This document shows, piece by piece, positions 1 through 64,000 of a stretch of 64,000 nucleotides of DNA. The translations under genes and the position numbers were made by a program. The notes under the pieces were generated by a model. It ran no database searches. It was not told where the DNA came from and was given only the letters and a program-made list of their open reading frames with translations. The DNA lies in the NCBI GenBank assembly GCA_019753125.1, contig JAIELH010000031.1, forward strand, positions 1 through 64,000. The letters run 5' to 3'. Origin of the DNA: Gallionellaceae bacterium. Lineage in GTDB: Bacteria > Pseudomonadota > Gammaproteobacteria > Burkholderiales > Gallionellaceae. How positions within the stretch are numbered: the first letter of the stretch is position 1; each line of letters begins with the position of its first letter.

Positions 1-972
1 CTCTGCCCGTATTGCGCAACCCGCTTCAAGATCAGCGAGGCGCAGTTGGCCGCGCATCGTGGCATGGTGCGCTGCGGTCAGTGCCTGCAAATTTTCGATG
101 CGGGCACCGATTTCACTCCAGACCCGCCGCATCCGCAACTTGAATTGCCGATAGCGGATGAATTACACGCGGTCACCGGGCTTGCGCCGGGCGATGTGCC
201 GGCTACTCTCGACGCTCATCCAGTTGCAGAACAAAGCGCGCAAGACGAAGCAATCGCGGTTGCCGGTGAAACGCCGGATGCCGAATTACCCGTTACTGCC
301 GCCAGCTCTGATAATGCGGAACAAACAGGCAGTATAGGAAATATAGAGGCCGATCAGGCCGTTCCTGCACACCATGATGAGCCGGCGAGCATCGACATGC
401 CTTTGCCTGCTGATGCGCCCAGACCCTTAACGCTGGCCGAGCAAGTTGCCATTGTGCAAGACGAGGGCAACGGCCTGGCACACAAGCGCCGTAACTGGCC
501 CTGGGCGATTGCAGCCGCACTGCTGTTGCTGACGCTGCTTGCGCAGGCCATCTATTTATTTCGCGTTGACCTCGCCGCATACCGGCCAGAATTAAAGGCT
601 GCACTCGTTGAATATTGCCGGCTGCTGAATTGCAGCCTGCCGTTACCGCAACATGTCGACGCGATGAGCATCGAATCATCCGGCCTGGAAGCCGAACCGG
701 GGCATGAAAGCCGGATTATCCTCAGCGCCCTGTTGCGCAATCGTGCCGCCTACACGCAAGGCTTTCCCTCGTTGGAGCTCACCCTTAACGATACCCAGGA
801 CAAGGCGCTGGCACGCCGCACGTTCCGCCCGGCAGATTATTTGCCATTAACGGAAAACGAAAAAACCGGCCTGCTGCCCAACCACGAACTCAATATCAGA
901 CTGCAACTGGACACTACCGATCTCAGGCCGACCGGATACCGCCTGGTGCTGTTCTACCCAAGCCAGTCATAA
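1..972 (+). CDS. Zinc-ribbon / DUF3426-type membrane protein, 5'-truncated by the window edge
   Basis: Frame is open from base 1 (LCPYCATRFKISEAQLAAHRGMVRCGQCLQIFDA): CxxC...CxxC MJ0042-type zinc finger, one TM segment (WPWAIAAALLLLTLLAQAIYLF), DUF3426-like C-terminus. Confidence 0.8.
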   Translation, partial: LCPYCATRFKISEAQLAAHRGMVRCGQCLQIFDAGTDFTPDPPHPQLELPIADELHAVTGLAPGDVPATLDAHPVAEQSAQDEAIAVAGETPDAELPVTAASSDNAEQTGSIGNIEADQAVPAHHDEPASIDMPLPADAPRPLTLAEQVAIVQDEGNGLAHKRRNWPWAIAAALLLLTLLAQAIYLFRVDLAAYRPELKAALVEYCRLLNCSLPLPQHVDAMSIESSGLEAEPGHESRIILSALLRNRAAYTQGFPSLELTLNDTQDKALARRTFRPADYLPLTENEKTGLLPNHELNIRLQLDTTDLRPTGYRLVLFYPSQS

Positions 973-976
973 AAAT

Positions 977-1075
977 TATACATAGCGACATAAATCTACT
1001 GATGGAACTACTAGCCATTGGTTATGCGCGACCCCGATGCCGGCCCGCTCGCTACGATTTCTGTCGCTATGTATA
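977..1075. repeat. Inverted-repeat-bounded mini-element (MITE-like)
   Basis: tatacatagcgaca (977-990) and its exact reverse complement tgtcgctatgtata (1062-1075); arms extend to ~20 bp with one mismatch. Confidence 0.6.
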
Positions 1076-1127
1076 GTACGCAGCATTTGGATGTTTCGGC
1101 CGTTTCCGGCATAATTCGCCTCGCCGT

Positions 1128-1452
1128 TCAGACCGATGGGAGAGCGTGGCAGCAATCATTTATGCTGTGCCACCGCCGAAGGCGCAACACCCGTAACCGC
1201 TCAGGCACATGAACTATCGGTACAGGCAAATCTGGAGAGCGTTGGCTTGACCAACCACCGAAGGGGCACGCGATTTTTTTAATGCCTCTAAGAACCGTAG
1301 CGAGCGATTTGAATGCAAGGCGCACGGAACGCAGAAACCGGAATGTACACAGCAGTACATGAGGATTTCGAGTACCGCGCAACGCAGCAGTCAATTCGCG
1401 CAGTAGGTTATTAGAGGCATTACCGTAATCTCTCAGGTACCAAGGACAGATG
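1128..1452 (+). ncRNA. Tandem glycine riboswitch (two aptamers) upstream of gcvT; second aptamer carries a ~143 bp insertion
   Basis: Aptamer 1: accgat...gggagag...ccgccgaaggcgcaa...cgctcaggcac...atcggt. Aptamer 2: atctggagag...gttggcttgaccaac...ccgaaggggca...[insert]...aatctctcaggtaccaaggacagat. Conserved glycine-aptamer motifs directly upstream of gcvT. Confidence 0.88.
1280..1422. repeat. Terminal-inverted-repeat mini-element inserted in the P3 arm of glycine aptamer 2
   Basis: taatgcctctaa (1280-1291) / ttagaggcatta (1411-1422), perfect 12-bp TIRs around a non-coding ~119 bp core. Confidence 0.75.
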
Positions 1453-1453
1453 G

Positions 1454-1488
1454 GGCACTGCATGAATTCATGCAGTGCCTTTTTTATT
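1454..1488 (+). terminator. Rho-independent terminator, likely riboswitch expression platform
   Basis: Perfect palindrome ggcactgcatgaattcatgcagtgcc followed by ttttttattt, between aptamer 2 and the gcvT start. Confidence 0.85.
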
Positions 1489-1500
1489 TCAGAGGCAGAT

Positions 1501-2583
1501 ATGACCTTGAAACAAACACCCTTGAATGCCGCCCATCGCGCGATGGGCGCAAAAATGGTCGATTTTGGCGGCTGGGACATGCCGGTGAACTATGGCTCGC
1601 AGATCGACGAACATCACCAGGTGCGCAACGATTGCGGCATGTTCGACGTGTGCCACATGCGCGTGGTCGACGCGAAGGGCGACGGTGTGCGCGCGTTCCT
1701 GCGCTACCTGTTGGCCAACAATGCCGACAAGCTCACGCTGCCCGGCAAGGCGCTGTATTCCGCGATGCTGCGCCCGGACGGCGGCGTGATCGACGACCTG
1801 ATCATCTATTTCATGACCGAACAGTGGTTCCGCATCGTCGTCAATGCGGGCACGGCGGACAAGGACATCGCGTGGATGAAACAGCAGGCCGCAGCACACG
1901 CGCCACAACTGGCGATCACCTCGCGCGACGATCTGGCGATGGTCGCGGTGCAGGGGCCGAACGCACGCGCCAGAGTGTGGCAGGTGCTGCCCCAGACCAA
2001 AGCAGCGACCGAGGGATTGCAGAATTTTCAGGCCGCCGACTGCGGCGAATACTTTATCGCGCGCACCGGTTACACCGGCGAAGACGGCTTCGAGGTGATG
2101 CTGCTAAAAAGTGCGGTCGAAGCGTTCTGGTACGCGCTGAACCAGGCGGGTGTCAAACCGATCGGCCTCGGCGCGCGCGATACGCTGCGGCTCGAAGCGG
2201 GCATGAACCTGTACGGGCAGGACATGGACGAGAGCATCAACCCGCTGGAAGCCGGCATGGCCTGGACCGTGGACCTGAAGAGCCCGCGCGACTTCATCGG
2301 CAAGGCGGCGCTGCTGGCAAACCCGCCGACACGCAAACTGGTCGGCCTGGTATTGCTGGATCGCGGCGTGCTGCGCGGCCACCAGCAAGTCCATACGGCG
2401 CATGGCGAGGGCGAGATCACCAGCGGCAGTTTCTCGCCGACGCTGGAGAAATCCATCGCGCTGGCGCGCGTGCCGAACGGCGTGCAAATCGGCGACACCG
2501 TGCAGGTCGCAATCCGCGATAAAATGCTCGTGGCGCAGGTGGTGAAATACCCGTTCGCGCGCCACGGCAAAGGTTTGATTTAA
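1501..2583 (+). CDS. gcvT: Glycine cleavage system aminomethyltransferase T
   Basis: [53 protein letters not shown]; start reassigned from the ORF track's 1450 to the ATG at 1501 behind agaggca. Confidence 0.95.
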
Positions 2584-2587
2584 GCAT

Positions 2588-2648
2588 GTAGGGTGGGCAC
2601 ATGCGTGCCCACGCGGAAAAATGGTGGGCAACTTGTTGCCCACCCTAC
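2588..2648. repeat. Intergenic inverted repeat gtagggtgggca...tgcccaccctac
   Basis: Arms 2588-2599 and 2637-2648 are exact reverse complements; between gcvT and gcvH. Confidence 0.75.
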
Positions 2649-2674
2649 GAATAACCAAATATCTGGAGATATTG

Positions 2675-3076
2675 ATGAGCAACTCAAGCAACTTGCCAAG
2701 TAATTTGAAATATACCGCCTCCCACGAATGGGTCAGAACCGAAGCAGACGGCAGCATCAGCATCGGCATCACCGATCATGCGCAGGAACTGCTGGGTGAC
2801 ATGGTGTTCGTCGAGGCTCCGGCCAACGGACGCAAGTTGAAAGCCAAGGAAGAATGCGCCGTGGTTGAATCGGTAAAAGCTGCTGCCGATGTCTATGCGC
2901 CGGTTGCCGGCGAAGTGGTTGCGGCAAACAGCGCACTGGACAATGCGCCGGAATCGATCAACAGCGACCCGTATGGCGCGTGGATTTTCCGGATGAAGCC
3001 GGATAACGCGGCGGATGTGGCGGCGTTGATGGATGCGGCTGCGTATCAGGCTGTTGTCGACAGCGAAGCACACTAA
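2675..3076 (+). CDS. gcvH: Glycine cleavage system H protein
   Basis: [38 protein letters not shown]...[25 protein letters not shown] at 2675. Confidence 0.95.
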
Positions 3077-3181
3077 AACTGCGGGGAAGGGAGAAGGGTT
3101 AAGGAGGAAGGGTAAAACCTTGGGCGCGCAAAGCGCGCCACCCTTCTCCCTTCCCTCTTCCCCCTTCTCCAAGGATTTAAT

Positions 3182-4534
3182 ATGCCCTTCATTCCCCATA
3201 CCGAACATGACATCCAGGCGATGCTTGCCAGCATCGGCGCAACAAACATCGATGCGCTGTTCGACGAGATACCCGCCGCGCTGCGCAACGGCAAGCTGAA
3301 CACGACCGGTGACGGGTTGAACGAGATGCAGGTGGCGCGCCTGATGCGCGAGCGCGCTGCACAGGATGCCCAGCCGCTCAACTTCATTGGCGCGGGCGCC
3401 TATGAGCACCATATTCCCGCAGCGGTGTGGGAGATCGCTACGCGCGGCGAGTTCTACACCGCCTACACGCCGTACCAGGCCGAGGCCAGCCAGGGCACGC
3501 TGCAAGTGCTGTACGAATACCAGACGATGATGGCGTCGCTCACCGGCATGGATGCGTCCAATGCCAGCCTGTACGACGGCGCTTCCGGCCTGGCCGAAGC
3601 GATCCTGATGGCGGTGCGCGCGCACAAAAGCTCACGCCGCGTGCTGCTCCCGGCAACGGTTTCGCCGTTCTATCGCAGCGTCGCGCAAAGCATCGTCAAG
3701 TTGCAGGGCATCGAGCTGATCGATATTCCTTTCGACATCGCAACCGGCACGGCAGACATCAAGGCGTTGCAGCAGCATGCCGGCAGCAATATTGCCGCGC
3801 TGGTGATTCCGCAGCCGAATTTCTTCGGCGCACTGGAGGACGTGGGTGCGCTGACCGATTGGGCGCATGCGCAGGGCGCGCTGGCGATTGCGCTGGTGAA
3901 CCCGCTGGCGCTGGCGTTGTTAAAGGCGCCGGGCAACTGGGGCGCCAAGGGCGCGGACATCGCGGTCGGCGACGGCCAGCCGCTCGGCGCGCCACTGTCC
4001 AGCGGCGGCCCGTATTTCGGTTTCATGTGCTGCAAACAGGCGCTGGTGCGCCAGATGCCCGGCCGCATCATCGGCCGCACCGTCGATCTGGACGGCAAGC
4101 CGGGTTTCACGTTGACGCTGCAGGCGCGCGAGCAGCACATCCGCCGCGCCAAGGCGACCTCCAATATTTGCAGCAATCAGGGTTTGATGGCAACCGCTGC
4201 GACGATCCACATGGCACTGCTCGGCGCCGATGGGCTGCGCCGCGCAGCCGCCGCCTCGCACGCCAACACGCAAGCCCTCGCGGTGCAGGCCGGCGGCGTG
4301 CAAGGCGTGAAACGCTTGTTTGGTGGCGCACATTTCCACGAAATCGTGCTGCACCTGCCCAAATCATCCGCTGCTGTATTATCCGGCATGGCCGGTCAGG
4401 GAGTGCTCGGCGGCCATGACCTGCAACCGCATTACCCGCAGCTCGGCAACGCGATCCTGGTGTGTGCCACCGAGACCAAGACGCCGGAAGATTTGCAACG
4501 CTACGTGGCGGCGTTACGCCACGCACTTCAATAA
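3182..4534 (+). CDS. gcvPA: Glycine dehydrogenase (aminomethyl-transferring) subunit 1
   Basis: [31 protein letters not shown]...[41 protein letters not shown]; typical GcvPA. Confidence 0.95.
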
Positions 4535-4545
4535 AGGAGAACGAC

Positions 4546-5055
4546 ATGACACAAAGCACAACACTCGGCGGTAATCCTGTACAACTGAATGGCAGCTTTC
4601 CGCAAGTCGGACAAACTGCACCGGCTTTTTCGCTGGTTGCAAAAGACCTGAAAGACGTGACGCTCAACGACTTTGCCGGCAAGCGCAAGGTGCTGAACAT
4701 CGTGCCGAGTCTGGACACGCCGACCTGCCAGGCTTCCGCACGCCGCTTTAACCAGGCCGCCAGCACGTTGGCCAATACCGTCGTGATCAACATTTCCGGT
4801 GACCTGCCGTTTGCGATGGCGCGTTTCTGCGCCAGCGAAGGCCTGGACAACGTGGTCAACCTGTCGATGATGCGCGGCCGCGAATTTCTGCGCAATTACG
4901 GCGTGGAGATCGCCAGCGGCGTATTGACCGGCCTGGCTGCCCGCGCGGTGATCGTGCTGGATACCAGCAACGTGGTGCGCTATACCGAGCTGGTCAGCGA
5001 AATCAAGAACGAGCCGAATTACGACGCGGCGCTGGCGGCATTGCAGGCTCTATAA
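4546..5055 (+). CDS. tpx: Thiol peroxidase
   Basis: [61 protein letters not shown]; close to E. coli Tpx; ATG at 4546. Confidence 0.93.
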
Positions 5056-5060
5056 CATGG

Positions 5061-5133
5061 TCATTCCCGCGCAGGCGGGAATCCAGCGTATTTATTCAAG
5101 GTGAGTCATGGATTCCCGCCTGCGCGGGAATGA
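5061..5133. repeat. Pair of oppositely oriented dRS3-like repeats (ATTCCC-N8-GGGAAT)
   Basis: attcccgcgcaggcgggaat (5063-5082) and attcccgcctgcgcgggaat (5112-5131), reverse complements of each other with flanking tc/ga. Confidence 0.85.
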
Positions 5134-5160
5134 CAAGGGTTAAGTTTTAAAGGTATTTTT

Positions 5161-6681
5161 ATGCTGATTTTCGAACGCTCCCATCCCGGTCGCCGCAATG
5201 CGGCGCAGGCTCCGCATTACGCCGCAGCAGTCAGCGGCCCTTCGACCGTGCTCAGGACAGGCATCCCGGCCGCATTGTTGCGCGAGGACCAGCCGCTGTT
5301 GCCGGAAGCCTCGGAAATGGACGTGGTACGCCACTACACCAGCCTGTCGCAAAAGAACTTTTCGATCGACACGCACTTCTATCCGCTCGGCTCCTGCACG
5401 ATGAAATATAACCCGCGTGCCTGCAACACGCTGGCGATGCTGCCGAACTTTTTGGCGCGTCATCCGCTCGCACCGGAATCCACCGGACAGGGGCTGCTGG
5501 CCTGTCTGCATGACCTGCAGGAGATATTGAAGGATGTCACCGGCATGGCCGGTGTCAGCCTGATGCCGATGGCCGGCGCGCAGGGCGAATTTGCCGGCAT
5601 CGCAATGATGCGCGCCTATCACGATGCACGCGGCGATACGGCACGCAGCGAGATCATCGTGCCGGACGCGGCGCATGGCACCAACCCGGCCACCGCCGTG
5701 ATGTGCGGCTACACCGTGAAAGAGATCCCGACCGACGCGAACGGTGACGTGAATCTGGACGCGTTGCGCGCCGCCGTCGGCCCGCAGACCGCCGGGTTGA
5801 TGCTGACCAACCCTTCCACGCTCGGCGTGTTCGAAAGGCAGATCCAGGCGATCCAGAAAATTGTCCACGATGCGGGCGGCCTGCTGTATTACGACGGCGC
5901 GAACCTGAACGCGATCCTCGGCAAGGTCAAGCCGGGCGACATGGGTTTCGACGTGATCCACATGAACCTGCACAAGACCTTCTCCACGCCGCATGGCGGC
6001 GGCGGGCCGGGCGCGGGCGCGGTCGGTGTCGCGGAACGCCTGCTGCCGTTCCTGCCATTGCCGGTAGTTGCCAAAGAACCTCCCTCACCCCAACCCTCTC
6101 CCGGAGGGAGAGGGAGCCAGAATACTTATCGTTACCTCACCGAAGCCGACCTGCCGCAGTCGATCGGCCACCTGTCCGCGTTCACCGGCAATATCGGCGT
6201 GCTGCTGCGCGCCTATGTGTATGCGCGCATGCTCGGTGCGGAGGGCATGCACCGCGTCGCGGAATTCGCGACGCTGAATGCCAATTACCTGATGGCGGAA
6301 CTGCACAAGGCCGGTTTTGCGGTCGCATTCCCGCAGCGCCGCGCCAGCCACGAATTTATCATCTCGGTCAAACCGATCAAGGACGCCACCGGCATCTCGG
6401 CGATGGACGTCGCGAAACGCCTGCTGGACAAAGGCTACCATCCTCCCACCACCTATTTCCCGATGCTGGTGCCGGAATGCCTGCTGATCGAGCCGACCGA
6501 GACCGAATCGAAGGAAACACTGGATGGTTTCGTCACCGCACTGAAGGAAATTCGCGACGAAGCCTATGCGACACCGGAGCTGGTGAAGGGTGCGCCGCAC
6601 ACGATGCCGGTGCGCCGCCTCGACGACGTGAAGGCAGCACGCGAACTCGATCTGGCATGGCATGGCCGCACCACGGGCTGA
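5161..6681 (+). CDS. gcvPB: Glycine dehydrogenase (aminomethyl-transferring) subunit 2, with two in-frame repeat-derived insertions
   Basis: [65 protein letters not shown]; extra segments GPSTVLRTG and [15 protein letters not shown]. Confidence 0.95.
6081..6118. repeat. Dispersed-type repeat tccctcaccccaaccctctcccggagggagagggagcc inside gcvPB
   Basis: Palindromic core ccctctcccggagggagaggg; related copy at 7671-7706. Confidence 0.7.
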
Positions 6682-6749
6682 ACCACTGCACAAGGCATTG
6701 CGCCGCCGGTGTTATACTTCCCTGTTGTAACAACCGACTGGAGAAAAAC

Positions 6750-7625
6750 ATGAAACGATTTTTGATATTGCTGACGATGACCCTGGCCTGTATGAGCCTG
6801 TTCGGCGTGACCGCCGAAGCCAAACGCTTTGGCGGCGGCAGCAGCGTGGGCAAGCAACGCACGATGACCCCGCAGCCCGCGCCGAAAGCGCCGGCCGCCG
6901 CCCCTGCCCCGGCTCCCGCAGCCACTCCCGCACCTGCGCCTGCCGGCAATAAGTGGCTGGGCCCTCTGGCCGGCTTGGCAATCGGCGCCGGGCTCGGCGC
7001 GCTGTTTGCCGGTGGCGGCCTCAGCGGTTTGGGCGGAGCAATGGGCGGCATTTTGATGGCGCTACTCGCGGCCGGCGTCGTGATGTTCCTGATCGCAAAA
7101 TTCCGCAAGCCACAACCCGCCGCGATGCAATATGCCGGGGCTGGCGCGCCTTACCATGAACAACAACCGCCATTGGCCGGCGCACCCGCAGCCATGGGCA
7201 GTTCCGCCGATGCCGCGCCTGTCGCCGCACCTGCCGCGCACAATATTCCTGCGGATTTCCCGGTGGAAAGCTTTCTGCGCAGCGCCAAGACCTCCTTTAT
7301 CCGCCTGCAGGCCGCGAATGACCGCAAGGATTTGAACGACATCCGCGAATACACGACGCCCGAGATGTTTGCCGAAATTTCGATGCAACTGCAGGAGCGT
7401 GACAATACACCGCAAAAAACCGATGTGATCGCAATCAATGCCGAACTGCTTGAAGTGGCCAACGAAGGCGACATGGCGATCGCCAGCGTGCGCCTTACCG
7501 GGCAGTTGAGCGAGAACAACGGCGCTCCGGAGAATGTCGATGAAATCTGGCACGTGCAGAAAGACCTGCGCGACAGCAAGGCGGTATGGCTGCTGGCCGG
7601 AATTCAGCAGACGACGCTGCATTAA
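6750..7625 (+). CDS. Tim44-like domain protein
   Basis: Signal peptide, KRFGGGSSVGKQR, Pro/Ala linker, Gly-rich TM segment, C-terminal Tim44-like domain; ATG at 6750. Confidence 0.8.
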   Translation: MKRFLILLTMTLACMSLFGVTAEAKRFGGGSSVGKQRTMTPQPAPKAPAAAPAPAPAATPAPAPAGNKWLGPLAGLAIGAGLGALFAGGGLSGLGGAMGGILMALLAAGVVMFLIAKFRKPQPAAMQYAGAGAPYHEQQPPLAGAPAAMGSSADAAPVAAPAAHNIPADFPVESFLRSAKTSFIRLQAANDRKDLNDIREYTTPEMFAEISMQLQERDNTPQKTDVIAINAELLEVANEGDMAIASVRLTGQLSENNGAPENVDEIWHVQKDLRDSKAVWLLAGIQQTTLH

Positions 7626-7832
7626 TTTGCATAATTTGAAGATTTACTTAAATCATGACATTTGCTCCCTCATCCCCACCCTTCTCCCGGAAGGAGAAGG
7701 GCTTAGCTCCCCTCATAGGGATTAAGGGTGGGGGAACAAGCGTGAAATAGCCGTCCTGCCATGTATTTTGTAACATTCAGTAATACCTGCACACCTCTTC
7801 GCCCCACTGATTGTGTGTAAAAACAAAACAAC

Positions 7833-9347
7833 ATGCGTTTATTCCGTTTCATTAAAATCATCTTTGTAGGGCTGCACTTCGGCCTGGACGAATTTCTGCT
7901 GACCCATGCGCTGGTGCGCTGGCTGCGCTCGCTATTGAACATATTGGTATTCTGGCGCAGCGCTTCCCAGCCGCGTGCCGTGCGGCTGCGCCTGGCGCTG
8001 GAAAACCTCGGCCCGATCTTCGTCAAAATGGGGCAGATGCTCTCCACAAGGCGCGACCTGATGCCGGCCGATATCGCCGATGAACTGGCCAGGTTGCAGG
8101 ATCGCGTGCCGCCCTTCCCCTCCGCGCAGGCGATCGCGATACTGGAAGCCACCTATCGCAAGCCGCTGCGCGAAGTCTTCCAAAGCTTCGAGGAAACGCC
8201 GGTCGCCAGCGCGTCGGTCGCGCAGGTGCATTTCGCGGTGCTGCCGGACGGGCGCAATGCGGCGGTAAAAATCCTGCGCCCCGGCATCTCGCGCGTGATC
8301 GAACACGACATCGCGCTGCTGAACATCTGCGCCGACCTGATCGAGTGGCTGTGGGAGGACGGAAAGCGCCTCAGGCCGCACGCAGTGGTGGGCGAATTCG
8401 AGAAAATCCTGCGCGACGAACTCGACCTGATGCGCGAGGCGGCGAACGCCAGCCAGCTCAGGCGCAACTTCGCGAATTCTCCGCTGCTGCTGGTTCCGGA
8501 AATGTACTGGGATTATTGCGCCGCCGATGTGATGGTGATGCAACGCATGTATGGCACGACCGTCACCCAGGTGGGGGCATTGATCGCGGCAGGCATCGAC
8601 ATCCCGAAGCTGGCCGCCAACGGCGTCGAAATATTCTATACGCAGGTGTTCCGCGACGGGTTTTTCCATGCCGACATGCACCCCGGCAACGTCCAGGTGG
8701 CGGCAGACGGCCGCTATATCGCGCTGGATTTCGGCATCATGGGCACGCTCAACGACATCGACAAACATTACCTCGCGCAGAACTTCATCGCGTTTTTCCG
8801 CCGCGATTACAAGCGCGTCGCCGAGGTGCATATCGAGTCCGGCTGGGCGCCCGCCGGGACGCGGCTGGACGAACTGGAAGCCGCGATTCGCACCGTGTGC
8901 GAGCCGATTTTCGACAAGCCGCTGCGCGAAGTCTCGTTTGGCCGCGTGTTGCTGCGCCTGTTCCAGACCTCGCGCCGCTTCGGCATCGAAGTGCAGCCGC
9001 AACTGGTATTGCTGCAAAAAACCTTGCTGAACATCGAGGGTCTCGGATTGCAACTCGATCCGGAACTGGATTTATGGAAAACCGCCAAGCCGTGGCTGGA
9101 ACAGTGGATGAGCGAACAGGTCGGCTGGCGCGGCTTCGTCAAGATGCTGCACGCAGAGGCGCCGCATTATGCGACACTGCTGCCGCAACTGCCGCGCCTG
9201 ATGCACCATTATCTGGCAGACGACGCCGGCAAGCGCAACGATGAAATGCTGCGTCAGCAACTGGCACAACAGAAACGCCGCAACGACCTGCTGCTCACGA
9301 TTGCGGGCATCTTGCTGTTACAGTTTATCTGGATGATGCTCTGGTGA
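7833..9347 (+). CDS. ubiB: ABC1/UbiB-family ubiquinone biosynthesis kinase-like protein
   Basis: [37 protein letters not shown]...[11 protein letters not shown]...[10 protein letters not shown]; KxGQ and HADxHPGN motifs. Confidence 0.9.
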
Positions 9348-9363
9348 TTTACTTCAGTGTTTT

Positions 9364-10128
9364 TCAGGCGAAGAACCCGCTGTCCCACAACTCTTCGGTC
9401 AACGCCAGATAGTCCGAAGCCCCCAGGCTGTGCGGCGCAAAGTCGAACACATCTCTGCCGTGCATCGGGCTGGTTGCAAGCGCGGCATTTTCGCCGATGC
9501 GCGTCTTGCACAATAAATCGCCGTAACGCTCCCCGAGCTTTTCGTAAATATCATGCGCCATCTTGCGCCGCGCATCGAAGCGCGTCACGACGATGCGCCG
9601 TTCGAATTTGCGGTTGAGCTTGCGCTCCAGCGCGTTGAGCGCGCTATCCAGACGGTGCACCCCTTGCAGCGAGAGAAAGTCCGCCGAGACCGGAATCAGC
9701 ACACGGTCGGTGGCCAGCATCGCATTCAGCGTCAGTACGCCGAGCATCGGGCAGCAATCGATCAGGATCGGCGCACCGGTCAAGGCCAGCTCGTCACGTA
9801 GCCCGTTCTTCAGCATTGTCGCGGCTTTGGGATCGCTGCCGAATAGCGCGTCGATCTTGGCGAGTTCCAGCGAGGCAGTGATGATCGGCCAGCCGCGCGT
9901 GCTTTCCTGCATCAGGCAAGAGAGCGGGGTCTGCTGGTTGAAGAATGCCGCTACGCTGGCGTCCGCCGTGGTTTTTTTCGCGCCGCTGGACAGCGTCAGA
10001 TGCCCCTGCGGGTCCATGTCCAGCGCGATCGGCGATTGCTGGGCGATATCGAGCGCAGCTGTCACGTTCAGACAGGTTGTGGTCTTGCCTACGCCACCTT
10101 TTTGATTGAATACGGCGATGACCGCCAT
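9364..10128 (-). CDS. ParA-family ATPase (orphan, no adjacent parB)
   Basis: MAVIAVFNQKGGVGKTTTCLNVTAAL...ALDMDPQGHLT; deviant Walker A. Confidence 0.9.
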   Translation of the reverse strand: MAVIAVFNQKGGVGKTTTCLNVTAALDIAQQSPIALDMDPQGHLTLSSGAKKTTADASVAAFFNQQTPLSCLMQESTRGWPIITASLELAKIDALFGSDPKAATMLKNGLRDELALTGAPILIDCCPMLGVLTLNAMLATDRVLIPVSADFLSLQGVHRLDSALNALERKLNRKFERRIVVTRFDARRKMAHDIYEKLGERYGDLLCKTRIGENAALATSPMHGRDVFDFAPHSLGASDYLALTEELWDSGFFA

Positions 10129-10132
10129 TGAC

Positions 10133-10413
10133 CTACTCCACTGTTACCGACTTGGCGAGATTTCTCGGCTTGTGGTTCCGACCGCCCTGCGGGCTTAACT
10201 TGCCATGCAAGTTAGTCTCCACCGCAAGCCCCGCGCCAAGCCGCTCACTCAACCGTGACCGACTTGGCAAGATTGCGTGGCTTGTGGCTCTGGCCGGGGC
10301 GTTGCCCCTTAACGTTCGCCCTGCTCACGTTAGCCTGCGCCGCAAGCCGGATTTACCATCCGATCTGCCCATTACTCCACCGTCACGGATTTGGCGAGGT
10401 TTCTCGGCTTGTC
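10133..10413 (-). repeat. Three successive glmS 3'-tail copies encoding [12 protein letters not shown]-stop
   Basis: Copies at 10133-10174 (TAG), 10245-10286 (TGA) and 10372-10413 (genuine glmS end, TAA), minus strand, synonymous differences only across the 12 codons; intervening spacers also share ttaac...gtta hairpins and ccgcaagcc. Confidence 0.88.
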
Positions 10414-12198
10414 CACATCGGTTCCCTTTTGCAATGCTACGTAATATGCCAGCAGCTGTAGCGGGATGGTGTGCAGAATAGGGCTCAAATACCCTGCATG
10501 TTCGGGCATTTGCATGATGTGTATGCCTTCGGCTGCCTTGATATGGGTATCGGCATCGGCAAACACGTACAGCTCGCCGCCGCGCGCGCGCACTTCCTGC
10601 AAATTGGATTTCAGCTTTTCCAGCAGCGCGTCGTTCGGCGCGACCGAGATCACCGGCATGTCATTGTCCACCAGCGCCAGCGGGCCGTGCTTGAGCTCGC
10701 CGGCCGGATAGGCCTCGGCGTGGATGTAGGAGATTTCCTTGAGCTTCAGCGCACCCTCGAGCGCGATCGGGTAATGCAGGCCGCGCCCGAGGAACAGCGC
10801 ATGGTGTTTGTTGACGAAGCGCTCGGCGAGCTTGGCGATGTGCGGCTCCAGTTCCAGCACCTTCTGCACGGCGCTCGGCAAATGGCGCAGCTCGTGCAGA
10901 TGCTGCTGCTCCTGTGGCGCGCTCAGGCGGCCGCGCTGTTTGGCCAGCACCAGCGTCAGCAGGAACAGCGCGGCGAGCTGCGTCGTGAACGCCTTGGTCG
11001 ATGCGACGCCGATCTCCGGCCCGGCGCGCGTCAGCAGGCGCAGCTTGCACAGCCGCACCAGCGCGCTTTCCGGCACGTTGCAAATCGCCAGCGTGTGGCT
11101 GTGCCCGAGCGCCTTGGCGTGGTTCAGCGCGGCCTGGGTGTCGGCGGTCTCGCCGGATTGCGAGATTACCACCACCAGCGTCTTCGGGTCAGGGACGCTG
11201 GTGCGATAGCGGTATTCGCTGGCGATTTCGACGCAGCAGCGGATGCCGGCGATTTCTTCCAGCCAGTGGCGCGCCACCAGCCCGGCATGATGGCTGGTGC
11301 CGCATGCCAGGATCATGATGCTGTCGATGCCGGCAAACGTCGCCGCCGCCTCCGCGCCAAAAATGCCCGGTATCAGCGACTGGCTGTTGCACACCGATTC
11401 GAGCGTGTTCGCCAGCGCCTGCGGCTGCTCGTGGATTTCCTTCTGCATGTAGTGGCGGTATTGCCCGAGCTCGACGCTCTCGTTGCTCAGCTCGCTGGTT
11501 TGCACCGCGCGTTCCACATGGTTGCCGACCGCATCGAAAATCCGGTAGCCGTTCCGCCCCAGCTCGACCACGTCGCCTTCTTCGAGATACACCACCTGGC
11601 GCGTCACCGGCAACAGCGCGGATACATCCGAGGCGATGAAATGCTCTCCGCTACCGACACCGAGCAACAATGGACTGCCGCGCCGCGCACAAATCAGTTG
11701 ATCGGGATTGTCCGCCGCGATCACGCCGATGGCGTAAGCGCCAACAAGTTCGGCAAGCGCGGCCTGGGTTGCCGCCAGCAGATCGTTGCCGCGCGCGTAA
11801 TGGCTGTGGATCAGGTGCGCGATGACTTCGGTATCGGTATCCGACGTGAATAGGTAGCCCCCGGCAGTCAGGCGGGTGCGCAACTCCTCGTAATTTTCGA
11901 TGATGCCGTTATGCACCACGGCGATCAGATCGTTGCTCAGGTGCGGGTGGGCATTGCGCTCGCTCGGCACGCCATGCGTCGCCCAACGGGTATGGGCAAT
12001 GCCGAGCTGCCCCTGCGTCGCGGCGCTTCTTAGCGCGAGCTCGGCCACCCGCCCGGTGCTGACGACACGCGTCAGTTTTGCGCCCTGCCCGACCACCAGC
12101 CCGGCCGAGTCATAGCCGCGATATTCGAGGCGTTGCAGCCCCTCCAGCAAGATCGGCACGATGTTGCGTTGCGCTACTGCACCTACGATTCCGCACAT
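10372..12198 (-). CDS. glmS: Glutamine-fructose-6-phosphate aminotransferase (isomerizing)
   Basis: [34 protein letters not shown]...[12 protein letters not shown]. Confidence 0.97.
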
Positions 12199-12270
12199 AT
12201 TTAGAGTCCTGTGAAGGGGGAAGAGTGAAGGGAGAAGGGAGAAAAACGCAAAGTTCTCATTTTGTATTTT

Positions 12271-13629
12271 TCACTTTTTTGTTGGATGTTTCCAGCCCTT
12301 GATCGTCATCTGCTTGCTGCGCGACAGCGTCAACTCGCCCTCGGGCGCATCCTTGGTGATCGTCGAACCCGCGCCGATAACTGCACCCTTGCCTACCGTC
12401 ACCGGTGCGACCAGTTGCGTGGCCGAGCCGATGAACACGTCGTCCCCGATGATCGTGCGGTGCTTGTTCGCGCCGTCGTAATTGCAGGTGATCGTGCCCG
12501 CGCCGATGTTGGCGCGGCTGCCGACCGTGCTGTCGCCGATGTAGCTGAGATGGTTGGCCTTGCTGGCCTGCGCGATCTCGCTGTTCTTGACCTCGACGAA
12601 ATTGCCGATGTGCACCTCATCGTGCAGCCGGGTGCCGGGGCGCAAACGTGCATAGGGGCCAATAATGCAGTTGTCGCCTATTTCGCTGCCGTCGATATGG
12701 CTATACGGGGCGACGCTAGTGCCTTCGCCGATAGTGGCGTTGCGGATCACGCTGTAAGCGCCCACCCGCACGTTGTCGCCGAGCCGCACCTCGCCCTCGA
12801 AAATGCAGCCGACGTCGATCTCGACATCGCGCCCGCAATTCAGCTTGCCGCGCACATCAATGCGCGCCGGGTCGGCCAGCGTGACTCCTTGCGCCAGCAA
12901 GCGCTCCGCCTCGACCTGCTGCCAGGTGCGCTCCAGCACCGCCAGTTGCGCCTTGCTGTTGATGCCGTGGATCTCCCATTCGTGGGCGGGCTGCACGGTA
13001 TGTACCGCGATGCCCTGTTGCACCGCCATGCCGACAATGTCGGTCAGATAGTATTCGCCCTGCGCATTGTTGTTGCCCAGCTTCGCTAACCAGTTGCGCA
13101 ATGCCTGGGTCGGCACGAGTATGACCCCGGTGTTCACCTCGCGTATTTCGCGCTGTTCCGGCGTCGCATCCTTTTCCTCAACAATGCCCATCACGTCGCC
13201 CTGCGCATCGCGCACGATACGGCCATAGCCGGTGGGGTTGCCCAGATTAACGGTCAGCAGCACCAGCCCCGTGCCCGCCTGCTGCATCTGATGCAACGTG
13301 CTCTGCTGAATCAGCGGCACATCGCCAAACAACACCAGCGTGTTACCCTCGCCACCGAGATGAGGCATCGCCTGCTGCACCGCGTGCCCGGTGCCGAGTT
13401 GCGGTTCCTGAATGACAAATTTGGCGGAATAGTGCCGCAGCGCCTGCGGCACCGCCTCGCCGCCGTGCCCGTACACGACGCACACCTGCTGCGGCTGCAA
13501 CGCGATCGCGCAATCCAGCACATGCTGCACCAGCGGCTTGCCCGCCAGCGCGTGCAGCACCTTGGGCTTCTCGGAGTGCATCCGCGTGCCCTTGCCGGCG
13601 GCGAGGATGACGATATTCAACGGGGTCAT
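12271..13629 (-). CDS. glmU: Bifunctional UDP-GlcNAc diphosphorylase / GlcN-1-P N-acetyltransferase
   Basis: [39 protein letters not shown] and C-terminal hexapeptide repeats. Confidence 0.97.
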
Positions 13630-13692
13630 GTTCGGCTTTCTGAAGATGGCGGATTATAAACAAAAGCAGCTATCAGCACGCGCGACTTGCAA

Positions 13693-14670
13693 CTACCGGT
13701 CCAGCGGGCTGACCACGCCCCTGCCGCCCTTGTTCAATACATGGGTGTAGATCATCGTCGTCGAAACATCCGAATGCCCGAGCAGCTCCTGCACCGTGCG
13801 TATGTCGTAGCCGCCCTCCAGTAGATGCGTGGCAAAGGAATGGCGAAAAGTGTGTGGCGTTGCGGGTTTGTTCAGATCGGCATCACGCACCGCCTGTTTG
13901 ACGGCACGCTGCACCGCCTGATCCTGCACATGGTGGCGACGTATCTCACCACTGCGCGGATCCGCCGATAATTTTGCGGATGGAAACACATACTGCCAAC
14001 CCCATTCCTTTGCCGCATTGGGGTACTTACGTTTCAGGGCATTGGGCAAATACACCGCGCCATAGCCCTGCTGCAAATCCGCCTCATGCAGGCCGCGCAC
14101 CTTGGCCAAGTGCGCTTCCAGCGCCGCAGACAATGAGACTGGTAGCATCGTTACCCGATCCTTAAACCCCTTGCCATCCCGAATTAAAATCTCGCGGCGC
14201 TTGAAATCCACATCCTTCACCCGTAACCGCAGGCACTCCATGATGCGCATTCCCGTGCCGTAAAGCAGGCTCGCAACCAGCCAATGCGTGCCAGAAAGCC
14301 GCGACAAAACTGCCTGCACCTCATCACGATTCAATACCACCGGCAAACGCTGGGGAGCTTTTGCTTGTGCGACGTTATCCAGCCAAGGGAGCTCCAAGGC
14401 CAGCACCTCTTTATAGAGAAACAACAACGCAGATTTGGCTTGATTTTGTGTCGAAGCAGCCACTTTGCCATGCACTGCCAAATGCGTTAAAAACTGCTCC
14501 ACCTCCGCCGCTCCCAAATCACGCGGATGGCGCTTGCCAAAATGCAGCACAAAGCGTTTAATCCAATCCACATAAGCCTGCTCGGTGCGGATACTGTAGT
14601 GTTTGAGGCGAATCTTTCCGCGCACTTGATCGAGCAGTTTAAGCTCCAGTTTTTGTGTAGAATCTGGCAT
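13693..14670 (-). CDS. intI: Integron integrase (IntI-family tyrosine recombinase)
   Basis: [38 protein letters not shown]...[22 protein letters not shown]...[24 protein letters not shown] (IntI-specific patch)...[39 protein letters not shown]. Confidence 0.95.
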
Positions 14671-14713
14671 TAGGATCAGGCATACCCAAGTTAAAGTTTT
14701 TTATTTGGAGTGA

Positions 14714-14917
14714 TTGATGACCACCATTCAAGCAATAGAGCAAGCTGTTCAACAGCTACCTGCCCAAGAGTTGGCAGAGTTTCGCCGCTGGTTTGCCCAG
14801 TTTGATGAAGCGGCCTGGGATGCACAGATAGAAGCCGATGCCGCCGCAGGCAAGCTTGACGCACTTGCCACCGAAGCAGTATCTGAATACAGCAACGGCA
14901 AAGCGCGCGCGCTTTGA
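14714..14917 (+). CDS. Cassette 1: small RelB/antitoxin-like protein
   Basis: MTTIQAIEQAVQQLPAQELAEFRRWFAQFDEAAWDAQIEADAAAGKLDALATEA; overlaps the downstream toxin-like ORF. Confidence 0.7.
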   Translation: MMTTIQAIEQAVQQLPAQELAEFRRWFAQFDEAAWDAQIEADAAAGKLDALATEAVSEYSNGKARAL

Positions 14918-15174
14918 AACATTTTGCATCCTCAAAGTTCTGGCAGCGCTTTGATATGTTGCCAGCCAACATTCAGCAGCTTGCGCGCGATAGTTTTGCG
15001 CTGCTCAAACAAAACCCGTCGCACCCATCGTTACAATTCAAACCCATCAAGAACGGTGCCTTTCGCAGCGTTCGTGTCAGCCTGGGCTATCGCGCGCTTG
15101 GCGTTCCAATTGACCAAGGGGTGCAGTGGTTCTGGATCGGTAGCCACGCCGACTATGATAAGTTAATCAGTTGA
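14914..15174 (+). CDS. Cassette 1: RelE/ParE-like toxin
   Basis: KHFASSKFWQRFDMLPANIQQLARDSFALLKQNPSHPSLQFKPIKNGAFRSVRVSLGYRALGV...WIGSHADYDKLIS; TTG start overlapping the upstream TGA. Confidence 0.72.
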   Translation: MKHFASSKFWQRFDMLPANIQQLARDSFALLKQNPSHPSLQFKPIKNGAFRSVRVSLGYRALGVPIDQGVQWFWIGSHADYDKLIS

Positions 15175-15213
15175 ATCATGGTAGCTATAGAAATTTTAGG
15201 TAGCACTAAAATT

Positions 15214-15311
15214 ATTTAACCAACTGTAACTAAAGCGATTATGAGTTTTTATAAGCAAATAGGCAACCGCTTGATGCAATGTTTTGCGTCAAATAGGATG
15301 GCTACTTAACG
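15214..15311 (+). repeat. attC-like site of cassette 1 (atypical)
   Basis: atttaac at 15214-15220 complementary to cassette 1's 5' ttaaa; ends ...cttaacG|TTAGAAC. Internal stem weak. Confidence 0.5.
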
Positions 15312-15369
15312 TTAGAACTTACCCTCCAGCGCGCCGATTACATTTTTTTCCACAGGAGTTGCTCTGTTC

Positions 15370-15726
15370 ATGGTCATCGAATCACGAATATTTTCAGTTG
15401 CTGATTATGCTCAACTATCGGAAGGTGAACCCATTCGCTCAGTTGTCCTCGAAACCACCGAGTCGGTGATTGTTGTTTGGCATTTACGACCCGGACAGGA
15501 AATTGCGGCTCATGTTCACCCGCATGGACAAGACACATGGACGGTTCTATCAGGTTCAGCAGAGTATTTTCAAGGCAACGGTATCGTATGCAACCTCAAG
15601 GCTAAAGAGGTCGCAGTTGCTAGGCCTGGTCAGGTGCATGGCGCAAAAAATGTTGGCTCGGAGCCTTTTGTGTTCGTCTCTGTCGTAGCATCTGGTAACG
15701 CTGGTTATGCTCTGGCTGAAAAATAG
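15370..15726 (+). CDS. Cassette 2: cupin-domain protein
   Basis: VWHLRPGQEIAAHVHPHGQDTWTVLSGSAEYFQGNGIVCNLKAKEVAVARPGQVHGAKNVG, cupin motif. Confidence 0.82.
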   Translation: MVIESRIFSVADYAQLSEGEPIRSVVLETTESVIVVWHLRPGQEIAAHVHPHGQDTWTVLSGSAEYFQGNGIVCNLKAKEVAVARPGQVHGAKNVGSEPFVFVSVVASGNAGYALAEK

Positions 15727-15753
15727 CACCCGATGCCTGAGCGCAAATGCCAA

Positions 15754-15808
15754 GTTCTAACCTTACAGTCAACTCGGACACGCCTACGGCGTGCCGGTTA
15801 CTTCCACG
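15754..15808 (+). repeat. attC of cassette 2
   Basis: gttctaac...acgcctacggcgtgcc...ccacG|TTAGGCC; gttctaac is the exact complement of cassette 2's own 5' gttagaac. Confidence 0.85.
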
Positions 15809-15821
15809 TTAGGCCAATATC

Positions 15822-16547
15822 ATGCTCAGGCTTGTTCTTATCGTCGGCGGTTCTGAGCTGGCACTCTTTGTCGCGACACGCCTCATCATCAGCCACTGGT
15901 CCGCGTGGGAGTGGCAACCCGAATTGCTGCGTACCGTTTGCCGGGCGGCCGAGACATTTGTCCTTTGGTATTTCTTCCGCAACGTCATCTTCTCCGGTGT
16001 CCCAAACATCGATGGCGTGCGCCATCCACGTTTCCTGGCCGCATTGGCTGTGATATTTGCCGTTCCGCTGCTTATTGGCAATTGGGCCTCTTTCATGGGG
16101 CCATTCACCCGAGCAGTCTTCGCCGCCACTAGCGTAGTGGTTGGGGTCCATGAGGAGTTCTTGTTCCGTGGAATCATTCAAAACGTTATTGAAAGACACT
16201 TGGGAACGCTCAAGGCAATCGGAATCACTAGCGCCGTAATGACCGTCTGGCACCTTGGCGCGTTGCCGCTCAACTTCTTCAATTTCTGGCAGGTCTTTGC
16301 CCTAAGCACCGTATCCGGCCTTATCTATGCTGCTACGCGCAGCATCTGGCTTGTCGTTGCCGAGCATGCAGCATACGACGCTATCTGGTCAGTAACACCG
16401 GCGCTTGCTACGCCGCTGGAATGGCACTGGGGTTCGTTGCTGTTGCTTGTGGCTCTCTTACTTACTTGGTCCTGGGCGCGGTCCGCCTATTGGCCTAACC
16501 CTGCGGTGCAGGGGACGCTGCGCGATAAAGCCGCGCAGCGCCCCTGA
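15822..16547 (+). CDS. Cassette 3: CPBP-family (CAAX-like) intramembrane protease
   Basis: Multi-TM; HEEFLFRGIIQNV ... TVWHLGALPLNF ... VVAEHAAYDAIW; C-terminus runs into attC. Confidence 0.85.
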   Translation: MLRLVLIVGGSELALFVATRLIISHWSAWEWQPELLRTVCRAAETFVLWYFFRNVIFSGVPNIDGVRHPRFLAALAVIFAVPLLIGNWASFMGPFTRAVFAATSVVVGVHEEFLFRGIIQNVIERHLGTLKAIGITSAVMTVWHLGALPLNFFNFWQVFALSTVSGLIYAATRSIWLVVAEHAAYDAIWSVTPALATPLEWHWGSLLLLVALLLTWSWARSAYWPNPAVQGTLRDKAAQRP

Positions 16548-16555
16548 CCTCCACG
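16492..16555 (+). repeat. attC of cassette 3
   Basis: ggcctaac...aggggacgctgcgcg ataaag ccgcgcagcgcccct...ccacG|TTAGGCC. Confidence 0.9.
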
Positions 16556-16601
16556 TTAGGCCTCTTGATGCCATAAGGCACACAGGTGTATTATTCTCCG
16601 C

Positions 16602-16880
16602 ATGAAACCTGTGAACTGGAATACCGAGAAAAATATCCGCCTCAAAGCAGAACGAGGCGTATCTTTTGAGGAAGTGCTATCTGCCATGTCAAATAGCGGT
16701 CTTCTTGTCGTGCTGGATCACCCGAACACAGATCAATACCCGAACCAACGCATGTTTGTGGTTCGTATTCGTGGCTACGCTTATCTGGTGCCGTTTGTGG
16801 AGACGAAACAAGAGGTCTTCCTAAAAACGATCATCCCCAGCAGGAAAGCCACTCGCATCTATCTTGATGAGGAGCGTTGA
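16602..16880 (+). CDS. Cassette 4: BrnT-like toxin (copy 1)
   Basis: MKPVNWNTEKNIRLKAERGVSFEEVLSAMSNSGLLVVLDHPN...RMFVVRIRGYAYLVPFVETKQEVFLKTIIPSRKATRIYLDEER. Confidence 0.82.
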   Translation: MKPVNWNTEKNIRLKAERGVSFEEVLSAMSNSGLLVVLDHPNTDQYPNQRMFVVRIRGYAYLVPFVETKQEVFLKTIIPSRKATRIYLDEER

Positions 16881-16881
16881 A

Positions 16882-17205
16882 ATGGACAAAGAAAGAAAAC
16901 TTGAGGAAGAAATTCTGGCCTCTTTTGAAAGAGGTGAATGGCAGCCTTCTCCAAAAGGCAAAAGTGAAATTGCACGTTTTGCAGCAATGGCCTCTGCTTC
17001 TCTGGCGAAAGACAAGAGGGTCAATATTCGCATCTCTTCTCGCGATCTTGATGACATTCAGGCCAAGGCCGCAGAAGAGGCGATTCCTTATCAAACACTG
17101 ATGTCCAGCGTCCTTCACAAGTACGTTACCGGACGTCTTGTGGAGCCATCGCCAAGCCTAACCCGACATTCAACCCGGACTCCGCAAAAGCGCGGAGCCG
17201 GTTAA
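16882..17205 (+). CDS. Cassette 4: BrnA/CopG-like antitoxin (copy 1)
   Basis: MDKERKLEEEILASFERGEWQPS...VNIRISSRDLDDIQAKAAEEAIPYQTLMSSVLHKYVTGRL; RHH-like C-terminus, attC-encoded tail RHSTRTPQKRGAG. Confidence 0.82.
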   Translation: MDKERKLEEEILASFERGEWQPSPKGKSEIARFAAMASASLAKDKRVNIRISSRDLDDIQAKAAEEAIPYQTLMSSVLHKYVTGRLVEPSPSLTRHSTRTPQKRGAG

Positions 17206-17212
17206 TTCCACG
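17155..17212 (+). repeat. attC of cassette 4
   Basis: agcctaacccgacattcaacccggactccgcaaaagcgcggagccggttaattccacG|TTAGAAC. Confidence 0.88.
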
Positions 17213-17263
17213 TTAGAACTTCTTACGCTCTTTTGCTATGATGCCGGTTAAGGAGATCGAGTA

Positions 17264-17476
17264 ATGAATTCAAACTACACCGCAGTAATTAAGCAAGATG
17301 ACGATTGGTGGATTGGCTGGATTGAAGAAGTCCCCGGCGTAAATTGCCAAGAATCTTCGCGCGAGAAGTTATTGAAGTCTCTCCGAGAAACATTAGCTGA
17401 GGCCATCGAGTTAAATCGTGCAGATGCGCTGGAAGCTGTAGGCTATGGTTTTGAAGAGCTTTCGATAGCCGTATGA
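17264..17476 (+). CDS. hicB: Cassette 5: HicB-family antitoxin
   Basis: NSNYTAVIKQDDDWWIGWIEEVPGVNCQESSREKLLKSLRETLAEAIELN; 4-bp overlap with hicA. Confidence 0.88.
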   Translation: MNSNYTAVIKQDDDWWIGWIEEVPGVNCQESSREKLLKSLRETLAEAIELNRADALEAVGYGFEELSIAV

Positions 17477-17667
17477 AGCGGCGAGATTTACTGACACACC
17501 TCACTTCACATGGCTGCGCATTGCTCCGCGAAGGCGGCAGCCATTCTTGGTGGTGCCATTCGGAATCAAACAGACGCAGCGCTGTTCCAAGGCATAATGA
17601 AATCAACAACCACTTGGCGGTTAAGATTTGCCGCGATCTTGGCATCTCCGATCCAAAGAAGTTCTAA
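17473..17667 (+). CDS. hicA: Cassette 5: HicA-family toxin
   Basis: MKRRDLLTHLTSHGCALLREGGSHSWWCHSESNRRSAVPRHNEINNHLAVKICRDLGI; stop codon lies in attC. Confidence 0.88.
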   Translation: MKRRDLLTHLTSHGCALLREGGSHSWWCHSESNRRSAVPRHNEINNHLAVKICRDLGISDPKKF

Positions 17668-17717
17668 CCCTGCGCTCAAGCGGGACTGCGCAAAAGCGCG
17701 CAGCCCCTTGCTCCACG
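17661..17717 (+). repeat. attC of cassette 5
   Basis: gttctaaccctgcgctcaagcgggactgcgcaaaagcgcgcagccccttgctccacG|TTGGGCA. Confidence 0.92.
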
Positions 17718-17726
17718 TTGGGCATC

Positions 17727-17981
17727 TCAGTAATGGGAGCGCAATTGAGCAATTAGCAGCGCATTACCTTCGATGCGGTACACCATGCGGTGCTCGTCCG
17801 TTATGCGGCGTGACCAGTATCCCGATAGCGCGTGCTTCAGTGCTTCAGGTTTCCCTACCCCTGCGAAAGGCTCGCGTTGGGTTTCTCGTATCAGCTTGTT
17901 TATTCGCTCGACCATGCGCTTATCTTGTTTTTGCCAGTAGAGGTAATCTTCCCATGCCTCGTCCGCGAAAATTAGTTTCAC
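17727..17981 (-). CDS. yoeB: Cassette 6: YoeB-family toxin (reverse orientation in array)
   Basis: MKLIFADEAWEDYLYWQKQDKRMVERINKLIRETQREPFAGVGKPEALKHALSGYWSRRITDEHRMVYRIEGNALLIAQLRSHY. Confidence 0.93.
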   Translation of the reverse strand: MKLIFADEAWEDYLYWQKQDKRMVERINKLIRETQREPFAGVGKPEALKHALSGYWSRRITDEHRMVYRIEGNALLIAQLRSHY

Positions 17982-18229
17982 TTGGTCAGCTTCCGCTCAA
18001 CGCCTTTTCCGGCGTTCAGTTGCGCGACCGCCGAGAGAAGGCGCTTGGCGTTGGCGGGTGTGCGCAACAGGTAGGCGGTTTCTTCAAGAGCCTTGAAATC
18101 TTCGAGCGAGAGCATCACCACGGCCTGCTCGCCGTTGCGGGTAATAATCAGCGCTTCGTGGTCGTTGCAAACCCGATCCATGGTGCTGGCGAGGTTTGCG
18201 CGGACGGTGGTATAAGTCATTGCATCCAT
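17978..18229 (-). CDS. yefM: Cassette 6: YefM/Phd-family antitoxin
   Basis: MDAMTYTTVRANLASTMDRVCNDHEALIITRNGEQAVVMLSLEDFKALEETAYLLRTPANAKRLLSAV; start trimmed to 18229. Confidence 0.92.
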   Translation of the reverse strand: MDAMTYTTVRANLASTMDRVCNDHEALIITRNGEQAVVMLSLEDFKALEETAYLLRTPANAKRLLSAVAQLNAGKGVERKLTK

Positions 18230-18299
18230 AATTAGGCCTCCAAATATGTACGTGTTAATGTACAATACTATTCTCCGTTTGTCTAGCCAGCCGACGGCG

Positions 18300-18358
18300 A
18301 TGCCCAACCCTGCGCTCAAGCGGGACTGCGCAAAAGCGCGCAGCCCCTTAGCTCCACG
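18300..18358 (+). repeat. attC of cassette 6
   Basis: atgcccaaccctgcgctcaagcgggactgcgcaaaagcgcgcagccccttagctccacG|TTAGATT; gcccaac complements the cassette 5' gttgggc. Confidence 0.92.
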
Positions 18359-18374
18359 TTAGATTTCCACACTT

Positions 18375-18953
18375 ATGAATGATCTCTCAAATCTCAACGA
18401 ACCAAAATCCATTCAGGCCATATGGGCTGATACTCGCGCCGCTAGTTTCACGATGGCGTCGGAACCCCTTACCTGTTCATTGCTGCGGACCCTTGCGGCG
18501 TCGAAGCCAGGCGGCCGCTTTCTTGAGCTTGGCTCTGGCACGGGTTTGTCTACCGCGTGGCTTCTCGATGGTATGAATTCAAACGCTCGCCTCACGACCG
18601 TCGATAACGATGAAAGCCTCCTCTCCATTCTTCGAAACAACCTCGGCGAAGACCCGCGACTGACGGTTGTTTGCGCCGATGGCGATGAATTTCTAAGATC
18701 ACTTAATGGCCAATATTTTGACTTCATCTTTGCCGATACTTGGTCAGGGAAATATCGCTTCCTTGAAGAAGCTCTCGACCTATTGGCTCCTTCTGGCCTG
18801 TATGTCATTGACGACATGCTCCCTCAACCAAACTGGCCAGAAGGGCATGCCGAAAAAGTTGCGAGCCTTATCGCCACTTTGGAGCAATTGAAAGGGTTTC
18901 GTGTTACCAAACTATCTTGGGCTAGTGGTGTTGTTCTCACCACGAAACTCTAA
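18375..18953 (+). CDS. Cassette 7: class I SAM-dependent methyltransferase
   Basis: GGRFLELGSGTGLSTAWLLDGMNSNARLTTVDNDE...FDFIFADTWSGKYRFLEEALDLLAPSGLYVIDDMLP. Confidence 0.85.
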   Translation: MNDLSNLNEPKSIQAIWADTRAASFTMASEPLTCSLLRTLAASKPGGRFLELGSGTGLSTAWLLDGMNSNARLTTVDNDESLLSILRNNLGEDPRLTVVCADGDEFLRSLNGQYFDFIFADTWSGKYRFLEEALDLLAPSGLYVIDDMLPQPNWPEGHAEKVASLIATLEQLKGFRVTKLSWASGVVLTTKL

Positions 18954-19004
18954 CATGGCGTTCGAGAGGGACGCCGCAAAAGCGCGGCGCCCCTCAACTT
19001 TACG
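18948..19004 (+). repeat. attC of cassette 7
   Basis: ctctaacatggcgttcgagagggacgccgcaaaagcgcggcgcccctcaactttacG|TTAGGCC. Confidence 0.85.
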
Positions 19005-19050
19005 TTAGGCCTCTTGATGCCATAAGGCACACAGGTGTAATATCCACATT

Positions 19051-19326
19051 ATGAAACCTGTGAATTGGAGCACCGAGAAAAATATCCGCCTCAAGGCTGA
19101 GCGAGGCGTATCTTTTGAGGAGGTTTTATCGGCCATGTCGAATGGGAACCTCCTTGTCGTGTTAGACCATCCAAACACAGATCAATATCCGAACCAACGC
19201 ATGTTTGTGGTTCGCATTCGTGGCTATGCCTATCTGGTGCCGTTTGTGGAGACGAAACAAGAGGTCTTCCTGAAAACAATTATCCCGAGCAGGAAAGCCA
19301 CTCGTATTTATCTTGAGGAGCGTTGA
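19051..19326 (+). CDS. Cassette 8: BrnT-like toxin (copy 2)
   Basis: Nearly identical to 16602-16880; differs at N7S, S32G, G33N and one deleted Asp codon near the C-terminus. Confidence 0.82.
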   Translation: MKPVNWSTEKNIRLKAERGVSFEEVLSAMSNGNLLVVLDHPNTDQYPNQRMFVVRIRGYAYLVPFVETKQEVFLKTIIPSRKATRIYLEER

Positions 19327-19327
19327 A

Positions 19328-19651
19328 ATGGACAAAGAAAGAAAACTGGAGGAAGAAATTCTGGCCTCTTTTGAAAGAGGTGAATGGCAGCCTTCTCCAA
19401 AAGGCAAAAGTGAAATTGCACGTTTTGCAGCAATGGCTTCTGCTTCTCTGGCGAAAGACAAGAGGGTCAATATTCGCATCTCATCCCGTGATCTTGACGA
19501 CATTCAAGCCAAGGCAGCAGAAGAAGCAATCCCTTATCAAACGTTAATGGCCAGCGTCCTTCACAAGTACGTTACCGGACGCCTTGTGGAACCATCGCCA
19601 CGCCTAACCCGACATTCAACCCGGACTCCGCAAAAGCGCGGAGCCGGTTAA
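19328..19651 (+). CDS. Cassette 8: BrnA/CopG-like antitoxin (copy 2)
   Basis: Differs from 16882-17205 at only two visible residues (LMSS>LMAS, PSPS>PSPR). Confidence 0.82.
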   Translation: MDKERKLEEEILASFERGEWQPSPKGKSEIARFAAMASASLAKDKRVNIRISSRDLDDIQAKAAEEAIPYQTLMASVLHKYVTGRLVEPSPRLTRHSTRTPQKRGAG

Positions 19652-19658
19652 TTCCACG
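19601..19658 (+). repeat. attC of cassette 8
   Basis: cgcctaacccgacattcaacccggactccgcaaaagcgcggagccggttaattccacG|TTGACGC; almost identical to the attC of cassette 4. Confidence 0.88.
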
Positions 19659-19665
19659 TTGACGC

Positions 19666-19752
19666 TGTAGAAAAACTCAAAATGCAAAATTCACGCATTT
19701 ATAAATCAACAATTTGCAACGCGATTTTTTGCGAAAATCGGATTTTTCTACA
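19666..19752. repeat. Short inverted-repeat-bounded segment at the cassette 8/9 junction
   Basis: tgtagaaaaa (19666-19675) / tttttctaca (19743-19752). Confidence 0.5.
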
Positions 19753-19779
19753 CCCTCGTTGGACAACTCAAAGAAAACC

Positions 19780-20252
19780 ATGAAATTGCTCGGGTCATCG
19801 CTTATAGCATTGCTGTGTATTGTGTTTTCTTCAAGTTCAATTGAAGTTCAATTGCGGAAGTTAAAGATTCAGAGTTTATTGATGCAGTCCAAAAATCAAA
19901 AGCCTCAGCCTTAGAGCAAGGCTTGCCTGATGTTCCTATTTTGCAGTGGATCAAAAATACTTTTGAACATGGGGAAAATGCCATTTGGGAAGTAAATGAC
20001 TGTGGTGAAGGCGGCGATGGAAGAGAGTCTCCGGCGTGCGTTGAATTCCAGATACCTCAACAGAATGGATATTATCTTCACATAAGCTCTGTTGTCGGTG
20101 GAACAAATGCCCAAGTGATAACGAAGCCCCATCTCTGGATGGTGTATTTTTGCAAAGCCGGAGGCTATAAAGTTATGGATGTAATTAATATAAACACTAT
20201 TGCTGAAGCAATTCGGCTGTACAAAACAAACTTGGGCGAAAAGAAAAAATAA
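19780..20252 (+). pseudogene. Cassette 9: putative secreted protein frameshifted by an 11-bp tandem duplication
   Basis: aagttcaattg repeated at 19833-19843 and 19844-19854; deleting one copy joins MKLLGSSLIALLCIVFSSSSI to AEVKDSEFIDAVQKSKASALEQGLPDVPILQWIKNTF... in one frame. Confidence 0.78.
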
Positions 20253-20277
20253 GGAGGGATGTCTTGCTATTTCACAA

Positions 20278-20331
20278 GCCCAACCCGTCGCTCAAGCGGG
20301 ACTGCGCAAAAGCGCGCCGCCCCTATCCACG
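20278..20331 (+). repeat. attC of cassette 9 (last clear attC)
   Basis: gcccaacccgtcgctcaagcgggactgcgcaaaagcgcgccgcccctatccacG|TTGGGGG. Confidence 0.9.
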
Positions 20332-20640
20332 TTGGGGGTCTGTAATGAGTTATCTCGCCGTTACTAACTTTGGGAAAGGTAGGGAGTTACAAATGGTATG
20401 TACGCGGAAGGTGATTGCAATTGCCGTTGCTTGCGTTGTCCCTTGGCTCGTTCGGGCATAAGATGGCGAGTCGATTTCTGCTTGGCGAAGCGCTTGCCGA
20501 ATATCGTGCGAAAAACAAGACCCCTGTGAAGCATTCGACTGCCAGCCGACTCTGGGGGTGCTTGCGCACTTCCTGAAGAACACCAGTATTGATGCGCCTT
20601 ACGGCTGTTCCGCCTGCCTGCTGCCATCATGAAATATCGG

Positions 20641-21120
20641 CTAGTGGCTGTGCTGCATATGCTCGTTTTCCTGTGGCGTGGCTGCGGTCAACGGTTTCAC
20701 TGCGGCTTTGGCTCCAACTTTCAGTATATTTCGGTCGCCAATTTTGATGCCTAGCGTCAAGGGCACAGTCTCACCCGCCTTGAGCGGGGCATTCAATCCG
20801 ATCAGCATCAAATGATAGCCGTGCTTGCCGAGATTTATCGGCTCTCCGGCGGGCAGCTCCATCGTTTTTGCCTCGCGCATTTTCATCATGCCATGTTCAT
20901 GCGTCATGCTGTGCAGCTCCACTGTTCTGGACGCAGAGCTGGATACGCTGACTAATGTCGCCGCCTGTTTGCTGGTAATGGTCAAATCGACCATTGCTGT
21001 ATCTTGCCCGGGAGCAGTGGCACGTGCCCATGCATTTTCAATCTGGAAGTCGCCCGCGTAAATGCTGGCGCTCAAAAACATGGCGCCAGTACAGCCAAGC
21101 AGTTTTTTAAAGTTGGTCAC
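20641..21120 (-). CDS. Copper chaperone PCu(A)C family
   Basis: IENAWARATAPGQDTAMVDLTITSK...VELHSMTHEHGMMKMREAKTMELPAGEPINLGKHGYHLMLIGL; H...M metal motif. Confidence 0.9.
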   Translation of the reverse strand: MTNFKKLLGCTGAMFLSASIYAGDFQIENAWARATAPGQDTAMVDLTITSKQAATLVSVSSSASRTVELHSMTHEHGMMKMREAKTMELPAGEPINLGKHGYHLMLIGLNAPLKAGETVPLTLGIKIGDRNILKVGAKAAVKPLTAATPQENEHMQHSH

Positions 21121-21189
21121 AATGAAATACCTGTTGCATCAAAGAATTCTAGGCTGCGGATTATACCCGCCGCACGGCAATAGTTTCAT

Positions 21190-21309
21190 AATTGTCGCAT
21201 AGCGCCGCTATGCGACAATTTGTGGTTGCGGTGTCACATTCGGCTGCGCCAAATGATGAGCCTACACCGCAAATTGCCACACGGCCTTGCCATGCGACAA
21301 TTTGTCACA
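21190..21309. promoter_or_regulatory. Cluster of tgcgacaattt-type boxes, candidate RegA/PrrA binding sites
   Basis: aattgtcgcatagcg-c-cgctatgcgacaatt (21190-21220) perfect inverted repeat, plus tgcgacaatttgtcaca at 21293-21309, between pCuAC and the regB-like gene. Confidence 0.6.
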
Positions 21310-21344
21310 TCCAACATGCGGCGCTCTCCGATTACAATAAACAT

Positions 21345-22604
21345 ATGAACAGCACGATACTTTCTTCCCTTCCCGGCCATAACCAGTTACGCCGCCTGGT
21401 GACACTGCGCAGCATGGCCGTTGTGGCGCAGCTTGTAGTGCTCGCGTCATCATGGAAGATTCTGGAGCTGGAGCTGGACTGGCATCCGATGTTGCTGACG
21501 ATTTCCGGCTTGGCGGTAATAAATTTATTTACCTGGCTGCGGTTGCGCAACAGCAAGCCTGTCCCGAACCCTGAGTTGTTCGCACAATTGTGTGTGGATG
21601 TGCTTGCGCTCAGCATCCTGCTTTACTATGGCGGCGGCTCGACCAATCCGTTTATCTCGCTTTTCCTGCTGCCGTTGGTGATTGCCGCCGCCACATTGCC
21701 GGGCCGCTACACCTGGGGCATGGCGGTGATTACCGTCGCCTGTTATAGCGTGTTGATGTTTTATTACATTCCGTTGCCGCATAACCACCAGCATGATGGC
21801 GACAGCGCGTTCAATGCGCACGTGATGGGCATGTGGCTTGGCTTTGTCATCAGTGCGGTGGTGGTGGCTTATTTTGTCGTGCAAATGGCGCAGGCCGTGC
21901 GCAGCCGCGATGAAATACTGGTTCGCGTCCGCGAAGAAATTTTGCGCAACGAACGGATCGTGGCGCTCGGCACACAGGCCGCCGGCGCGGCGCACGAACT
22001 GGGTACGCCGTTGTCCACAATGTCAGTGGTCATCGGGGAATTGCAGCACGATGCCGGCGCGCGCCAGGAATGGCGCGATGCATTGCATATCCTCAACGAG
22101 CAGGTGCGCGGCTGCAAGCGCATCCTCGACAAAATACTGGCCAATGCTCAGGATAGCGGGGCGGCCTCGCTGCAATCCGCCGATCATTTAGTGGCGGAAG
22201 TGCTGGGCGAATGGCAATTGTTGCGCCCCACCGCGCAATATCAATATCACAGCAATGGCGCGCAGCCTGCGCCGCTCATCAGCGTCGATAACACCTTGCG
22301 CGCGGCGCTGATGAACCTGCTCAATAACGCCGCAGATGCCAGCCCGCAGGCTATCGAGATACGCAGTTATTGGGATGCGGCCAACTTCATGCTGGAAATT
22401 CTGGATTACGGCAAAGGGTTGAGCGAAGAGGTGGAGCTCAAGGCCGGATCAGCCTTTTTCACCACCAAAACCGAGGGGCGCGGGTTGGGCCTGTTTCTCG
22501 CCAACGCCACGATCGAGCGCATGGGCGGTTCGGTGCGCTTGTTCAACCGTGACGGGGGTGGCGCAACCACAAAACTGATCTTGCCGATTGGAGCAAAAAG
22601 ATGA
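21345..22604 (+). CDS. regB: RegB/PrrB-type redox sensor histidine kinase
   Basis: 6-TM N-terminus; YGGGSTNPFISLFLLPLVIAA; H-box GAAHELGTPLSTMSVVIGEL; start taken as ATG 21345. Confidence 0.85.
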   Translation: MNSTILSSLPGHNQLRRLVTLRSMAVVAQLVVLASSWKILELELDWHPMLLTISGLAVINLFTWLRLRNSKPVPNPELFAQLCVDVLALSILLYYGGGSTNPFISLFLLPLVIAAATLPGRYTWGMAVITVACYSVLMFYYIPLPHNHQHDGDSAFNAHVMGMWLGFVISAVVVAYFVVQMAQAVRSRDEILVRVREEILRNERIVALGTQAAGAAHELGTPLSTMSVVIGELQHDAGARQEWRDALHILNEQVRGCKRILDKILANAQDSGAASLQSADHLVAEVLGEWQLLRPTAQYQYHSNGAQPAPLISVDNTLRAALMNLLNNAADASPQAIEIRSYWDAANFMLEILDYGKGLSEEVELKAGSAFFTTKTEGRGLGLFLANATIERMGGSVRLFNRDGGGATTKLILPIGAKR

Positions 22605-23149
22605 CACAACCCTGCGAAGAACACGCTTCATTGCTGCTGGTGGATGACGATATCACCTTCTGCAAGGTGCTGGGTGATGCTCTGGAAAAACGCGGTTTCT
22701 GCGTCAGCGTGGCGCACAACGTGGAACAGGCCCTTCCGCTGGCGCAGGCGAACCCGCCGGAATTCGCCATAGTGGATCTGAAAATGGGCGGCGCGCCGGG
22801 TTTGGCGCTGGTCAAGGCGCTGCACGAACTCGATCCGAATACCCGCATCGTGATGCTGACCGGCTACGCCAGCATTGCCACCGCAGTCGAGGCCATTAAG
22901 CTGGGCGCGACACAATATCTTGCCAAACCGGCCAACGCCGATGAAATTGTCGCTGCTTTCGGCCACGTGCCTGACGGGAATGCGCCGCTCAAGGCGCAAC
23001 CGATGCAAATTGAGAATCTGGAATGGGAGCATATTCAGCGAGTGCTGCATGAGCACAACGACAATATTTCCGCCACCGCACGCGCGCTTAATATGCACCG
23101 CCGCTCGTTGCAACGCAAACTTGCCAAGCCACCCTCAAGTACCGAATAA
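22601..23149 (+). CDS. regA: RegA/PrrA/ActR-type response regulator
   Basis: LLLVDDDITFCKVLGDALEKRGF...IVDLKMGGAPGLALV...LTGYASIATAVEAIKLGATQYLAKP; HTH LHEHNDNISATARALNMHRRSLQRKLAK. Confidence 0.88.
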   Translation: MTQPCEEHASLLLVDDDITFCKVLGDALEKRGFCVSVAHNVEQALPLAQANPPEFAIVDLKMGGAPGLALVKALHELDPNTRIVMLTGYASIATAVEAIKLGATQYLAKPANADEIVAAFGHVPDGNAPLKAQPMQIENLEWEHIQRVLHEHNDNISATARALNMHRRSLQRKLAKPPSSTE

Positions 23150-23229
23150 TCGCTACGTGTATAATGTTTGTTTTGGCCTTCTTAGAGAGACCATCAGCGT
23201 CACAAATTCAGGAAGCTCAACAATCAACA

Positions 23230-24099
23230 ATGACTGACGAAGATACACGTAGCAGGCTCAAGCGAGCCGTAAACAATCTGGATTCGCTGCCCGCCATGCC
23301 TGTCATAGCGCAGAAACTGCTGGCATTGCCGCTGGACACCGAAAAAGGCGAGGAGGAATTGCTCAAGCTGGTCGGACAGGATCCGCAAATTTACGCAAAA
23401 CTGATCGGCATGGCCAACTCGCCCATCATGGGTGTTACGCGCAAAGTTAATTCGGTGCAGGATGCATCCATGTTGCTGGGGCTGACCAGAGTCAAGTCGG
23501 TCGCGCTCGGCATTGCATCGATGTCCAATTTGTCCAGGCTTGCTCCGGGAAAACATTTCAATCCGCAGGATTTATGGTTGCATTGCATGACCGTTGCAAT
23601 GGTCATGCGCACAATTTCACAATACATACCCAAGGCAATACGTACCAACGAAGACCAGATTTTTTTGGCTGGATTGCTGCACGACATCGGCTTCATGGCT
23701 CTGCACCATATCGATGCGGCGGCGAGCGACGAACTGCACCATCAACTTGCCATGCAGCCGGAGCGGCCCGTATTGGAAATCGAGCTGGAAACCTTGGGTA
23801 TCACGCACTGCTTTATTGGCGCTCAACTCGCAAAACACTGGAATTTGCCCTTGGAGATCATTGGCGCAATTGGCTACCATCATCCGCCGTACGTCGAAGA
23901 GGTTTCAGCGCAAAACCCTCTGGTTCGCCTGGTAAATTTGGCCGAGAAGGTATTGCCGGATTTTGGCATGGCCGAGCACACCGGCGGTGATATTCAAAAA
24001 CACGAATGGACAGAACTGGGTATTGAACTCGCGGATGTTGACGAAATATGTGAAATGACCAACGAACTCGCTGTGCAAGCGGCACAAATGAGCGTTTAA
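23230..24099 (+). CDS. HDOD domain protein
   Basis: NNLDSLPAMPVIAQKLLALPLDTEKGEEELLKLVGQDPQIYAKLIGMANSP...LLHDIGFMAL. Confidence 0.85.
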   Translation: MTDEDTRSRLKRAVNNLDSLPAMPVIAQKLLALPLDTEKGEEELLKLVGQDPQIYAKLIGMANSPIMGVTRKVNSVQDASMLLGLTRVKSVALGIASMSNLSRLAPGKHFNPQDLWLHCMTVAMVMRTISQYIPKAIRTNEDQIFLAGLLHDIGFMALHHIDAAASDELHHQLAMQPERPVLEIELETLGITHCFIGAQLAKHWNLPLEIIGAIGYHHPPYVEEVSAQNPLVRLVNLAEKVLPDFGMAEHTGGDIQKHEWTELGIELADVDEICEMTNELAVQAAQMSV

Positions 24100-24272
24100 T
24101 CTGTAGTGTTTCCGCCTTGGAACTTATCCGTAAATAACATAATGGTGCGTTCCCCAATGATTCCAACGAACGATGGGCAAAGGCGAAGTCATGTGAAGTG
24201 GCGGATGAGCTCCGAAAGCGTGTAGTGCCATTATAGTAAAACGGGATATGCCAACCCTGCATCAAATAGCGT

Positions 24273-24302
24273 TTGACAGCGGCTGGTTGGTTGCAATAGA
24301 AT
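24273..24302 (+). promoter_or_regulatory. Sigma70-like promoter for rplM-rpsI
   Basis: ttgaca (24273-24278), 18-bp spacer, tagaat (24297-24302). Confidence 0.65.
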
Positions 24303-24349
24303 GCGCGCCCTTCGAGGTTTACTAATTGAATTTTTCAGGAATAGCGGCT

Positions 24350-24790
24350 ATGAAAACATTTTCCGCCAAGGCACAGGATGTCCAGCATGACTGGCTTCTG
24401 GTTGACGCAGCAGATCAAGTATTGGGCCGTTTGGCTGCGCAGATTGCTGCGCGCCTGCGTGGCAAGCACAAAGCGATTTACACCCCGCATGTTGATACCG
24501 GCGACTTCGTCGTGGTAGTCAATGCCGACAAGTTGCGCGTCACTGGCAACAAGGCAGAAGCCAAGCTGTATCATCGCCACACAACTTACCCGGGTGGCCT
24601 GTACACTACCAATTTCAGCAAATTGCAAGCACGTCATCCCAGCCGTGTTCTGGAAAAAGCTGTCAAGGGAATGCTGCCCAAGGGGCCGCTTGGCTACGCG
24701 ATGTTGCGCAAGATGAAGGTGTATGCCGGTCCGGCACACCCGCATGAAGCACAGCAACCCAAACCCGTCAATTTGTTGAAGGCCTGTTAA
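24350..24790 (+). CDS. rplM: 50S ribosomal protein L13
   Basis: [59 protein letters not shown]. Confidence 0.98.
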
Positions 24791-24811
24791 TTATTTTTTT
24801 AAGGTATACCC

Positions 24812-25204
24812 ATGAGCGTAAGCTATAATTACGGAACCGGTCGCCGCAAGAGTGCGGTGGCGCGTGTGTTCATCAAGGCAGGCAAGGGCAATATCGTGGT
24901 GAACGACAAGCCGGTGGATGAGTTCTTTTCCCGCGAAACCGGTCGCATGATCGTGCGTCAACCGCTGACACTAACCGAAACGCTGGGCAAATTCGACATC
25001 ATGGTGAACGTCACCGGTGGCGGCGAAGCAGGACAAGCTGGCGCGGTGCGTCATGGCATCACCCGCGCATTGATCGATTACAACGCCGATTTCAAGCCGG
25101 CATTGAAACAGGCAGGTCTCGTGACCCGCGATGCCCGTGAAGTTGAACGCAAAAAGGTCGGTCTGCGCAAGGCACGCCGCAGGAAACAGTTCTCCAAGCG
25201 CTAA
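24812..25204 (+). CDS. rpsI: 30S ribosomal protein S9
   Basis: [35 protein letters not shown]...[25 protein letters not shown]. Confidence 0.98.
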
Positions 25205-25245
25205 GCCATACCCCGAGCCTGACAGGATCTGGTTGGATGTATCGC

Positions 25246-25268
25246 AAGGCCGCCTTCGGGCGGCTTTT
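25246..25268 (+). terminator. Rho-independent terminator after rpsI
   Basis: aaggccgcc-ttcg-ggcggctttt. Confidence 0.8.
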
Positions 25269-25367
25269 GCATTGGAGTTATTGTATTATCCCGAGCCTGA
25301 CGCATCTGAAACAAGAGCAGGAAGCGCCCTACCATAGGTTGAGCAAGATATTTCAAGGAAGTCTGCA

Positions 25368-26396
25368 ATGATTAAAGTTGGCATAGTTGGCGGGACAGGC
25401 TACACCGGCGTGGAGTTGCTGCGCCTGTTGGCGGCACACCCGCAGGTGGAGTTGCTGGCAATCACCTCGCGCGCCGATGCCGGCACGCCGGTCAGCCAGA
25501 TGTTCCCCAGTTTGCGCGGTCATGTAAATCTGCTGTTTACACACCCCGATGAAACGCGCCTGGAGCAATGCGACCTGGTATTTTTCGCCACCCCGAACGG
25601 GATTGCGATGCAACAGGTTCGCGCGTTGCTGGATGCGGGCGTCAGGGTGATCGACCTGGCGGCGGATTTCCGTTTGCAGGATATCGCCACATGGGAAAAA
25701 TGGTACGGCATGACGCACGCCTGCCCCGATCTGGTTGGCGAGGCCGTATATGGCTTGCCGGAAGTGAATCGGGCGCAGATCAGGAATGCGCGGCTGATCG
25801 CGAATCCCGGCTGCTATCCGACGGCAGTGCAACTGGGTTTTCTCCCGCTGCTGGAAGCCGGCATAATCGGGGCGGACAGCCTGATCGCTGATGCAAAATC
25901 GGGGGTTTCCGGCGCCGGGCGCAAGGCGGAGATTGCCACGCTGTTTTCCGAAGCGTCAGACAACTTCAAGGCTTACGGGGTCGCCGGCCACCGCCATCTG
26001 CCGGAAATCAGGCAGGGGCTGGCGCGTATCACCGGCAAGCCGGTCGGGCTGACTTTTGTACCGCATCTTACACCGGCGATACGCGGCATCCATGCCACGC
26101 TGTATGGCAAGATGGCGCATGAAACCGATCTGCAGGCATTGTTCGAACAGCGTTATGCCAATGAGCCTTTCGTGGACGTGATGCCAGCCGGCAGCCACCC
26201 TGAAACCCGCTCGGTGCGCGGCGCAAACTGCTGCCGCATCGCGGTGCACAGACCGCAGGGCGGCGATACCGTGGTGGTGCTGTCGGTGATCGACAATCTG
26301 GTCAAGGGCGCTGCGGGGCAAGCGGTGCAAAACATGAATATCATGTTCGGACTACCGGAGACCACCGCGCTGAATAATGTTCCGCTGCTCCCCTGA
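25368..26396 (+). CDS. argC: N-acetyl-gamma-glutamyl-phosphate reductase
   Basis: [29 protein letters not shown]...[18 protein letters not shown]. Confidence 0.97.
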
Positions 26397-26397
26397 G

Positions 26398-27135
26398 ATG
26401 TGGAGACGGGTTAAACGCAGTTTCAGTATCTCGGCACCCAGACTGTCGGTGCGCCCGCACATGCCGTGGTATTTGCGCTGGGGTTTGATACTGCCCTTTG
26501 TGCTGGCGGCGTTGGGGCTGGCGTGGTGGGCCTATGGCAGTGGCCTGGAATTGGGCGGATTCTATCGCGGGAAAACTCGTGAGGAATTGTCCAGGCTGCG
26601 CGAGCAAGTCACCAGACTGCAGGAAGAAAACGCACAACTGAGCAATCAGATTGCGCAATCTGAGCGCCAAATCCAGATTGAGCGTGCCAGCAACCAGGAA
26701 ACCACCAAACAATTAAAGAACCTGACGGAGGAAAATAGCCGCATTCAGGAAGACTTGGCATTTTTTCAGAATATTACAGCGACGCGCGGCAAAGAAGGGG
26801 AATTGGCGATCCACCGTCTGAAGCTGGAAAGCGATAAAATACCCGGCGAGTATCGGCTGCGTATGTTGCTGGTACAGAGTGGGCAACGCATCAAAGGGTT
26901 TACCGGGAACTATCAAGTGGTTGCATCCGTGCTTGAGAACGGATCGAGAACTACCCGCCTATTTCCGGAAAATGCATCAGGGAATGCCCAATTCCAGCTT
27001 AATTTCAAGTATTATCAGCGGATTGAACAAAGCATCCAGTTGCCTCCCGGCATGCGATTGGAAGGCGTGCAGGTGCGCATATTCGAACAAGGCGCGATCG
27101 AGCCTAGAATACGTCAAAGCGTAACTCTTTCATAA
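26398..27135 (+). CDS. Membrane-anchored coiled-coil protein of unknown function (DUF6776-like)
   Basis: TM WYLRWGLILPFVLAALGLAWWAYG, coiled coil, conserved C-terminal domain. Confidence 0.65.
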   Translation: MWRRVKRSFSISAPRLSVRPHMPWYLRWGLILPFVLAALGLAWWAYGSGLELGGFYRGKTREELSRLREQVTRLQEENAQLSNQIAQSERQIQIERASNQETTKQLKNLTEENSRIQEDLAFFQNITATRGKEGELAIHRLKLESDKIPGEYRLRMLLVQSGQRIKGFTGNYQVVASVLENGSRTTRLFPENASGNAQFQLNFKYYQRIEQSIQLPPGMRLEGVQVRIFEQGAIEPRIRQSVTLS

Positions 27136-27159
27136 GATTCTCCGCAAACTGAGGAGTGA

Positions 27160-27570
27160 ATGATGTTTGGAAATAAACAAACCAAGCCACAAAATCGGAT
27201 TGATTCCTTGATAGGCGCCGGCACAGTTGTCGAAGGAAACCTGAATTTCACCGGGGGTTTGCGTATCGATGGCCGGGTAAATGGCAATATAATCGCCACA
27301 CCAGGCAAGCCGAGCACATTGGTGCTAAGCGAACATGCACAGGTAAATGGAGAAGTCAGCGCCACCCATATCGTGATTAATGGCACGATCAACGGCCCGG
27401 TATCCGCCAACGAATATCTGGAACTTCAGAGCAAAGCCAAGGTCACTGGTGATGTGCATTACAACACAGTGGAAATCCAGTTGGGCGCAATTGTCGAAGG
27501 GCGCCTGATACACAATCACAACGCGGCACAGGACAAAGTGGTGGCGTTCAAATTGAATAGTGGCGAATAA
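27160..27570 (+). CDS. Bactofilin (polymer-forming cytoskeletal protein)
   Basis: [32 protein letters not shown]...[45 protein letters not shown]. Confidence 0.93.
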
Positions 27571-27587
27571 TTTTTAAGGAGACAGGC

Positions 27588-27953
27588 ATGAATGCAGCAA
27601 CAGAAACGCCAGCAGTTGAAACACAAGACCCGCTAATCTTTACCGATAATGCGGCCAACAAGGTAAAACAGTTAATCGAGGAAGAAGGCAACGCCGACCT
27701 CAAGCTGCGCGTATTTGTCAGCGGCGGCGGCTGTTCCGGCTTTCAATACGGTTTTAGCTTCGATGAAGTATGCAACGAAGATGACACCGTAATGACCAAG
27801 AACGGCGTGCAACTGCTGATCGACCCGATGAGCTTCCAATATCTGGCTGGTGCGGAAATCGACTACCAGGAAGGACTGGAAGGTTCGCAGTTCGTTATCA
27901 AGAACCCGAGCGCATCGTCTACCTGCGGTTGCGGATCGTCGTTTTCAGTCTAG
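27588..27953 (+). CDS. erpA: Iron-sulfur cluster insertion protein
   Basis: [43 protein letters not shown]...[12 protein letters not shown]. Confidence 0.95.
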
Positions 27954-27976
27954 GCAATTGACCGGTTCGAATACCA

Positions 27977-28004
27977 CGGGGCGCATCGCGCCCCGTTTGT
28001 ATTT
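27977..28004. terminator. Terminator between convergent erpA and anmK
   Basis: cggggcgc-atc-gcgccccg followed by tttgtattt. Confidence 0.65.
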
Positions 28005-29124
28005 AGACAGGGTAGATTGCGCCAAGCACGCATGAGTGGCTTGCCCCGGTAACCAGCGGCAAGTTTGCCGGTTTGCGATGCAGGGTTTGTTGCGCCAGCC
28101 AGGCAAAGGCGATTGCCTCCAGATAATCACCATCCACACCGATGGTATCGGTAGTTTGTACGCTGCTATCCGGTGACAATACGGAAAGCCGGTTGCGCAG
28201 GGCTCGATTGTGCGCACCGCCACCGCAGAGATAAATTTCCGGCACGCTGCCGCAATGCTGCAGAATGGCTTGTACAACGGTGCTGCAGGTCAATTCCAGC
28301 AACGTGGTTTGCACATCTTCCGCCGCTTCGTCGCCTCGCAGCCTGTTTTCCAGCCACGCGATGTTAAACAGGTCGCGCCCGCTGCTCTTGGGCGGCAGCA
28401 GCGCGAAGAACGGTTCATCGAGCATGCGCCCCAGCAATGCGGGCAGTATTCGGCCGGACGAAGCCCACTTGCCATCGGCGTCAAAGGGCTTGCCGGTATG
28501 CCGTGCGCACCAGGCATCCATCAGCAGATTGCCCGGGCCGCAATCGAATCCCGAGGTATGGCCATTGGGCGGCAGATTGGTCAGGTTGCTGATGCCGCCG
28601 ATGTTGACGATGACGCGGTGGATGGCGGGGTGGCGAAATATCTTGTCGTGAAACGCGGGAACCAGCGGTGCGCCTTGTCCGCCAGCAGCGATATCGCGGC
28701 TGCGAAAGTCGTTGACCACCGCGATGCCGGTCAATTCAACGAGCAGCGCAGCATTGCCGATTTGCAGCGTATATCCATGTTCCGGGCAGTGGCGAATGGT
28801 TTGCCCATGGCAGCCGATCGCACTTATCCGGGCCGCAGCGATGCCGGTTTGCGACAGCAGTGGATGAATAGCTTCGGCATACAGCCGCGCCAACTGGTTG
28901 CCCGCGATTTGTGTCTGGTGCAGTTCGTTGTGCCCGGGTTGGTGTAACGCCAGCAAGTTTCTTTTCAGCGCATCGCCTAAAGGCAGGTAATATTTGGCGA
29001 GCAATTTTGGATTTGGCTGGCTCAGGTCGACCAGTACCGCATCAACCCCATCCAGGCTGGTGCCGGACATTAGTCCTACATATAGCTCTTCCGGCTGATC
29101 CGGAACCAGGGAATTTTTCCGCAC
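28003..29124 (-). CDS. anmK: Anhydro-N-acetylmuramic acid kinase
   Basis: LYVGLMSGTSLDGVDAVLVDLS...GCHGQTIRHCPEHGYTLQIGNAALLVELTGIAVVNDFRSRDIAAGGQGAPLVP. Confidence 0.96.
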   Translation of the reverse strand: MRKNSLVPDQPEELYVGLMSGTSLDGVDAVLVDLSQPNPKLLAKYYLPLGDALKRNLLALHQPGHNELHQTQIAGNQLARLYAEAIHPLLSQTGIAAARISAIGCHGQTIRHCPEHGYTLQIGNAALLVELTGIAVVNDFRSRDIAAGGQGAPLVPAFHDKIFRHPAIHRVIVNIGGISNLTNLPPNGHTSGFDCGPGNLLMDAWCARHTGKPFDADGKWASSGRILPALLGRMLDEPFFALLPPKSSGRDLFNIAWLENRLRGDEAAEDVQTTLLELTCSTVVQAILQHCGSVPEIYLCGGGAHNRALRNRLSVLSPDSSVQTTDTIGVDGDYLEAIAFAWLAQQTLHRKPANLPLVTGASHSCVLGAIYPV

Positions 29125-29161
29125 CTTGCGTTGAGGCGAACTCTAAGTTTTTCGCCTCTCC

Positions 29162-30475
29162 TTAATCGAGCTTGGCAAGGTTGGTATTGCGCAACAGATT
29201 CAGGCGTGCAAGCAAATCGCCTGCCGCCGATTGAAACGCCGTTCTGTTCGCGGCATCTATCGGCATCGCATTGGGTAGCGCGACACGCAACGGATCGCGC
29301 TGCTGTCCATCGACCCGGAATTCGTAGTGCAAATGCGGCCCGGTAGCCAAACCGGTCATGCCGACATAACCGATCACATCACCTTGCGCCACATGCTGGC
29401 CTTGATGCAGTCCCTTGGCATAACGCGATAAATGCCCGTACACGGTGCTGAAGCGCCCTTGGTGGCTGATCGTGACGGCATTGCCGTAGCCGCTTTGGTT
29501 GCCGATCGAAGAGACGATGCCATCGGAGGTCACTTTGACTCTGGTGCCCATCGGAGCCGCAAAATCCACGCCTTTATGGGCGCGCCATGTGTTCAGCACC
29601 GGGTGCAGACGCGAGCCGCTGAAGCCCGAGCTCACGCGCGAGAACTCGATTGGCGAGCGCAGGAACGCCTTGCGCACACTCTTGCCTTCCGGCGTAAAGT
29701 AATCGCCGTGCCGGCCGTTGCCCTGGAAATATACCGCGCGGTAAGCTTGTCCGCGATTGATGAATTCGGCAGCCTGGATACGGCCGGCTTGCACCAGTGC
29801 GCCGTTGCTGTAAGTCATTTCATACACCACGGTGAATTTGTCGCCTTTGCGCAAATCATGATGAAAATCGATGTCTCCGCTGAAAATCTCGGTCAATTGA
29901 TTGGCCGCAGTTTCCGGCAGTTCAGCGGCATCGGTCGCGGCATACAGGCTGGTCTTGATTTCACCGGTACGCACAAACAGGCGTTTCTCCAGTTGCGGGG
30001 CCAACATTCTGGTTTTAAAACCATCGCCCTGTTTTTCAACGACAACCTGTGCGCCGTTTTCACCCGAGTAGCGCAATGCGATAAGTCCGCCGGCGGCATT
30101 GGTTTCGGCTTGCACTTCCTTGCCTGCTGCCAGTTTGCGGAAAGGCAGGGCTTCGCTGGCAGTACGCAAATAGGCGCTGGCTGCCGCATCCTCCACATTC
30201 AGACGGCGCAGCAACTCCGCCACCGTATCGCCGCGTTGTACACGTTCGTTATGCCAGAAACTGGCCGTAGTAGAAGGCACAGGTGCAGCTTCCGGCAACG
30301 CGATTTCTTCGATGGCCATTTTGGCCGTAACCAGGCCAAGATCGCTTTGCGGCACCAGACCGAAAGCGGTGACCACGCCGAGCAACGGCAGTGTGGACAT
30401 CGCGACAAACCAGCGCAATTTTTTTCTATTTTCCGGTGTTTTGCGTTCTTGACCGGGCAGGTTTTGGGTTAACAT
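29162..30475 (-). CDS. M23-family peptidoglycan DD-metalloendopeptidase
   Basis: SRLHPVLNTWRAHKGVDFAAPMGTRVKVTSDGIV...GYGNAVTISHQGRFSTVYGHLS...TGPHLHYEF. Confidence 0.93.
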   Translation of the reverse strand: MLTQNLPGQERKTPENRKKLRWFVAMSTLPLLGVVTAFGLVPQSDLGLVTAKMAIEEIALPEAAPVPSTTASFWHNERVQRGDTVAELLRRLNVEDAAASAYLRTASEALPFRKLAAGKEVQAETNAAGGLIALRYSGENGAQVVVEKQGDGFKTRMLAPQLEKRLFVRTGEIKTSLYAATDAAELPETAANQLTEIFSGDIDFHHDLRKGDKFTVVYEMTYSNGALVQAGRIQAAEFINRGQAYRAVYFQGNGRHGDYFTPEGKSVRKAFLRSPIEFSRVSSGFSGSRLHPVLNTWRAHKGVDFAAPMGTRVKVTSDGIVSSIGNQSGYGNAVTISHQGRFSTVYGHLSRYAKGLHQGQHVAQGDVIGYVGMTGLATGPHLHYEFRVDGQQRDPLRVALPNAMPIDAANRTAFQSAAGDLLARLNLLRNTNLAKLD

Positions 30476-30662
30476 TCGCGCCTCTCTGAGTTGCCTTATT
30501 TGTTATTGGCAACATGTTGCGTTTTTGATTGGCGGGCACTTTAACAGAAATACGCCTTTTCTTGAACAAAAACTGGCAAATAGCCGGTAAAAAAGCGGAT
30601 GGCCGGCGAATCAGCAGGCAAGGGTAAGGCAAGCAATATCTTGCTTTACCGCACATTAACTT

Positions 30663-31892
30663 ATGGCGGCAAATATGACTGAAATGAAACTTGCAGAAAC
30701 GACGCTGGACGCACTGGCGCAAATCAAGCGCGGAGCACACGAACTGCTGCTGGAAGACGAACTGAAACAGAAGTTGGCGCTTGGCCGCCCGCTGCGCATC
30801 AAGGCGGGGTTCGACCCGACTGCGCCGGATCTGCACCTCGGCCACACCGTGCTGCTGAACAAGATGCGCCAGTTGCAGGATATGGGGCACCACGCGCTGT
30901 TTCTGATCGGCGATTTTACCGGCATGATCGGCGACCCCAGCGGCAAAAACACCACCCGCCCGCCGCTGTCGCGTGAGCAAGTGCTCGCAAATGCCCAATC
31001 CTACCGCGACCAAGTGTTCAAGGTGCTCGACCCGGACAAGACCGAGATCGTGTTCAACTCCGCCTGGATGGACAAGTTCAGCGCGGTCGACCTGATCAGG
31101 CTGGCGGCCACGCATACCGTGGCGCAGATGCTGGAGCGCGATGATTTTTCCAAACGCTACAAGAGCAACCAGCCGATTGCGATCCACGAATTCATCTATC
31201 CGCTGGTGCAGGGCTACGACTCGGTGGCCCTCAAGGCGGACATCGAACTGGGTGGCACCGACCAGAAATTCAATCTGCTGATGGGGCGTGAGTTGCAGAA
31301 GCATTATGGGCAACCGCCGCAGTGTGTGCTCACGATGCCGCTGCTGGAAGGGCTGGACGGCGTGAACAAAATGTCGAAGTCGCTGGGCAATTACGTCGGC
31401 ATTAACGAGGATCCGCAGCAGATTTTCGGCAAGTTGATGTCGATTTCCGACGATCTGATGTGGCGTTATCTTGAGCTGCTTTCGTTCGAAAGCTTGGCGA
31501 TCCTCGCCAAATGGCGCGAAGAAGTGACACAAGGCCGCAATCCGCGCGACATCAAGGTGCTGCTCGGGCAAGAGATTGTTGCCCGCTTCCATTCCAGGCA
31601 AGCTGCAGCGGACGCGCTGGCGGAATTCGAAGCGCGCTTCAAGCAAGGCGTGCTGCCGGACGACATGCCGGAAGTCACCGTCGCCAGCGCAGACTGCCAC
31701 ATCGGCATCGCCCAATTGCTCAAGCAAGCCGGCCTGGTTGCCAGCACCTCCGAAGCGATGCGCATGATCGACCAGGGCGGCGTCAAACTCGACGGAGAGA
31801 AGATCGGCGACAGGGCGCTGCAACTCAAGGCTGGCAGTATTGTCATCGCCCAAGTCGGCAAGCGCAAGTTTGCGCGTGTCTGCGTTAGCTGA
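30663..31892 (+). CDS. tyrS: Tyrosyl-tRNA synthetase
   Basis: [52 protein letters not shown]...[14 protein letters not shown]. Confidence 0.97.
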
Positions 31893-31909
31893 CTCGTAAC
31901 AGTTCAGGT

Positions 31910-33523
31910 TTGATGACTGACAAGACACTTTCCGATACCCCGCAACCCGCCGATTTTTGGCGCTCATTGTATTATTTCAACTTGTACCGGCTGGCCTTGG
32001 CAGGCTTGTTGGCATTTCTCGCCGTGGTTTTCGGCGCTTCACTCACGCTGGGTTCGCGCAACTGGAAGTTATTTCTTGCCGCAAGCTTTGTGTATGTGGC
32101 GGCAGCAGCGTCTTCATTTCTTTTCCTGAAGTTGCGCCACCCGCGCTTCAACTGGCAATTGGCCGGTCAGGTAGGCAGCGACATAATCGTTTTGTCCGTG
32201 CTTTCTTATGCCAGCGGCGGAATCCAGAGCAGCCTCGGTTTGCTGTTGCTGGTTTCGCTGGCTGCCGCCGGGATGATCAGCCGCGGCAAGATCACCCTGT
32301 TCTTTGCCGCGCTGGCCAGTATTGCAGCGTTGCTGGAGCATTCTTATGCGGTGTTGTATAGCGATGCTGCGGTGGCGCAATATATCCAGGTCGGTTTGCT
32401 GTGCGTATCCTATTTTGCGGTGGCATGGCTGGCGCATACGTTGGCGAAATATGCCGTGGACAGCCAGAAACTGGCGCAGCGGCGCGGATATGATCTGGTC
32501 AGCCTCTCCGAGGCAAATCGGCTGGTGATGCGCGACATGCAGGATGGCGTGCTGGTGGTAGATGAACAAGGCATGATCATGCAAATGAATCCCGGCGCCG
32601 AGCGGTTGCTGCGTAAAAGCATTAGCCCGGGGAGTGCCTTGTCGGACAACTTTCCGATATTGTTCGGGCAATATGCGATGTGGAAACAGACCGGGGATGC
32701 AAGCCGGGATACGTTGCAACTGGGAGCGGGAGCGCAGATCAGATTGCGCTTTGTCCCGATCGGGCGTGATACGGTGCGCGGTGCGGTGATTTTTCTCGAA
32801 GACATGCAGCGGGTACAGGCCGAGGCGCAGCAAATCAAGCTGGCCGCGCTGGGGAGGTTGACCGCGAACATCGCTCACGAGGTGCGCAACCCGTTGTCGG
32901 CAATCAGCTATGCTACAGAGTTGTTGCAGGAAGAGCAGGGCGATGCCAGACAGCAGCGGATGTTGAAGATTGTGCTGGACAACACGCAACGCATCAATCA
33001 AATCGTGCAAGATGTGATGCAATTGAACCGGCGTGACCGCGCGCAGCCGGAGATGCTGGAATTGGGCGCGGTGCTGCAAACCTTTGTCGAAGAATTTGAG
33101 CTGGCGGAGCATATTGAACCAGGTGTAATGGTATTGTCCTGCGTGCCGGATACCGCGATTTCATTTGATCGCTGCCACTTGCGCCAGGTGCTGTGGAATT
33201 TGTGCGGCAATGCGTTGCGTCACGGCCGCAAATTGCCGGGCAGCCTGAGATTGATGATGAGTGTCGTGAATAACCGGGTGATATTGGCGGTACAGGATGA
33301 TGGCCCTGGCGTTGCTGCCGAGCAACAGGGTAAATTGTTCGAGCCTTTTTTTACGACGGCGGTTGACGGCACGGGCTTGGGTCTATATATCGCCAGGGAA
33401 TTATGCGAGGCGAATGGCGCATCGCTGGAATACCATGCGGTTGAGGGGCAGGCCGGTGCGTGCTTTCATGTCACGTTTGGGGAAATAGATAGAAGTGGCG
33501 GAGGGTATGGGTATGGCGGATAA
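31910..33523 (+). CDS. pilS: PilS-like sensor histidine kinase
   Basis: N-terminal TM bundle, PAS-like region, H-box TANIAHEVRNPLSAISYATELL; immediately upstream of an NtrC-type regulator. Confidence 0.75.
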   Translation: MMTDKTLSDTPQPADFWRSLYYFNLYRLALAGLLAFLAVVFGASLTLGSRNWKLFLAASFVYVAAAASSFLFLKLRHPRFNWQLAGQVGSDIIVLSVLSYASGGIQSSLGLLLLVSLAAAGMISRGKITLFFAALASIAALLEHSYAVLYSDAAVAQYIQVGLLCVSYFAVAWLAHTLAKYAVDSQKLAQRRGYDLVSLSEANRLVMRDMQDGVLVVDEQGMIMQMNPGAERLLRKSISPGSALSDNFPILFGQYAMWKQTGDASRDTLQLGAGAQIRLRFVPIGRDTVRGAVIFLEDMQRVQAEAQQIKLAALGRLTANIAHEVRNPLSAISYATELLQEEQGDARQQRMLKIVLDNTQRINQIVQDVMQLNRRDRAQPEMLELGAVLQTFVEEFELAEHIEPGVMVLSCVPDTAISFDRCHLRQVLWNLCGNALRHGRKLPGSLRLMMSVVNNRVILAVQDDGPGVAAEQQGKLFEPFFTTAVDGTGLGLYIARELCEANGASLEYHAVEGQAGACFHVTFGEIDRSGGGYGYGG

Positions 33524-34874
33524 CTGCCAGGCAAAAAACGCCAGCGTACTGCTGGTGGACGATGAAGCGGACATTCTTGAGATGCTGGAAATGGCATTGC
33601 TGAAAATGGGGCTGAAAGTGGACAAGGCGAGCAATGTGCGTGAGGCTTTGGAAAAACTGGCAGCGCGTCGCTATAACTTGTGCCTGACCGATATGCGGAT
33701 GCCGGATGGCAATGGTTTGCAGATCGTGCAGCATATATCCAAAGGTAACCTGGATGTGCCGGTGGCGGTGATCACCGCGCATGGCAATATGGAGAACGCC
33801 GTTACTGCGCTCAAGGCGGGCGCATTCGATTATCTGGCCAAGCCGGTTTCGCTGGATCAGTTGCGCGCGCTGGTGAAATCCGCGCTAAAACTGCCGCAGG
33901 CGGTTATGCAGGACGGCAAGATGTTGCTCGGGCATTCGCCGGCGCTGCAAAAGGTGCGCGACCTGATCAAGCGTGTGGCGCGCAGCCAGGCGCCGGTGCA
34001 TCTCAGCGGCGAATCGGGCAGCGGCAAGGAACTGGCGGCACGCCTCATCGTGCAAAGCGGCTCGCGGCACGACCAGCCATTCATTGCGGTGAACTGCGGG
34101 GCGATTCCGGGAACATTGATGGAGAACGAATTTTTCGGCTATAAAAAAGGCGCGTTTACCGGGGCCGACAAGGATCGGGACGGCTTTTTCCAGGCGGCGC
34201 ACGGCGGGACTTTGTTTCTGGATGAGGTGGCCGATTTGCCGCTGGATATGCAGGTCAAATTATTGCGCGCGATACAGGAGAGGCGTGTGCGCAAGATTGG
34301 CGCTACCGGCGAAGAGCCGGTGGATGTGCGCATCATCAGCGCGACGCATCATGACCTGGCCGAATGTGTGCGGCAAGGCAAATTCCGCCAGGATCTTTAT
34401 TACCGCCTGAATGTAATTCAGATCCAGATGCCCGCCTTGCGCGAAATGCGCGAGGACATAGCGGAAATTGCGCAGCGGATATTGGAGCGTTTGCGCGGCG
34501 CAGAGGATGTGCATTTTTCCGAAACAGCCTTGCATGCGCTGCAAGGTTACAGCTTTCCGGGCAATGTGCGCGAGCTGGAAAATATCATTGAAAGAGCCTT
34601 GGCGCTGTGCCTTGGTGGGGTGATCGAAGAACAGGATTTGTTGCTGATGCCCGTGGAACATAACCAGGGCGATAACACGGCGCTCGGCAACAAGTGCCCG
34701 CTACCTGAATATCTGGATCGTGTTGAGAAGCAGGCTTTGCTTGAGGCGCTGGAGCAGACCGGTTTCAATCGTACCGCAGCCGCCAAGCTGTTGGGGTTGA
34801 CGTTCCGCACCATGCGTTACCGGATGGAGCGGCTCGGCATCAAAGACGCGGGCGGCGCCAACGATGCGGATTGA
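33495..34874 (+). CDS. pilR: PilR-like sigma54-dependent response regulator
   Basis: Receiver LLVDDEADILEML, AAA+ GESGSGKE and GAFTGADKD, C-terminal Fis-type HTH. Confidence 0.82.
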   Translation: MAEGMGMADNCQAKNASVLLVDDEADILEMLEMALLKMGLKVDKASNVREALEKLAARRYNLCLTDMRMPDGNGLQIVQHISKGNLDVPVAVITAHGNMENAVTALKAGAFDYLAKPVSLDQLRALVKSALKLPQAVMQDGKMLLGHSPALQKVRDLIKRVARSQAPVHLSGESGSGKELAARLIVQSGSRHDQPFIAVNCGAIPGTLMENEFFGYKKGAFTGADKDRDGFFQAAHGGTLFLDEVADLPLDMQVKLLRAIQERRVRKIGATGEEPVDVRIISATHHDLAECVRQGKFRQDLYYRLNVIQIQMPALREMREDIAEIAQRILERLRGAEDVHFSETALHALQGYSFPGNVRELENIIERALALCLGGVIEEQDLLLMPVEHNQGDNTALGNKCPLPEYLDRVEKQALLEALEQTGFNRTAAAKLLGLTFRTMRYRMERLGIKDAGGANDAD

Positions 34875-35403
34875 TGCGCAAGGGTTGCTGGCCGACAGCG
34901 AATATATTTCATCGCCGAATTGCGACGAACGCCCTTCAGGCAAAATCGAATTATTGGTAATCCACAACATCAGCTTGCCGCCAGGCGAGTTTGGCGGTGA
35001 CGGGATCATGCGCCTGTTCACCAATACGCTGGACGTAACGGCACACCCTTATTATCAAACCATTGCAGCGTTGAAAGTGTCCGCGCACTTTTTGTTGTGC
35101 CGCGATGGGCGCATTATCCAGTTTGTGCCATGCCTGAAACGGGCGTGGCATGCCGGAGAGTCTTGCTGGCAGGGCATGCCGAGGTGCAACGATTTTTCGC
35201 TGGGTATCGAGTTGGAGGGCAGCGATGACATGCCGTTTACCGATGCGCAATACGTTGCGCTCAACCATTTGACCATCGCGCTGCGCGCAACTTATCCGAT
35301 ACGCGGTATCGCCGGGCACAGCGATATCGCATTCGGGCGCAAGACTGATCCAGGGCATTGTTTTGACTGGACACGTTATCTTGTTGGGCTGTGCAAAACA
35401 TAG
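34864..35403 (+). CDS. ampD: 1,6-anhydro-N-acetylmuramyl-L-alanine amidase
   Basis: LLVIHNISLPPGEFGG...FLLCRDGRIIQFVPCLKRAWHAGES...IAGHSDIAFGRKTDPGHCFDW. Confidence 0.96.
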   Translation: MRIDAQGLLADSEYISSPNCDERPSGKIELLVIHNISLPPGEFGGDGIMRLFTNTLDVTAHPYYQTIAALKVSAHFLLCRDGRIIQFVPCLKRAWHAGESCWQGMPRCNDFSLGIELEGSDDMPFTDAQYVALNHLTIALRATYPIRGIAGHSDIAFGRKTDPGHCFDWTRYLVGLCKT

Positions 35404-35952
35404 GCGCGAAGCCGGATGGCGCTATAAAGCATATATAACAAAATGTAAAAATAAGGCCTGCGTTATGCCGGATCTGTGTGCGGAATATTGTACTCATATC
35501 AATGAATTGGCATGGATATCCCGTCCTTTTTGCAACTTGAAATGCATTTGTTGTCCACTAGAATTAGTCTCATTGTTTAATGAGATTGCTAAATATAGTG
35601 GTTTCAGGCTTTGAAGTAAGTTGATTATCAGGTGTGTTGTAGTTGTGTGCAAACGCAAATAGCGCTCAACAGTTTTGATGCAGGTTGGCGATTTTGTCGT
35701 AAAGGTTTGGATGTTGTTTTCGCTCGGGTGATTCCGCCGTTTTATTGACTATGCATTCGTTGTCGTGAATAGTGGGAAACCTGCTTCAGGATTTAACCCG
35801 TGTCAGTGGATGTTGACTGTGGCACGTTGCTTTGGAGTTTGCCAAGCTTAAGGAAGGGCTTTGGTTGGCGCCTAATGTTTGTGGTGCTGATTGAGGGTGT
35901 AGTGGCAGGCGTTGTATTTTGTTAACTTTCTCATTATCGTAAGGAGATCGAA

Positions 35953-36429
35953 ATGGTAGCAGCAAAAAAACCAGCAGCTAAGAAGCCGGCAGCCAAGAAG
36001 GTCGCAGCCAAGAAACCGGCAGCCAAGAAGGTCGCGGCCAAGAAACCGGCAGCCAAGAAGGTCGCGGCCAAGAAACCAGCGGCCAAGAAGGTTGCGGCCA
36101 AGAAACCGGTAGCCAAGAAGGTCGCGGCCAAGAAGCCGGCGGCCAAGAAGGTTGCAGCCAAAAAACCGGTAGCCAAGAAGCCGGTAGCCAAGAAGGTCGC
36201 GGCCAAGAAGGTTGCAGCCAAGAAGGTTGCAGCCAAGAAGGTTGCAGCCAAGAAACCGGTAGCCAAGAAGGTTGCAGCCAAGAAGCCAGCTCCTGCTAAA
36301 AAAGTAGCTGAGGTTAAACCGGCGATGCCTGTGGCTGCTCCCAAGCCGGTGGCTCCTGTATCTTCGGCTCCAGTACGTCCGGCAGCAACATGGCCTTTTG
36401 TTACACCGGGGATCGGTAAGCCAAGCTAG
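35953..36429 (+). CDS. Histone H1-like lysine/alanine-rich repeat protein
   Basis: About 23 KK(P/V)(A/V)A-type pentads: [17 protein letters not shown]... Confidence 0.85.
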
Positions 36430-36918
36430 GCGATGCGCGGGTTGTGGCGATAGCGCCACGACACGGTAAGGCGCGGGCATCTATGGGGGGCGCTGCCTTT
36501 GAGTGGTTGTCTCCGTAGGTGTGCTTGCAGGGTGGCGGGTTACGTGCCTTTTTGGCGTATTGCCGATTCAGTCAGGTGGCTTGCCGGATTGTTTGACGGC
36601 CTTGTTGAGTGGCCATTATGTGCGCTTTGGGGTGCATCGATGAGCCACGCGTCTTTTTGTTTCGTCAGTCTTGTCGCTGGCGCGGGTTGTTGCCATTGTT
36701 GCCATTGTTGCAGCCAGAAGGCTCGCGACTGTTTTGTGCATGCTGTTTGTGGTTGCGCAAGGCAGGGGCTATGCGCTTCAAGATGGTTTCTGATTTGAGG
36801 TAGGTGAGGCACACCGGAGCGATCATCGCTGCTTTCCGGCAATGATCGTCTATGATATGAGCGGGCTGCGAGTTTCATCTTTCGGTGAATTTGCTTGCCA
36901 CTGCTACCGGGCTAGACA

Positions 36919-38241
36919 ATGAGTTTTTATTGCGCCGAATTGCCTTACCAATCCGATGCTTCGTATTACTGCGCCGCACTGGTCAAGCTGCCGTGGGCGG
37001 TGTGGTTGGACAGCGGCGGCTTGGCGCGTTACGATATTCTTACGGCTGCGCCACAGCGCACTATCGTGCTGGATGGCAAGAAGGCGTGCGACGACCCGTT
37101 CGAACTGTTATGCGGCGAGTTGGGTGCGCAGATTGCTGCCGTGGATGGCGTGCCGTTTGCTGGCGGGGCACTGGGTTACTGGAGCTATGATCTCGCGCGG
37201 CGCATGATGGCTTTGCCGGATGTGGCGCAGGATGCCGAGCAACTGCCGGATATGGCAGTCGGCATCTACGACTGGGCACTGGTGCTGGATCATCAACATC
37301 ACACCGCACGTTTGGTGTCTCATCAGCGCTTCGCCGAAACAGCGCAATTGCTGCCGCAAATATTGCAGCGTTTGCAAAGCACGCAAGCACTTCCCCGCGA
37401 TGATTTTCGTGTGAACGGAGAGGTTGCGGCCAACTTCACAACGCGCAGCTATACGGCTGCTTTTGAAGCGGTGCAAAACTATTTGCGCGCGGGCGATTGC
37501 TATCAGGTCAACCTTGCGCAACGCTTCAGCGCGCCTGCCAGTGGTGATGCTTTTGGTGCCTATCTCAAATTGCGCCAACTCAGCCCTGCCCCGTATTCCG
37601 CCTTTTTAAATTTTCCGCAAGTGCAGATACTGTGCACTTCGCCGGAATGTTTTCTCAGTGTGCGTAACCACAGTGTGGAGACCAAGCCGATCAAGGGCAC
37701 ACGCTCACGCAGCAGCGATATAGTGCGCGACCGCCAACTGGCCGACGAGTTGCGCCTGCATCCCAAGGACCGTGCCGAAAATCTGATGATCGTCGATCTG
37801 CTGCGCAATGATCTCGGCAAGAGTTGTGTGCCCGGATCGGTGCGAGTATCCAGGATGTTCGAGGTGGAGAGTTACGCAAATGTGCATCATCTGGTCAGCA
37901 CGGTGGAGGGTGAGCTGGTACAGGGGCGAGATGCGCTGGACGTGCTGCGCGACTGTTTTCCCGGCGGTTCGGTCACCGGCGCGCCCAAGTTGCGCGCCAT
38001 GCAGATCATTGAGCAACTCGAGCCGCAGCGGCGTGGCGTGTATTGCGGCACCATCGGCTACGTTGGTTTCGACGGCAACCTGGACAGCAATATCGCTATC
38101 CGCACTCTGGTGTATTCCGGAGGAACTATTCGCTGTTGGGCGGGCGGCGGCATCGTCGCCGATTCGCAATGCGCTGCGGAATATCAGGAAACGCTGGACA
38201 AGGCCTCGGCGATGCTCGAGTTGATGCGTCTATACGCGTGA
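36919..38241 (+). CDS. pabB: Aminodeoxychorismate synthase component I
   Basis: FSAYLNFPQVQILCTSPECFLSVRNHSVETKPIKGTRSR-type region, GSVTGAPKLRAMQIIEQLEPQRRGVYCGTIGYV. Confidence 0.93.
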   Translation: MSFYCAELPYQSDASYYCAALVKLPWAVWLDSGGLARYDILTAAPQRTIVLDGKKACDDPFELLCGELGAQIAAVDGVPFAGGALGYWSYDLARRMMALPDVAQDAEQLPDMAVGIYDWALVLDHQHHTARLVSHQRFAETAQLLPQILQRLQSTQALPRDDFRVNGEVAANFTTRSYTAAFEAVQNYLRAGDCYQVNLAQRFSAPASGDAFGAYLKLRQLSPAPYSAFLNFPQVQILCTSPECFLSVRNHSVETKPIKGTRSRSSDIVRDRQLADELRLHPKDRAENLMIVDLLRNDLGKSCVPGSVRVSRMFEVESYANVHHLVSTVEGELVQGRDALDVLRDCFPGGSVTGAPKLRAMQIIEQLEPQRRGVYCGTIGYVGFDGNLDSNIAIRTLVYSGGTIRCWAGGGIVADSQCAAEYQETLDKASAMLELMRLYA

Positions 38242-38634
38242 AATCTGAGCAACATCATCATAACGATCAAACCCAGAAGAAGTGTTCGGCCGCAGAGAAC
38301 ACAGAGATCACATGGGGGAAACAAGCGGTTGTAACAGCAAATATACTCACTTTTTGGGTAAGCCAGAACAGCACCGTAATAGCACGGTGGAGTTTCACCT
38401 GATTTATCAACTTCAATATATTGCAAAGAGTACCCTCAATACGGTCCAGATATACCATTCGCAGCCGCATCCTTGCGCTGATAGAGTGCTGAACCGGCTG
38501 CAAACCGGATAGGTTGTTGTATAGTGTTGCCGAAAGTCAGAGAACCATTGCCTCCTTAAGCCCGCTCTGTGTCTGGATCCGATCATGGCTGGACTTATCT
38601 CTCACTGTTCCGAAAAATGTCAAAGAGGTTTGTT

Positions 38635-39246
38635 ATGAACAACAGGATCCAGCAGATTCTAGGCCAGATAGCCGCTCTCGAAAACGAATTGCATGCGGTC
38701 ATCGAACAGCAAGAGGGGCGGCTGCGTTACCAGATCGAAGGCAAGTACGTCACGTTCGAGCATGCCATCAAGGAGGCGCACCTCAAGGTCAAAATGGGCG
38801 TATTCCGCTGGCTCACGACGGTTCGCCCGCAGAATTTCCTGACGATGCCGATCATCTACGGCATGATCGTACCGCTGGTGTTGTTCGATCTGGTCGTTAC
38901 TCTCTATCAGGCGATCTGCTTTCCGATTTACCGGATTGCAAAGGCCAGCCGCGCCAACTACATCGTGATGGATCACCAGCATCTGGCCTACCTGAATATC
39001 ATCGAAAAAGTGCACTGCATGTATTGTTCATATGCCGTCGGTCTGCTGGGCTACGCACAGGAAATCACGGCGCGCACCGAGCAATACTTCTGCCCGATCA
39101 AACATGCGCGCAAAATCCTCAATGAGAATTCGCGCTATAAACATTTTCTGGAATATGGCGACGCCGATAATCTGCATCAGCGGGTTGAAGAATTCCGTGC
39201 CGCCCTCGCCGATGAAGATGCGAACAAAGCGGCCGATCAGCCCTGA
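38635..39246 (+). CDS. Conserved hypothetical protein with one hydrophobic segment
   Basis: MNNRIQQILGQIAALENELHAVIEQQEGRLRYQIEGKYVTFEHAIKEAHLKVKMGVFRWL. Confidence 0.65.
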   Translation: MNNRIQQILGQIAALENELHAVIEQQEGRLRYQIEGKYVTFEHAIKEAHLKVKMGVFRWLTTVRPQNFLTMPIIYGMIVPLVLFDLVVTLYQAICFPIYRIAKASRANYIVMDHQHLAYLNIIEKVHCMYCSYAVGLLGYAQEITARTEQYFCPIKHARKILNENSRYKHFLEYGDADNLHQRVEEFRAALADEDANKAADQP

Positions 39247-39310
39247 ACCAATATTTGCAATGCCCCCGTACCTGAGCATTGCCGGAGAAACATATTCCTG
39301 ACTGGATATC

Positions 39311-41944
39311 GTGAACCCGCACCGTCATGCCATCGAGAAGCTTTATGCGCACCAGCGCAGCAGCGCGCAGGGGCTGACGCAGGCCGAAGCAATGCGGCGG
39401 CTGGCAAGGTGCGGCGCCAACCAGATCGAGGAAATTGCCGCACAGCCGTTTGCCGGCAGATTGCTGAAGGAATTCACCCATTTCTTCGCGTTGATCCTGT
39501 GGCTGGCGGCGGGTCTGGCTTTTTTTGCCGAGTGGAAAACCCCCGGGCAGGGCATGGCGACGCTGGGCTATGCGGTGCTCGGCGTGATTCTGATCAACGG
39601 GCTGTTTTCGTTCTGGCAGGAATACCGCGCGGAAAAGGCGCTGGCCGCGCTGCGCAATCTGCTGCCGCATCACACCACCGCGCTGCGCGACGGCAAGGCG
39701 ATGCAAGTGCCGGTATCCGAACTGGTACCGGGCGATGTGGTGCTGCTCGCGGCGGGAGACGATGTGCCCGCCGACTGCCGCCTGATCGAGGCATTCGGCG
39801 TGCGCGTCAATACCGCCAACCTCACCGGAGAATCCAAACCGATGGCGCGCGATGCCGCTGCCGGGCTTGAAGAGCAGGCCGCGTTGCGGCGCGACATCCT
39901 GCATGCCGGCACCTCGCTGATCTCGGGCGAGGCGAAGGCGATGGTATATGCCACCGGCATGCATACCGAATTCGGCAACATCGCGCGCCTGACGCAGGCC
40001 GCACGCGAGCCGCTGTCGCCGCTGCAAAAAGAAATCATGCGCCTGTCGCGGCTGGTTGCGCTGTTTTCGACGCTGTTCGGCGCGGTATTTTTTCTGATCG
40101 GGCAAACGGTGGGGTTGTCGTTCTGGGAGAATCTGATCTTCGCGATCGGCATCATCGTCGCCAACGTGCCGGAAGGATTGTTGCCCACCGTCACGTTGTC
40201 GCTGGCGATGGCAACCCAGCGCATGGCGAAGAAAAATGCACTGGTGCGCCATCTGCCCGCCGTCGAAACGCTGGGGTCGGCGACGGTGATCTGTAGCGAC
40301 AAGACCGGCACGCTGACGCAGAACCGCATGAGCATCCGCCAAGTGTTTTATTCCAGCACGTTGCTTGCGCCGGACGAGTTGGCAAAACACGATGCCGAAC
40401 CGCTATTCGCGATCATGCGCCATTGCCACGACCTGCGCCGCATCGAACAGGACGGCAAGACAGTGTGGCAGGGCGACCCGATGGAAGTGGCGCTGCTGCA
40501 GGGTACATCACCGGACGGCGCACTGTTCCCGCGTATAGATGAAATCCCGTTCGACACCGAGCGCAAGCGCATGTCGGTGATCTGCGCCGCGCCGCAGGGG
40601 CACATGCTGTACTGCAAAGGCGCGCCGGAGAGCGTGTTGCCGCTGTGCAACACAATGCTGTTGCAAGGCAAGCCTGAGCCACTGGATGAAGTGGGCTGCG
40701 CCGAGCTGCTCGCGGTGCAGGAACAGATGGCCGAGCAAGGTTTGCGCGTGATCGCACTCGCTTACCGCAATTTGGCTCCACATGCCGCACTGCACGAGGC
40801 CGAGCTGATCTTCGCCGGGCTGATCGGCCTGCTCGACCCGCCGCGCGAAGCGGTGCCCGAAGCGATCCGCACCTGCCATATGGCAGGTATCCGCGTGATC
40901 ATGATTACCGGCGATCACCCGCACACCGCCAGCGCGCTGGCGCGCGAGATCGGCCTCGCGCAGAATCCGTTCACGGTGACCGGCGACAAGCTGCGCCAGA
41001 TGTCGGAAATCGATCTGCAACTGCTGCTCGACGAACCCGAGCTGATCTTCGCGCGCACCGGCGCCGACCAGAAGATGCGTATCGTGCAGGCTTTGCAGCA
41101 CAAAGGAGAAATCGTTGCGGTGACCGGCGACGGCGTGAATGATGCACCGGCATTGAAGTGCGCCGATGTCGGCATCGCGATGGGTATTTCCGGCACCGAT
41201 GTCGCGAAGGAATCCGCCGACATCATCCTGCTCGACGACAACTTCGCGACGATCGTCGCTGCGATCGAGGAAGGGCGCACGGTGTTTGCAAACCTGCGCA
41301 AATTCTTGACCTACATCCTGACCTCGAACGTGCCGGAAATGGTGCCGTATCTCGCCTTCGTGCTGTTCAGGATACCGCTGCCGCTGACGATCATCCAGAT
41401 TCTCGCGGTCGATCTCGGCACCGACATGCTGCCGGCGCTGGCGCTCGGCGCGGAAAAGCCCGATCCCGGCATCATGCGCCAGCCGCCGCGCCCGCGCAGC
41501 GAACGGTTGCTCGACTGGGGCACGCTGTTGCGCGCCTACCTGTTCCTCGGGCCGCTGGAGGCGATTGCCGGAATGGCGGCATTTTTCTTCGTGCTGCACG
41601 GTGGCGCTTGGCAATATGGGGTTATGTTGTTGCGCCACGACAATCTGTACCTGCAGGCCACCACCGCCTGCCTGTCGGCGATCATCGCGATGCAGGTGGT
41701 CAACGTGCTGCTGTGCCGCCATCCGGTGATGTCGGTGTTCAGCCGTGGCAATCGCCGCAACCGCCTGATCGGGTACGGAATAGCTTTTGAGTTGCTGCTG
41801 CTGGTGCTGATCGATTACACGCCGTGGGGCAATGCGCTGTTCGGCACCGCGCCGCCAGACGCCGCAGTCTGGTTGTTCGTTATTCCGTTCGGGATTGGCA
41901 TGTTGCTGCTGGAAGAGCTGCGCAAGATGGCGGTGCGCAGGTGA
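39311..41944 (+). CDS. Cation-translocating P-type ATPase (P2-type)
   Basis: SDKTGTLTQNRM, LTGESKPM, VTGDGVNDAPALKCADVGIAMG. Confidence 0.92.
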   Translation: MNPHRHAIEKLYAHQRSSAQGLTQAEAMRRLARCGANQIEEIAAQPFAGRLLKEFTHFFALILWLAAGLAFFAEWKTPGQGMATLGYAVLGVILINGLFSFWQEYRAEKALAALRNLLPHHTTALRDGKAMQVPVSELVPGDVVLLAAGDDVPADCRLIEAFGVRVNTANLTGESKPMARDAAAGLEEQAALRRDILHAGTSLISGEAKAMVYATGMHTEFGNIARLTQAAREPLSPLQKEIMRLSRLVALFSTLFGAVFFLIGQTVGLSFWENLIFAIGIIVANVPEGLLPTVTLSLAMATQRMAKKNALVRHLPAVETLGSATVICSDKTGTLTQNRMSIRQVFYSSTLLAPDELAKHDAEPLFAIMRHCHDLRRIEQDGKTVWQGDPMEVALLQGTSPDGALFPRIDEIPFDTERKRMSVICAAPQGHMLYCKGAPESVLPLCNTMLLQGKPEPLDEVGCAELLAVQEQMAEQGLRVIALAYRNLAPHAALHEAELIFAGLIGLLDPPREAVPEAIRTCHMAGIRVIMITGDHPHTASALAREIGLAQNPFTVTGDKLRQMSEIDLQLLLDEPELIFARTGADQKMRIVQALQHKGEIVAVTGDGVNDAPALKCADVGIAMGISGTDVAKESADIILLDDNFATIVAAIEEGRTVFANLRKFLTYILTSNVPEMVPYLAFVLFRIPLPLTIIQILAVDLGTDMLPALALGAEKPDPGIMRQPPRPRSERLLDWGTLLRAYLFLGPLEAIAGMAAFFFVLHGGAWQYGVMLLRHDNLYLQATTACLSAIIAMQVVNVLLCRHPVMSVFSRGNRRNRLIGYGIAFELLLLVLIDYTPWGNALFGTAPPDAAVWLFVIPFGIGMLLLEELRKMAVRR

Positions 41945-41996
41945 AAGGCGTGAACGCTACCGCGATTCCGGCGTGGCCGGAATCGCGGCGTATCTG

Positions 41997-42419
41997 TTAT
42001 TTGGCAAGCGCGTTGACGAGATCGCGCTTGTGCTCTTCTTCCTGAATCAGGATGTCTTCCAGCACGCGCCGCAACCCGTATTCTTTCAGCGCCTCGGCCT
42101 GGCCGATGCGCTCCTTGTAGCGCTTGATCGCGTTCTCCTCGCCTTTTAAATCCTGTTTGAGCATTTGCACGCTATCCGGCGAAACCTCGCGCTTCTCCAC
42201 GTCCACCGAAGGTACGCCGCCGAGAAAGTCGATCTGGTCTGACAGCATGACAGCATGCGCCATTTCCTGCTGGGCGTGGATCAGCAGTTCCTTCTGGATC
42301 GAATCAAATTCCGCGCCGTTTATCGTGGAGGCGTGCTGCGTGTACTGGATGGCCGCCGAGTATTCCCATTCCAGATCCTTGTTGAGTTCAGACAACAGCT
42401 TCTTCATCGTAATCTTCAT
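41997..42419 (-). CDS. Ferritin-like / bacterioferritin-type protein
   Basis: LSELNKDLEWEYSAAIQYTQHASTINGAEFDSIQKELLIHAQQEMAHAVMLSDQIDFLGG; four-helix metal-ligand pattern. Confidence 0.8.
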   Translation of the reverse strand: MKITMKKLLSELNKDLEWEYSAAIQYTQHASTINGAEFDSIQKELLIHAQQEMAHAVMLSDQIDFLGGVPSVDVEKREVSPDSVQMLKQDLKGEENAIKRYKERIGQAEALKEYGLRRVLEDILIQEEEHKRDLVNALAK

Positions 42420-42489
42420 TTAGCGCCTCCCGTTGTTTAAAAATGACAGCTCCATCTTATTCATTCTCCAGACTGTGCTCCACCCGATT

Positions 42490-42807
42490 TCAGCTGTACA
42501 GGTGCTTGCCGAAGGCCTTCCAGACTTCTCCTCCGTGCACATCACGCCTTTCCCGCGCAGCGCTCTCCATCGTGCGGATCATCAAGGAGGCCAACGCGAA
42601 AATTTCCGCTTTCGTTATTCTTTCCCTGTCCTTTGACGCATACGCGGCATCCGCATCCGCCGGCCCGAAAACTTTGCACTCCGATGCCAGCCGCGCCATT
42701 GCCGCCTCATCATGATAATCCAGGTCAAGCGCAGCCATTTTCCTCAACAGCTCGGTTTCTATGTGCAGAATTTCGGCCCAATGGTTTTCAATTTGGCTCA
42801 TTTGCAT
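42490..42807 (-). CDS. Hypothetical protein
   Basis: 105-aa ORF without a recognised domain. Confidence 0.45.
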   Translation of the reverse strand: MQMSQIENHWAEILHIETELLRKMAALDLDYHDEAAMARLASECKVFGPADADAAYASKDRERITKAEIFALASLMIRTMESAARERRDVHGGEVWKAFGKHLYS

Positions 42808-42982
42808 CCTTGGGCTTACTTACTGGCAAAAGCCAGAAATATCATTGTATGCGAGTTCTAGGCAGATTTACCGCACTGCCTGAAGAATTGCGCAAGGTAA
42901 TGGCGCACAGGCACAACACGCAATAAACTGTGCGGCTCGTGAGATAATGCACAAAGGCCTACAAATAGCTTCAGGGAGCGCA

Positions 42983-44260
42983 ATGAGAGAGTTGCTGCAC
43001 AAATACGTTGAGTTGGACTTGGATGCAGTATTTGGAAAATTCGTCGATACGATGTTGTCGAACCGGGATTTTTCGAACTTTTTCCGGGATGAGGAGCAGA
43101 TCAAGTCCCTGGTTGTGCGGCAAAAGCAATTCATACTGAGCCTGATTGAAGTCCCCGATGATGAGCTGAAAGAGCGCTACGTCAAACTTGGCGAGCTGCA
43201 CTATGACATCAAGCTTCCCTATGTGGATTTCATGGTGGGCGTCAATATTCTGCAAGAAGGTTTTACCCATGCCATCGTCGAATGCGGGCAACCCATTGAG
43301 TTGCTGGATGAGACTTCGCAATTCTTCAGGCTGATTCGCACCTTTACCGCCAGAGGGTATTTGAACAGGATGCTCGAAGCGGACATACGCGACATCGATC
43401 TTTATCTTTCCCAGGTGCAGCGTGCGGCCGATATCGATATTTCGCTTTCTACCGAGCGCATGATCTGGCTCAAGAATATCATCATCGCAATCAAGATGGA
43501 GGATCGTGCTGCCGTTCCTGCGCCAGGTATTCCATCAGACATCCTCGATGCAATCAAGGCAGCAACGCATGGCGACCAGATACTGATGAACTATGTGATG
43601 GGCATCGTCAGCCGCATGGAAGTGGATGCACGCAATATTTTTTACTTCCTCGATCAGCGCAGCTATGAGGAGGTGCTGCCGCTGTATGGCGAGTTGATGA
43701 GCATCTACAAGCTGTGTTTGATGCTGATCAACGTGGTGACTATCGCGACCACCAATTTGCTGGTGCAAGCGCTCTCCAAGGATGCGCTGACCGGTATGCT
43801 GACGCGCCATGCGTTGCGCCCGATCTTCCATAGGGAGCTGACATTTGCCGCAGCGGGACAATATGAAATCTCGTTCATCATGGCCGACATCGATCATTTC
43901 AAGAAGGTGAACGACACCTATGGGCATGCTGCCGGTGATATCGTGCTGAAGCAGGTTGCCCATGTTGTGGCGGAAACCATACGCGCCACGGATTTCGGTT
44001 TCAGGATGGGCGGCGAGGAGTTCCTGCTGGTGCTGAAGGGCGCATCGCTCAAGGTGGCGCTGGCCCAGGCCGAGTTGATGCGCCAGGCGATCGAGGATGT
44101 CGAATTCGACTTTGACGGCACAAAATGCCACGTAACCGCAAGCTTCGGCGTCGCCACGTTTGCCGCTCCGTTTGAGGTGGATTACGAAAAAATGATCAAG
44201 ATTGCCGATGCCAAGCTGTACGAAGCAAAGCGCAATGGACGCAACCGCATAAGCTCCTGA
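42983..44260 (+). CDS. Globin-coupled-sensor-like diguanylate cyclase (GGDEF)
   Basis: N-terminal YVKLGELHYDIKLPYVDFMVGVNILQEGF resembles a sensor-globin proximal-His region; C-terminal MGGEEFLLVLKG. Confidence 0.8.
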   Translation: MRELLHKYVELDLDAVFGKFVDTMLSNRDFSNFFRDEEQIKSLVVRQKQFILSLIEVPDDELKERYVKLGELHYDIKLPYVDFMVGVNILQEGFTHAIVECGQPIELLDETSQFFRLIRTFTARGYLNRMLEADIRDIDLYLSQVQRAADIDISLSTERMIWLKNIIIAIKMEDRAAVPAPGIPSDILDAIKAATHGDQILMNYVMGIVSRMEVDARNIFYFLDQRSYEEVLPLYGELMSIYKLCLMLINVVTIATTNLLVQALSKDALTGMLTRHALRPIFHRELTFAAAGQYEISFIMADIDHFKKVNDTYGHAAGDIVLKQVAHVVAETIRATDFGFRMGGEEFLLVLKGASLKVALAQAELMRQAIEDVEFDFDGTKCHVTASFGVATFAAPFEVDYEKMIKIADAKLYEAKRNGRNRISS

Positions 44261-44298
44261 AGCACCGATTCTTTAACTTTCATAAGTGATGTAAGCAA

Positions 44299-45963
<1,665 letters not shown>

Positions 45964-46031
45964 TTTATTGGGGTAGTAATAGTTATTGCCCCCAGTTGTA
46001 GTATTAGCCAACTTGAAGGTGGGGTAACGGC

Positions 46032-48167
46032 ATGATTGATATTATTTGGGGTTCGGCGAGAGAAAAGCCCGTGTCATCTAAGTCGTTGGCGGATGAACTG
46101 TCTTCGATTGCTGGCCTCTCTGGTTACCTTTACTTAGGTTATCCGGTAATTGGTTCTCCAACGGGACCAATCAAATTTGACGCGTTATTGGTATCGGACA
46201 CAGCCGGTCTGGTTGGCTTTGATCTAGTTGAGGGGACAGAGTTAGGTGATTTCCAGAGCCGACAGGACGATATCGCCTCAATGCTGGATGTGCGCTTAAA
46301 GCCTCATGCGGGCTTGAAGGACAAGCGAGCTCTGAAGTTCGAAATTGGTGTTGTTACCTATGCCCCAGCAAAATCTGTTATCCCTACAGTTGAAGACCCT
46401 TATGTAATTTCGAATCGAAATTCGCTCAAAGAAACCATCAACGCGTTCAAATGGCAATGTGATGATGCGGTTTTCAAGAACCTCCTGGCTGCTATACAGG
46501 TAGTAACTTCAATCCGGGCAGGCAAGCTTAAGCGCGAGCCAAAGAAAAAAGATTCTCGAGGTGCTAGGCTTAAACGAGTAGAAGAATCCATTGCCAACCT
46601 CGATCAACATCAATCGCAAGCTGTCATTGAAACCGTTGAAGGGGTGCAAAGGATTCGTGGATTGGCAGGATCGGGTAAAACGATTGTTCTTGCGTTAAAG
46701 GTGGCATACCTGCATACACAAAATCCGGAGTGGCGTATCGCTGTTACATTTAATACGCGATCCCTGAAAGAACAGTTTAAGAGATTAATTAATAATTTCA
46801 CTATTGAGCAGACTGGCGCAGAGCCAGACTGGGAAAACATTGATATATTGAACGCTTGGGGGGCTCCTGGCGATAGCGAGCGCGAGGGTATTTATCACAA
46901 ATACTGTCGCACTCAGGAAATTGGCTTTTACGACTTCTCATCGGCAAAACTTAAATTCGGCGACGGCAAAGAGTTTTCCGGTGCATGCGGCGAAGCTATC
47001 AAGGCAAAACAAAGTGTGACCCAAGTCTATGACTTATTGTTAGTTGATGAAGCACAGGATTTGCCTGCTGAATTCTTGCGGCTGTGTTTTGGCTTCCTTA
47101 AAGAGCCAAAGCGTTTGGTGTATGCCTACGATGAATTACAGTCTTTAACTGGTTCTTCTGTGTTACCTCCAGAGGAATTATTTGGAGTTGATGCGGAGGG
47201 GAATCCCTACGTTCTACTCAATACAGAGGAAGGAGCCACACCAAAGCAGGACATTATTCTTGAAAAGTGCTACAGAAACTCGCGGCCCTTGCTTGCAACC
47301 GCTCATGCTTTGGGATTTGGAATCTATAGAGAGAAAGGTTTGGTGCAGTTCTTTGATCAGGATAATCTCTGGATAGATGTTGGATATACGGTTGAAGAGG
47401 GCGAGCTACGTGGTGGGGAAAATGTGGTTCTTGCAAGGTCACCAGATAGTTCGCCACTTTTCTTGGAAGAACATTCACCAGTTGATGATTTGATCAAGTT
47501 CCATCGTTTTAACAATACAAAAGAGCAAACGAACTTTCTAGTTGAGTCAATCATTAACGACATCCAGGAAGAAGAGCTAAGGCCTGAAGATATTGTCGTA
47601 ATCAATCCTAATCCGTTAACCACTAAACGAGAGGTTGGGGCGGCTAGAGATCTACTATTTTCAAGATCATCAATCAATAGTGAGTTGGCTGGTGTTAGTA
47701 CCTCGGTAGATGTATTCAGCAAATCGGGTAGTGTGACATTCACGGGCGTATTTCGTGCTAAAGGAAATGAAGCAGGGATGGTGTACATCATCAATGCTGA
47801 TGATTCCTTTGTCGGATGGAATAAGAGTGCAACCGCACTGGAACGCAACCGGCTATTTACTGCGATTACTCGCTCAAAAGCATGGGTTCGGGTATTGGGC
47901 ATTGGGAAGAATATGGACGGCTTGATTGAGGAGTGGGATGCTCTTCGAAAGAACGAATACAAGCTAAAGTTCCGTTATCCGACCAAGGAAGAGAAAATGG
48001 AGTTGCACCTGATTAATAAAGAGCTTGTTGGCGCAAAACGAGGGAAGCACAGAAAGATAAAGGCGCAAAGAGACATGTTGATCGAAGCTGCGGAACGTGG
48101 TGATATTGACGTTGATAGCCTAATTAGCGATCTTCAAAAAATACAGAAGCCTCGCTCTAAAAAATGA
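46032..48167 (+). CDS. Superfamily I (UvrD/RecD-like) helicase, candidate antiphage component
   Basis: Walker A RGLAGSGKTIVLALKVAYL, LLLVDEAQDLP, C-terminal FRAKGNEAGMVYIINAD...NRLFTAITRSKAWVRVLG. Confidence 0.85.
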   Translation: MIDIIWGSAREKPVSSKSLADELSSIAGLSGYLYLGYPVIGSPTGPIKFDALLVSDTAGLVGFDLVEGTELGDFQSRQDDIASMLDVRLKPHAGLKDKRALKFEIGVVTYAPAKSVIPTVEDPYVISNRNSLKETINAFKWQCDDAVFKNLLAAIQVVTSIRAGKLKREPKKKDSRGARLKRVEESIANLDQHQSQAVIETVEGVQRIRGLAGSGKTIVLALKVAYLHTQNPEWRIAVTFNTRSLKEQFKRLINNFTIEQTGAEPDWENIDILNAWGAPGDSEREGIYHKYCRTQEIGFYDFSSAKLKFGDGKEFSGACGEAIKAKQSVTQVYDLLLVDEAQDLPAEFLRLCFGFLKEPKRLVYAYDELQSLTGSSVLPPEELFGVDAEGNPYVLLNTEEGATPKQDIILEKCYRNSRPLLATAHALGFGIYREKGLVQFFDQDNLWIDVGYTVEEGELRGGENVVLARSPDSSPLFLEEHSPVDDLIKFHRFNNTKEQTNFLVESIINDIQEEELRPEDIVVINPNPLTTKREVGAARDLLFSRSSINSELAGVSTSVDVFSKSGSVTFTGVFRAKGNEAGMVYIINADDSFVGWNKSATALERNRLFTAITRSKAWVRVLGIGKNMDGLIEEWDALRKNEYKLKFRYPTKEEKMELHLINKELVGAKRGKHRKIKAQRDMLIEAAERGDIDVDSLISDLQKIQKPRSKK

Positions 48168-48826
48168 CGCTGCAAGGAGTGCGCCAACAGCTACAGGATG
48201 TTTATTCTAGGCTGATATTAACTAATCTGTCCGTCAAGCAGTTTCATCCTAAAGAGCAAATGTTACCTGGGGGTGGGGCCAGTATAGGAAGCACACCTCT
48301 CGGTTCAATTTCGCTTCGAGATGTTTCGTATGAACAGATATACACTGAAATTGAGTCGAAAGACGGCTATCACATAAAACTCCCAGATGGCGGCCTGCTT
48401 ATTTTTCAGTACACATTCGATGGTGGCGGGGTATTAACAAAACACAGGCTGTGCTATTTCCCATCTTTTGTTTTACCAACAGTCGATGAGGCACCTCATC
48501 TGTATGAAAATGATGAGTTGTATGGGGATGTGATTCTGAAAAAACTTGTTCGCTTTCCAATACGCTTTGATTATGACCCTGGAGCCCATAAAGATGTGGT
48601 GCATCCTAAATCTCACTTGACGTTAGGTCAGTACGAAAATTGCCGAATTCCAATTGATGGCGCTGTCAGCCCAAATGCATTTGTAATGTTCTTGCTGAGA
48701 AATTTTTACTCAAATTCGTACCGCAAGAGGAAGAACACATTAGACAAAAAGTCGCACCATATACCGACGATGAGCACCCTAACGATTGAGGAACGAAGAA
48801 TTGCTCACTTTATTACTGGGCGTTAA
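48164..48826 (+). CDS. DUF2290-like protein, translationally coupled to the helicase
   Basis: 4-bp overlap with the upstream helicase; VVHPKSHLTLGQYENCRIPIDGAVSPNAFVMFLLRNFYSNSY matches my memory of DUF2290 proteins. Confidence 0.65.
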   Translation: MTLQGVRQQLQDVYSRLILTNLSVKQFHPKEQMLPGGGASIGSTPLGSISLRDVSYEQIYTEIESKDGYHIKLPDGGLLIFQYTFDGGGVLTKHRLCYFPSFVLPTVDEAPHLYENDELYGDVILKKLVRFPIRFDYDPGAHKDVVHPKSHLTLGQYENCRIPIDGAVSPNAFVMFLLRNFYSNSYRKRKNTLDKKSHHIPTMSTLTIEERRIAHFITGR

Positions 48827-48874
48827 AGTGGAAGCCAAGCTTGAATTAATTTCTGCAATTTCGAACAACATCCA

Positions 48875-49501
48875 ATGCAACTAAACTTCGACCTTATCGC
48901 TAACACCATGCAGCCAGCCTTGCGAGCGGCGCTTGCTGCTGTCGAGGAGTTGGCATCCCAAGGCGGCGGCGAAGCGCGCGGTGCGGTGTTCACGCGCCGC
49001 GAGGTGGTTGATTTCATCCTCGATCTGTCGGGCTACACGCCGGACAAGCCCCTGCATGAGAAGCGATTGCTGGAGCCTTCATTCGGCGGCGGCGATTTTC
49101 TGTTGTCTGCCGTGGAGCGGCTGCTGGCGGCTTGGCGCATTCATGGCGATGGCGGTTCGACGCTCGATGCTTTGAAGAATGCAATTCGCGCGGTGGAATT
49201 GCATCGCGATACCTTTCAGTCTACCCGGCGCGCATTGGTTGAATATTTGACGGCTTCGGATGTCGGTTTGCAAACGGCGAATCGGCTTGCCGATGCTTGG
49301 CTGGTGCAGGACGATTTCCTACTCGTGCCGCTGGATGGCCAATTCGACTATGTGATCGGCAACCCGCCTTATGTGCGGCAAGAGCTGATACCCGAGGCGT
49401 TGATGCGTGCTTCCGAGAAGGCACGCAAATTGGCCGAGCAAACCGGCACTCCTTTTGTCGTGCGCAAACCGGCTTCTGCTGAGAAGCAGAGCAAGAGCTA
49501 A
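48875..49501 (+). pseudogene. Truncated Eco57I/N6-adenine methylase N-terminus
   Basis: EARGAVFTRREVVDFILDLSGYTP...LLEPSFGGGDFLLSAVERLLAAW...FDYVIGNPPYVRQELIPEAL then an unrelated-looking short tail and stop. Confidence 0.75.
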
Positions 49502-49581
49502 TGGGTTCAGCATCGCAATAAATTCCTACCTGGGCCATCCCCTATAATTCAGGCTTTGTTACTCAACGATTAGAAGACGAC

Positions 49582-49902
49582 ATGGGATTTAACATCACGC
49601 TCCAGCCGGGCAATCACACTTTTACCGCCGAAGCTGGCGAAACCATCATCGAAGCTGCGAAGAAACATGGCCACAACCTGCCGCTCGGTTGCGCCGATGG
49701 CGCATGCGGTTTGTGCAAGGGCAGTGTGCTGCAAGGCACGGTGGATCACGGCAGGTCGACGGTAATTGCTTTGCCTGAGTGGGACAGGGAGGCGGGCCTC
49801 GCCCTGTTCTGCTGCGCCATACCAACATCCGATCTGGTCATCGAACGCCGTGAAATGATCGCCGACTGGAACATAATGGATTGGGATGGCTCGATGGAGT
49901 GA
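49582..49902 (+). CDS. 2Fe-2S ferredoxin-domain protein, possibly the truncated N-terminus of a flavin reductase
   Basis: NLPLGCADGACGLCKGSVLQGTVDHGRS...ALFCCAIPTSDLVIERREM; plant-type CxxxxCxxC...C motif. Confidence 0.8.
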   Translation: MGFNITLQPGNHTFTAEAGETIIEAAKKHGHNLPLGCADGACGLCKGSVLQGTVDHGRSTVIALPEWDREAGLALFCCAIPTSDLVIERREMIADWNIMDWDGSME

Positions 49903-50085
49903 ACCTGAATAATCGGGCTAACGGGGCCAGTACGCAGGATGGGTTGAGCAGCGCGATACCCATCGTTGCAATTGTTGGGTATCGCTACGTTCCACACCAA
50001 CCTGCGACTACGAGGCAGCTTCTATTCAAGGCTAATGAGGTCGGCATCACAATAGCTTTTGCCGATCGAAGTTCGCGTTAACAGC

Positions 50086-50865
50086 TCATATATTCTTCTT
50101 GGCGATTATTTCCATGCAAACGCGATAGCGTTCACTTATGCCATACTTGACAGGTTCAAAACCTGTTTCTCGCAGCAACTTAAACAGCCTGCTCCGGCTG
50201 AAGTTGTGATAATGCTCAATCTCTCCCCAGTAAGGGTTTGCATTGTGTTGATTGAGCGCCTGCCAGACGATGCTTTCCATATTAGGCAGTGAAATGAACA
50301 AGACGCCATCATCAGCGAGCAAGTCGTGCGCTGCCCGCAGGTTTTCCTTCGGATAAGGCATATGCTCCAGGACATCGGCCATGCTTACTACAGAGCATTT
50401 GAAATCCAGAGTCAATTTGGACAGGTATTCACAGTACGACGGAATCCCAAGGGCGGACATTTCATTGACGTTTTCTATCCGGAGGTCAATGCCGACGGGC
50501 TGAAACCCATATTCCTGGGCCGTGAAGAGAAGTGATCCGTTTCCAAAGCCCACATCCAGCCAGTGCCCTTGTGCGGCGTATGGCAAGACCTTTTCTATCA
50601 TTCGTGACGACACATATCGCTGCTGTTCAACATCGTTCCCGACCCGTTGATTTTCATGTGTCTTGCTGAAAATCAATTTGCATGCTTCATCGGTGAAATA
50701 GCCATCCGTGAATACATGCGCACAGTTCGTGCACTGCTTCCAGCGTATTACAGCACTAATTGAGGGGTGATAAAGCGGATGTTTTGAGCAGTCGCCTTTG
50801 GCTGCGTCGATCAAGCTGGGGCAGCCGCATAAAGGGCAATTGCCGAATAGTATACGTCCATTCAT
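50086..50865 (-). CDS. Class I SAM-dependent methyltransferase with zinc-ribbon N-terminus
   Basis: CPLCGCPSL...CTNCAHVFTDGYF; GHWLDVGFGNGSLLFTAQEYGFQPVGID. Confidence 0.8.
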   Translation of the reverse strand: MNGRILFGNCPLCGCPSLIDAAKGDCSKHPLYHPSISAVIRWKQCTNCAHVFTDGYFTDEACKLIFSKTHENQRVGNDVEQQRYVSSRMIEKVLPYAAQGHWLDVGFGNGSLLFTAQEYGFQPVGIDLRIENVNEMSALGIPSYCEYLSKLTLDFKCSVVSMADVLEHMPYPKENLRAAHDLLADDGVLFISLPNMESIVWQALNQHNANPYWGEIEHYHNFSRSRLFKLLRETGFEPVKYGISERYRVCMEIIAKKNI

Positions 50866-50919
50866 TGAGTTGTCCTCGCATAAACATGATCAGGTAAAAT
50901 TCAGCAAAATGAAAATTTT

Positions 50920-52404
50920 TCATGTGGCGGGTAATTTTTTGCAAACCAGTATGTGTCTTGTGGCCGGATGTGACTTTTCGCGCCGGACTTCAAATCCGCG
51001 TTTTTCACATAAGGCAACCAATTCGCCCAGTCCGTACCTGCAGAACAATTCCTTATTCTGATAATAAGCCGGAAAGAAGGGCTGCTCATTCTGAATCATC
51101 GGGTCGTTGGTATCGATAAATTCGATGATCATGTATTTTTCACATAAAGGGATTAGCCGATCCAGTACTTGCTCAAAGGTCAAACCAAGACCTAAAACCA
51201 AGTGGTGGATAATGCCTAGCGCAATTACAGCGTCGGAACGCAATCGTTGCGAAGCATTGATTAATACTTTCCTGCCATCGTAAATTGAATAGCGGTCTTG
51301 AGGCAGCTCTGTGAAATTCATTACTAGCGGCAGAATATTGAGCTGATCCTTCTTTACGTTGCCATAAAGAGCCTCAATGCAAGCTTCATCAATATCAAAT
51401 GCAACAACACGTTTCCCCAATTTTTCTGCCATAACTGCAAACCAGCCCGTATTGCACGCCACATCAAGAACCGTATCAATTCCAGGCGTATTCAGGGCGT
51501 TGTAAACAGTTTTCTGTTTGGCGTTCCATTCTTCCGAATAACTCCAGCCGTGATTCTCTCCTTTCAGCTTGTAATAAGTTGAGTAAGCGCTGGCGCTTAC
51601 TCCAAACTCCAGACTTGCCACACATTGATGCATCTCTCGATAGAAACTTGGAATATCTTTTTTTTTCGCAAGGCGCTTCATTGTTTTTTTGATGGCCAAC
51701 CGCGATTTTAATAATCCCAATAGCTTGGCAAGCGTTGATAGACGCCAGCGCAGTTCGGGTATGCACTCCCTCAATGTGATTATTGAGGTCGACGCATTGA
51801 GTGTCGTGTTTTCAATTGCTTTTTTAACAAGAGTACGCTGCCCGAAAGCATAGGCACAGAGGGGGGCGGCAAAATACGGCAGGTACATTCTTTCGAAAAT
51901 CTCTTTAAATACGAAGGCCAGGTGAGTTTCAGCGCTTTCACTCCGAGTCAACTTGTTGGACTGGAGATACTCTTCGGCGAAGAGCGAGTCTCTTGAAACA
52001 ATCGAGGTAAAATCAACAAATATGGGGCGGCCTCTTTCAAAGAGGATATTCCACGGATGAGCATCTTTCAGAAATAATCCCTGGCCAAAAAGCCGTTCCG
52101 ACAACTCCAAATGAAACAATGACGCATCTTTCAGCATGGAAGCGCACCATTCGTTAGGGTATGAAATGCGCGTAATTTTTTTATGCTTCAGAATCAAGGC
52201 GCCACGGGCATCGCCAATGCTGGCGGCAACCTCTCTGTCGGTGCAAACCTCTGTCTGTACAATGTCCTTTATGCCTGCCGCGTTTATGGATTTCAACACA
52301 CCCAAGACAGCATCTTCGTGTTTCAGGCCAACCAAACGATAGACAGCATCACTGGCAATATAAACCGCCCCCTTGTTGTCACAGCTCGCCAACTTCAGCA
52401 TCAC
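50920..52404 (-). CDS. Two-domain protein: N-terminal kinase-like region plus class I methyltransferase
   Basis: LFLKDAHPWNILFERGRPIFVDFTSI (kinase-like loop); DTVLDVACNTGWFAVMAEKLGKRVVAFDIDE. Confidence 0.7.
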   Translation of the reverse strand: MMLKLASCDNKGAVYIASDAVYRLVGLKHEDAVLGVLKSINAAGIKDIVQTEVCTDREVAASIGDARGALILKHKKITRISYPNEWCASMLKDASLFHLELSERLFGQGLFLKDAHPWNILFERGRPIFVDFTSIVSRDSLFAEEYLQSNKLTRSESAETHLAFVFKEIFERMYLPYFAAPLCAYAFGQRTLVKKAIENTTLNASTSIITLRECIPELRWRLSTLAKLLGLLKSRLAIKKTMKRLAKKKDIPSFYREMHQCVASLEFGVSASAYSTYYKLKGENHGWSYSEEWNAKQKTVYNALNTPGIDTVLDVACNTGWFAVMAEKLGKRVVAFDIDEACIEALYGNVKKDQLNILPLVMNFTELPQDRYSIYDGRKVLINASQRLRSDAVIALGIIHHLVLGLGLTFEQVLDRLIPLCEKYMIIEFIDTNDPMIQNEQPFFPAYYQNKELFCRYGLGELVALCEKRGFEVRREKSHPATRHILVCKKLPAT

Positions 52405-54080
52405 GCCCGTACATCCATATTCTCATCCGCAAGCCGCAAGAGCTGCTCATCCATGATGAAGTCTTTTTCATCCATGATTTTTTCACACACAAAATCGATT
52501 GCTGGATCTCGTTTTTCAAGCAGCAAGTCTTTTTTATCAAACTGAAAACTCCACCATTTCGATTGTGGATCTCTTACCACCGAGATTGGGATTTGCCGTT
52601 GAATAAAATAACAATATGCATATCGCCTGGCTAGCTCCCGCTGTTCTTCGTTTAGCGGGGGCAATGAAGAGGTTTTATTAAGCAATTCTCTGTAAGAAGC
52701 TTGCGAACCGGCATCGTAAGTAAAGCCTTTTCTTCCATAATGTGCCTCGCCAGCCAGAATAACGGGTTTACCTTGCAGCGCTGATTCAAGACCTGCAGTG
52801 CCATAGACGGTTATTCCCCCATCAATCATCTGGAAAAAATCCAGGGGGCTTAAATCCTCATCCGCAGGAAGCAACCGCACATGCTCCGGCAATATTGGAA
52901 AATGTTTATTGATCAAACATTCCACGCCGCTGTCTGGATTGTCCCACGCCTCCGCTGGATGTACTTTGATTATCCATTGGACATGGTCGATGTTTTTAAT
53001 CTCATGAATGGTATCAATGACCCACGCGTTAAATGATTCATAAATCATCGGGGCATAATCGCTCACGGTATCCCAATTAATGTGAGTCATGATCCCCCAC
53101 ACAGGCCTTGCAGCATCCAGGCCATATCTACTCCTTATTCGATCTGTCTGCCCCATGTACTCTTTAAAGCGCTTCATATCGAAACTGACATCCTGTTTGT
53201 ACCGGTTCTGCAAGTATCGGTCCAAACGTTTATCTTGATCGCCGGTAAGCGCCAGGCAGCTGCGCTCATTCCATGCAGCATGGCTTATATTATGAAAGTC
53301 GATGTGCAAACCATCCTCCACATGCCGGAAATAAAAACGCGCTGGTAGATATGATGCCATCCATGCCACGACAGGAATTTTCCTTGCCAGCGCCGTATGA
53401 AGCGCAGGCCCCCAATCCACATAAGTGCCGTGCGACATCATAATTCTGGCTGGCGCTATTTGCTTGATCGCGTTTTCTGCAGCTGCAGCACACACCAGTG
53501 CGCTGAATGCATACTCCCGTACAATCGAAAGATCACTGGGAAAGCTATGCCCATGCAAATATCTCAGTACGGCTGATTTCGCATTTTTCCCTACGTTAAT
53601 TTCCCCGTAAAATAATCCCTCAAGATTTCCCCATGTCGTTCCCGCAGCTATTTTTCTTAGCTCCATAGCGGTTTGTTCAGGCACATAATCTCCGATGAAA
53701 GAATATGGTATGGCCATTTCCTCAAGCACTGTAGCGCAATCGCGCTTGCAGGCAGCGCAAGTTTCTTGCCAGCGGCTTATGGGTTGCTTATCTTTTATTT
53801 CTCGCCTGACGCACGCAACAAACACGCCGTCACAAATGACGGCGTGAACGCCAGAGCCGCGAAGTCTGAGCGCTGCCGCAATTGCGCTTTCTACATTGAG
53901 CATAAGCGGCATGCCGCCGGGAACCCAGAATAAAGTCTCGCTGCCCGCTTTTTTTATTTTTTTGCCACGCTTGTATAGCTGCCGCATGGCAACGCGATGA
54001 AAAACTATTTTCTTGTAGCGCTTCAAGCCTGATAAAAACGGCTTGATTTTCCGATGGCAGTTCTGGATTCGTGTTTTCAT
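52401..54080 (-). CDS. Putative surface-glycan biosynthesis/transferase protein
   Basis: Large basic protein with IDGGITVYGTAGLESALQGKPVILAGEAHYGRKGF, reminiscent of capsule export/CDP-glycerol transferase families; 4-bp overlap with 50920-52404. Confidence 0.55.
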   Translation of the reverse strand: MKTRIQNCHRKIKPFLSGLKRYKKIVFHRVAMRQLYKRGKKIKKAGSETLFWVPGGMPLMLNVESAIAAALRLRGSGVHAVICDGVFVACVRREIKDKQPISRWQETCAACKRDCATVLEEMAIPYSFIGDYVPEQTAMELRKIAAGTTWGNLEGLFYGEINVGKNAKSAVLRYLHGHSFPSDLSIVREYAFSALVCAAAAENAIKQIAPARIMMSHGTYVDWGPALHTALARKIPVVAWMASYLPARFYFRHVEDGLHIDFHNISHAAWNERSCLALTGDQDKRLDRYLQNRYKQDVSFDMKRFKEYMGQTDRIRSRYGLDAARPVWGIMTHINWDTVSDYAPMIYESFNAWVIDTIHEIKNIDHVQWIIKVHPAEAWDNPDSGVECLINKHFPILPEHVRLLPADEDLSPLDFFQMIDGGITVYGTAGLESALQGKPVILAGEAHYGRKGFTYDAGSQASYRELLNKTSSLPPLNEEQRELARRYAYCYFIQRQIPISVVRDPQSKWWSFQFDKKDLLLEKRDPAIDFVCEKIMDEKDFIMDEQLLRLADENMDVRA

Positions 54081-54196
54081 GCGGCTCTAGGTTTTTATTG
54101 CGCGATGAGGCAAAACAACAAACTCACTGAGGTGCGAAGCGCTTTTTTGCACCAATAATCCCGCCGCCATGGTATATAAACATGCTGCAACCATCA

Positions 54197-55972
54197 TCAA
54201 ACCAATGCGCCAGTCTTGTTGGGAGCAAGCATTTTTTCTGGGGCGCCCTCTGCGGTCACCTTACCTTTCTCCAGCCGGTACAGCCGGTCGCAGTGTTCGA
54301 CAGTAGATAGCCGATGAGCGACGATCAGTATGGTTTTGCTGCCATGAAGCGTCATAACGGCCTGCATTACACCTTGCTCGCTAGAGGTATCGAGCGCACT
54401 GGTGGCTTCATCCAATACCAGTATGGAGGGGTCATGGTACAGCGCCCGTGCAATGCCAATGCGTTGACGTTGCCCACCCGAAAGCCGGATACCGCGCTCA
54501 CCCACAACAGTTTCGAGCCCTTTCGGCAAACTGGTAACAAATTCTTCCAGTTGGGCGCCCTTGATCGCGCGCCGGACGGCGGCATTATTGATTTCTTCAT
54601 CGGGCAATCCGAAGGCCACGTTGCGCCTGAGCGTGTCGTCGGTAAGGTAAATAGATTGAGGCACATAGCCAATCTGTTTTTGCCATGCGCGCAAGCCTTT
54701 CTGAATATCTTGCCCATCCACTATTACTTGCCCGTTATGGGGAGGCAACAACCCCAATATGACATCCACCAAGGTGCTTTTACCAGAACCGCTGGGGCCG
54801 ATGAAACCTACGGATTCGCCTTTCCGGATGGAGATGGATACGCTGTCAAGCGAAAGGGTTGATGTGCCGGGGTAGGCATAACTAATGTTGGATAAGCGGA
54901 TTTCCGTTTGAAAAGCAGTGTGCGGCGACACATTTCCTTGTTGAATTATGGCGGGCTCAATTGCGATAAATTTGACTTCCTCATACAGCAGATTAACCGA
55001 TGGAAGGCTGTAGCGCATGAACTGCACACCAGACAATATCCGGTTAACTGATGGAATCAACCTGAACGCCGCAGCGGCAAAAAGCCCCAGTGTTGGCACA
55101 ATTCTCTCTGTACCGGCTCCTTGCCCGAGCATGCTTAGCACTAAAAGAGCCAAGCCCGCTACAGCGAGCAGTTCCAACCACAGGCGGGGGAGTTGTTGCA
55201 GAATGGATTGAGACCCGGCCGCCCGAGCTCCTTGAGCGCTGTGCAACTGGAATTGCGCCAGAAAATTGCTTTCTCGGCCAAGCAACTTTACATCTTTGAA
55301 GCCACCCAAACCCTGATACATATGGTGGCTGCGCAAGATGTCATGGTGCTGGCGCGCCACACCCCAGCGGGTAATACGAGCGCGGGTAATGCAATGAAAG
55401 CTCCAAACGGCGGCGCCAAGCAGAAGCGCCACAATTAGCACCCCGATGGGCTCTGCCAGCAGCAACAGGGCGGTTATGCCGAGCAGTGCCATGCCTTCTG
55501 TAAAAACGGACATGCCGCTGTTGATTACCGCGCTGAATACAGCCACCTCCCCGGTAATATTGTGCCCTAGCTGTGCCGAGTTACGCTGCAAATGAAAAGT
55601 ATAGGGCTGGCGCAGGTAAGCGGTAAAGAGCCGTTGTGCAAGTTGCACCTGTATGCCAGATGCAAAGCGCACCTGTCGCCATGCGAGGAAAGCAAGAAAC
55701 AGATTTTTGATGAAATAAATACCAACGAGCCCCAGCATGGAATATATAACCAGTTGGCTTTGGGTGGGGTTGCCCAAGAACTCCAAGAGGGGCTGGATGC
55801 GCGGATAGCGGGTAGCCAAGTCATTTTGACCCATCAGGATCATAACGGGAAAGAGTATGCCAACGCCCAGCATTTCCAGCATCGTGCCGATAACCATAAG
55901 GCATAGCAATATCACCATGCTCTTGCGCTCGGCGTGCGTGAGGATGAAGCGGATTTTTTGAAGGGCGCTCAT
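54197..55972 (-). CDS. ABC transporter, fused permease/ATPase (flippase-like)
   Basis: GFIGPSGSGKSTLVDVILGLLPPHNGQV, IRLSGGQRQRIGIARALYHDPSILVLDEATSALD. Confidence 0.92.
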   Translation of the reverse strand: MSALQKIRFILTHAERKSMVILLCLMVIGTMLEMLGVGILFPVMILMGQNDLATRYPRIQPLLEFLGNPTQSQLVIYSMLGLVGIYFIKNLFLAFLAWRQVRFASGIQVQLAQRLFTAYLRQPYTFHLQRNSAQLGHNITGEVAVFSAVINSGMSVFTEGMALLGITALLLLAEPIGVLIVALLLGAAVWSFHCITRARITRWGVARQHHDILRSHHMYQGLGGFKDVKLLGRESNFLAQFQLHSAQGARAAGSQSILQQLPRLWLELLAVAGLALLVLSMLGQGAGTERIVPTLGLFAAAAFRLIPSVNRILSGVQFMRYSLPSVNLLYEEVKFIAIEPAIIQQGNVSPHTAFQTEIRLSNISYAYPGTSTLSLDSVSISIRKGESVGFIGPSGSGKSTLVDVILGLLPPHNGQVIVDGQDIQKGLRAWQKQIGYVPQSIYLTDDTLRRNVAFGLPDEEINNAAVRRAIKGAQLEEFVTSLPKGLETVVGERGIRLSGGQRQRIGIARALYHDPSILVLDEATSALDTSSEQGVMQAVMTLHGSKTILIVAHRLSTVEHCDRLYRLEKGKVTAEGAPEKMLAPNKTGALV

Positions 55973-56084
55973 GTTTTAATGGATGGCCTTACACTGACAT
56001 TACCTTCGGTGAGGCTCAGGGTAGCCTTGGGTTAAGGCGGTGTGAAGAATGTTTGCGGCTCCCCCCTGTGCGCCACTCAACAGA

Positions 56085-57041
56085 TTATGTATGAGCTGCA
56101 AAATCCATATAGGCCAAAGCAATGCCTTCCTTCAGCCCAACCTTCGCATGCCAACCCAGTGCAGATATTCTCCCTACATCCATCACCTTACGTATCGTGC
56201 CATCCGGTTTTGAGGTGTCCTGTACAAATTTTCCTTTGTAGCCGACCGCCTCTGCGATCGTTTCCGCCAGTTCGCGGATGGTCAGGTCTTCTCCCGTGCC
56301 TAAATTGATGAGCGGACAGTTCGATGGATCGGTCAGCGCATCGTAACGCGCAACATCGAGGCTCGCGAGGAATGCCAGCGCATTGGCTAAATCGTCCACG
56401 TACATGAACTCGCGCCTCGGCGCACCGCTTCCCCACAATGCCACTTCAGATGCGCCGGACAATTTTGCTTCGTGCATTTTGCGGATCAGTGCGGGCAGCA
56501 CATGAGAATTATTCAGGTCATAGTTATCGCCAGGCCCATACAGGTTAGTCGGCATCACGGCCAGCCACTTGGTGCCGTATTGGCGGTTGTACGACCAGCA
56601 CATTTCTATACCGGTTATTTTGGCTAACGCATACGGACGGTTGGTTGCCTCCAGCGGGCCGGTGAGCAGGTATTCTTCCTTGATCGGCTGCGGGCAATCT
56701 TTTGGGTAAATGCATGAGCTACCCAGCAAAATCAGCCGTTCTACTTTCGTCGCGTACGCCGCACGGCAGACATTGGCTTCGATGAGCAGGTTGCTCATCA
56801 AAAAATCCACCGGGTAGCTGTTGTTGGCATGGATGCCGCCTACTTTAGCGGCTGCAAGGAACACCAGATCAGGGCGTTCCTGTTCAAAGAATAGCCGGGT
56901 GGCAGCCGCATCTTCCAGATCCAGTTCGGCATGGGTGCGTGTCACGAGGTTGGTGTAACCCTGCCGTTGAAGTTCGCGCACTATCGCGCTCCCGGCCAGT
57001 CCACGGTGGCCTGCGATGTAAATTTTGCTGTTCTTGTCCAT
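56085..57041 (-). CDS. fcl: GDP-L-fucose synthase
   Basis: [23 protein letters not shown]...[29 protein letters not shown]. Confidence 0.95.
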
Positions 57042-57057
57042 CGAGATTCAATTCATT

Positions 57058-58152
57058 TTATTCATGGTAGTTCTGAGTGATATAACCATGCTTTTTTACC
57101 AGCTCGTCGCGTTCTGCGCTCTTGAGATCTTCGCGCACCATTTCGCTCACCAGCTCAGCGAAGCTGATTCTGGGTGTCCAGCCAAGCTTGTTCTTTGCTT
57201 TACTGGCGTCGCCGAGCAGCGTCTCCACTTCAGTGGGGCGGAAGTAGCGCGGATCGACGGCGACGATACATTTGCCCGATGCATCAAAACCCTTCTCTTC
57301 CACACCTTCACCGCGCCATGTAATGGCAATGCCGAGCTCCTTGGCGGCCGCATTCACAAAATCGCGCACGCTGTATTGCACACCGGTAGCGATGACAAAA
57401 TCTTCCGGCTTGTCTTGCTGCAGCATCAGCCATTGCATTTCGACGTAGTCCTTGGCGTGCCCCCAGTCGCGCAGGGAATTCATATTGCCGAGATAGAGGC
57501 ATTCTTGCAGGCCGAGCTTGATGCGCGCCAGCGCGCGGGTAATCTTGCGCGTGACAAAGGTCTCGCCGCGTATCGGCGATTCGTGGTTGAACAGGATGCC
57601 GTTGCAGGCATAGATGCCATAGGCCTCGCGGTAATTCACCGTGATCCAGTAGGCATAGAGCTTGGCGACCGCGTAGGGGCTGCGCGGATAGAACGGCGTG
57701 GTTTCCTTTTGCGGGATTTCCTGCACCAGACCATACAGCTCGGAGGTGGATGCCTGATAGAAACGGGTTTTCTTTTCCATGCCGAGAATGCGGATCGCTT
57801 CCAGTATGCGCAGTGCGCCCAACGCATCGGAATTGGCGGTGTATTCCGGTTCTTCAAATGATACGGCTACATGGCTTTGCGCCGCGAGATTGTAGATTTC
57901 GTCCGGCTGCGTTTTCTGGATGATATGCGTCAGACTGGAAGAGTCGGTCATGTCGCCATGGTGCAGAAAAAATGGCAGGCCTTTTTCATGTGTATCATGG
58001 AACAGGTGGTCGATACGCGCAGTGTTGAATAAGGAGCTGCGGCGCTTGATGCCATGCACCTCGTAACCCTTGTTCAACAGAAACTCGGCCAAGTAGGCGC
58101 CGTCTTGCCCGGTCACGCCGGTGATCAATGCAATTTTTCTTGTTTGACTCAT
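57058..58152 (-). CDS. gmd: GDP-mannose 4,6-dehydratase
   Basis: [46 protein letters not shown]. Confidence 0.97.
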
Positions 58153-58175
58153 TTTAATAACCCTGTTTTGTATGG

Positions 58176-59585
58176 CTATCTGCCATAGTTGTCTTCATAG
58201 CGTTGTATATCGTCTTCACCCAGATATTCGCCGACTTGTATTTCGACAATGTGCAACGGTTCGCTACCGCGATTTTCCAGGCGATGTTTCGCACCTATCG
58301 GGATGTAAGTGCTCTGGTTCTTGTGAACGGCGACGACTTCGTCGCCGTTGGTGACGGTTGCCGTGCCGGATACTACAACCCAGTGCTCGGAACGGCGCGC
58401 ATGGCTTTGCAGGCTGAGCCGCGCACCGGGCGACACTTCGATGCGCTTGAGTTTAAAGCCCTCGGGATCATCCTCCAGAACGGTGTAACTGCCCCACGGG
58501 CGATTGACCTTGACGTGATAGACGTGCTCTGTCGCGCCGCGATGTTGCAGCGCATCCACCACTTCGCGCACACGCTGGGTCTGATCGCTTTTCGAAATCA
58601 GCACGGCATCGGCAGTTTCAATCACACATAAATCCTCCACGCCGATGGCGGCGACCAGACGCTTCTCGGCGCGGATCAGGCTGTTCTTGCAGTCCAGCGC
58701 GATGACGTTGCCTTGCAGCGCGTTGCCGCTTTCGTCTTTGCTGGAAATTTCATGCACCGCCTGCCAACTGCCAACATCGTTCCAGCCGATATCACAGGGA
58801 ATCAACGATACGTTGCCGGATTTTTCGAGTACACCATAGTCGATGGAAATAGAGGGCATTGCGGCAAAATACTTATCAACGGCCTGCTGGAAGGTTCCAG
58901 TTGCCCGGCTCTCGGCGATGATGTCCTGCACCACCTGATGCACTGCCGGCAAGTGCTGCTGAATCTCCGCGAGGATCACCGAGGCGCGCCACACGAACAT
59001 GCCTGAGTTCCAGTAGTAATCACCTTCCTTCAGGAAGCGCACGGCTGTAGCGTGATCGGGTTTCTCGGTAAAGCGTTCGACGCCATACACCTGCGCATCC
59101 GCAGCGCGACATGCCTTGATATAACCGAAGCCAGTATCGGGATGTGTAGGCTGGATGCCAAAGGTGATTAATTTGCCGCTTTGCGCCGCCTGAATGGACA
59201 TATCCAGATGCGCACGGAAACGCGCTTCATCCTTAATGATGTGATCGGCGGGCAGCACCACCATGACTGGGTCGTTTCCATCAGCCATCAGGCAGGCGGC
59301 AGCTAATGCAATAGCCGGTGCGGTGTTGCGCCCAATCGGCTCGTACAGTGCCTGATAGGGCAAAAGTGCGTGGTATGCCTCGCCTTTTGCATGCGATTCC
59401 TGCGTAACGATCAGGATATTGCCGGCATCGATTGCCGGAAACAGGCGATTGATAGTCGCTTGCAGCAACGATGCATCACCATCAAGCGACAAAAACTGCT
59501 TGGGAAGGTGTTGCCGCGAGAGTGGCCACAGCCTGCTGCCGCTGCCGCCGGCAAGAATGACTGCATGAACATGGTCATTATTCAT
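58176..59585 (-). CDS. manC: Mannose-1-phosphate guanylyltransferase / mannose-6-phosphate isomerase
   Basis: [28 protein letters not shown]...[47 protein letters not shown]. Confidence 0.95.
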
Positions 59586-59955
59586 TGATATTCTCCAGCA
59601 ATCCTTTTTGTTCCGCTTCGCGCTTCAGCTCCGCTATCTCTGTACGCAGCAGCTCATATTCCTGCACCTTGTATTTCAGGAATTTTACCGTCATGCGCGC
59701 CTTTTCCTCGATTCCGTGCGGGGTGAGCAGGTAAGCGTACGCCAGTTTGTTGTCGCTGTTGCGGAAATTGTTGACCTTGAGGCAACCTTTTTCAATCAGT
59801 GCATTCAGACAAAAGTTGACTTTACCAAGACTGATACCCAGGCATTTCGCCAGATCACGCTGGGAAAGGCTGGGGTTGGCTTCCAGAGTTTTGAGCAGGC
59901 TATAGCTGGTAATGTCGTCGAACATGGGTTCGTTCAGTAAGTGAACGGCGCGCAT
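59578..59955 (-). CDS. MarR-family EPS-associated regulator
   Basis: Winged [64 protein letters not shown]. Confidence 0.85.
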
Positions 59956-60044
59956 TACAACAGTTGCTGCCCAAAGCTGTCAAGCAATACGCCCGCCGGT
60001 TGTGCCGCACTCCGCATGCACGCTGAATTTTTTCCAAGTGCTGT

Positions 60045-60225
60045 TAAACCCAGATAATCCATTAGGCGGCTCTTCGAGCCTACGCGAGTGCTGACGGGCG
60101 CTTTGCGGCCATTTTTGTCGCTTGCGCGTCGTCCATGGAACAACCATGGACTCCTTTCAAGCGCCAAAACTGTCTCACAAATCGCCTCGTCATCATCTCG
60201 CGTCCTAATGGATTATCTGGGTTAA
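60045..60225. repeat. MITE-like element with ~20 bp perfect terminal inverted repeats
   Basis: aacccagataatccattagg (60047-60066) / cctaatggattatctgggtt (60204-60223). Confidence 0.8.
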
Positions 60226-60258
60226 AATTCGCGCCACTGTCTATCAATTGGTGCTTTC

Positions 60259-61767
60259 ATGCTGCTCTGGTTTGTCATTGCCTACTGGATTATTTCGGTT
60301 GGGATCGGCCTCTATGCCGCTACCCGCGTGCACAATACCAAGGACTTCGCCATTGCCGGCCGAAGCTTGCCGTTCTATATGGTTACAGCGACCGTGTTCG
60401 CCACCTGGTTCGGCTCGGAAACCGTGCTCGGCATTCCCGCCACCTTTCTCAAGGAGGGGTTGCACGGCGTGGTGGCTGATCCGTTCGGCGCTTCGATGTG
60501 CCTGATTCTGGTCGGGCTGTTCTTCGCCGCGCCGCTGTATCGCATGAACCTGCTGACCATCGGCGACTTCTACAAGAAAAAATACGGCCGCAGTGTCGAG
60601 ACACTGACCACGATTGCCATCGTGATTTCCTACCTCGGCTGGGTGGGGGCGCAGATCACCGCGCTCGGCCTGGTATTCAACGTGGTGTCCGGCGGCGAGA
60701 TCAGCAAGCTCGCCGGAATGTGGATCGGCTCCGGCACCATCCTGATCTACACGTTCTTCGGCGGCATGTGGGCGGTGGCGGTCACCGACTTTCTGCAGAT
60801 GATCATCATCGTCATCGGCATGCTGTTCATCGGCCACGAGATCAGCGGCCAGGTGGGCGGCGTGGGCGTGGTGGTGAATCATGCGATGGGTGCGGGCAAA
60901 TTCGACTTCTGGCCGACGCTCGACCTCAAGGAAATCATCGGCTTCACTGCCGCCTGGGTGACGATGATGTTCGGCTCTATCCCGCAGCAGGACGTGTTTC
61001 AGCGGGTGCAGTCGTCGAAGACCGAGAAGATCGCCATCTGGGGGGCGGTGTTCGGCGGAAGCCTGTATTTCGTGTTTGCTTTCGTGCCGATGTTCCTGGC
61101 TTATTCTGCGACGCTGATCGACCCGAAGATGGTGAACAGCCTGATCGACGCCGATCCGCAGATGATCCTGCCCACGCTGGTGATGCAGCATGCACCGCTG
61201 TTCGCCCAGGTCATGTTTTTCGGCGCACTGCTTTCCGCGATCAAGAGCTGCGCCTCGGCGACGCTGCTGGCGCCTTCGGTCACGTTCACCGAGAACATCC
61301 TCAAACCGATGCTGGGCCACAAGCTCTCCGACCGCAGGCTGCTGCACGCGATGCGCGGCGTGACGGTGGTATTCACGATACTGGTCACTATTTATGCGAT
61401 GAACTCGAAGGCCAGCATTTTCAAGATGGTCGAAAACGCCTACCAGATTACGCTGGTCGCGGCATTCATTCCGCTGGTGGCGGGCATCTATTGGAAGCGC
61501 TCCAGCAATCAGGGAGCGCTGGCGGCAATTTTCTGTGGCCTCTCGGTGTGGCTCGCGATTCATATTTCCGGCGGCGACGACCCTTTCATTCCGGCACAGT
61601 TTGGCGGGCTTATCGCCAGCGCTCTGGGCATGATAGCCGGTTCGCTGCTGCCCGGCGTGGTACGCAATCCGTTGCCTGAAGAACCGGAGCATGCACAGCT
61701 CCATCACCATGCCGCAAGCCATACCGGGCATGTGGCGGAACACCCGCGCCATCATCCACATTCCTGA
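60259..61767 (+). CDS. Sodium:solute symporter family transporter
   Basis: YAATRVHNTKDFAIAGRSLPFYMVTATVFATWFGSETVLGIPATFLKEG; ~13 TM. Confidence 0.9.
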   Translation: MLLWFVIAYWIISVGIGLYAATRVHNTKDFAIAGRSLPFYMVTATVFATWFGSETVLGIPATFLKEGLHGVVADPFGASMCLILVGLFFAAPLYRMNLLTIGDFYKKKYGRSVETLTTIAIVISYLGWVGAQITALGLVFNVVSGGEISKLAGMWIGSGTILIYTFFGGMWAVAVTDFLQMIIIVIGMLFIGHEISGQVGGVGVVVNHAMGAGKFDFWPTLDLKEIIGFTAAWVTMMFGSIPQQDVFQRVQSSKTEKIAIWGAVFGGSLYFVFAFVPMFLAYSATLIDPKMVNSLIDADPQMILPTLVMQHAPLFAQVMFFGALLSAIKSCASATLLAPSVTFTENILKPMLGHKLSDRRLLHAMRGVTVVFTILVTIYAMNSKASIFKMVENAYQITLVAAFIPLVAGIYWKRSSNQGALAAIFCGLSVWLAIHISGGDDPFIPAQFGGLIASALGMIAGSLLPGVVRNPLPEEPEHAQLHHHAASHTGHVAEHPRHHPHS

Positions 61768-61771
61768 CGCA

Positions 61772-61799
61772 TGTCATCTTCCTGTCATAAATTCTTCAT
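61772..61799 (+). promoter_or_regulatory. Pho box upstream of phoB
   Basis: ctgtcataaattcttcat (61782-61799), with another tgtcat one 11-bp period upstream (61772-61777). Confidence 0.75.
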
Positions 61800-61826
61800 A
61801 CTCTTGCCATCTCAAATGAAGGGATA

Positions 61827-62516
61827 ATGATGAGCGCGAAAATTTTGATTATCGAAGATGAACCGGCGATTCAGGAGCTGTTGGCGTTTAATGTGATGCA
61901 GGCCGGTTTTCAGGCGTTGCGTGCGGCAGATGCCGACAGTGCGTGGCAACAAATCCGCAACAACACGCCGGACCTGATCTTGCTCGACTGGATGTTGCCG
62001 GAAACCAGCGGCGTGGCGCTGGCCAGACAATTGCGCGCCGATGCGCTTACCCGCACGACCCCGATTATCATGCTGACCGCGCGCGGCGACGAACGCGACA
62101 AAATATTGGGGTTGGAATCCGGTGCAGACGATTACATCACAAAACCTTTTTCGCCGCGCGAGCTGATGGCGCGCATCCGGGCGGTGTTGCGCCGCCATGT
62201 TCCGCAGCTGCCCGATGAAACGGTGGCGGCGGGTGGACTGGAGCTATCGCCAGCGTCGCATCGCGTAAGCGCGAAAGGCGCAGTGATAGACTTGGGACCG
62301 ACCGAGTTTCGTCTGCTGCATTTTTTCATGACTCATACCGAGCGCGTGTATAGTCGCGCACAATTGCTCGATCAGGTGTGGGGCACACAAGTATTCGTCG
62401 AAGAACGCACGGTAGATGTGCATATCCGCCGTTTGCGTGCCGTGCTGGAGGCGTCAGGATCGGATCGTCTGATCCAGACCGTGCGCGGCAGCGGCTATCG
62501 CTTCTCGATAAACTAG
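61827..62516 (+). CDS. phoB: Phosphate regulon response regulator
   Basis: AKILIIEDEPAIQELLAFNVMQAGF...LLDWMLPETSGVALARQLR; OmpR-type DNA-binding domain. Confidence 0.94.
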   Translation: MMSAKILIIEDEPAIQELLAFNVMQAGFQALRAADADSAWQQIRNNTPDLILLDWMLPETSGVALARQLRADALTRTTPIIMLTARGDERDKILGLESGADDYITKPFSPRELMARIRAVLRRHVPQLPDETVAAGGLELSPASHRVSAKGAVIDLGPTEFRLLHFFMTHTERVYSRAQLLDQVWGTQVFVEERTVDVHIRRLRAVLEASGSDRLIQTVRGSGYRFSIN

Positions 62517-62524
62517 GGGGCTTC

Positions 62525-63865
62525 TTGCAGGATTTCTGGTTCCGGTTAGGTGTGCCCATCGCAGCGATTGCGTTATTTGCAATGCTGCTATGGGGACTGT
62601 TTTCCGCTACCTGCGCGTTATTGTTTATGCTACTGGCGCTGCTGGTGATGATGGCGCGCTATGCGCGGCAATTATTCAGGCTGGAGCAGTGGTTGAGTGA
62701 TGCGCGCCCCGAAACTATCCCAGATGCCGGCGGAATATGGGATGACGTGTTTTCGCAGTTGTACAAGATGGTCAAGCGCCACCAGCAGACCCGGCAGGAA
62801 TTGGCCGCCGAGCTGCAGCATATCGAACAAGCTACCGCCGTCTTGCCGGAGGGCGTGGCGATCCTGAATGAATCGAACCGCATCGAGTGGTGCAATCCGT
62901 TGGCACAGCAACACTTCGACCTGGATGCCGAGCATGACTTCATGCAGGACATCACTTACCTGGTGCGACAGCCGGAGTTTGTCGAGTACCTCCATAATTC
63001 GAATTTCAACGAGCCGCTGGTGATGCGCCCGGCGCGCCATGACGACATGGTGCTATCGATCAAGCTCATTCCCTATGGCGCGAACAAGCGCTTGCTGATC
63101 AGCAGCGACATCACGCAACTGGAACGCATTGAAGCGATGCGCCGCGATTTTGTCGCCAATGTATCGCATGAATTGCGTACGCCGTTGACCGTGGTGAGCG
63201 GTTTTGTCGAAAACTTGCAGGATATGCGCGACCTCAACAATGACAGTGCGCAGCGGGCATTGCATTTGATGGCCGAGCAAACCAGGCGCATGGACAATCT
63301 GGTCGCCGACCTGCTTACGCTGTCGCACCTGGAAAATGACCAAAGCCCGTTGCGCGAAGATCTGGTGGACATGCGCGCCCTGCTTAATGAAATCTATCAG
63401 GAGGGCTTGCTGCTTGATGGCGGAAAACATGCGTTGCTTCTTGAGATACTGAGCGATGAGAAATTGCGAGGAAATTGCGAGGAACTGCGCAGTGCATTCG
63501 GTAATCTGCTCGGCAACGCGATTCGCTATACGCCGGAAGGCGGGGAAATCCTGTTGCGCTGGGCGGAGCAGGACGGACATCTGGTGTTTTCAGTCAGGGA
63601 CAGCGGCATCGGCATCGCACCGCAACATATTCCGCGCCTGACGGAACGTTTCTATCGCGTGGATCGCAGCCGTTCGCGTGAAACGGGCGGGACCGGCCTT
63701 GGGCTGGCGATCGTCAAACACGTCGCAATCCACCATCACGCCAGGCTGGACATACTTAGCGAGCAGGGCAAAGGCAGTGTGTTTTCGCTGGTGTTCCAGG
63801 CTCCAAGAGACGGTGCGCAAAGAGCGGGCAACGAGGGAGATTCCGCATCCGGCCGGCCTGCATGA
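62525..63865 (+). CDS. phoR: Phosphate regulon sensor kinase
   Basis: FVANVSHELRTPLTVVSGFVENLQD; likely TTG start at 62525 rather than the ORF track's 62378, which overlaps phoB. Confidence 0.92.
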   Translation: MQDFWFRLGVPIAAIALFAMLLWGLFSATCALLFMLLALLVMMARYARQLFRLEQWLSDARPETIPDAGGIWDDVFSQLYKMVKRHQQTRQELAAELQHIEQATAVLPEGVAILNESNRIEWCNPLAQQHFDLDAEHDFMQDITYLVRQPEFVEYLHNSNFNEPLVMRPARHDDMVLSIKLIPYGANKRLLISSDITQLERIEAMRRDFVANVSHELRTPLTVVSGFVENLQDMRDLNNDSAQRALHLMAEQTRRMDNLVADLLTLSHLENDQSPLREDLVDMRALLNEIYQEGLLLDGGKHALLLEILSDEKLRGNCEELRSAFGNLLGNAIRYTPEGGEILLRWAEQDGHLVFSVRDSGIGIAPQHIPRLTERFYRVDRSRSRETGGTGLGLAIVKHVAIHHHARLDILSEQGKGSVFSLVFQAPRDGAQRAGNEGDSASGRPA

Positions 63866-63898
63866 TAGAATTCGCGCCATTTTTTCAGGCAATACGCC

Positions 63899-64000
63899 AT
63901 GGATCACACGACACACCCGATTGAACTGATTATCCGGCAACGCATCCTGATCCTGGACGGCGCGATGGGCACGATGATCCAGCGCCACAAGCTGACCGAG
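63899..64000 (+). CDS. metH: Methionine synthase N-terminus, truncated by the window edge
   Basis: MDHTTHPIELIIRQRILILDGAMGTMIQRHKLTE. Confidence 0.85.
   Translation, partial: MDHTTHPIELIIRQRILILDGAMGTMIQRHKLTE

Follow-up and report, generated by a model that had tools for sequence, protein, structure and literature searches.

The glycine cleavage operon near the start of the window (by which we mean the whole 64,000-nucleotide stretch of DNA that was analysed) is preceded by a tandem glycine riboswitch whose second aptamer is split by an element with features of a mobile sequence. The usual view of a riboswitch aptamer is that of a compact, conserved sensor. This locus raises the question of where such an insertion came from, and of how a riboswitch can accommodate it.

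The leader and its insert

In an Rfam scan of the window, both aptamers, which are on the forward strand, score above the gathering cut-off of 32 bits for RF00504. Aptamer 1 (positions 1127-1226) has a score of 57.5 bits. Aptamer 2 (1227-1457), whose P3b is split by the element such that 152 nt are treated as an insert, barely passes at 32.7 bits. Its score is lower with the insert; two scans gave 32.7 and 41.2 bits, as against roughly 47-61 bits in relatives with short loops. The core motifs GGAGAG (1234-1239), CCGAAGG (1258-1264) and CTCAGG (1432-1437) are all outside the element. An intrinsic terminator consisting of GGGG, a 13-pair stem and a T run follows aptamer 2 on the same strand (1452-1485), and is likely the expression platform; a T run is present 3′ of aptamer 2 in 128 of 134 relatives. 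The CCC in the P3b loop of aptamer 1 (1190-1192, forward strand) is a candidate pseudoknot partner of the GGGG at 1452-1455, and all 134 relatives have both the CCC and a G run (GGG) after aptamer 2. The regulated gene is gcvT (1501-2583, forward strand), which is followed in the ORF table by gcvH and two gcvP subunit genes. The nearest relatives of its GcvT are those of Gallionella and Gallionellaceae MAGs. The invaded switch would presumably still respond to glycine. In some relatives (L018, L027, L033, L037, L047, L106, L113, L114 and others), an extra 80-190 nt or so is found between the terminator and the start of gcvT.

The element (1280-1422, 143 bp) is entirely within P3b of aptamer 2. 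Its ends are perfect 12-bp arms, TAATGCCTCTAA (1280-1291) and TTAGAGGCATTA (1411-1422), which are part of 17-nt terminal arms (1280-1296 and 1406-1422) with 94% complementarity. The 110-bp core (1297-1406), GTAGCGAGCG...GCGCAGTAG, is common to the 26 copies that we compared. The element is flanked by CGCGATTTTTT on the left and CCGT on the right. It is MITE-like in having TIRs and no transposase gene, for which 143 bp is too short; by eye, we found no clear target site duplication at family A, as we call this repeat.

As RNA, the element has a predicted folding energy of -58.3 kcal/mol, compared to -33.2 +/- 3.4 kcal/mol in shuffled sequences (z = -7.35), and none of 200 shuffles was as good. 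When the native pairs of aptamer 2 are enforced in the window RNA, the predicted cost over the unconstrained fold is 1.8 kcal/mol, and the insert stacks on P3b. The corresponding cost in the other three family-A carriers is 0 to 1.2 kcal/mol. Being palindromic, the inserts close themselves.

An earlier note on this DNA had described an element of about 143 bp with perfect 12-bp TIRs inside aptamer 2, and had placed all conserved core motifs outside it; both descriptions agree with the sequence. The aptamer does not resume directly at AATC, as the note had it, but rather at CCGTAATC after CCGT. The note also proposed a search with the Rfam glycine model, which does find aptamer 2 with the insert present, and suggested that the TIRs could extend the peripheral P3 helix, a view that the modelled stacking on P3b supports.

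A dispersed repeat with conserved pairing

The same genome has partial or diverged copies of family A (75-82%) at four further loci, and 55 of 76 Gallionella genomes contain matches. We counted at least 321 matches over these 76 genomes, a number that is a lower bound because few candidates were scored per genome. Copies of the core are located at many unrelated loci. The dispersed copies have a common core of approximately 109 bp, GTAGCGAGC...GCGCAGTAG, and their arms contain a CCTCTAA-like sequence but are highly variable. The arms differ from copy to copy, yet they are complementary within most copies, with compensatory changes. In an alignment of 26 copies, 92.2% of cells are paired, as compared to 77.6% after shuffling and 32-46% after sliding. 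Two-sided changes are found in 32 of 37 pairs (14.4 in shuffles), including 16 of 16 pairs in the outer arms. Since pairing and two-sided changes are both far above the controls, we conclude that family A is maintained as a hairpin. This upkeep might be achieved through selection or through template-switch correction of palindromes.

Family A is distantly related to sX9 (RF02228), a Xanthomonas sRNA in Rfam. The window copy matches this model with 25.6 bits on the minus strand, i.e., below the gathering cut-off of 44 bits, and several relatives score 31-39 bits. The cut-off is reached only by the copy in G040 (44.9 bits), a genome that belongs to a different family of the same order. Similarity to this copy suggests that sX9 is apparently a member of the same repeat family. 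In the G040 riboswitch (L011), the sX9-scoring element likewise occupies P3b of aptamer 2, where it is oriented oppositely to the copy in the window.

A second, shortened palindrome resembling family A is situated just upstream of aptamer 1 (977-1075). Its 20-nt arms (TATACATAGCGACA...) are 95% complementary and are the same as those of a full copy at G000:C47, and it holds a shortened remnant of another repeat, family E (see below). With this palindrome beside the leader, two such elements flank or enter one leader.

Insertions across related riboswitches

We assembled a census of 135 distinct tandem glycine riboswitches, mostly of the iron-oxidising Gallionellaceae, and determined the lengths of five intervals in each. 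The sources were genomes of the family, together with some relatives at the order level and 80 named relatives. Counting aptamer-2 intervals of at least 45 nt in P3b or at least 40 nt in P2, we found insertions or extensions in 44 of the 135 riboswitches, i.e., in about one leader in three. Twenty of these are in P3b and 27 in P2, with 3 in both. No aptamer-2 insert is present in the other 91, and P3b is empty by this threshold in 115. Aptamer 1 presents a different picture: its P3b interval is 26-27 nt in 134 of 134 cases, so that none reaches 45 nt, as against 20 of 135 in aptamer 2 (p = 9e-7, relatedness ignored). The linker measures 34-36 nt in 134 of 135 riboswitches, with a single exception of 47 nt, and we found no invasion of either aptamer-1 P3b or the linker in the census. 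The only clear large insertion in P2 of aptamer 1 is that of a Nitrotoga-like riboswitch (L198), where the interval is about 156 nt.

Several unrelated sequences occupy the loops of aptamer 2. At least four unrelated palindromic repeat families (A, B, C and D) are inserted in its stems, along with shorter or single sequences, and a fifth (E) is nested in two of them. Family B is a palindrome, GTCATTCCCGCG...CGGGAATGAC; family C is a palindrome built of TTAGTCG-like units; and family D is characterized by CCCTCGCCC/GGGAGAGGG. Families B, C and D are repeated in their genomes, with 2-58 half-sites per strand for B, 2-34 for D, and up to 41 matches for C. Repeat E is nested at the tips of the D and B hairpins. 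In each of the riboswitch pairs L045/L240 and L248/L237, the two members have the same D insert but differ in whether E is present, thus forming clean empty/filled pairs. The earlier note did not have this wider pattern, in which the window riboswitch is one of 44, two loops are affected and several unrelated repeat families are involved.

Our preferred explanation, to which we assign a probability of roughly 0.8, is that the peripheral stems of aptamer 2 tolerate hairpin repeats that close on themselves, so that such repeats can land and be exchanged there, with the core left intact. A dispersed palindromic repeat, which is family A in the window, would have lodged at the tip of P3b. Because it would fold as one long hairpin, its arms would close the gap opened by the insertion, and the transcript would be a tandem glycine riboswitch with a lengthened P3b, normal in all other respects and with an intrinsic terminator at its end. 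In Gallionellaceae, the outer loops of P2 and P3b in aptamer 2 would be the riboswitch’s tolerant sites, which families A, B, C and D (E being nested within D and B) would have entered repeatedly, in part through new insertions and probably in part through recombination of leader segments between species. The linker and P3b of aptamer 1, with its proposed pseudoknot and tertiary contacts, would stay uninvaded. Published contacts suggest how the sites may differ. Adenines in the P3 of each aptamer contact the P1 of its partner (PMC12060979), and another study describes a pseudoknot in which a C tract of P3b pairs with a G tract that follows aptamer 2 (PMC13104608). We infer that these contacts lock P3b of aptamer 1, and that the tips of P2 and P3b in aptamer 2 point outward. 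The restriction to certain sites presumably reflects purifying selection, and the net effect of the insertions is most likely near-neutral tolerance.

On a gcvT tree, carriers of each family are scattered: the numbers of changes per number of carrier tips are 4/4 for A, 9/9 for B, 9/10 for C and 11/11 for D, where the changes set an upper limit on new insertions. A single clade of family-A carriers is rejected (p-AU 2e-68). To regard each change as a separate insertion would be too liberal, as shared flanks point to exchange of leaders. Among L001, L138 and L096, the family-A inserts have a similarity of 89-98%, whereas that of the neighbouring gcvT genes is about 78-84%, and several B, C and D inserts have flanks in common. 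It therefore appears probable that leader segments have been exchanged between species. Such transfer accounts for part of the insertion pattern, and the number of independent insertions is uncertain. Based on clearly different junctions or sequences, judged by eye, there are about a dozen separate insertions.

It might be supposed that the extended P3b is native and ancestral, and merely resembles a mobile element. Some relatives indeed have short extended hairpins of 65-72 nt with no recognised repeat, and the arm-plus-core motif of the riboswitch A copies, when no mismatch is allowed, is found only in riboswitches among 159 genomes. We nevertheless consider a native extension extremely improbable, and have discarded it in view of the core copies at many unrelated loci, the scattered carriers with empty relatives and the unrelated families in the same loop. 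The earlier note, which took the segment to be mobile, would have abandoned that idea had the segment been present in all related riboswitches and never found elsewhere. In fact, related copies exist elsewhere in this genome and in others, and 115 of the 135 riboswitches have no P3b insert of at least 45 nt.

A different possibility is that the repeats actively target hairpin tips, in the form of extruded or single-stranded palindromic DNA, and that riboswitch stems are simply hit. The riboswitch inserts are located at stem tips, and E is nested not only in the tips of D and B but, by eye, also in family-A copies (at 977-1075 of the window and at G000:C10). However, P2 of aptamer 1 is also a hairpin, and has approximately one clear large insert. 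Moreover, selection would spare only insertions at tips, so position is no proof. Nor did we find an enzyme: the genome has one match to the Y1 transposase (PF01797, the only transposase family searched), and it is unlinked to the element. We regard active targeting as rather unlikely, although it is compatible with tolerant landing sites and does not exclude them.

The insertions might also mark riboswitches in decay, in which aptamer 2 has been disabled and is on its way out. This idea draws on the reduced Rfam score and on single-sequence folding: native aptamer-2 pairing is the predicted minimum in 9 of 44 invaded riboswitches versus 53 of 91 others, and the median cost of the native fold is about 1.5 kcal/mol in invaded RNAs versus 0 in empty ones. 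Since the native fold is more rarely the minimum with an insert, insertion may have some cost. However, the window riboswitch still has intact core motifs, together with an intact CCC/GGGG pair, terminator and aptamer 1, and the same state recurs across many lineages, which makes decay very unlikely. The three core motifs are kept in 44 of 44 carriers, a figure that is biased because the census selected for near-intact motifs with few mismatches and would miss broken riboswitches.

Finally, leaders might keep acquiring long hairpins under positive selection because the hairpin tunes the switch, by delaying aptamer-2 folding, by stabilising P3b or by changing cooperativity. In support of this hypothesis, 44 of 135 riboswitches have an insert in one or both of two small loops, families B and D appear always in one orientation, and family A is found in 3 riboswitches where about 0.015 would be expected if 321 copies were distributed uniformly over the intergenic DNA, assumed to total 250 kb per genome. 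However, tolerated landing combined with leader exchange yields the same pattern, and the common orientation may come from shared descent. Insert sequences and lengths also vary freely, and 91 of 135 relatives manage without one. Transcription passes the insert before aptamer 2 has been completed, which leaves the interval from aptamer 2 to the terminator unchanged, although the insert can lengthen the time during which aptamer 1 stands alone. We consider selected tuning unlikely, and our analyses revealed no effect on kinetics, cooperativity or termination timing, all of which the earlier note had raised. A related proposal holds that the inserted hairpins act as sites for RNase III or for pausing and thereby alter leader processing or folding, such that mobile palindromes become exchangeable tuning modules, swapped between species by recombination via the conserved aptamer flanks; this is distinctly unlikely. 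The tolerance of aptamer-2 loops for self-closing repeats is the reading that we carry into the comparisons below.

Comparison to known systems and other palindromes

Repeats in the peripheral helices of rRNA and RNase P RNA are already known. In cyanobacteria, the RNase P RNA has short tandem repeats in a peripheral stem. There, too, a functional RNA has genomic repeats in one of its peripheral stems, but the repeats are tandem and the RNA is a ribozyme, whereas here long palindromes occur in a riboswitch. The intervening sequences of rRNA can hold an ORF and are classically cut out of the rRNA; the window element differs from them in being a short, non-coding palindrome in an mRNA sensor. 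There is nonetheless a likeness, in that the intervening sequences in helices 25 and 45 of 23S rRNA are selfish inserts in a peripheral helix with the core preserved, e.g., the 428-nt intervening sequence of Coxiella burnetii (PMC4990558). The palindromic elements of Rickettsia (approximately 150 bp) are similar to family A in size, palindromy and the existence of several families inside functional sequence, a likeness based on their description in a review, where they lie inside protein genes (PMC10969869). The gcvT riboswitch of Neisseria gonorrhoeae is a tandem glycine riboswitch that also has a long P3 in aptamer 2 and for which a glycine response was shown; a 73-nt loop in this P3 is thus compatible with the response (PMC13104608). 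However, this P3 is not described as a repeat, is predicted to adopt a Y shape and is coupled to a translational platform (PMC13104608). We found no earlier report of riboswitches with MITE, palindromic or REP insertions in the open-licence literature.

Taken as filled and empty sites, the 135 leaders constitute a natural insertion scan that distinguishes loops able to accommodate a further helix of 30-150 nt from those that are not. The resulting map, in which P2 and P3b of aptamer 2 are open while P3b of aptamer 1 and the linker are closed, fits the published contacts between aptamers and the proposed pseudoknot. With it, the tolerance of individual loops can be tested directly, and the map suggests where designed insertions would be safe. 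There is a warning as well, in that covariance-model searches can under-score or miss riboswitches that contain repeats.

We considered RNase P RNA as a second victim of families A-E. A motif scan found no marker motifs of these families in the RNase P RNA loci, and the extra sequence in the fetched loci proved to be other stems, which indicates that not every structured RNA is invaded by these families. The rnpB gene of G096 looks split because its contig ends there. In Gallionella, the length of RNase P RNA ranges from about 349 to 519 nt (e.g., G000:C97:1742-2161, which is L257, and L266-L270), and several genomes have in common a set of stems of 64 nt and, separately, an insert of some 110 nt.

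Within the window’s gcv operon, a B-type element with perfect 26-bp arms (GTCATTCCCGCGCAGGCGGGAATCCA) is located between the two gcvP genes (5060-5134). Inverted repeats are also present in the gcvT-gcvH gap (2588-2648) and the gcvH-gcvP gap (3084-3170), so that the leader and these intergenic gaps of the operon all contain palindromes.
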